DNA from: a virus | Length of the DNA stretch: 35,622 nucleotides | Virus record (IMG/VR): IMGVR_UViG_3300031788_000061 | Span: 1 to 35,622 of that record | Reading direction: 5' to 3' (one strand) | Shown here: positions 1-35,622 of the stretch, one piece after another | Numbering within the stretch: position 1 is the stretch's first letter | Layout of the letters: each line of letters begins with the position of its first letter | Position numbers and translations under genes: made by a program | Notes under the pieces: model-generated | The model's database searches: none | Seen by the model: the letters and a program-made list of their open reading frames with translations, nothing else | Told to the model about the DNA's origin: nothing

Positions 1-2
1 CA

Positions 3-593
3 ATGATTGTTTCGGGTGACGTGTCGATGCTCTGCGGTGGTGCGTATATCCTGGCAAAGGGGGCGAAGGTGGAATGTGTCAAGAGCGCCCTCATTCACGT
101 GATGATGCCGGGGTCGAATGTCGGCGAGATGCGGGAATCCTCGAAGGTTGGCGAGATGCTGGGATCCTCGAAGGTTGGCGAGATGCTGGGATCCTCGAAT
201 GTCGGCGTGATGTGGGAATCCTCGAAGGTCGGCGTGATGCGGGGATCCTCGAAGGTCGGCGAGATGCGGGGATCCTCGAAGGTCGGCTCGATGTGGGGAT
301 CCTCGAAGGTCGGCGAGATGCGGGGATCCTCGAAGGTTGGCGAGATGCGGGAATCCTCGAAGGTTGGCGAGATGCTGGGATCCTCGAATGTCGGCGTGAT
401 GTGGGAATCCTCGGAGGTCGGCGTGATGCGGGGATCCTCGAATGTCGGCGTGATGCGGGGATCCTCGAATGTCGGCGAGATGTGGGGATCCTCGGAGGTC
501 GGCGTGATGCGGGGATCCTCGAAGGTTGGCGAGATGCTGGAATCCTCGAATGTCGGCGTTAACAACTCCACAAACAAACTTCCCGCAAAATGA
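3..593 (+). CDS. Repeat protein with 9-residue tandem units (probably 5'-partial)
   Basis: The frame is open to the window edge, so the true start probably lies upstream. After about 37 residues the protein consists of 16 full 9-residue units of the type SKVGEMRGS, plus a partial one, then a short tail NNSTNKLPAK. Hydrophobic residues recur at fixed places (V, M) with S, G, N or E between them. That pattern is typical of right-handed beta-helix or solenoid repeats seen in some phage proteins, but I cannot name a family. The first 37 residues (for example VSGDVSMLCGGAYILAKGAK) look like degenerate versions of the same repeat. The stop overlaps the next start (ATGA), suggesting coupled translation. 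Because the unit is 27 bp with no stops, other frames are open too; this frame is preferred for its regular hydrophobic periodicity and its junction with the next gene. Confidence 0.6.
   Translation: MIVSGDVSMLCGGAYILAKGAKVECVKSALIHVMMPGSNVGEMRESSKVGEMLGSSKVGEMLGSSNVGVMWESSKVGVMRGSSKVGEMRGSSKVGSMWGSSKVGEMRGSSKVGEMRESSKVGEMLGSSNVGVMWESSEVGVMRGSSNVGVMRGSSNVGEMWGSSEVGVMRGSSKVGEMLESSNVGVNNSTNKLPAK
114..560 (+). repeat. 27-bp tandem repeat array (about 16.5 copies)
   Basis: Direct tandem repeats of 27 bp run without spacers. Each unit carries GGATCC or GAATCC followed by TCGAAGG, TCGAATG or TCGGAGG. Variation falls at a few fixed positions, which exchange K/N/E, E/V/S, R/L/W and G/E in the encoded 9-residue unit. 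The array keeps the reading frame of the host gene. Near-identity between units points to recent expansion or continuing homogenisation by recombination or slippage. Confidence 0.95.
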
Positions 594-907
594 GCACGCC
601 CGAAGAAGTGCAGGAACCGAAATCCAAGGTCCCACCCATGCCGCCCACGCTGGCAGACCGCGAGCTGGCCGAGGCGAAACGGGACGGCGAGAGGGCACAG
701 CAGCTCCGGTCTGACACTACTGCGGAACTACTGGTATGCCGGAACGCCCCGAATATGTTGAAGAAAGATATAGCACCTATGGCAGCGCAGATCATCTGCC
801 CGAAGGATAACGTAATGTCTAGGATGGTCAAAACCACCGACAACGCCCTTCAAGCGACGTACTCGGCGTCCAGAGATGCAAGTGAGCCAGCAGCCCGCAC
901 GCCATGA
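590..907 (+). CDS. Hypothetical protein, 105 aa
   Basis: I do not recognise this protein. It starts with ATG inside the stop of the repeat protein (ATGA overlap), so it is probably translationally coupled to it. The N-terminal 30 residues are rich in Pro, Lys and Glu (EPKSKVPPMPPTL). Residues 22-45 are charged and probably helical. Two cysteines lie near residues 50 and 69. There is no signal peptide or membrane segment. Its position next to a solenoid-like repeat protein suggests joint use, but nothing in the sequence shows a function. Confidence 0.6.
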   Translation: MSTPEEVQEPKSKVPPMPPTLADRELAEAKRDGERAQQLRSDTTAELLVCRNAPNMLKKDIAPMAAQIICPKDNVMSRMVKTTDNALQATYSASRDASEPAARTP

Positions 908-986
908 GCACCAACACTGAGAAAATAGGCCAAGGCAAATAACTTCCCTCCGCGAGGTTCCTCTGCTGTAGTAGTGCCTTGCTTAA

Positions 987-1000
987 ATTTAACGTTAAAT
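987..1000. promoter_or_regulatory. Start-associated palindrome, copy 1
   Basis: Exact ATTTAACGTTAAAT, a perfect 14-bp palindrome, ending 4 nt before the ATG at 1005. It lies in a 97-bp gap that holds no other gene and no clear Shine-Dalgarno sequence. Confidence 0.85.
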
Positions 1001-1004
1001 CTCT

Positions 1005-1241
1005 ATGACCGACCTAACCTGCGAGGATGCTCTCCGCGCGGCACGTCTGATGCAGGCCGCCGCAGACCAGATGACCCGAGCGGCCGCCGACATTAGCGAT
1101 GCCGTGCGCCAGCAGCAAGCGGCCATGTCCGACTTCACAGCAAACCTTTCGACGGTCCTACAGGAGGACTTCACGAAGCGCGGCCAACTCGTCCAACTTG
1201 AATATGCCCAAGCTCAAGCCCTTAAGGGCGATAAAGGGTAA
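1005..1241 (+). CDS. Small helical protein, 78 aa
   Basis: This 78-residue protein has no recognised family. It is dominated by Ala, Gln, Asp and Leu in a heptad-like arrangement from about residue 7 to 60 (for example AARLMQAAADQMTRAAADIS), so it is probably a coiled coil or helical bundle. It contains one Cys. The start follows palindrome copy 1 by 4 nt. No Shine-Dalgarno sequence is visible, so the palindrome occupies the place where one would be. Confidence 0.65.
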   Translation: MTDLTCEDALRAARLMQAAADQMTRAAADISDAVRQQQAAMSDFTANLSTVLQEDFTKRGQLVQLEYAQAQALKGDKG

Positions 1242-1265
1242 TTTCCCTATAGTCATCATCGCACA

Positions 1266-1550
1266 ATGGGTCGCAGAACGAAACGAGAAAGAGGAGCAGT
1301 TGGGGCGTGCGTGGGGTTCAAACAGACGACCCCATTGGCGGCGAAGAAAGGAAACTTTCCAGCCAGCACCAAGTGGTTCCGTCTTCTTCGCAAACCCGAG
1401 CGGGGGTATTCAATTAGTCAAATCCAAGACTGCTTCGAAATCCTCCACGACGGCAAGGGCTCGTTCACCTATCTTGAAGCGAAGCGGGAGGTCGCCAAGA
1501 TAATCGAAGAGTCGTTCTGGCGACGATGGTCCAATTTTCACCAAGCCTAG
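1266..1550 (+). CDS. Basic hypothetical protein, 94 aa
   Basis: I do not recognise this protein. It opens with a very basic stretch (MGRRTKRERG), and the middle is rich in Lys, Arg and aromatic residues (STKWFRLLRKPERGYS). The C-terminal half looks helical and amphipathic (TYLEAKREVAKIIEESFWRRW). The basic character would suit nucleic-acid binding, but no motif supports that. It sits 24 nt after the previous gene and 24 nt before the next. A longer open frame overlaps it (1099-1503); this one was chosen for its position between neighbours and its ATG start. Confidence 0.5.
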   Translation: MGRRTKRERGAVGACVGFKQTTPLAAKKGNFPASTKWFRLLRKPERGYSISQIQDCFEILHDGKGSFTYLEAKREVAKIIEESFWRRWSNFHQA

Positions 1551-1574
1551 CAAACATACTATTCGGTAACTCAC

Positions 1575-1877
1575 ATGTGTCCACTAACAGACGATCCAAA
1601 CGATCCCGCACTCCAGGTTCCCTCCTCACCGGGGCAGCAAAACGACACCTATCTGGTGCTAAGCGAAGAGGAAGTAAGCAAGGGCTTCATTCGCCCGTTC
1701 CGGCAGGCGTATATTCATGGAGCATGTCAGCAGAAGACCACAATGGGCCGGCGCCTGTGCGAAACGTACGCTCGCGATCCAAAGTTCTACGGTGAGACTT
1801 GGTGCGGGATGTGCCGCGCTCACTTCCCCGTACAAGAGTTCGTCTGGGCCGAGGACGGCAAAGTCGTAGGCTCCTAA
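1575..1877 (+). CDS. Conserved phage protein with four-cysteine site, 100 aa
   Basis: The second half reads like a small conserved protein found in many phages of diverse bacteria: a line such as SKGFIRPFRQAYIH, then a Cys, TTMG, CETYARDPKFYG, CGMC, HFPVQEFVW, and a final GKVVGS. The Cys before TTMG and the CxxC before HFPV probably bind one metal ion. The C-terminal DGKVVGS is typical of the family as I remember it. Function is unknown. The protein is soluble and short, and the first 28 residues are variable in character and rich in Pro. Confidence 0.75.
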   Translation: MCPLTDDPNDPALQVPSSPGQQNDTYLVLSEEEVSKGFIRPFRQAYIHGACQQKTTMGRRLCETYARDPKFYGETWCGMCRAHFPVQEFVWAEDGKVVGS

Positions 1878-1883
1878 ATCAAC

Positions 1884-2243
1884 ATGCTCCCTTCATCCAA
1901 AGACAGCCACGAAATGGGCCGTTTCGAGGACGGCTTCCATAACACGCTCCGGCTCGACGTTCATGTCGCCGAGATGCGGATAGCGATAATGAAGATGGTC
2001 AACGACCACTTCCTCAAGTCATCGAAGAGCATCGAGCAGATGATCGACGAGGGACTTAAGAACTTCGACTACCAGAAGTACATTGAGCAGATGGTTCCGC
2101 GAATGGTCGAGAGCGAGCTTGAGAAGGGAATCGGCGACATGATCGGCAAGACACTGAAGACCTTCAAGTGGGACGAGGAGCTTCGCATAGAGGCCATCCG
2201 AGCGATCAGGGCTCGCATGCTCAAGGAGTCCTCAGGAATTTAA
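1884..2243 (+). CDS. Helical hypothetical protein, 119 aa
   Basis: I do not recognise a family. The protein is strongly helical, with Lys/Glu pairs and regularly spaced Met, Ile and Leu (for example IEQMIDEGLKNFDYQKYIEQ), and has no cysteine or membrane segment. It starts 6 nt after the stop of the previous gene. Its own TAA stop (2241-2243) lies inside palindrome copy 2, so the gene end and the regulatory site overlap. Confidence 0.65.
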   Translation: MLPSSKDSHEMGRFEDGFHNTLRLDVHVAEMRIAIMKMVNDHFLKSSKSIEQMIDEGLKNFDYQKYIEQMVPRMVESELEKGIGDMIGKTLKTFKWDEELRIEAIRAIRARMLKESSGI

Positions 2244-2251
2244 CGTTAAAT
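2238..2251. promoter_or_regulatory. Start-associated palindrome, copy 2
   Basis: Exact ATTTAACGTTAAAT, ending 3 nt before the methyltransferase ATG at 2255. It also contains the TAA stop of the upstream gene. Confidence 0.85.
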
Positions 2252-2254
2252 CCG

Positions 2255-2881
2255 ATGACAAAGAAACACAAGCCGCTGACAAAGGATCTCATCTTCTCGG
2301 AGATCTACACAAACGATATTTGGGACGGAGGCTCCGGGACAGGATCGACCGAACGAGCCACCCGAGAGTACCGGCGCGTGTTGCAGAAGACGCTGACCGA
2401 CTACCGAGTCAAGAAGGTGGCAGACTTCGGCTGCGGCGATTGGCAGTTCTCGCAGATGATCGACTGGCGGGGAGTCGAGTATTGCGGCTTCGACATTGTG
2501 TCCGAGGTGATTGAAGAGAATAAGAAGAGGTTCAAGAAGCGCGGAATCCACTTTGCCACGCTCGACTTTGAGAGCTTCGACCCGATACCGACCGCGGACC
2601 TGTACATCATCAAGGACGTCCTACAGCACTGGCCTACAGCGAGCATCATCGCGTTCCTCAAGCGAATGGGCAACCGACGCATGCTCATCACGAACACGAT
2701 CGACATGCTGGACGCGGAGGTGAAGAACTGCAACTCCGACGTAGGCTACGGATTCTTCAGGCCGCTCGACCTGTGTAGCGAGCCCTTCAATTTGCGCAGG
2801 ATCAGGAACATGCTGATCTATGACGCCACAAAATTTGACCGCAAGCAGGTGCTCATGGTCAATCCAACCGCATGCCCCTAA
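2255..2881 (+). CDS. Class I SAM-dependent methyltransferase, 208 aa
   Basis: A Rossmann-fold methyltransferase. Motif I is VADFGCGDWQFS (residues about 51-62), where the glycine loop binds S-adenosylmethionine. YCGFDIV follows about 15 residues later as the acidic end of strand 2. The post-I region holds TLDFESFDP, and motif IV is the hydrophobic ADLYIIKDVLQHWP. DFGCGDW with KDVLQHW marks a broad small methyltransferase group; the substrate cannot be read from sequence, and no DPPY or NPPY motif of DNA amino-methyltransferases is present. The start at 2255 follows palindrome copy 2. A longer in-frame start at 2168 would lie inside the upstream gene and is rejected. The end overlaps the next gene by 10 nt. 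Confidence 0.85.
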   Translation: MTKKHKPLTKDLIFSEIYTNDIWDGGSGTGSTERATREYRRVLQKTLTDYRVKKVADFGCGDWQFSQMIDWRGVEYCGFDIVSEVIEENKKRFKKRGIHFATLDFESFDPIPTADLYIIKDVLQHWPTASIIAFLKRMGNRRMLITNTIDMLDAEVKNCNSDVGYGFFRPLDLCSEPFNLRRIRNMLIYDATKFDRKQVLMVNPTACP

Positions 2882-3066
2882 AAGACAGAAAAAGACTAAC
2901 CAAACAGCAAGTGTCAGAAATTCGGAGGCAGGCCACCCTGCGCTCCCTAGAACAAAAAAGAGAGAAACCAAAGAAAGTGGCACCCGATCCGATTCTATCC
3001 CGACTCGGGCTGTCCAGAGAAAACATCGCACTAATGCTCAACCCTGAGGAGTACACCGAAGTATGA
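2872..3066 (+). CDS. Small basic protein, 64 aa
   Basis: I do not recognise this protein. Its first half is highly basic and helical (KDRKRLTKQQVSEIRRQATL). The second half ends in an acidic segment (MLNPEEYTEV). It begins 10 nt inside the methyltransferase gene and its stop overlaps the next start (ATGA), a spacing that favours a real coupled gene. The Met-Pro start matches many proteins in this genome. Confidence 0.6.
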   Translation: MPLKDRKRLTKQQVSEIRRQATLRSLEQKREKPKKVAPDPILSRLGLSRENIALMLNPEEYTEV

Positions 3067-3686
3067 CAGCGATCATCGCATTCCTGTTCGCAACATGGGT
3101 CTTTTGGCCCATCGAAATCCTGTTCCTCTACCTCATGTGGTGGTTCGTGCACGACCTCGCGGAAAGAGACCGGAAGCACTCAGTCAGTCCCGGGGCCTTT
3201 ACTTGGCTCATTATCGGTGCTCTGTTCTGGTGGTGGCGAAGTGGCGTGCAGTTCGACTGGTACCTCTGCTTGAAGTGGGTCGGTGTATATGTCGCGCTCG
3301 GAGGCGTGTACACCCTAGTCCATTACCTTCGCATCTTGTCCATTTTCAGATACAAGGCTCCGAATCTGATCCAAGCATTCACTGGCCGAAAACTAGATGT
3401 GTTTCAAATCTCTGACGGGATTCAGTCGGAGTTGGAACTTCCGAACTGCTCAGTCAAATATGAAAACAAGGGGAACTATTTCTACCTCGACTGGCGGGCA
3501 TTCTCGACTGCGCTGTGGTGGACATGGTGGCCGCTGTTCTGCCTCAGCTTCGTATTCGAGTCCATACAGGACATCATCGAGTGGCTTAATGAGTCACTTA
3601 AGACCGTATTCACAGCACTGTCCAAAGCGTTCCGTGTCACTCCGACGGTCATCCCCAAGGGGGCCGACAAGGGTGAAGACAGTTAA
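3063..3686 (+). CDS. Multi-pass membrane protein, 207 aa
   Basis: An integral membrane protein unusually rich in Trp. Likely membrane segments lie at about residues 3-28, 44-59, 66-88 and 146-167, the last containing ALWWTWWPLFCLSF. Between segments three and four is a soluble stretch of about 55 residues. The C-terminus is polar and charged (KGADKGEDS). No holin, superinfection-exclusion or transporter family is recognisable, although either of the first two would suit a small phage membrane protein. It is coupled to the preceding gene by an ATGA overlap and overlaps the next gene by 14 nt if that gene uses GTG. Confidence 0.7.
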   Translation: MTAIIAFLFATWVFWPIEILFLYLMWWFVHDLAERDRKHSVSPGAFTWLIIGALFWWWRSGVQFDWYLCLKWVGVYVALGGVYTLVHYLRILSIFRYKAPNLIQAFTGRKLDVFQISDGIQSELELPNCSVKYENKGNYFYLDWRAFSTALWWTWWPLFCLSFVFESIQDIIEWLNESLKTVFTALSKAFRVTPTVIPKGADKGEDS

Positions 3687-3894
3687 GGCCATATTCCCCG
3701 AAGTCACCCGCCACACGAAGGTATGTTCGTGCGGGCGGGTAACTATATCTGACGACGCCGAGAGGTGCTTAGCCTGTACGATGGCGGAGCTAGATAAGCA
3801 AACAGAACTCCTCCTAGGTATTCCAGAGAATATGCTCAAGAGTCTAGGCGCAGGTAGAAAGTTGACAGCCGCCGAGGCGTTTCGTAAGCTTTGA
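3673..3894 (+). CDS. Small zinc-finger-like protein, 73 aa
   Basis: Starting at a GTG that overlaps the end of the membrane protein, this 73-residue protein has CSCG and CLAC pairs separated by about 12 residues, a plausible single zinc-binding site (CxC...CxxC). The rest is helical (AELDKQTELLLGIPENML). The start is uncertain because the frame stays open far upstream inside the membrane-protein gene; the GTG is the first start giving a small overlap. Function is unknown; a minor nucleic-acid or protein-binding factor is a guess. Confidence 0.5.
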   Translation: MKTVKAIFPEVTRHTKVCSCGRVTISDDAERCLACTMAELDKQTELLLGIPENMLKSLGAGRKLTAAEAFRKL

Positions 3895-3913
3895 ACCGTC
3901 ACTAAATCCTTAA

Positions 3914-4321
3914 ATGAAAAAGACTAAAAAAGACAAAACCGATTGGAGAGCGAAGTACGACACCTTGCTAGTTCTGCTGTTCAAGGTGCGCCACGACAGG
4001 GCTACCCTGCCGTTGTTTACAGACATGTGCATGCGCAGCGCCGATGCGTCCAAGATCAAAGCCATAATGGACTCGAACAAGCGTTTCGAGTGGCGAACGG
4101 TGGGCACGAAGGGCGAGGACGCCATCCACTACTTGTTTCCCCTTTACGATCCCACAGTTTCGCCTGTCGCTTGGGTCACAAAGAAGAAGCGCGGACGGCA
4201 CGAGTACAACATCGTCGCCCGAGGATTCAAATCCGAGAACGGGCAGATGAGTACGAGCGACAAGGCCAGAGCCTATGTCGAGACCCATTTCGAGCTACTC
4301 CGCAAGGAGAATGCCTCATAA
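3914..4321 (+). CDS. Hypothetical protein, 135 aa
   Basis: I do not recognise this protein. The N-terminus is very basic (MKKTKKDKTDWRAK). Residues about 15-60 look helical, and the second half looks like alternating strands (IHYLFPLYDPTVSPVAWVTK, then HEYNIVARGF). A final helix holds YVETHFELLRKE. There is no membrane segment. It starts with an A-rich leader and no Shine-Dalgarno sequence. A pair of hairpins follows in the next intergenic gap. Confidence 0.65.
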   Translation: MKKTKKDKTDWRAKYDTLLVLLFKVRHDRATLPLFTDMCMRSADASKIKAIMDSNKRFEWRTVGTKGEDAIHYLFPLYDPTVSPVAWVTKKKRGRHEYNIVARGFKSENGQMSTSDKARAYVETHFELLRKENAS

Positions 4322-4326
4322 TTTTG

Positions 4327-4386
4327 ACGTAGGTTCCTAAGTCTTTCCTACGTTGAACGGGGCGGGTGCGCGACATCGCCTGCCCC
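4327..4386 (+). terminator. Two adjacent hairpins (terminator or leader structure)
   Basis: Hairpin 1 pairs ACGTAGG (4327-4333) with CCTACGT (4347-4353). Hairpin 2 pairs GGGGCGGG (4359-4366) with CCTGCCCC (4379-4386), with one G-U pair. No long T-run follows, so a factor-independent terminator is uncertain. The pair fills most of the 99-bp gap before the gene at 4421 and could instead protect or regulate its mRNA. Confidence 0.45.
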
Positions 4387-4420
4387 GATAAATTTCCAGT
4401 CAAAATCATACAACAAAAAA

Positions 4421-4645
4421 ATGCCACGTTCACTCGTCTATACCCTCGCCATCCTAGCACACACCGGAGTCTCCATGTTCATCCTGCGGCTTCTAGCCAG
4501 CACAGGGCATGTCTGGGGAGCCGTCTCTTACGCTGTAGCGTTCGGGCTCACCATTATCATCATCATTGCGTACGCCGAGACGGAGAACCGTTACGAACAG
4601 CCTGAGAAGGCAGAAGTAGAAGAAACAGCCGAGGCCGAGAAATAG
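4421..4645 (+). CDS. Small two-segment membrane protein, 74 aa
   Basis: Two hydrophobic segments (about residues 6-26 and 31-51, the second containing LTIIIIIAY) are separated by a short turn and followed by a very acidic tail of about 22 residues (EKAEVEETAEAEK). Size and topology fit small phage membrane proteins such as class II holins, but no lysis gene is visible nearby and holins usually end in basic residues. Function is unassigned. The leader ACAACAAAAAA has no Shine-Dalgarno sequence and is A-rich. Confidence 0.65.
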   Translation: MPRSLVYTLAILAHTGVSMFILRLLASTGHVWGAVSYAVAFGLTIIIIIAYAETENRYEQPEKAEVEETAEAEK

Positions 4646-4657
4646 ACTCGGGCTTTT
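4634..4657 (+). terminator. Weak hairpin with T-run at gene end
   Basis: CCGAG (4635-4639) pairs with CTCGG (4647-4651), extended by one pair past a bulged G, and TTTT follows at 4654-4657. It overlaps the stop codon of the preceding gene. The short stem makes it a weak factor-independent terminator candidate. Confidence 0.4.
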
Positions 4658-4687
4658 CGGTCAAATCACTAACCTACTAATATCAAC

Positions 4688-4981
4688 ATGTGGTACACAA
4701 ACCTGCTTCTAACCATACTAGTCCTCACGGGGCTAGTGCTTCTGTACAAAGTATACCGGCCCTGCTCAAAAGAGCAGAGCCTCAAACAAGCCTTTGCGAG
4801 GGCCGAGGAAGACAGTTTTCAGTGGAAGCGTGTCCGAGAGCTAGACGCCATTCACCACGAACGCTGGCTCAATGCTTCTCGCGAAGCTGAGGAGCGCCAG
4901 ATCAAGCGTTGTGACGAGGAGCTTGCCGTCCTTAAGGAACTACTTGAGGTAGCCAAACCCATCAGGGACTACGTACAGTAA
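4688..4981 (+). CDS. Membrane-anchored helical protein, 97 aa
   Basis: One N-terminal membrane segment (about residues 4-22, LLLTILVLTGLVLLY) is followed by about 70 residues of charged helix rich in Glu, Arg and Ala (FARAEEDSFQWKRVRELDAI). This layout matches inner-membrane spanins of the Rz type and also many other small anchored phage proteins. No overlapping lipoprotein partner (Rz1-like) was found in another frame, so I do not call it a spanin. Its TAA stop touches palindrome copy 3. Confidence 0.65.
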   Translation: MWYTNLLLTILVLTGLVLLYKVYRPCSKEQSLKQAFARAEEDSFQWKRVRELDAIHHERWLNASREAEERQIKRCDEELAVLKELLEVAKPIRDYVQ

Positions 4982-4995
4982 ATTTAACGTTAAAT
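4982..4995. promoter_or_regulatory. Start-associated palindrome, copy 3
   Basis: Exact ATTTAACGTTAAAT between the stop at 4981 and the ATG at 5000, leaving 4 nt to the start. The intergenic gap consists almost entirely of the palindrome. Confidence 0.85.
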
Positions 4996-4999
4996 TCCC

Positions 5000-5623
5000 A
5001 TGCCAGCACTGAAGACTAAAAACGCCCCGAAGGTCAAAATCAAGGTCAAGGAACGCGACCCTGAGGAGATCTTACAGGAGCGAGCCGAGAACATAGAGTC
5101 CCGGTTGCCCCGCCTAGCGGAGGAACTCGCCAACCTAGAGCTACGTACTGCCAATGTGAGCAGGGAAGTCTCCGACGACATTAACCGCCGCATCGGGAAT
5201 TTCCTAGACCTCATCAATATCCAGATGGAGGAGGTACGTACGAAGCTCCTCTATGACGTTCTCGACTTCTTCAAGCAGTGCCCATACTGGGAGATTAAGA
5301 AGATCGACGATGTGGAGCACGCCAAGTCCGATGCCGCCGCGACCTTCTCCAAGGCCGTGCGCGAAGGCTGGCATTATGTCGGCCACTACCACTCTCCTGT
5401 AGAGAAGTTAGGCATCAAGAGCTACACGCTGATGATCCGTCCGAAGGGCTATCCAGCCACCGAGGGCGAATATCTGAAGCACTACGAGGAGTTCCTCGCC
5501 AAGAAGAAGGAAGCTCAGAAGACCAAGAGCGCACTTTCGAGTAAGCCTAAGGCCGAGGATTCGTACGAAGAAACATCGTCCGATTCCAAACCGAAGGGAA
5601 AACTCAAACTCAGGAAAAACTAA
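5000..5623 (+). CDS. Hypothetical protein with coiled coil, 207 aa
   Basis: I do not recognise a family. The N-terminal 20 residues are basic (KTKNAPKVKIKVKERD). Residues about 22-65 form a probable coiled coil (ILQERAENIESRLPRLAEEL). The centre is globular, with IRPKGYPATEGEYLKHYEEF near residue 140-160. The C-terminal 40 residues are low-complexity Lys, Ser and Glu and end KGKLKLRKN. No membrane segment is present. It follows palindrome copy 3 by 4 nt and precedes another low-complexity protein by 19 nt, possibly in the same transcript. Confidence 0.65.
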   Translation: MPALKTKNAPKVKIKVKERDPEEILQERAENIESRLPRLAEELANLELRTANVSREVSDDINRRIGNFLDLINIQMEEVRTKLLYDVLDFFKQCPYWEIKKIDDVEHAKSDAAATFSKAVREGWHYVGHYHSPVEKLGIKSYTLMIRPKGYPATEGEYLKHYEEFLAKKKEAQKTKSALSSKPKAEDSYEETSSDSKPKGKLKLRKN

Positions 5624-5642
5624 AACCACGATACGACACATC

Positions 5643-6503
5643 ATGCCCACACAAGAAGAAGCACAAGCAGCACTCGAAGTCCTGACGGCCTTCGTGAACG
5701 ACGGAGCCTCCGAAGCCGCAGCCGAGGAGACAACCGCAGTCACGATTCCGCCCGTTGAGGAAGTCGAGGCACTAGACAAAGATGCAGTCCGCGAACTTTG
5801 CGGCCAACTCGGCATCACCACCGACGAAGTTAAGAGCGCGATCCTCAAGACGCACCTGACGACGCTGGCGACGATCAATGCCGACGAGAACCCCGACGCC
5901 GAGGACCTGAACGATCTGGCCGAAGCCCTCGGGATCACGCCGGACAAGAAAGCGTCCAAGACGCAGGCCGCAGTCAAGGAGTGGATCGAAGCTCTCGGTT
6001 CTGCTCCCGCCGCTGAGGAGGAGACCCCTGCCGAAGAGACCACCGCGGAACCCGCTGCCGAAGAGACGACCGAAGGGACGGCCGAAGAGACGACCGAAGG
6101 GACGGCCGAAGAGCCTGCCGCTGAGGAAACTCCTGCGACCGATAACGTTGACCGCGAGGCGGTTGTCGCCAAGGTCAAGAAGTTCCCCGACGTCAAGACC
6201 ATGATCGCCCAGATGACGGCCTACAACAAGGCCGCCACCGAGGAGATCGAGTTCGACGCGAAGAAGCCGCTGGCGGGGTACAAGCAGTACCTTGAGACGC
6301 TGGTGGACTCCGAGGGCGTACTCGCCGGGTACAACACCGTGTACGTCCGCGACGGCATGGGTTGGGGCTCGGGCCTTCCGCTCGAAGACCTCGCCATCAA
6401 GGGTGTCAAGAACCCTGGCGGCAAGGACCAAGTGACCGGCAAGCTCTACGTTCTGAACGAAGAGGGGACCGGCTTCGATCCTTACGTTCTGAAGAAGAAG
6501 TAA
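5643..6503 (+). CDS. Acidic low-complexity protein, 286 aa
   Basis: The protein has three parts: an N-terminal region with helices (residues 1-115, including LDKDAVRELCGQLGIT and LNDLAEALGI, which resemble short SAP- or HeH-like helix units), a low-complexity Glu/Thr/Ala/Pro linker (about 116-166) with repeats of AEETTEGT, and a C-terminal globular part (about 170-286) with YNKAATEEIEFDAKK and a conserved-looking end. The linker should be flexible and strongly negative. No enzymatic motif is seen. The gene is closed by a stem-loop. It may be a structural or DNA-interacting accessory protein, but this is only inference. Confidence 0.6.
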   Translation: MPTQEEAQAALEVLTAFVNDGASEAAAEETTAVTIPPVEEVEALDKDAVRELCGQLGITTDEVKSAILKTHLTTLATINADENPDAEDLNDLAEALGITPDKKASKTQAAVKEWIEALGSAPAAEEETPAEETTAEPAAEETTEGTAEETTEGTAEEPAAEETPATDNVDREAVVAKVKKFPDVKTMIAQMTAYNKAATEEIEFDAKKPLAGYKQYLETLVDSEGVLAGYNTVYVRDGMGWGSGLPLEDLAIKGVKNPGGKDQVTGKLYVLNEEGTGFDPYVLKKK

Positions 6504-6537
6504 GCGATCCCGGTTAGTCGATAAGTCTCGAAAATTT

Positions 6538-6568
6538 AGGCGACATGAGCATCCTGCTTGTGTCGCCT
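6538..6568 (+). terminator. Perfect 8-bp stem-loop before the MoxR gene
   Basis: AGGCGACA (6538-6545) pairs perfectly with TGTCGCCT (6561-6568) around a 15-nt loop. Upstream AAAT can extend the stem against ATTT downstream with a bulge. There is no long T-run. It lies between the acidic protein and the MoxR gene, so it may end the upstream transcript or shape the leader of the next gene. Confidence 0.55.
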
Positions 6569-6576
6569 ATTTCCCA

Positions 6577-7827
6577 ATGAAGCTCAGAAAAAAGACCAAA
6601 ATGCCAGTACTCAAAAAGAACGCGGAAGAGGATGTCGAAACAGTAGACTCGGAGGGTGCAGAGGCCATGCTGCAAGTGCAGGCCGAACTGAACACGCTCT
6701 ACGTAGCGAGATATACCGCCATAAAGGGCCTAGTGTATGCCCTCATCTGCGGCCACCACATCATGCTAGAGGGCGAGCCGGGGATTGCCAAGAGCAGTCT
6801 CGCCGAAGCCCTAGCGGAGCGAGTAGTGGGAGATGACTTCTGCTGCTTCAAGACGCAGCTTACGAAGGGGATGGTTTCCGATGCCCTCTTCGGGCCTATG
6901 CGAATCCAGAAGCTCCGCGAGTTCGAGGTGTACGAGTTCAACACGAAGGGCATGCTGCCGAACGCGCACATCGCCATTCTGGATGAGATTTACCGCGGCC
7001 CTGAGATGCTGCTTCCGTCCCTGCTCAACGTCCTCAACGAGCGCACCTTCGCCAACGGGCAGGAAGGAATCCTGCAATGCCCATTGATAACCGCAGTCGG
7101 CACCACCAATTTCCAAATCGACACGGACGAGTTGAAGGCGTTCCACGATCGGTGGCTCATTAACCTGACAATCAAGCCGCTGACCTCCACTGAGGAGCGT
7201 CTGACGATGCTGAAACACTCACTGATCGGGAAGCCGACGATGGAGCACACCATCTCACTTTCCCAACTGCTCGATCTGGCGAGGCTTCGCACGGAGGTAA
7301 AAGTTCCGCCGATCATCCTAGAGATTTACGAGGCCCTGACTCAGAAGCTACTGATGAAGTCCCGCAGAGCCGGCGGAGTGTCAGGGCTGCGCAATGGGCT
7401 GTCTGACCGCCGCATCGTCTGGAGTCTGCGCCTAGCTCAAGCCGCTGCCGTGCTGCGCAAGGCGGACACGCTGATCCCCGATGACCTCGTTGCCTGCCAG
7501 ATGGGACTAATCACGATGGGCGTTCCTGAGGAGGAATCTTGGTTCACCGACGCGATGGACTCCGAAGTAGGTACATACAAGAAGCGCGTCGAGGAGGCCG
7601 AAGAGATAAGCAAGCTAGAGAAGCTGGTCGACAAGTACACATCCCTCTACGGAGAGAACCTGCCGAAGGAACGACTCAAGCGCCTTCAGGCCGTTCTACG
7701 TGAAGTCATCTCCACGATGACCAACCAGAACTTCTCGGAGCAGGTCAACATCCAGAGGAGCAGGAGGTATGCGAAGTCGTTTGAGGATCTCCTCAATCAA
7801 GTGTCCTCCGACCTGAACGCGGTCTAA
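6577..7827 (+). CDS. MoxR-family AAA+ ATPase (CobS/RavA-like)
   Basis: A AAA+ ATPase of the MoxR type. Walker A is GEPGIAKSS (residues 66-74), Walker B is AILDEIYRG (133-141) and sensor 1 is AVGTTN (173-178). LLNVLNERTF after Walker B and the DRW near residue 191 are typical of the MoxR group. The C-terminal lid and helical region extends to residue 416. MoxR ATPases usually work with a von Willebrand A protein to insert metals or remodel complexes (CobS/CobT, RavA/ViaA), and such a protein is the next gene. An in-frame ATG at 6601 gives a Met-Pro start with an A-rich leader like many genes here, and could be the real start. Confidence 0.9.
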   Translation: MKLRKKTKMPVLKKNAEEDVETVDSEGAEAMLQVQAELNTLYVARYTAIKGLVYALICGHHIMLEGEPGIAKSSLAEALAERVVGDDFCCFKTQLTKGMVSDALFGPMRIQKLREFEVYEFNTKGMLPNAHIAILDEIYRGPEMLLPSLLNVLNERTFANGQEGILQCPLITAVGTTNFQIDTDELKAFHDRWLINLTIKPLTSTEERLTMLKHSLIGKPTMEHTISLSQLLDLARLRTEVKVPPIILEIYEALTQKLLMKSRRAGGVSGLRNGLSDRRIVWSLRLAQAAAVLRKADTLIPDDLVACQMGLITMGVPEEESWFTDAMDSEVGTYKKRVEEAEEISKLEKLVDKYTSLYGENLPKERLKRLQAVLREVISTMTNQNFSEQVNIQRSRRYAKSFEDLLNQVSSDLNAV

Positions 7828-7841
7828 ATTTAACGTTAAAT
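7828..7841. promoter_or_regulatory. Start-associated palindrome, copy 4
   Basis: Exact ATTTAACGTTAAAT directly after the MoxR stop (7825-7827). It is 16 nt before the VWA start, so here an A-rich leader (CTAAAAAAGAC) separates it from the ATG. It lies between two genes expected to act together. Confidence 0.85.
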
Positions 7842-7857
7842 CCAACCTAAAAAAGAC

Positions 7858-9507
7858 ATGAGAATCGTACGTATCAAACTGAAGCCTGCCGTTTCGGAAA
7901 TACTGGAGCAGACGAGCCGCAAGTACGGCATCGAAGACTCCGGCTTCTCCGAAGACTTGTTCTGCCTGTTCCGGTCGCGAGGACAGGGTTTGCCCACCGA
8001 CAAGCGCATGGAGACGTTAGCCGACGTCTACTCCAAGAAGGGGAAGCTCATCAGCAAAGACATGACGCTGCTGCACCTTAGAAAGCGCAAGCACGTCCTG
8101 ACCGAACTAATCGGGCTGGCGTACTTCAAATCGCTGTGCGTTGACTGCAAGGCGCAGCCGCACGTCGCCGTCACCCGCCTGCTTCAGACCTTCCGCGAAT
8201 TTACGATCAAGCGGCGTCAGGCGTCCTGTCTGTCCTGCCAGTACCTCGCTAGCTGCGACTTCGGCAAGCAGTACAGTCAGGTGGCCGCTAATATCTCCAA
8301 TGTCATCGACCCGGATTGGAAGACGAAGACGAATCCGCTGTGCCCCGACCTCCCGAACATCGAGGGAGCGAACGCGATGTACGACGAGATTCAGAAGATC
8401 AAGCAGCTTAACCCCAACTCGGCCCGAGGACTGACTCTCGCCGCGATCACGCAGGGCGGCAATCAGTTCATGGAGGAGTTGCAGAAAGCTGAGGAGGAGT
8501 TTGCCGATGACGAGTCCTTTGCGAAAGAGGAGGACGACGATGACGCCACAGACAGCGAGGAGGAGTTCACCGACGAAGAGGGCGTAAATTCCATGACGAG
8601 CGGGGACGCACCCGGAGGCAAAGGTGGCTCTTCGGGCGGAGGTTCACACACCGGAAGGGGCTTCGCCCGAGTACAGGAGCAATTTATGAAGAATCTGGCC
8701 GTTCAGAATCTCCAGTTGTTTGAGTTGGGGCGCCAGCTTGACGAAGCCCTCGCAGGAGGCATCAAGGGGAAGTTCAAGCCCACGCAGGAAATCTCCAAGA
8801 ACAAGAAGGCCAAGCGAATCAGCGAGTCTGCGGAAGTAGCGCATGTCGATACGACGCAGCACGCGATGGATGACGCGGCGTTCGATGCGAAGCTTGCCAA
8901 GCGGGAGCTAACAGTGTCCTCGTACCAGAAGCACGAGGACAAGAAGCACCTGCTGTACTGTCTGAAGGACATATCGGGGTCGATGCAGGCACCAGTCTGC
9001 CCCGGCAACTCCCGTTCGTTCCTCACCCGCAACCACGTAGGGAACACCCTGCTCGCTGCGCTCTGCCAGCGTGTCGATACCGAGGGCGGGATGATGTTCG
9101 CTAGGTGGTTCTCCGACCGTCCCGGCGCGATCCATCAGGCGAAGAAGAAGCCCGAGTTCCCTGCCCTGCTTAAGGACATCATCGATAGCGATGCCAACGG
9201 AGGAGGTACCAGCATCATTGCAGCCCTCCACATCGCCCACGGGGACATAACGAGCGCCCGAGATGAGATCGGCAAGTGCGAAGTCCTGCTAGTCACCGAT
9301 ATGGACGACACGATCAATCCCGCCGAGGAAGCTTGGATCAAGGAAGCGTTCGATCCAGCCAAGGGCATAAAGCTCAACGTCCTCAACTGCAACTCAGGAA
9401 GCTGCTACGGTAATGCGCATATTGTCCTGAAGAAGGTGTCGAACAAGATGCTCACCGTCGATCACACCACCCTCAAGCTCACGGACTTGGTTCAGCTTGT
9501 AAAGTAA
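7858..9507 (+). CDS. Von Willebrand A domain protein (CobT/ViaA-like MoxR partner)
   Basis: A 549-residue protein. The N-terminal part (1-200) is helical and holds five Cys (C94, C97, C124, C127, C133; CxxC then CxxC-x5-C) that may bind a metal. Residues 212-242 form a very acidic linker (EEDDDDATDSEEEF), then comes a Gly-rich stretch. The C-terminal VWA domain has a complete MIDAS metal site: DISGS (D371, S373, S375), T451 in GGTSII and D481 in VTDMDD. An acidic linker before a MIDAS-bearing VWA domain is the layout of the cobaltochelatase subunit CobT. With the upstream MoxR ATPase it should form a remodelling complex; the client is unknown, and no cobalamin genes are present. Confidence 0.85.
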   Translation: MRIVRIKLKPAVSEILEQTSRKYGIEDSGFSEDLFCLFRSRGQGLPTDKRMETLADVYSKKGKLISKDMTLLHLRKRKHVLTELIGLAYFKSLCVDCKAQPHVAVTRLLQTFREFTIKRRQASCLSCQYLASCDFGKQYSQVAANISNVIDPDWKTKTNPLCPDLPNIEGANAMYDEIQKIKQLNPNSARGLTLAAITQGGNQFMEELQKAEEEFADDESFAKEEDDDDATDSEEEFTDEEGVNSMTSGDAPGGKGGSSGGGSHTGRGFARVQEQFMKNLAVQNLQLFELGRQLDEALAGGIKGKFKPTQEISKNKKAKRISESAEVAHVDTTQHAMDDAAFDAKLAKRELTVSSYQKHEDKKHLLYCLKDISGSMQAPVCPGNSRSFLTRNHVGNTLLAALCQRVDTEGGMMFARWFSDRPGAIHQAKKKPEFPALLKDIIDSDANGGGTSIIAALHIAHGDITSARDEIGKCEVLLVTDMDDTINPAEEAWIKEAFDPAKGIKLNVLNCNSGSCYGNAHIVLKKVSNKMLTVDHTTLKLTDLVQLVK

Positions 9508-9533
9508 CCCGCAACCTCCGACAATTCACTAAC

Positions 9534-10004
9534 ATGGCTAACAAAAAAGACCCGCTAGATGACAGCAACCAGCCGGAGCCCCAAGCTCCTGCCGCCCCTC
9601 CGCTCAACAGCAAGGCGGCAACGAAGCAGCGCAAGAAGAAGTCGGAAGTCTCGTACGAGCGTGCACGTACGAGACTCATCCAGCGTTACGGCTATAAGGA
9701 GGACGAGTTGAAAGTCCAGTTCCCCTCCGAGTCGGCGCTACTAGAGTTCTATCACAAGATCGTACGAGACGGGCTGAGCAAGCCTGACGCCGAAGTCGAG
9801 AAAGAGGCGGGCTGGGAAGACGACGACGACTTCGATCTTAGCCAAGACGAGAAGGACCAACTCGCCCGAGAGAAGGACGTTGTTGCCCTTGCTGACCTAG
9901 CCAACCACGACCAGAGCAGCATCAAGCCCGATGCCCGGGTGACGCCTGAGGAGCAGCTAGCCGCGAACAAGGATTTGAACGACCTACTCAAAGAGGAGAT
10001 CTAA
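9534..10004 (+). CDS. Hypothetical protein ending in DLLKEEI, 156 aa
   Basis: I do not recognise this protein. It begins with a Pro/Ala-rich flexible region (residues 1-30), then a basic stretch (KQRKKKSEVSYERARTRLIQ), a helical middle (ESALLEFYHKIV) and an acidic cluster (WEDDDDFDLSQDEK). The last residues DLNDLLKEEI closely match the end of the next protein (TDLLNEEI). It starts 26 nt after the VWA gene and precedes the next gene by 3 nt, so the four genes 6577-10439 probably form one operon-like set. It could be an adaptor or client of the MoxR/VWA machine. Confidence 0.7.
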   Translation: MANKKDPLDDSNQPEPQAPAAPPLNSKAATKQRKKKSEVSYERARTRLIQRYGYKEDELKVQFPSESALLEFYHKIVRDGLSKPDAEVEKEAGWEDDDDFDLSQDEKDQLAREKDVVALADLANHDQSSIKPDARVTPEEQLAANKDLNDLLKEEI

Positions 10005-10007
10005 GTC

Positions 10008-10439
10008 ATGGGCCACAAGTCCACAAAACTGAAATCCGCAGTCGAATCCCTTAAGCAGAAAGTACCCATCATGGCATCAGACGACAAGACAGAGTACCTG
10101 ACAGAAGCAGAGTTGGACGACGTAGTCCCCGAGGGGAAGCGCGTGAAGAAGCTCCGCAACATGGACAGGAGATACGAGCACTACTACGTAGGGCACACGC
10201 CTCCCGAGATTGCCGCAGCCGACCTCAACGGGGGCCGTGCGCAGTACTGGTACGACCTGTCCCTCGACCGCGTGCGCCTCTACGATCCCGAGACAGCGGC
10301 ATGGAAGATCGCCTCGAAGGACACGCCGAAGCTCGCCCTGCAAGTCTCGACCCACACCATCGTAGGCCAGGTCGACGAAGACAACGAGCTTGCCACTGCC
10401 CCGCGCGGTGTCACTGATCTGCTCAACGAAGAAATCTGA
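10008..10439 (+). CDS. Hypothetical protein ending in DLLNEEI, 143 aa
   Basis: I do not recognise this protein. The first 40 residues are basic and helical. The centre contains Tyr-rich segments (DRRYEHYYVGHTPPEIAAAD and AQYWYDLSLDRVRLYD) that look like a small beta-rich domain. The C-terminus is VTDLLNEEI, matching the preceding protein. It starts 3 nt after the previous stop. An alternative ATG at 10071 (MASDD) would shorten it by 21 residues. Its placement directly behind the MoxR/VWA pair suggests a linked role, not yet definable. Confidence 0.7.
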   Translation: MGHKSTKLKSAVESLKQKVPIMASDDKTEYLTEAELDDVVPEGKRVKKLRNMDRRYEHYYVGHTPPEIAAADLNGGRAQYWYDLSLDRVRLYDPETAAWKIASKDTPKLALQVSTHTIVGQVDEDNELATAPRGVTDLLNEEI

Positions 10440-10444
10440 TAAAA

Positions 10445-10458
10445 ATTTAACGTTAAAT
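10445..10458. promoter_or_regulatory. Start-associated palindrome, copy 5
   Basis: Exact ATTTAACGTTAAAT, here extended to an 18-bp perfect palindrome (10443-10460). It ends 4 nt before the ATG at 10463. Confidence 0.85.
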
Positions 10459-10462
10459 TTCC

Positions 10463-10717
10463 ATGCCACGCTGCCAAGGCTATGCCGATCTCGGGGACCT
10501 TTCCGAGGACCAGAGAATACAGATCATAGGTAAGATGGTCACTGAGAAGAGGTCCACGGTAGCCATAGCTGTAGAGACTAAAGCTAAAGCCGACCGCTAC
10601 GGTAAGAAGCTGATGTTGGCTTTTCCTGACTTGATAATCCGAGGACTTCATCCCGGCCTAGTGAAGAACACTGTGCTACTTCGGGTAGGTCACAAAGACG
10701 TCCCTGACGAAAAATAA
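10463..10717 (+). CDS. Hypothetical protein, 84 aa
   Basis: An 84-residue soluble protein of unknown family. A helical N-terminal half (LSEDQRIQIIGKMVTE) is followed by alternating strand and helix (STVAIAVETKAKADRYGKKL, DLIIRGL, TVLLRVGH), suggesting a small alpha/beta fold. It begins with Met-Pro 4 nt after palindrome copy 5. The next small membrane protein begins one base after its stop. Confidence 0.6.
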   Translation: MPRCQGYADLGDLSEDQRIQIIGKMVTEKRSTVAIAVETKAKADRYGKKLMLAFPDLIIRGLHPGLVKNTVLLRVGHKDVPDEK

Positions 10718-10718
10718 A

Positions 10719-10868
10719 ATGCTCTTCATATTCGTATTCATGTTGGCGTTCGCCTCGTACGTAAACTATGAGGCGTACAGTAGGTACGGGAAGTGGTATA
10801 ACAACTTCCTCTGCCTTTCCTGTCTCTTGATGGCCGCAGTCATTCTGATTTTCCTCTTCAGACAATGA
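10719..10868 (+). CDS. Tiny membrane protein, 49 aa
   Basis: A short frame starting one base after the previous stop. It encodes two hydrophobic segments, MLFIFVFMLAFASYV at the start and CLLMAAVILIFLF at the end, separated by a Tyr-rich polar stretch (NYEAYSRYGKWYNN). The membrane-type composition and the tight spacing support a real gene. Its role is unknown. It ends 44 nt before the next gene. Confidence 0.55.
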   Translation: MLFIFVFMLAFASYVNYEAYSRYGKWYNNFLCLSCLLMAAVILIFLFRQ

Positions 10869-10912
10869 CTTGACAGATAGTAACCGAGTCGGCTACGGAT
10901 AGATTCAGTCAA

Positions 10913-11824
10913 ATGAAACTGAATCTACTGAAACGAAAAGGTAAGCTCTCGATTGCCAGCCGCGACAGCGGTCTGCTGCACAAGTCGAAGATACGACTCA
11001 CGAAGATTTCGGAGTCTGTTAGGCGGGAGCAGCTAAAGAGCGCCCCGGTGGAAGTCGTCGCCAAGAAGCGCGACGAGGAAGTTCGTCCAGCCTCACGAGT
11101 GAAGCTGACGATTACCCGCAAGGCCCACTTCAAAGAGCCCGACGCGGATTTAACGTTAAATTCCGATGCGGCGTTAAAGGAAGCCGGTCGCCCCGCGGAG
11201 CAGGTCCTATGGAAAGCGAGACGCCTCCACGGACGTCACCTGCCCTCGCTTCAGTGCAATGCGTGCTCAATAAGCCGCGTGTGCCCCAAGTTTAAGGCGG
11301 GATACGAGTGCGCGTTCCTCCCGTACCTGAACTCGCACAAGGTCGAGACACCAGCCGACCTAGTGAAGTACATGAAGCTGATGGTGGGGAACTCGATGAA
11401 GCGGGCGCAGCTAATGTCGATCATCGAAACCGCCAACGGCGGCATGCCATCCACCGAGACGAGCGAGTCCCTTGCGCTAGCGTTCCAGCAGTTGCGCGAC
11501 CTTCACGAACTGATGAGCGCGAACGAGGAGGAGACAGTCACGTTGGAGGGAGACGCGACGATTGTCGGACAGATATTTGGCGGCATGAAACTAGAGACGA
11601 TGGTCAAGGAGACTGCCGACATGAAGCAGAATGAGCCGCAGCTAGCTCTCCCCGAAGTGCCTCTTGCGCAGGGCGATATAATGGCCCCGCGCCCAGCAGA
11701 CATATCGGAGGAACTGATACGTGATGCAGTGTTGGGATCGACTGTTGTGATTGATTCAAAAAAAGGCTTGCCAAAGCCCGCCATAGCAAGCATCCATCAA
11801 TCAGAAGTTACCCGAACCACATGA
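10913..11824 (+). CDS. Cysteine-cluster protein upstream of terminase (possible small terminase subunit), 303 aa
   Basis: The first 75 residues are basic and probably disordered (KLNLLKRKGKLSIASR). Around residue 115 is a cysteine cluster: CNAC, then CPKF, then ECAF (C-x2-C-x6-C-x8-C). A helical region follows (ADLVKYMKLMVGNSMKRAQL, LAFQQLRDLHELM). A cluster of this form followed by helices resembles small proteins encoded just before large terminases in several phages, so small terminase or packaging accessory is a reasonable guess, not a firm call. Palindrome copy 6 lies inside the coding region (encoding DLTLN). The stop overlaps the next start (ATGA). Confidence 0.7.
   Translation: MKLNLLKRKGKLSIASRDSGLLHKSKIRLTKISESVRREQLKSAPVEVVAKKRDEEVRPASRVKLTITRKAHFKEPDADLTLNSDAALKEAGRPAEQVLWKARRLHGRHLPSLQCNACSISRVCPKFKAGYECAFLPYLNSHKVETPADLVKYMKLMVGNSMKRAQLMSIIETANGGMPSTETSESLALAFQQLRDLHELMSANEEETVTLEGDATIVGQIFGGMKLETMVKETADMKQNEPQLALPEVPLAQGDIMAPRPADISEELIRDAVLGSTVVIDSKKGLPKPAIASIHQSEVTRTT
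11148..11161. promoter_or_regulatory. Start-associated palindrome, copy 6 (inside a gene)
   Basis: Exact ATTTAACGTTAAAT within the gene 10913-11824. It is followed after 4 nt by an out-of-frame ATG that meets a stop after three codons. It is the only copy inside a coding region, yet it keeps the usual spacing to an ATG. Confidence 0.85.
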
Positions 11825-12033
11825 ACAAAATCAAATACGTTGGACCCTACCTACAGGTTACTGCGGAAGGCTACACGTTCACCCGTCATGTTCCGGTGTC
11901 TGTTTCGCCGATGGCTGCTGAGAAGCTCCTGAGGTCGAAGCAGATGAACGGCGACGTTGTGTTCGTTGCCCACGATACGGCTCCGGTCGTCGTGGATGCT
12001 TCCGAGCCTGCACTCGCGTCCGCTGAGGCTTAA
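11821..12033 (+). CDS. Small hypothetical phage protein, 70 aa
   Basis: A small beta-rich protein (KYVGPYLQVTAEGYTFTRHV, VSVSPMAAEKLL, VVFVAHD) with a short Ala/Glu tail. The pattern of a short strand pair, an aromatic residue before RHVPV, then AAEKLL is common among small proteins in phage head regions, though I cannot name it. It is translationally coupled to the preceding gene by an ATGA overlap and lies four genes before the portal. Confidence 0.6.
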   Translation: MNKIKYVGPYLQVTAEGYTFTRHVPVSVSPMAAEKLLRSKQMNGDVVFVAHDTAPVVVDASEPALASAEA

Positions 12034-12038
12034 TCCTC

Positions 12039-12314
12039 GTGACGCTCGCTGATGAGCACGTTGCGCTGCTGGCTAATCTAGCAGCGTATCTTCAAGGTCC
12101 GCAATCGCAGGCGGACAGCGGTAAGACGCCGACCTCCGGGTCGCTCAAGTCCGCCCGAACCATGGCTACCCGCAAGTGGCTTTACGGCAAAGGCGCTGCC
12201 CCATCCGAGCCACCGAATCCGGGCTCCACGCAGGCTGACGTAGGTCAGTCGCGCAACTCTTCCACACCCACCTCCTCTTTGGAGGGCAAACTTCAAAACC
12301 CCAAGCAAGTCTAG
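12039..12314 (+). CDS. Hypothetical protein with GTG start, 91 aa
   Basis: I do not recognise this protein. It begins with GTG 5 nt after the previous stop. A short N-terminal helix (ADEHVALLANLAAYLQ) is followed by a long Ser/Pro/Gly/Thr-rich flexible region with SARTMATRKWLYGKG in the middle. It is probably largely disordered. It is an ordinary member of the closely packed pre-terminase cluster. Confidence 0.5.
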   Translation: MTLADEHVALLANLAAYLQGPQSQADSGKTPTSGSLKSARTMATRKWLYGKGAAPSEPPNPGSTQADVGQSRNSSTPTSSLEGKLQNPKQV

Positions 12315-12326
12315 GGGTAAACCAAC

Positions 12327-12725
12327 ATGCCAGCACCTTTCACTTCCGACAATCTCACGAAGTCCACGATGTCCCGGGCCGACCAGTCTGCCGTCAATTT
12401 TGACCAGCAGACCAACGACCTTGTTTCGACCAGCCACAGGACGAACTACGAGACGAACATTTCCTCGGCCACATTCAAGAAGCAGCAGGGTCTAGTACGT
12501 CCCGAGCTTTCCTCGCAGGACGCATTCCTGCTAGGGGCCAGCCAGATACAGACTCCCGAAGCTGCCATCGACTCCGCAGAGGAGAACGACGATGTTTCAG
12601 GTGTCGCGGGAGGCTCCCCCGGCTCTGGGATGGGGTCGCCCGACTCCAGTGACGCTACGGATAAGGTCATTCCGCGTGGTGGTAAGTCAAACTACACCAC
12701 TGGGAAGAATGCCCTCCGTTACTAA
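12327..12725 (+). CDS. Hypothetical protein, 132 aa
   Basis: No family is recognised. The protein is polar and rich in Ser, Thr, Asn and Gln, with little hydrophobic core (MSRADQSAVNFDQQTNDLVS), an acidic stretch (DSAEENDDVSG) and a Gly/Ser/Pro run before a basic end. It starts Met-Pro after a leader without a Shine-Dalgarno sequence and overlaps the terminase gene by 17 nt. The composition would suit a virion-associated or scaffold-like protein, but that is speculative. Confidence 0.55.
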   Translation: MPAPFTSDNLTKSTMSRADQSAVNFDQQTNDLVSTSHRTNYETNISSATFKKQQGLVRPELSSQDAFLLGASQIQTPEAAIDSAEENDDVSGVAGGSPGSGMGSPDSSDATDKVIPRGGKSNYTTGKNALRY

Positions 12726-15237
12726 GCCTGCTCCGAAAGCTAAGCCGGCAGTTCCGGCCATTCTCAATCAGACAACCGGGGCGCAAATCCCGGTTGTTCC
12801 TTTGGGAGATGTAGTGCTGCGCATACTCGCGTTGGCACAGGCCCTCTGTGAAAAGAAGTTTTACCCTTACCAAGTCCAGTTCGCTTACAGGCTCATCGAG
12901 AGCGTCCTTCTTCGTGACGGCAACACGATCACCGCACTGCTAGCCCGTCAGTCCGGCAAGTCCGAAGCTATTGCCGCCACGATCTCCGCGCTGATGGTGA
13001 TGCTGCCTGTGCTAGCTAAGCAATACCTGAAAGACTGGCGCTTCAACCTTACTGACGACGAGGGTCGCTACCGTGGATTCAAGAATGGCGTCAAGATTGG
13101 CATCTACGCCCCGAAGCTGGCGCAGTCCGAGATCATGTTCTCTAGGGTCAAGATGTTTTTCGAGACGAAGACATCGAAGCAGATTCTCTCCGAACTCAAT
13201 CTCATCGTAGAGGTCGCCAATGGGGATACCGTCCGACTCTCCAGCGGAAGCCGTCTGATATGTCAGACCGCTTCAGAGAATGCGAAGATCGAAGGCGAGA
13301 CTCATCAGATACTTGTAGCAGAAGAGGCCCAGGACATTTCGGACAAGAAGATCAAGAAGTCCCTGTCGCCCATGATCGCCTCCACGAAGGGGACGATGGT
13401 TATGATCGGAACCGCGACCACGAAGCGTTGCACCTTCTACGAGACGATCAAGCACAACGAGCGCATGGAGCTGGCGGGACATAAAAGGAACAACTTCTTC
13501 TACCCGCACGAGATTTGCTCCCGATACAACTCTCTGTACAGGGAGTACATCGAGGGGCAGAAAGCTCAGATAGGCGAGACGAGCGACGAGTTCCAGATGA
13601 GCTACGGATGCAAGTGGCTCTTTGAGCGTGGAATGTTCGTGACGCAGGAGCAACTGTTCAACGTAGGCATTGCCCTGAAGTCCGGGGAGCTGTTCTCGAA
13701 TCTTTACTACAACTCAGGGGACGCCCAAGCCATTCCGCAGAACTACTCCATCGTGGCGGGAATAGACTGGGGCCGCGACCACGACTCGACTGTGCTCACG
13801 CTAGTTGCCGTGGACTGGTTTAATCCTGTGCAGACGTTGAACAACAACTCCGTGCATGGGATGGAGCCCTCCGAGTTGTACAAGCGCCATGTGATTCTTT
13901 GGCGTGAGTGGTTCGGCGACAACTACGAGACGCAGTTCGAGGAGATCAAGAACTTCCTATTCTCTTGGGGCATTCGCCTGGCGAAGATAGTCACCGACTC
14001 CAACACAGCAGGTAAGCCGATCTATGATCGCCTGTGCTCAGTGTTTGAAGACAGGAACGTCGAGGTCACGGACTTCAACTTCTCTGCGAAGGTCAAGTCG
14101 GACGGATACAAAGCGTTCTATCAGGAGATATGCGGCCGTCGCCTCACGTTCCCCGCTAATCCCAACGTTCGACTGACGAACGAGTATCGGCGCTTCATCA
14201 ACCAGATGCTCGACTTGCGCAAGAGCTACAAGAACGGACTGATGAGCGTTGCGCACCCGGACGAGAAGCACGCCCATGACGATTACTGTTTTCCAGCTTA
14301 CGCACCTGTCATAACTGAATCTGGCGAGATTCCCATTTCAGAGATTCGAGCAGGCATGAAAGTTTTAACTTCTCAAGGATTTAAGAAAGTCCTTTGGGCA
14401 AAAAAGACAGGATTAAAAAAGCTGCATCGAATTGGAAATTTTATTGGCACAGCGAATCATCCAGTAAAGAAAGACAACATGTACGTGAGACTTGATTCGC
14501 TCATGTTGGATGACATAGTATCGGTATGCCAAAAAGAGAAACAATTATCGTCGACGGAATCAGCTTCCACCGTTACCCGGAGTCGAAAAGGCGGCAGCAT
14601 AGGGAGTATTTTTGGGCACACACTAAGTGGCAGCAGCCGCCTTATTCGCTCCATGTATACTTATGGAGGAAGCGTCACGGACCAATTCCTAAAGGATTTG
14701 TCGTTCATCACATCGACGGCGACGGGAGTAACAACCGAGATTCCAACCACGGCTTGCTGCGAAGAGGAGTTCATCAGAGCCTACACGCTTCGGAGCCAGC
14801 AAGAATTAAAAAAGCCAAACAGAATATCAAATTGGCTCAGAAAGCAGCAATGGCTTCTGGCTGGCATAAATCCCCCGAAGGTAGGAAGTTTGCTAGGGAG
14901 AGATTCAAAAAACAGTACGAAGCAATTAAGCCTAGAAAGCTTAGATGTTCAGAATGTGGAACGGCGTATTGCACAAAGTGCCAAGGAAAGTCTTTCACTT
15001 GCTCCAATCGCTGTGCGGCACGTCGTTGGCGACGAACGCACAATAAGTGATTTTGAAGTCTCCCCGGAAGCGTTAGTTCCGGTTTACAATCTGGAAGTTG
15101 AAGACGCACACGAGTATGTGTGTCAGGGCGTCCTCGTGCATAACTGTGACAGCACGATGATGGCTGTATGGGGAACTCTGCTACAGAGCCAGAATGTTGA
15201 GGTTGACTTCTCGGACTCCAACATGTTCATTCGGTAA
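12709..15237 (+). CDS. terL: Terminase large subunit interrupted by an intein
   Basis: The DNA-packaging motor. After removal of the intein the protein is about 556 residues, normal for the family. The ATPase has a Walker A-like ARQSGKS (residues 79-85; the conserved R-x-x-GKS form) and Walker B ILVAEE (201-206). The RNase H-like nuclease has GIDWGRDHDS (D353), VTDSNTAGKP (D430) and a third acidic motif HAHDDY-CDS. The intein (residues 527-812, 14287-15144) is inserted exactly in that last motif, before a Cys that becomes the first residue of the C-extein. Start 12709 (MPSVTK) is preferred over 12592, which would lie inside the previous gene. The following gene begins after palindrome copy 7. 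Confidence 0.93.
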   Translation: MPSVTKPAPKAKPAVPAILNQTTGAQIPVVPLGDVVLRILALAQALCEKKFYPYQVQFAYRLIESVLLRDGNTITALLARQSGKSEAIAATISALMVMLPVLAKQYLKDWRFNLTDDEGRYRGFKNGVKIGIYAPKLAQSEIMFSRVKMFFETKTSKQILSELNLIVEVANGDTVRLSSGSRLICQTASENAKIEGETHQILVAEEAQDISDKKIKKSLSPMIASTKGTMVMIGTATTKRCTFYETIKHNERMELAGHKRNNFFYPHEICSRYNSLYREYIEGQKAQIGETSDEFQMSYGCKWLFERGMFVTQEQLFNVGIALKSGELFSNLYYNSGDAQAIPQNYSIVAGIDWGRDHDSTVLTLVAVDWFNPVQTLNNNSVHGMEPSELYKRHVILWREWFGDNYETQFEEIKNFLFSWGIRLAKIVTDSNTAGKPIYDRLCSVFEDRNVEVTDFNFSAKVKSDGYKAFYQEICGRRLTFPANPNVRLTNEYRRFINQMLDLRKSYKNGLMSVAHPDEKHAHDDYCFPAYAPVITESGEIPISEIRAGMKVLTSQGFKKVLWAKKTGLKKLHRIGNFIGTANHPVKKDNMYVRLDSLMLDDIVSVCQKEKQLSSTESASTVTRSRKGGSIGSIFGHTLSGSSRLIRSMYTYGGSVTDQFLKDLSFITSTATGVTTEIPTTACCEEEFIRAYTLRSQQELKKPNRISNWLRKQQWLLAGINPPKVGSLLGRDSKNSTKQLSLESLDVQNVERRIAQSAKESLSLAPIAVRHVVGDERTISDFEVSPEALVPVYNLEVEDAHEYVCQGVLVHNCDSTMMAVWGTLLQSQNVEVDFSDSNMFIR
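14287..15144 (+). mobile_element. Intein in the terminase nuclease motif
   Basis: A 286-residue protein-splicing element. It begins with C1 (CFPAYAPVIT, block A). Block B is GTANHPV (T55, H58), and the end of the N-terminal splicing half is LDSLMLDDIVSV (residues 69-80). The C-terminal half is VYNLEVEDAHEY (block F, H275) and GVLVHN (block G, H285, N286), followed by C+1. All residues needed for standard splicing are present. The middle (about 81-252) shows no homology in this frame, but carries the HNH gene in another frame. The region is visibly richer in A and T than the flanking terminase, which fits acquisition by transfer. Confidence 0.9.
14526..15050 (+). CDS. HNH homing endonuclease nested out of frame inside the intein
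   Basis: A 174-residue protein read in a different frame from the terminase and intein. It has an N-terminal domain (residues 8-50, including YSLHVYLWRKRHGPIPKG), the HNH core VVHHIDGDGSNN (H61, H62, N70) with later His (H83, H87), and a C-terminal zinc-ribbon-like region (CSEC, CTKC, CSNRC followed by ARRWRRTHN). This matches freestanding phage HNH endonucleases. It starts with Met-Pro directly after the N-terminal splicing half of the intein and stops just before block F. It would cut intein-free terminase alleles and so spread the intein. No Shine-Dalgarno sequence is evident, so how it is translated is open. Confidence 0.87.
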   Translation: MPKRETIIVDGISFHRYPESKRRQHREYFWAHTKWQQPPYSLHVYLWRKRHGPIPKGFVVHHIDGDGSNNRDSNHGLLRRGVHQSLHASEPARIKKAKQNIKLAQKAAMASGWHKSPEGRKFARERFKKQYEAIKPRKLRCSECGTAYCTKCQGKSFTCSNRCAARRWRRTHNK

Positions 15238-15239
15238 AA

Positions 15240-15253
15240 ATTTAACGTTAAAT
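15240..15253. promoter_or_regulatory. Start-associated palindrome, copy 7
   Basis: Exact ATTTAACGTTAAAT extended to a perfect 18-bp palindrome (15238-15255). It lies between the terminase stop and the portal ATG at 15256, leaving only 2 nt to the start. Confidence 0.85.
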
Positions 15254-15255
15254 TT

Positions 15256-16968
15256 ATGCCCGTCTCACCCTCAGACATCGCGCTGCTTCAGATCAAGCGC
15301 CGGAACTTCATCGGAAATACCGACAAGTACCTTCCGTACCGCTCCAGCCCCGCGACAGTCATGGACGCGATTAGGGACGAGTTCGCGTTCCTTAACGTAG
15401 TCGGTGACGCAGGAATCTACAACGAGCTGTACCGCGAGACGGCGATGCAGAGGATCAACCGCTACAAGCGGTTTGCTCGCATGTACGAAGGCAAGCAATA
15501 CGAGAACGAATGGGAGGACGGCGAGCGCAAGCCCATCTTCAACTTCTGTCAGGTCATCTCCGACAAGAGCGTAGATTTTTTTGCGGAGAAAGGGTTCACT
15601 GTTGGGTCGGACGCAGGCAACGAGGACCTCGCCGCCGCAGTCGATTACATCTGGCATGTGAATGAGAAGGACTCCCTGCTGCGCAAGATAGGCATCTGCG
15701 ACAGCGTGATGGGCGACAGTTTCGTCTACCTCACGTTCGAGTCGAAGGACGAGAAGGGTAACGACCTGCCGCGCAATCAGTGGAAGATGCGCATGTTCGA
15801 GATCGACCCGTTCTTCTGCTTCCCGGTGTTCGACGACATCAACCTTCACGAGATGAAGGCGTGCATGTTCCAGATTCCAATTGCCAAGGACGGCAAGGGT
15901 GCTGTGTCCTATCGCACGCTGTACATCACTCCGACGAAGTGGCAGGAGGTCATCGACGGTGTAGTCGGCCCCGAACAGCCCAACCCTTTTGGATGCGTCA
16001 ATGTCGTTCACTTCCCGAACTATGACGACCCACTGAAGATTTGGGGCCAGAGCGATCTGGAGTCCATCTGTTCTCTCAACGAGGAGTACAACATCATCGC
16101 TAATAGCGTACGGAAGATCATCAAATACCATGCTGAGCCAACAACTATCATTTACGGCGCGCGTGCGTCTAAGTTGGAGAAGGGTGCTAAGAAGGTGTGG
16201 TCTGGACTCCCCATCGGTTCTAAGGTGGAGAATCTGGCTTTCACTGCGGATCTTCGCGCAACTTACGAGTATCTTAAGCTGATCGAGGACAACATTCACA
16301 AGATTTCAGGTATCCCGTCCGTGCTGTTCCAGACGGACAGGGCAGTGTCGCATACGAGCGCCATTGCGATGAAGATGCTTTACCAGCCGATCCTAGAGAA
16401 GACGGCTCGCAAGCAGCAGTCATTCACTTCGTCGTTCCGCCGCATGACGAAGCTCATCTTTAGAGGCTTCGACATTGTAGGGTTCGACTACAGAGGGCTC
16501 ACGGGCGCGAAGGAGATTCGCACGACCGACCTGTTTCCTGTATTCCCCGACCCGCTTCCGTTTGATGAGTCCGCGATGGTGGACGTCGATACCAAGAAGC
16601 TCAACATGAGAGTTACCAGCCTCGCCGCCCTCATCAGGAAGTACAACCCGAGCGGAAACCTCGACAAGATTACCGCCGAAGTCATCGCGGACCAGATCAG
16701 CGAGCTTCTACAGAAGAAGGAGCAGGCCGTCGCGATGCAGGGCAACACCCCGAAGCCGGGAGCGATCCTCACCTCCTCGCTAGGCATGGACGAGACGATC
16801 CAGTCCCTCGCTCTTGAGATTTCCGACCTCTCCACTGCCAATGCCCTCGCTGAGGAAGACAAGCAGAGGGCGATGGACGCTGAAGCGGCCGCATTGCTCC
16901 CCGGTGCGTCCGGTCCGATTGATTCAGGTCCTCCCTCGCCCGGTGCTGAGGGTGGAGACAACTCGTAA
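15256..16968 (+). CDS. Portal protein
   Basis: At 570 residues, directly after terminase, this fits a portal of the SPP1 gp6-like group. Features include an N-terminal helical region (YKRFARMYEGKQYEN), FNFCQVISDKSVDFF near residue 95, GDSFVYLTFESKDE near residue 155, and a central stretch of AVSHTSAIAMKMLYQPILEK that resembles the long stem helix region of portals. The C-terminal 60 residues are low-complexity Ala/Pro/Gly/Ser. Portals form the dodecameric ring through which DNA enters and to which neck proteins attach. The ATG follows palindrome copy 7 by 2 nt, with no Shine-Dalgarno sequence. Confidence 0.85.
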   Translation: MPVSPSDIALLQIKRRNFIGNTDKYLPYRSSPATVMDAIRDEFAFLNVVGDAGIYNELYRETAMQRINRYKRFARMYEGKQYENEWEDGERKPIFNFCQVISDKSVDFFAEKGFTVGSDAGNEDLAAAVDYIWHVNEKDSLLRKIGICDSVMGDSFVYLTFESKDEKGNDLPRNQWKMRMFEIDPFFCFPVFDDINLHEMKACMFQIPIAKDGKGAVSYRTLYITPTKWQEVIDGVVGPEQPNPFGCVNVVHFPNYDDPLKIWGQSDLESICSLNEEYNIIANSVRKIIKYHAEPTTIIYGARASKLEKGAKKVWSGLPIGSKVENLAFTADLRATYEYLKLIEDNIHKISGIPSVLFQTDRAVSHTSAIAMKMLYQPILEKTARKQQSFTSSFRRMTKLIFRGFDIVGFDYRGLTGAKEIRTTDLFPVFPDPLPFDESAMVDVDTKKLNMRVTSLAALIRKYNPSGNLDKITAEVIADQISELLQKKEQAVAMQGNTPKPGAILTSSLGMDETIQSLALEISDLSTANALAEEDKQRAMDAEAAALLPGASGPIDSGPPSPGAEGGDNS

Positions 16969-16980
16969 CTAAACGTCGAA

Positions 16981-17286
16981 ATGAAAAACACACGTCCCAG
17001 AGACACCAGCGCCAACCGCGCACGCACAGACAAGAATCCCGCTTTCCAGCGTTTTGGAAAAGCAAACGGAGCACACAAGCACGGATCGAGCCAGCATGCC
17101 TATCGCCTCAAGGCGGGAGCGAAGCCAAACGAGGTCGTGCATCATAAGAACCACAACCACATGAACTCCGGTAGGAGTAACCTCGCTGTTCTGAAGAACA
17201 CGCCGGGGTCGAGTGCGATGGCAAAGCACAACAAGCTTCACCCTGAGAAGGGTCGTAAGGCGGCAGCCGCGCGTAAACGTGGTTGA
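16981..17286 (+). CDS. Small HNH-motif protein beside portal, 101 aa
   Basis: A very basic protein with an HNH-like core: EVVHHKNHNHMNSGRSNLAV (His pair, Asn, then NL), followed by SAMAKHNKLHPEKG with the downstream His. The pattern VHHKN...N.....NLxVL...H is typical of small phage HNH nucleases. HNH proteins next to terminase and portal take part in DNA packaging in several phages (known for HK97-type systems), so a packaging role is more likely than homing. No zinc-binding Cys pairs are present. It starts 12 nt after the portal stop, and a promoter-like TTGACA overlaps its stop codon. Confidence 0.7.
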   Translation: MKNTRPRDTSANRARTDKNPAFQRFGKANGAHKHGSSQHAYRLKAGAKPNEVVHHKNHNHMNSGRSNLAVLKNTPGSSAMAKHNKLHPEKGRKAAAARKRG

Positions 17287-17312
17287 CATCGCCATTGCAA
17301 GCATCACATAAC
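17283..17312 (+). promoter_or_regulatory. Candidate sigma-70-like promoter before head genes
   Basis: TTGACA (17283-17288) is followed after 18 nt by CATAAC (17307-17312), four of six matches to TATAAT. It lies in an 80-bp gap between the small HNH gene and the gene at 17367, which has a Shine-Dalgarno-like AAGGAAAA. Only sequence similarity supports this, and the host consensus is unknown. Confidence 0.35.
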
Positions 17313-17366
17313 TTTTTCCGCATAAGTTAGCGGCAAACAGATAAACCATAAAATAAGGAAAACCAA

Positions 17367-17675
17367 ATGCCCGTACAATCAAAGGCAATGCAGGTTGACG
17401 ACGTGAGGTCCACGTTTGCCGCACAGGTGGCAAGCCCCGTGAACCAGAATCTCGACCTCGGCACCAGCTCCGCGCGAGCTTCCGCCTACACCGATCAGAT
17501 TCAGACCGACGGAGAAATGGACGCCAACGCGCTCAATCAGCTGCGCAGCGGTAAGTACCACTTCTACGACGACGCCGCCAATCGCGGCAAGATGACTGGC
17601 GACCTCGCCACGAAGGGTCTCAACGGCGCTGACGTCTTCTCTCCGAAGGCGGGCCAGCCCGGCGCAATGGCTTAA
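17367..17675 (+). CDS. Hypothetical head-region protein, 102 aa
   Basis: I do not recognise a family. The protein is polar, with Ala, Asp, Gln and Gly (STFAAQVASPVNQNLDLGTS) and a helical stretch (MDANALNQLRSGKYHFYDD). The C-terminus is Gly/Pro-rich. It starts Met-Pro after ATAAGGAAAACCAA, one of the few good Shine-Dalgarno-like leaders here, suggesting strong translation. Its place between portal and scaffold fits a minor virion protein. Confidence 0.6.
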   Translation: MPVQSKAMQVDDVRSTFAAQVASPVNQNLDLGTSSARASAYTDQIQTDGEMDANALNQLRSGKYHFYDDAANRGKMTGDLATKGLNGADVFSPKAGQPGAMA

Positions 17676-17697
17676 GGCCATTTTCAGTAGTCACAGA

Positions 17698-17711
17698 ATT
17701 TAACGTTAAAT
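17698..17711. promoter_or_regulatory. Start-associated palindrome, copy 8
   Basis: Exact ATTTAACGTTAAAT in the gap before the scaffold-like gene, 29 nt before its ATG at 17741. This is farther from a start than most copies. Confidence 0.85.
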
Positions 17712-17740
17712 TTCCTCAAACTCAGTAACTAAATACCGTT

Positions 17741-18478
17741 ATGCCCGACCCAACAAATACGACACCTCCGGCAGCCGTTCCGCCTGCCGCAGAAACTCAC
17801 GCTGGCTTCGTTCCTGAAGCCGAAGTGCTCAACCGAATCGAGAAGGCTCGTCAGGAAGAGAAGAGCAAGTTGTACGGAGAGATCGAAACTCTGAACAACA
17901 AGATCAAGACCGCCGAAGAGAACGGCACCAAGACAGCCAGTCAACTCGCGGAGATGGATCGCCAGCTCCAAGAGAAGATCGGCCAGCTTGCCGCCGTCGC
18001 CAAGGCGAAGACCGCAGCAGGGGAAATTGATGTTCCGGCCCTCATCAAAGAGACGGCCGAAGCAGCGAGGACCGCTGTCCGCGCGGAGACAGGAACCGAA
18101 CTTCAGTCCCTACGGGGGCGACTGGATACAGCGGAGAAAGAAGCAAAGCAGGCAAGACTAGGCTCGCTGAGGCAGTCACTAATTTCCGCAGCCAACGGTC
18201 GCATCGTCGCGGCCATGGTTACGGGCGACACGGAAGAAGCTCTGCGACAGTCTGCCGAATTGGCAAAGCAGACGTACGAGGACATTGCGAAGGCGTCAGG
18301 ACCAGCCCCCGCCGCTCCCGCACTGCCCGCAGGAAATCCGCCCCCGCCGATTGCGGCAGGAAATGGACAGCCTCCCTCCACTGGGGGCGATGTTGTCTTT
18401 CAGAGAACCCGTGATCCGAAAGTGTTTGGGCAAAGACGGGATGGACTGATGGCTGACCTAAAAACGCGTTTCGGGTAA
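17741..18478 (+). CDS. Probable scaffolding protein
   Basis: At 245 residues, directly before the major capsid gene, this has the composition of phage scaffolds. The N-terminus is Pro/Ala-rich. Residues about 25-100 form a coiled coil with Glu, Lys and Gln (ARQEEKSKLYGEIETLNNKI), then come more helices (LRGRLDTAEKEAKQARLGSL), a Pro/Gly linker (residues 185-215) and a basic C-terminal end (RTRDPKVFGQRRDGLMADLK) that could bind capsid protein. Scaffolds guide procapsid assembly and are absent from the mature virion. No protease motif is seen. Confidence 0.75.
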   Translation: MPDPTNTTPPAAVPPAAETHAGFVPEAEVLNRIEKARQEEKSKLYGEIETLNNKIKTAEENGTKTASQLAEMDRQLQEKIGQLAAVAKAKTAAGEIDVPALIKETAEAARTAVRAETGTELQSLRGRLDTAEKEAKQARLGSLRQSLISAANGRIVAAMVTGDTEEALRQSAELAKQTYEDIAKASGPAPAAPALPAGNPPPPIAAGNGQPPSTGGDVVFQRTRDPKVFGQRRDGLMADLKTRFG

Positions 18479-18526
18479 GCCTTACAGTATAACTCCTTCA
18501 GAAGCGCGACAAACTCAGAATAAAAA

Positions 18527-19516
18527 ATGCCTACGTTTAATACAAGTATTGCCGGCACAACCTCCGGCTCAAACATCCAGCTTTCCAATGTGATTCTGGA
18601 TGTCTATTCCGACGAAATCCTGTTTCAGGCTCAGCCCATGCTGCGCTTCGAGCAGATTGCCGTCAAGAAGACGGACCTTCAGACCCTCCCGGGCCAGAAG
18701 ATCAAGTTCCTGAAGTACAACGCGCTCACGGGCGACGCCACCCTGACGGAAACGAACACGATGGGCACCAGCAACATCGGCACGACCACGCTCGCCATCA
18801 TCGTTGGTGAGTACGGTTACGCCGTCGGCTTCTCCGAGGCCCTGCTGCGTGCGTCCGTGACGGACCTTCTGAAGGACGCCTCCACCCTCCTCGGCAACCA
18901 CTACGCCAAGTTCCGCGACGGTCTGATCCGCGATCAGCTCGTCACCGGCGCGACGAACGTACTGTACGCCAACGAGAAGGCCAGCCGTGCGCAGCTCGTC
19001 GCCACCGATACCTTCTCGGTCGACCTGATTCGCGACACGGTCGAGCTGCTCGCCACCAACAAGGCCCCGAAGTATCAGGGCCAGGACTACATCACGTTTG
19101 TCCACCCGCACCAAGCGAAGTGGATCAGGCGCGATCAGGCGTGGGTGCAGGTCAACCTGTACGCCGACCCGACCAAGATCCTGAACGGCGAGATCGGCAA
19201 GATCGAGGACATGCGTTTCATTGAGACGACGCAGATCCCGTACGTCGCCGTGGGCACGCAGAACGTCTGGACGGACGGTGCACAGTCCACCTCGGCGATC
19301 TACTCCACGACCGCTCTCGCGGCCAACAACAACACCAACGTCTATCAGGCCGTCGCAGTGGGTGACTACGCGATCGGTGTGGCGGACGCCCTCCCGGTGG
19401 AGATGAGGGACGACGGCGTGATCGACTTCGGTCGTACGCACCGCATCGGCTGGTACGGTATCTTCGGCGCCTCAGTGCTGGAGACCGGCTTCTCGACCAT
19501 TCTGGAGACGGCCTAA
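18527..19516 (+). CDS. Major capsid protein (N4-gp56-like, HK97 fold)
   Basis: The 329 residues have features of the N4-gp56 family of HK97-fold capsid proteins: an early ILDVYSDEILFQAQPMLRFE, GQKIKFLKYNALTGDATL, then TLTETNTMGTSNIGTT, EYGYAVGFSEALL, and a helix-rich middle with LLGNHYAKFRDGLIRDQLV. FVHPHQAKWIRRD near residue 190 is also typical. The gene follows the scaffold by 48 nt. The leader (GAATAAAAAATG) lacks a Shine-Dalgarno sequence despite the high expression expected. A strong stem-loop follows the gene, consistent with transcript control of the capsid message. Confidence 0.85.
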   Translation: MPTFNTSIAGTTSGSNIQLSNVILDVYSDEILFQAQPMLRFEQIAVKKTDLQTLPGQKIKFLKYNALTGDATLTETNTMGTSNIGTTTLAIIVGEYGYAVGFSEALLRASVTDLLKDASTLLGNHYAKFRDGLIRDQLVTGATNVLYANEKASRAQLVATDTFSVDLIRDTVELLATNKAPKYQGQDYITFVHPHQAKWIRRDQAWVQVNLYADPTKILNGEIGKIEDMRFIETTQIPYVAVGTQNVWTDGAQSTSAIYSTTALAANNNTNVYQAVAVGDYAIGVADALPVEMRDDGVIDFGRTHRIGWYGIFGASVLETGFSTILETA

Positions 19517-19540
19517 CCGTCCCCGGACCCATAAGCAGGG

Positions 19541-19567
19541 CGCTAGCCGACTAAACACCGGCTAGCG
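19541..19567 (+). terminator. Perfect 9-bp stem-loop after capsid gene
   Basis: CGCTAGCCG (19541-19549) pairs perfectly with CGGCTAGCG (19559-19567) across a 9-nt loop. It lies in the 83-bp gap between the capsid and decoration genes. No long T-run follows (TACTTG), so it may be a partial terminator or an mRNA-stabilising hairpin. Confidence 0.65.
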
Positions 19568-19599
19568 TACTTGTAAACTCAACCAAGGAATTTCCCACT

Positions 19600-20631
19600 A
19601 TGAGCGTTACTAAGAATTTTCTGGCGTACAGCGACTTTACGAACAAGACGCGGTACAATGCCAAGGGCCAGCTTGCCGCGAATGCGGGTGCGACCAACGT
19701 GTTTCCGGTGCTTGTCCCTGCGGGCAAGTCCGCCTACGTGAAGGCCATCGTCCGCATGTCTTCGGGGCAGGACGGTCCCAACCTGACAATCACGAACATC
19801 GCCGCCAACGGCGTCGTGACGTCACCGGCTCACGGCCTTACGATCGCAAGCGTACAGTCGCTCCGCATCGTGGGTGCCACGACCGCGAACCAGCCCACCG
19901 GCTTCACCGCCGCCACGGTGTACTTTGCCTCCATCATCGACGCGAACACGTTCGCCGTCTATGACACGGCAGCGCACGCTTTGGCTGCTGCTGGTGCCGC
20001 AGGTCAGACGGGCTTCGTCAGCGCGACCCCTGTCTCCGTCTCCGCTGTGGCGACGACCGGCAACTTCGCATTGACGACCGCCGCGGCTCCCGCGACCGGC
20101 ACCGCAGTCATCATCGCTGGTTCGCCGATCCCCACCGGGATCACGGCTGCGACGGTGTACTACGCCTACAACATCGATACGACGCACTTCACGCTGTTCG
20201 CGACGCAGGCTCAGGCCATTGCTGGCGTGCTCACCCTCGGTGGTGGGCAGATCCAGCAGTCCACGTCTGGCACGACCGTCACGTACGCCGTGGTTGGTCC
20301 GGCCTTTGCTGACCTTACGACCGCACAGGCTTTCTTCGAGATCGCCGGTGTGATAGTGAATCGGCAGGGCACCGCGCAGCTCGTCGGCTCGAACACCGTT
20401 GTCGATTCCTTCAAGGACACGGAGGCCGGCTCTTGGGCCGCTGCCCTCGTGGCGGACAACACCACGTACAGCGGCGTGTCCTACAGCGTCGGCCTCGGCA
20501 CGTACAGTCCTGCCGGGCTGAACTTCGCGGTCACGCCGGACGCCAGCCTCATTACGAGGTGGGAAGTGGTTGCCGAAGTCTTCGACTTCAGCGAACTCGT
20601 CCCGGCTGCGGCTTCCTATCCCGGGCCGTAA
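19600..20631 (+). CDS. Capsid decoration-like protein with two repeated beta modules
   Basis: At 343 residues, directly after the capsid gene, this is probably a decoration or cement protein. Two tandem modules (about residues 66-148 and 150-229) share the pattern TG-T-AATVYYA, ID-NTFTLF and A-A-A-AG. This beta-sandwich motif is common in phage structural proteins, and a third copy lies in the tail tube gene. Flanking regions are Ala/Thr/Val-rich with no membrane segment. The leader CAACCAAGGAATTTCCCACT has an AAGGAA Shine-Dalgarno-like stretch 11 nt before the ATG. The exact role is inferred from position and composition. Confidence 0.65.
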   Translation: MSVTKNFLAYSDFTNKTRYNAKGQLAANAGATNVFPVLVPAGKSAYVKAIVRMSSGQDGPNLTITNIAANGVVTSPAHGLTIASVQSLRIVGATTANQPTGFTAATVYFASIIDANTFAVYDTAAHALAAAGAAGQTGFVSATPVSVSAVATTGNFALTTAAAPATGTAVIIAGSPIPTGITAATVYYAYNIDTTHFTLFATQAQAIAGVLTLGGGQIQQSTSGTTVTYAVVGPAFADLTTAQAFFEIAGVIVNRQGTAQLVGSNTVVDSFKDTEAGSWAAALVADNTTYSGVSYSVGLGTYSPAGLNFAVTPDASLITRWEVVAEVFDFSELVPAAASYPGP

Positions 20632-20687
20632 TCTTTGACTAAGGAAGACAGACAACAACGAAACGAAACCACTGACACTGAATCACA

Positions 20688-21032
20688 ATGGCTAAGCTAC
20701 CGTCCAAACTCCGCACCAACCCGACCAAGACGTCCTCATCCTCGGCTCTTATGGAAGAGCCTGAGGTCGTCGAGGTTGTTGATACCGACAACGCCGAGAC
20801 CGTTCCTCAGGAACAGCCCCAAGTTGCTCCTGAGGCGGCTCCGCGTCAGAGGATCACCCGCAAGGACTTCGTACGCGTCTCGCTGTACGATGAACTCCGC
20901 CCGGCCCCTCGCGTAGGTCCGATTGATATGGCGAAGGACTACGGGGTCGCATTCCTGCCGAAGGGCTTGAATCTGCTTCCCCCGTCCGTCGCCGACTTCC
21001 TCGTAGACCAGCGCAGGGCGCAGCGGCTCTAA
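20688..21032 (+). CDS. Hypothetical head-region protein, 114 aa
   Basis: Unknown family. The N-terminal 50 residues are low-complexity, rich in Ser, Thr, Glu, Val and Pro (EEPEVVEVVDTDNAETVPQE). The C-terminal half looks ordered (ITRKDFVRVSLYDELRPAPR, FLPKGLNLLPPSVADFLV). It lies between the decoration protein and the connector-like gene, with only 5 nt to the next gene. It is a minor head protein by position only. Confidence 0.55.
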   Translation: MAKLPSKLRTNPTKTSSSSALMEEPEVVEVVDTDNAETVPQEQPQVAPEAAPRQRITRKDFVRVSLYDELRPAPRVGPIDMAKDYGVAFLPKGLNLLPPSVADFLVDQRRAQRL

Positions 21033-21037
21033 CGTAA

Positions 21038-21913
21038 ATGCCCACCACGACCTCAGCACAAGTAGCGGCTCAACTGCTCACCTCGCTTCAAGTGAGGGGG
21101 CAGTTCAAGTCGCAGGAGGCGATCTATCCGACGCTCAGCACGTACATTGATGATGCTTATCAGGAGCACGCTCCCGATAACAACATGGATTACTCGCTGC
21201 TCACGAAGCTAGAATACCAGCTTGTTGTGCTGTTGGCGTGGTCACGGGCATGCGTGTCCCGCGCTTCCTTCATCGCTCCCGACTCGAATATGAAGTCGGC
21301 GGGTTCGATGTTTGGGAGCGATCGGGATACCCCTTTTGCAAAGAACCTGAAGCTTGCCGAATATCTGCTTGGTGAGTACCACCGACTGAAGGGCGCGATT
21401 GCCGAGAACGCAGCCCCGGTCGATGACGTGGAGGCCGCAGGCGACATCACCATTGGTGACCTCTATAGGAACGACGAACTGCTCAGTGCTCGCACGCCCC
21501 TCTATATTGCACCGAGCATGCGCGTCTCCAACATGGCCGCGCAGATCATCACTCCTGACACGGGAGGCGGCATCGGCTCCGTCGTCCTCAGTTGGGGCGC
21601 AATGGAGTTCGAGAACTTCGGGGAAATTTACCTCATCCAGAGTCCCGTCGCAGGCATCTACCAGAATTGGAATCTCGACGGCAATGCCACTCCCGGCACC
21701 ACCTCGACACCAAGCATCGCGAGCAGCTTGGCGGTCATCCCGTTCTGCAATCCCGCAGCCTCGATCATCTATCGTACCACGGACTCGTTCCGCAAGGCGG
21801 CGAAGGTTATCAACCTCGCAGCAGGGACGTACTACTTCGCTTTCGCTGTCAGAGACACGACAAGCAATTACTCCTACTCCAACGAGCTTACGGTTGTAAT
21901 CCCGTCTCAATAA
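21038..21913 (+). CDS. Head-tail connector-like protein with C-terminal beta domain
   Basis: The N-terminal part (residues about 1-130) is helical, beginning SAQVAAQLLTSLQVRG with YSLLTKLEYQLVVLLAWSRA near residue 52, resembling head-completion connectors by size and helical layout. The C-terminal part (about 165-291) looks like a fibronectin- or Ig-like beta domain (GSVVLSWGAMEFENFGEIYL, then AGTYYFAFAVRDTTSNYSYS). A connector with an added beta domain is plausible. It starts Met-Pro 5 nt after the previous stop. The call rests on position and secondary-structure impression. Confidence 0.55.
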   Translation: MPTTTSAQVAAQLLTSLQVRGQFKSQEAIYPTLSTYIDDAYQEHAPDNNMDYSLLTKLEYQLVVLLAWSRACVSRASFIAPDSNMKSAGSMFGSDRDTPFAKNLKLAEYLLGEYHRLKGAIAENAAPVDDVEAAGDITIGDLYRNDELLSARTPLYIAPSMRVSNMAAQIITPDTGGGIGSVVLSWGAMEFENFGEIYLIQSPVAGIYQNWNLDGNATPGTTSTPSIASSLAVIPFCNPAASIIYRTTDSFRKAAKVINLAAGTYYFAFAVRDTTSNYSYSNELTVVIPSQ

Positions 21914-21915
21914 AA

Positions 21916-22713
21916 ATGGCCTTGTCTCCGCAGCAATCCTCGGGACTTGCCCGTAGTGTCGAGAACGGACGAGTGTTTACCCGTTTTCAATTTAGCAAGA
22001 CGCTGGACCCACTCATTGAGGGATTGAACTACGCCTCCACTCAGGGGGCGATCCAGTCCTTGTCCCAGATTAGGAAGATCGGGCAGAAAGTCCTGGAGGA
22101 AGTTAAGCGCGGATTTCCCGACAAGCACGCCACCGAACCGACGCGCCTCGGGACTCAGGTGGTAAAGCCTTTGGGCCTTAAGGACGGCTGGCGGGTGCGC
22201 TTCTACGATACCGTGAGCGCATCGCTCTCTTCAGGCGGTCCTTCGCTTCTAGGTTTCTACATCGACCACAAGATGGCGAACAATGACAGGATTCGCACGA
22301 TCCTCGCCTCGCTCGAAAGCGGATCAAGGCCGTACACGATTTACCCGAAGCAAGCGAAGGCCCTTTTCTTCCCCGGTAGGAAGTTAGGGACAATGCAGTT
22401 CGCCGCATCAGCGGACATTCCCGAGCGCCCCGCCTACGGCTTCCTGCGCAAGGCTCAGATATTTGCCGACCAGATGCTCACCTCGGAGGGCTCGCAGATG
22501 GAGGCCGAGCTGATTGCCCTGATTGAGAAAGGAAAACGCTTCAAACAGACCGCCCTGAAGACGGCTAGCTTCGATTCTAACCCCCCTAGCAGCCTCTCCG
22601 AAGCAAAAGACGACCATCCGACCCACTTTACACCTCCGAACCGCGCCTTGAGAGCAGGACGGGTCCTAAAGCGCCGGATGGAGTCGCGCATGTTCCTAAA
22701 GTCCTACCGCTAA
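21916..22713 (+). CDS. Neck or minor tail protein (HK97 gp10-like by position)
   Basis: This is a 265-residue protein. The segment RPYTIYPKQAKALFFPGRK (residues about 139-157) is typical of the gp10-like tail-joining or neck family, where a conserved I-x-PKxxKALFFP line occurs. It starts with ATG at 21916, 2 nt after the previous stop, in an A-rich leader; the frame extends upstream inside the preceding gene, but that extension is rejected. The C-terminus is basic and Ser-rich. The gene overlaps the next by 1 nt (TAATG), fitting coupled assembly of neck proteins. Confidence 0.65.
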   Translation: MALSPQQSSGLARSVENGRVFTRFQFSKTLDPLIEGLNYASTQGAIQSLSQIRKIGQKVLEEVKRGFPDKHATEPTRLGTQVVKPLGLKDGWRVRFYDTVSASLSSGGPSLLGFYIDHKMANNDRIRTILASLESGSRPYTIYPKQAKALFFPGRKLGTMQFAASADIPERPAYGFLRKAQIFADQMLTSEGSQMEAELIALIEKGKRFKQTALKTASFDSNPPSSLSEAKDDHPTHFTPPNRALRAGRVLKRRMESRMFLKSYR

Positions 22714-23192
22714 TGCCCACATCATTCACAATCAGGAATGCCTTGGTTGCGGCGGTTCAGTCCGTCACAGTCGCAGCAGGGTACAACACCGACATCAATC
22801 CCGATAACGTTTTCGATACCGTCGATGCGTTGCAGGGGCAGCAGCAGACGGACGCAGCCAATGCGTACCCGAAGGTTTACGTCTTTAGTGAGGGCGCGAA
22901 GTATTCCGACCTCCCGTCCTACAGGATACACAAGGTGGAGACGTTCAGTGTGGTCGCAGTCTTTTCGGCAGCAACAGTGTTGCCGGGACAAGTCATGGAT
23001 CTATCCAACCAAGTTTCGGGGTGGATCGACGATCTGGAGATAATGATTGTAAGTCAGAAGCAGGCGGGTGGCGCAGATGCTTGGAGAATAGCGATGGTCG
23101 CAGATGACTTGGGCGCCAACCAGACAGAGGCGGTCGTGGTCGCAGAGATACACTGCGAATACAAGCGGAACCTCCGAATCCCCGGTAGTTAA
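22713..23192 (+). CDS. Tail terminator/completion protein
   Basis: At 159 residues, between the neck protein and the major tail tube, this occupies the usual place of the tail terminator (gpU/gp17-like). The start MPTSFTIRNALVAAVQSV is a typical helical entry. DAANAYPKVYVFSEGAKY and HKVETFSVVAVFSA look like the beta sheet of these small alpha/beta proteins. Tail terminators cap the tube and join it to the head. The TAATG overlap with the previous gene supports joint translation. Similarity is by pattern and order, not a database match. Confidence 0.6.
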   Translation: MPTSFTIRNALVAAVQSVTVAAGYNTDINPDNVFDTVDALQGQQQTDAANAYPKVYVFSEGAKYSDLPSYRIHKVETFSVVAVFSAATVLPGQVMDLSNQVSGWIDDLEIMIVSQKQAGGADAWRIAMVADDLGANQTEAVVVAEIHCEYKRNLRIPGS

Positions 23193-23193
23193 G

Positions 23194-23207
23194 ATTTAAC
23201 GTTAAAT
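23194..23207. promoter_or_regulatory. Start-associated palindrome, copy 9
   Basis: Exact ATTTAACGTTAAAT right after the previous stop and 83 nt before the tail tube ATG, the farthest of the twelve copies. Unlike most copies it leaves the strong Shine-Dalgarno sequence of the downstream gene free. Confidence 0.85.
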
Positions 23208-23224
23208 TTCACAACCAAAACCTA

Positions 23225-23290
23225 TTGACTGCGGTCCCCGCAAAGGGAAGACTGCGTGTCGCATAAAACAAAACATAAGGAGATATTCAC
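23225..23290 (+). promoter_or_regulatory. Leader of tail tube gene with strong ribosome binding site
   Basis: The leader holds a TTGACT element (23225-23230), a small hairpin TGCGG-TCC-CCGCA (23230-23242), and AAGGAGATAT at 23278-23287, the strongest Shine-Dalgarno sequence in the window, a few bases before the ATG. This fits high expression of the major tail protein. No convincing -10 element accompanies the TTGACT. Confidence 0.6.
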
Positions 23291-24757
23291 ATGGCTAACG
23301 TTGGCATAGGCTCAAAATCCTCTCTAGCCTACGTCGTTGAGACGACGTACGGCGTGGCTCCGGTCAGCAATCCCGTAGCGACCGAAATTCCGATTGTCTC
23401 GGAAAACATCCAGAACTCCCGCACCACTTTCTTGTCCAAGGAAGTAAACCCGACCCGCCAGATTACGTCCGTGCGCTCCGGCAACATTGCCGCGCAGGGC
23501 GACTTCGACGTTCAGGTTTCCCCGAACCTGCACGGCACGATGCTGAAGCATCTCCTGACCACGACCGATACGGTCACAGTCATCACGCCCGTACCGCTTA
23601 CCAACAGCGCAGTCGTTGGTCGTGGCTCCTACGTGACGTCGAACAGCAGGATCTACCTTGTCGTTCGCGACGGCACCGCAAGTGCGACCGCAGGCGGCTC
23701 CGGTGCAACCGGCCTCCAGACCATCGACCAGTCCGAAGAGGTCAGCGGTACCGCGTACTTCCAGTACGTCGGCGTAGTCATTCAGGCCCTCGCGATTTCG
23801 GTTGTCGCGGTCACGACTCCTTGGGGCATGACTTCGACGGCTCACGGGCTTGTCGGTGCATTCCCCGCGTTTGTTGGTGGTACGGGCCTTCCCGCCCCGA
23901 CCGTCGCAGGCACGCTTTACTGGGGCTCCGTCAAGGACGCCAACACGATCACCCTCTTCGATACCTACGCCCACGCGCTCGGCGCAGTTGGTGTCGGCAC
24001 CGGCACGGGTCAGGTCCAGTTCACCACGGCAGGCACGGCAGTCACGCTCACCGTCCCGAACACGATCTATCAGCATGTGTTCACGGGTGGCGTCACCAAG
24101 CCGGTTGGCGGTCTGTACGTCGAGCGTCAGGCGTTCCTCGCCAGCGGCTCACAGTACTTCCGCTACTCGGGCGGGCGTTTGAATACGCTCAACCTGAAGG
24201 TTCCGCAGGAGGGATATGTCACCGGCAAGTTCGGTACAGTGTTCCTGAACCTCGACTCGACCTCAGCGTCTACGATCTTCAGCGGGTCCAATCTCCTGCC
24301 GTCAGACGAAGCGTTCGATGGCGCAGAAGCCCTGCTGTACATCCAATCCCCGACCGGCGTCGGAGCGTTCACGGCGGACTTCTCGCTGGAGTCGCTCGAT
24401 CTGACGATCTCCAACCAGTACGACGAGAAGGTCTATGCCATCGGTAGCCGCATTCGTCAGGACCTCCCCGAAGGCATGCGCGAGGTGAAGGGAAACCTCA
24501 CCTGCTTCTTCGAGGACATGGTGAAGTTCGGTCAGTACGTGGGCGAGACGACTGTCGCGCTCCGCCTGAACTTCAACCACAGGGGTTGCCTGATGCAGAT
24601 CGACATGCCGATGGTTCGCCTCGTCGGCGGCCAGCCCTCGCCCACCGTAAGCGGCAACGGAGTTATGAAGCAGACCTTCGACTTCCAAGCCTTCAATCAG
24701 GGTGGCGCGTATGACATTCAGGTCACTCTCCTGAACACGACCGCGACGTACGTCTAA
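23291..24757 (+). CDS. Major tail tube protein with inserted beta module
   Basis: A 488-residue major tail protein. The start NVGIGSKSSLAYVVETTYG and the later GNIAAQGDFDVQVSPNLHG are typical of the phage tail tube family, whose subunits form the hexameric rings of the tail. Residues about 169-254 hold an inserted module with AGTLYWGSVKDANTITLFDT, matching the modules of the decoration protein at 19600. The family core resumes after it (FYVERQAFL-like strands and GMREVKGNLTCFFEDMVKFG near residue 400). Length is above the usual size because of the insert. Its strong ribosome binding site fits abundant expression. Confidence 0.8.
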   Translation: MANVGIGSKSSLAYVVETTYGVAPVSNPVATEIPIVSENIQNSRTTFLSKEVNPTRQITSVRSGNIAAQGDFDVQVSPNLHGTMLKHLLTTTDTVTVITPVPLTNSAVVGRGSYVTSNSRIYLVVRDGTASATAGGSGATGLQTIDQSEEVSGTAYFQYVGVVIQALAISVVAVTTPWGMTSTAHGLVGAFPAFVGGTGLPAPTVAGTLYWGSVKDANTITLFDTYAHALGAVGVGTGTGQVQFTTAGTAVTLTVPNTIYQHVFTGGVTKPVGGLYVERQAFLASGSQYFRYSGGRLNTLNLKVPQEGYVTGKFGTVFLNLDSTSASTIFSGSNLLPSDEAFDGAEALLYIQSPTGVGAFTADFSLESLDLTISNQYDEKVYAIGSRIRQDLPEGMREVKGNLTCFFEDMVKFGQYVGETTVALRLNFNHRGCLMQIDMPMVRLVGGQPSPTVSGNGVMKQTFDFQAFNQGGAYDIQVTLLNTTATYV

Positions 24758-24778
24758 GTCGTTTCCGCTCCCGTCAAA

Positions 24779-24792
24779 ATTTAACGTTAAAT
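24779..24792. promoter_or_regulatory. Start-associated palindrome, copy 10
   Basis: Exact ATTTAACGTTAAAT with flanking A/T, between the tail tube stop and the chaperone gene, 29 nt before the ATG at 24822. Confidence 0.85.
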
Positions 24793-24821
24793 TTCCTGTC
24801 ACGAAAACCAACGATACTACT

Positions 24822-25283
24822 ATGAGCGATACAGCATCCACTCCGGCCCCCTCACTGGGGGCCATTCTCAGCAAGACCGTCGCACCCTCAGCATGGGTCG
24901 AGTTCAAGGAGAGCATCAGCTTCAAGCTGAAGTACCTCCCGAAGGCACGTTTCCGCGCACTCGCGGATTCCTCCACAGAACAGAAGTACGATCCCGTCAC
25001 CAAGACGCGGGCTCCGAAGATCAATACGCAGGACTTCACCGAGAGGTATCTGCGCGAGGCCGTCTTGGACTGGAAGGGCGTCACGCTCAAGTCGCTCTCG
25101 CGCATCTGCGAGATTGACGTTTCGGGACAGCCTCCCGAGGCAATGGAGACCGCCCTCCCGTTCACGATTGAGGAGCTGACAAGGCTGATCGACATCGTTT
25201 ACGATCTCGACAACTTCATCAGCGCGGCCGTCACGGACATCAAGACGTTCCGTCCCCTGCTGGAGGAAGAGACAAAAAACTAG
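24822..25283 (+). CDS. Tail assembly chaperone (gpG-like)
   Basis: The 153-residue protein sits between tail tube and tape measure, where the tail assembly chaperone belongs. The N-terminus is flexible (MSDTASTPAPSLGAIL), and the rest is helical with WVEFKESISFKLKYLPKARF and a C-terminal helix (EELTRLIDIVYDLDNFISAA). It ends at a -1 frameshift site (A AAA AAC) directly before the stop, so a fraction of ribosomes should continue into the downstream frame and make a G-T fusion, as in lambda gpG/gpGT. The chaperone holds the tape measure during tail assembly and is not in the virion. Confidence 0.85.
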   Translation: MSDTASTPAPSLGAILSKTVAPSAWVEFKESISFKLKYLPKARFRALADSSTEQKYDPVTKTRAPKINTQDFTERYLREAVLDWKGVTLKSLSRICEIDVSGQPPEAMETALPFTIEELTRLIDIVYDLDNFISAAVTDIKTFRPLLEEETKN

Positions 25284-25332
25284 AGAGCTTCGCAGGGTAC
25301 GAGTTGAACTCGGACAACCAATCCTGCGAAGC
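25274..25332 (+). other. Programmed -1 frameshift signal (slippery site plus stem-loop)
   Basis: The heptamer A AAA AAC (25274-25280) is in the zero frame and is followed at once by TAG. After a 6-nt spacer a perfect 10-bp stem pairs GCTTCGCAGG (25287-25296) with CCTGCGAAGC (25323-25332). Inside its loop CGAG and CTCG can form a second small hairpin. Sliding back one base reads CTA GAG and joins the downstream frame, which stays open to 25624. Confidence 0.9.
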
Positions 25333-25624
25333 CTGCCACTCGTTCTTTTCAAAGTTAAAGAGGCAGACTCCTTGCGGTCCCTGCGAGAAGCCCTACCTCG
25401 ATCCGAGTAATTACTCGGCTTGGGAACTCTTCCAAGAACTCACCAGCCAAGCCCGATCAGGCGGGATGGCTGGTATTCTTGGCTTTGATCTCAATGTTCT
25501 TCCGGTGATGTTCCGCTTCCACGGGATACCAGAGGAGGAATGGTTCTGCTACTACTACAAACTGGCTCGGACATGGGCCGTCGCGTCGAAGATATGGAAC
25601 AAGCCTAAAGAAAAGAAATCCTAA
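25304..25624 (+). CDS. Tail chaperone T extension (made as G-T fusion)
   Basis: This frame runs in the -1 frame from the slippery site and is expected to be translated as the T part of a G-T fusion, beginning KLESFAGYEL after the shift, and not from the TTG at 25304 given here as the nominal start. It contains a four-cysteine site, CEAC and CGPC about 15 residues apart, then WELFQELTSQARSGGMAGIL and helices ending in KIWNKPKEKKS. A zinc-ribbon-like C-terminal part appears in several GT chaperones. Its stop overlaps the tape measure start (TAATG). Confidence 0.8.
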   Translation: MNSDNQSCEACHSFFSKLKRQTPCGPCEKPYLDPSNYSAWELFQELTSQARSGGMAGILGFDLNVLPVMFRFHGIPEEEWFCYYYKLARTWAVASKIWNKPKEKKS

Positions 25625-28600
25625 TGCCTTCAGTCCTCGGAATACGCCTAGAGGTAGACGACTCGCAAAAATCCAAGTTTGCGGACATATCTTCTGCCGC
25701 TCAGAAGGCGCAGAACGACCTGAACTCACGCTTCAACTCGTTCAACTCCCCACTGACTTCGATGGAGTACGGGTTGAACCGCGTGGGCGGCGCAGCGGCA
25801 AGGCTGGCGGATACAGGCTTTAGTGTTTTGGGGGCCAGCGTGAGGGAACTCACGGGGCTGATGACGAATCTGGGGAGCACGTTCCTGACAGTGAACGAAC
25901 GCTTCAGCGGCTTGCAGATCGCCCTCTCGTCCTCGATGAGGAACTTCGCCGCAGCGAAGGACATGATTGGGCAGATTACCGCACTGTCCTCCCGCTCGCC
26001 TGTCCCTCTGATGGACATGGCGAATGTCGTTCAGGGATTGATTGCGGTCCCCGCGTTCAACCAGAGATTGCTGGCGCAGAGCCAATCGGGGCAAAGCGGG
26101 AATGCCAACGGGTTTATGCAGCAGGTCATCAATCTGGTGGGCCAGATGGGCGTCCTTCGTCCCGACCAAGGGGCCGATTCCGCAGTGTTTGCTTTGCGCG
26201 AAGCCCTCACCGCAGGCCGTCTCCGCTCGCTGACGTACCGTTACGGCATCTCGCCGCAGGCATTAGACTCTGCGTCCGGGATGCAGCAGAAGGCTCTAGT
26301 CAAGGACCCCGAGAAGCTGATCGCCGCGATTGAGAAGGTCGTGTCGAGTATCGTCTCTCCCGAAGCACTAGCGTTGCAGCAGAGGCAGCCTACGGTCATG
26401 TTCCAGAAGTTCATGGAGCAACTAGTGACTGTCCCTTCCCTTCACGTAGGTCAGGACGCAGGGGCAAACGGCTCTCCGTTCACCGCTCTCACCGTCAAGG
26501 CCCAGAAGGCGTACGAGACTTTCATCTCGTACATGACGACCACGTTCGAGACGGACATGGTTCCGAAGCTCCAGACTTCGCTGATGACGTCCGCGAACAG
26601 GATCTTCGACTCGCTCGGAGGAATCCTCGATCACTTGCTTGACACGCTCGGCCTTCAGGAGGGCGGTACGGGAATTGAGAAAGTGATGAATGGAATCGTT
26701 GACCTGTTCGTCCTAGGCGCACGAAAGCTCGCCGACATGGTGGACTATGTGAAGTCCTCGGGAGTGATCGACACGGTGGTCAAGATCATCATGGGCTTCA
26801 TCAATGCGACAATGAAGATCGTGGACATGTTTGTGGGGCTAGGGAAAGTGATTGGGCCTACCGGGGCCGCACTTGTCGCCTTTGCGAGTCCCGCCATCCT
26901 CCAGAACTTTGGCTCCTTCCTTGCGATGTTTGGCCGCTTCGGTAGCATGCTCAACGGTATTGGAGGTTCGATGCTCGGGCAGGGTGCCCAGAGTCTCGCC
27001 AGTGCAGGGGCCAGCAGTGCCACGCTAATAGCCCAAGGTGCCCTTAGGAACGCAAACGGGTACGAGATCAAGGTTGACTCCCTGAATGCCCTCCTGACGA
27101 ACTTAGCGAAGGCGGAAACCTTTGCCGACGCCTCCCCGATTGCCGCAGAAATCTCAGGGATGCACAAGTACGACAAAAACTCAGGCAAGCTCATCAACGG
27201 AGCCGTAGGTAGTCGCATGGGGCAGCTGAGCACCTATCAGCAGTCTCTCGCAGGCAACGCCGCGAGTACGGGAGGTATGCTTGCATCTTTGGGGAAGTCA
27301 GTCGGTGGCGTTTTTCTAGGCATGGCGGCCGCTGGAATCGCCGGTCTAGCCATTTACGCCACCATCGAAGGCGGCACCAAGTTGTACGAAGCTCTCACGC
27401 GCAATTCCAACGCCATTGAGTACATGAATACTCACACGGCTTCGGACATGAGCGACTTTGCCGCGAAGGCTGATCTTGCAGGCGGTAATCGGTGGAGAGT
27501 AGCACGAGGCATGTCGCCTATTGACTATTCAGGCGACTCCACGATGAAGTCCCTGTTCGATCTCAAGAACATAGACCCCGCGGTGGCGGGAGAGAAGACT
27601 ACCGGACCTAGCTGGACGCAGAGGGCAATCTCGGCACTGATGATGGGACAGCAGACATCTAACGGCGGTATAGCCACTGACAGCCTGCTCTCTTCTTTCC
27701 AGCAGCAGAACGCTACGGCTATGGGCGTAGGGGACATCCCCAAGCTTACTTCCGCCCTTATCGAGGCCATTCCCGAGGAGCAGCTCGCGCTTCAGCAGAT
27801 AGCGAATGAGGTCAAGAACGATCCGGGTCGCGCTCAGAACGAGCTAATCAACTGGCGGCAGAATTTCGGTGAGAAGAGACTCTCCAGTAGGATTTCAGCG
27901 TTCGGCATGCAGAAGTCGCAGCAGGACGAGCAGGCGCAGTATGATGAGGTTGCGAAAAACTTCGGCACCAACGTCGCGAATGCGATGCGTGATGTTTTCA
28001 ACAACCAGATCAACGGCTCACATCCAAGCGAGATAGCCGGGGCACTTGAACGGGGAGCAGGAATGGACGAGCTGTTCTCGCGGACATTGAAATCCTCCAG
28101 CGTGCTGATGAGTCCCCTTGCCGAGAGCATTAGCACTGATTTCTCCAAGAAGCTAGGTAAGGGCGCGAGCCCTAGCGAAGGCATAGAGAACCTGATGGAG
28201 GAAGCCGATAAAGCAGCTAAGGCACTCGGCACACTTGCGGACCAGCAAAAGGTCTTCGATCAGGCGCGCAAAGACACTTCCAACTACGCTATGGCTCACC
28301 TTTACAGCAAGGATGCCAAAGACACGCTGATGGCCTCCTTGGAGGAACGTATTGCCGGTGTGACGTCCCAGATGGCGGAGACAGGCAAGAACCTTAACAG
28401 CATAATGACCAACACGCCTGTCGAGGCGATGCTGATGGAACTCGATAAGCTGGCGACGGGAATGACACGTAAGGGTGGAGACGGCGAGAATCCCTACGGC
28501 AACTTTAAGGATGCCAGCGAGGTGAACAAGATGCTCGCGATATTGCAGTCGAAGGGCATTGCCTCGGGCATGAGCCCGTTGAGTAGCAACGCGCTTCTCA

Positions 28601-35622: not shown

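Follow-up and report, generated by a model that had tools for sequence, protein, structure and literature searches.

Fractured genes, in which split inteins of the gp41-1 type occur with a free-standing nuclease gene, were reportedly described by Dassa et al. 2009, and a 2025 preprint is said to deal with actinobacteriophage inteins of 'non-canonical architecture', possibly overlapping prior art. Out-of-frame nucleases inside phage genes have also appeared in print. A 2015 paper mentions that, in all brucellaphages, a putative intein in terL encodes an HNH out of frame (PMC4422536); this report is one passing statement, without analysis of splicing motifs, selection, expression or family. A 2025 paper on 'ShiLan' describes out-of-frame HNH insertions in mycobacteriophage methylases, for which no intein or intron splicing domain was found (PMC11855218). 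Among open-licence papers we found no prior description of a class of such inteins, its selection pattern, an embedded promoter signal or a version with a Vsr-like nuclease. The initial annotation of the locus described here had claimed that no well-described case of a complete out-of-frame gene within a contiguous intein was known. That claim is qualified by the single passing mention in brucellaphages, and the arrangement is a widespread class and not peculiar to this locus. The overprinted-HNH intein was previously glimpsed and is here found to be widespread.

The DNA analyzed (hereafter the window) is a viral sequence of 35,622 nucleotides, IMG/VR record IMGVR_UViG_3300031788_000061. It contains a terminase large subunit (TerL) gene with the following features, all on the plus strand.

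12592..14286, plus strand: N-extein of TerL (PHROG terminase match of 1.4e-25 over the whole ORF; homologues L247-L249 at 52-56% identity)
14287-15144, plus strand: intein of 286 codons (C1, block B T55..H58, H285-N286, C+1)
14287..14525, plus strand: N-terminal splicing region of the intein (C1, block B T55..H58, through LDDIVS)
14492..14519, plus strand: promoter-like element within intein coding sequence, consisting of TTGATT (14492-14497), 16 nt, TGaCATAGT (14511-14519), then 6 nt and the ATG, the A of which would be +1
14526..15047, plus strand: stop-free linker, the DNA of the HNH gene read in the intein frame, predicted to be unstructured (pLDDT <50 at intein residues 85-164)
14526..15050, plus strand: HNH homing-endonuclease-like gene, ATG to TAA, 174 aa, in the -1 frame relative to the intein
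15073..15144, plus strand: C-terminal splicing blocks F/G of the intein (VYNLEVEDAHEYVCQGVLVHN; pLDDT 95)
15145..15237, plus strand: C-extein of TerL, starting at Cys+1 (CDSTMMAVW...), where empty-site homologues have PDS

The positions of the ORFs, the splicing blocks and the complete 174-residue HNH protein with its own start and stop had been proposed from the letters alone, and each was confirmed. The terL ORF (12592-15237) is a single stop-free frame of 881 aa that is open across the whole intein. An ATG near 12709 may be the true TerL start. The gene that follows encodes the portal protein (PHROG, 1.5e-39). A small ORF after the portal gene (16981-17286) carries an HNH-like motif (VVHHKNHNHMNSGRSNL), matches the PHROG 15471 HNH at 0.006 and is a possible second, free-standing HNH relative. 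Elsewhere in the window, positions 10913-11824 hold a queuine tRNA-ribosyltransferase-like gene (PHROG 887, 7e-13), possibly serving DNA modification or host takeover. No nucleotide-level relatives of the window were found among GenBank phages.

The intein frame matches Hint and intein models weakly (Vint, 1.7e-5; Hint_2, 2.9e-5), and the intein C-terminus model TIGR01443 passes its cut-off. AlphaFold2 predicts a Hint core formed by residues 1-83 and 263-286 with pLDDT 92-97. The best matches to this core in a fold search of the PDB are inteins and Hedgehog autoprocessing domains, and the nearest solved intein is gp41-1 (profile 1.5e-17, fold 4.3e-5). The element has the marks of a class 1 contiguous intein: a nucleophile at residue 1, the block B T..H, a C-terminal HN and C/S/T at +1, together with a predicted Hint fold and precise insertion in a conserved TerL motif. 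Residues C1, G13, T28, G31, T55 and H58 show no variation in alignments of 37-40 inteins.

The window reads HAHDDY-[intein]-CDS where its nearest intein-less TerLs (L247-L249) read HAHDDY-PDS, and the insertion point is therefore fixed exactly. Empty sites are uninterrupted, with HDDY-PDS or HDDY-ADS in these homologues and in the Streptomyces phages LuckySocke and BRock. The site, HDDY^C, is within the nuclease domain of TerL, at its conserved, Asp-rich motif. Reading the insert as a group I or group II intron was rejected: no Rfam intron family, and hence no ribozyme core, was matched in a scan of 12500-15700. Two TerLs of Bacteroides or human-gut phages that are related to that of the window (L250, L251) carry in-frame inteins, apparently of LAGLIDADG type, elsewhere in TerL.

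The HNH frame matches HNH_3 (PF13392) at 1.1e-10, above cut-off, and the PHROG 15471 HNH endonuclease at 2.1e-20. Residues H61, H62, N70, N74 and H83 and four zinc-ligand cysteines (CxxC pairs) are invariant in the family, so the gene combines the HNH_3 motif with the zinc-binding elements of HNH homing endonucleases. Its predicted fold has a mean pLDDT of 92. Its top hit by fold, a weak one, is the homing endonuclease I-HmuI (E 0.056, probability 0.90).

We searched for similar loci from two seeds, a frame-blind HNH profile and an intein profile, and scored candidates with HMMs for the N block, the C block and the HNH. This yielded 152 contiguous inteins with an HNH of the window type, 124 of them distinct (<95% nt identity), so the overlap proposed for this terminase recurs in many others. 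The HNH is offset by +2 (that is, in the -1 frame) in 124/124 distinct loci and in frame in none, whereas a canonical endonuclease-containing intein carries its nuclease in the Hint frame. By strict criteria, 59/80 loci from the frame-blind HNH-seeded search overlap out of frame and 0 are in frame. The family includes the GenBank phages Highwayman (Acinetobacter), TJE1 (Tetrasphaera) and LS06 (Rhodobacteraceae), and GTDB genome bins add further members. Its loci are phylogenetically non-independent, with few well-supported inner branches in the HNH tree, and the locus counts therefore overstate the number of independent events.

Across the family, C1 is present in 121/122 inteins, the final Asn nearly always, and C/S/T at +1 in 121/122. 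TerL insertion sites vary (HDD^, HDDY^, N-x-H^, DFGFT^ and others). The HNH start is mostly at the end of the N-terminal splicing region and the HNH stop codon mostly within block F, where the conserved Tyr-Asn can supply it, for example as TAT|AAT; the space between the splicing blocks is therefore taken up by the nuclease gene. Four ORFs contain two inteins each (L052, L111, L166, L186), and in L111 and L186 each intein has its own out-of-frame HNH.

The overlap is not an artifact. Two IMG/VR contigs (L001, L002) have zero differences from the window over the whole intein, with one mismatch each outside it, and an assembly slip is therefore ruled out. Together with the -1 frame conserved in 124 loci, this identity led us to reject a sequencing or assembly frameshift, and it excludes compensating indels that would restore one frame.

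Both frames were analyzed for selection in 13 pairs of related loci. Omega is 0.18-0.32 for the HNH and 0.62-1.08 for the linker as translated in the intein frame. Within the overlap, the first, second and third HNH codon positions carry 324/231/594 differences, and the third HNH positions are the second positions of intein codons. The HNH is the constrained protein, under purifying selection, and the near-neutral linker is nearly free in sequence except that it must stay open. These observations bear on whether the locus could be a degenerate intein, a former in-frame HNH intein that was frameshifted and is now decaying in both frames. In-frame HNH inteins do exist on a distant branch, in ribonucleotide-reductase-like genes. 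Decay is nevertheless extremely improbable given the purifying selection on the HNH, the intact catalytic and splicing residues, the same frame in 124 divergent loci and the identical DNA in three contigs.

The initial annotation put the chance of an open intein frame at about 3 in 10,000, which is too small. When the HNH protein is encoded by random synonymous versions with local codon usage, the window has a probability of 0.075 of an open intein frame, with 2.1 stops expected. The window locus alone is only mildly unlikely by chance; the family makes the case overwhelming. Random synonymous recoding of the HNH gives 4.4 expected intein-frame stops per locus, and log10 P(open) sums to -269 over the family loci, which are non-independent. 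HNH codon pairs that create a stop in the intein frame number 0/3473 in overlapping genes versus 54/404 in free-standing and fractured relatives; the zero arises partly by construction, because an open intein frame was a selection criterion for the overlapping genes, and the informative side of the comparison is the free-standing relatives and the few fractured loci. The other alternative frame would carry 16.3 stops per locus under synonymous recoding, and this difference in stop load accounts for the exclusive use of the -1 frame.

Downstream of the last HNH-frame stop and ahead of the HNH core, 113/123 loci have an ATG; synonymous shuffling of the intein codons predicts 47. We considered whether programmed -1 ribosomal frameshifting from TerL might instead reach the HNH and yield a TerL-N/IntN-HNH fusion with no free nuclease. 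The constant -1 frame is the commonest direction of frameshifting, but it is already accounted for by the stop load (4.4 versus 16.3). An HNH-frame stop between the intein start and the HNH in 121/123 loci would leave only a short zone for the shift, and frameshifting has no need of the retained ATG. The free-standing HNH relatives are ordinary genes. We regard frameshifting as very unlikely and favor initiation at the internal ATG.

How this ATG might be used is suggested by the intein codons just before it. An extended -10 element (TGn plus >=5/6 of TATAAT) is found exactly 6 nt before the start in 21/106 loci versus 4.0 expected (maximum of 10 in 1000 simulations), and among spacings of 3 to 12 nt none of the others yields a match. 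The same element with a -35-like element, at the same exact spacing, occurs in 20 loci versus 4.2 expected. Loci with a strong motif include L086, L131, L138, L179 and L007. Of the Ile codons that underlie the -10, 27/30 are ATA, compared with 541/1707 elsewhere in the same ORFs. In standard numbering, the 6-nt spacing sets +1 on the A of the ATG and thus points to a leaderless mRNA. The promoter-like element of the window scores 10 versus a synonymous-shuffle mean of 7.8 (p=0.08). Judged from these sequence patterns, leaderless expression from an embedded promoter is moderately likely for the group of loci carrying the signal; for the window copy, with its weak signal, it is unproven. Shine-Dalgarno sequences were rejected as a general expression mechanism, as their enrichment is weak family-wide (at least 4 nt: 42% versus 30%; combined p not significant).

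A second class of overprinted intein carries a zinc-finger plus DUF559/Vsr-like nuclease in the +1 frame of the linker. It was found in the TerLs L005/L006 and in phage helicases. The helicase cases are in the cultured phages CP-T1, MR14, Vibrio 1.194.O and 104E43.1, with the intein after the Asp-Glu of the DECH/DEAH motif. The nuclease genes, all in the +1 frame, are located as follows.

L256, 2015-2752: DUF559/Vsr-like nuclease
L257, 1967-2716: DUF559/Vsr-like nuclease
L258, 1943-2731: DUF559/Vsr-like nuclease
L259, 1857-2537: DUF559/Vsr-like nuclease
L005/L006, 5242-5832: DUF559/Vsr-like nuclease

DUF559 matches range from 3e-6 to 8e-12, above cut-off, and in all pairs identity is higher in the nuclease frame (0.44-0.59) than in the intein frame (0.22-0.34). 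A search of viral contigs for relatives of the Vsr-like nuclease returned only the two seeds; the helicase cases came from phage records. These nucleases are unannotated in GenBank, where the CP-T1 and MR14 records say only 'putative helicase'. Since the two classes differ in both nuclease and frame, out-of-frame nucleases have joined inteins at least twice.

The HNH family also links to other ARRANGEMENTS. Free-standing members lie beside intact terL/terS in phages PAE1, CL2, BP10, EauM-23, Shemara and SN1. Others separate the two halves of fractured terL genes (L108, L110, L114, L094, L067, L199, L207, L211, L212, L215). The order in these genes is TerL-N plus IntN ending in linker, then the HNH gene, then IntC plus TerL-C where detected. 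In the HNH tree, the free-standing and fractured types mix with the overlapping type. Our search for HNH homologues in frame with an intein returned only distant ones, in ribonucleotide-reductase-like (RNR-like) genes of bacterial and archaeal MAGs (L225, L226, L232, L234, L236, L238, L239), and these form a separate branch (SH-aLRT 94).

Kala et al. 2014 reportedly described HNH proteins of HK97 type as terminase packaging cofactors. The HNH of the window could be such a cofactor that happens to sit in an intein, and the free-standing relatives by terL/terS are indeed in intein-less phages. We consider this unlikely, as the HNH occupies the usual endonuclease site of inteins, has a homing endonuclease as its best fold match, and is dispensable in the nearest TerLs, which lack the intein. 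Furthermore, the unrelated Vsr-like family has the same arrangement in helicases, which package no DNA.

Anatomy, structure prediction and conservation in 124 divergent inteins support the proposal of a contiguous intein with a nested, out-of-frame HNH homing-endonuclease gene. The element is very probably a contiguous class-1-type mini-intein in TerL whose linker is overprinted, in the -1 frame, by the gene of an HNH homing nuclease; we infer splicing, nuclease production and homing from the families involved. In one frame, translation of TerL would run on across the intein, and the Hint domain would excise itself and restore TerL. Other ribosomes would start at the internal ATG and make the 174-aa HNH, encoded by the same DNA, as a free nuclease. 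In some members of the family its mRNA would probably be leaderless and transcribed from the embedded sigma70-type promoter. When phages co-infect a cell, the nuclease would cut those terL alleles that lack the intein, and the intein would be copied in during repair.

A plausible but unproven path begins with a free-standing, terL-associated HNH that came to lie, out of frame, in a mini-intein linker; if that linker later acquired a stop, a fractured gene with a split intein would result. More generally, overprinted inteins may form an ancient class with at least two unrelated nuclease families (HNH_3 in -1, DUF559/Vsr-like in +1) fully overlapping the linkers of contiguous inteins in several phage genes. 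In some HNH members the nuclease would be expressed from a sigma70 promoter embedded in intein codons, with +1 on the start codon and hence a leaderless mRNA, and the class would be the natural intermediate on the way to fractured genes, and to split inteins accompanied by free-standing nucleases. We see the case for and against this general proposal as evenly balanced. With contiguous-overlapping, fractured and free-standing forms of one HNH family at terL, nuclease gain and loss and the origin of split inteins become testable. The family also offers a large natural collection of fully overlapping genes under asymmetric constraint: selection acts on one frame, and the other has only to stay open. 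Overprinted nucleases escape standard annotation, as in Vibrio phage CP-T1 and Pseudomonas phage MR14.

The brucellaphage case shares with the window the terL host gene and an HNH nested out of frame in a putative intein; compared by its published description only, it differs in its longer HNH (a 687-nt ORF) (PMC4422536). ShiLan likewise is a stop-free insertion that interrupts a phage gene and carries an HNH out of frame, and it is presumed to be a homing element. However, that insertion is thought to remain in the methylase, with no splicing domain in the host frame, whereas the HNH of the window is surrounded by a complete Hint domain (PMC11855218). Large inteins such as PI-SceI and the RNR-like HNH inteins (L225-L239) share the Hint domain and the usual nuclease position, but their nuclease is in the same frame and polypeptide, and the RNR-like HNHs are on a separate branch. 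The fractured genes of gp41-1 type include the closest solved intein, and the same HNH family lies between fractured terL halves. In such genes the host gene and intein are divided between two ORFs, whereas in the window TerL and intein share one and the nuclease gene overlaps completely. I-TevI and I-HmuI (the nearest solved fold) in phage group I introns are free nucleases made from a self-removing element, as proposed for the window. Here, however, removal would be at the protein level, the linker must stay translatable, and no intron was found. Intein theory regards the homing endonuclease as one domain within the intein polypeptide. In this locus, splicing and homing would be two genes on one stretch of DNA, and could therefore be expressed, timed and lost independently, yet they are genetically inseparable.
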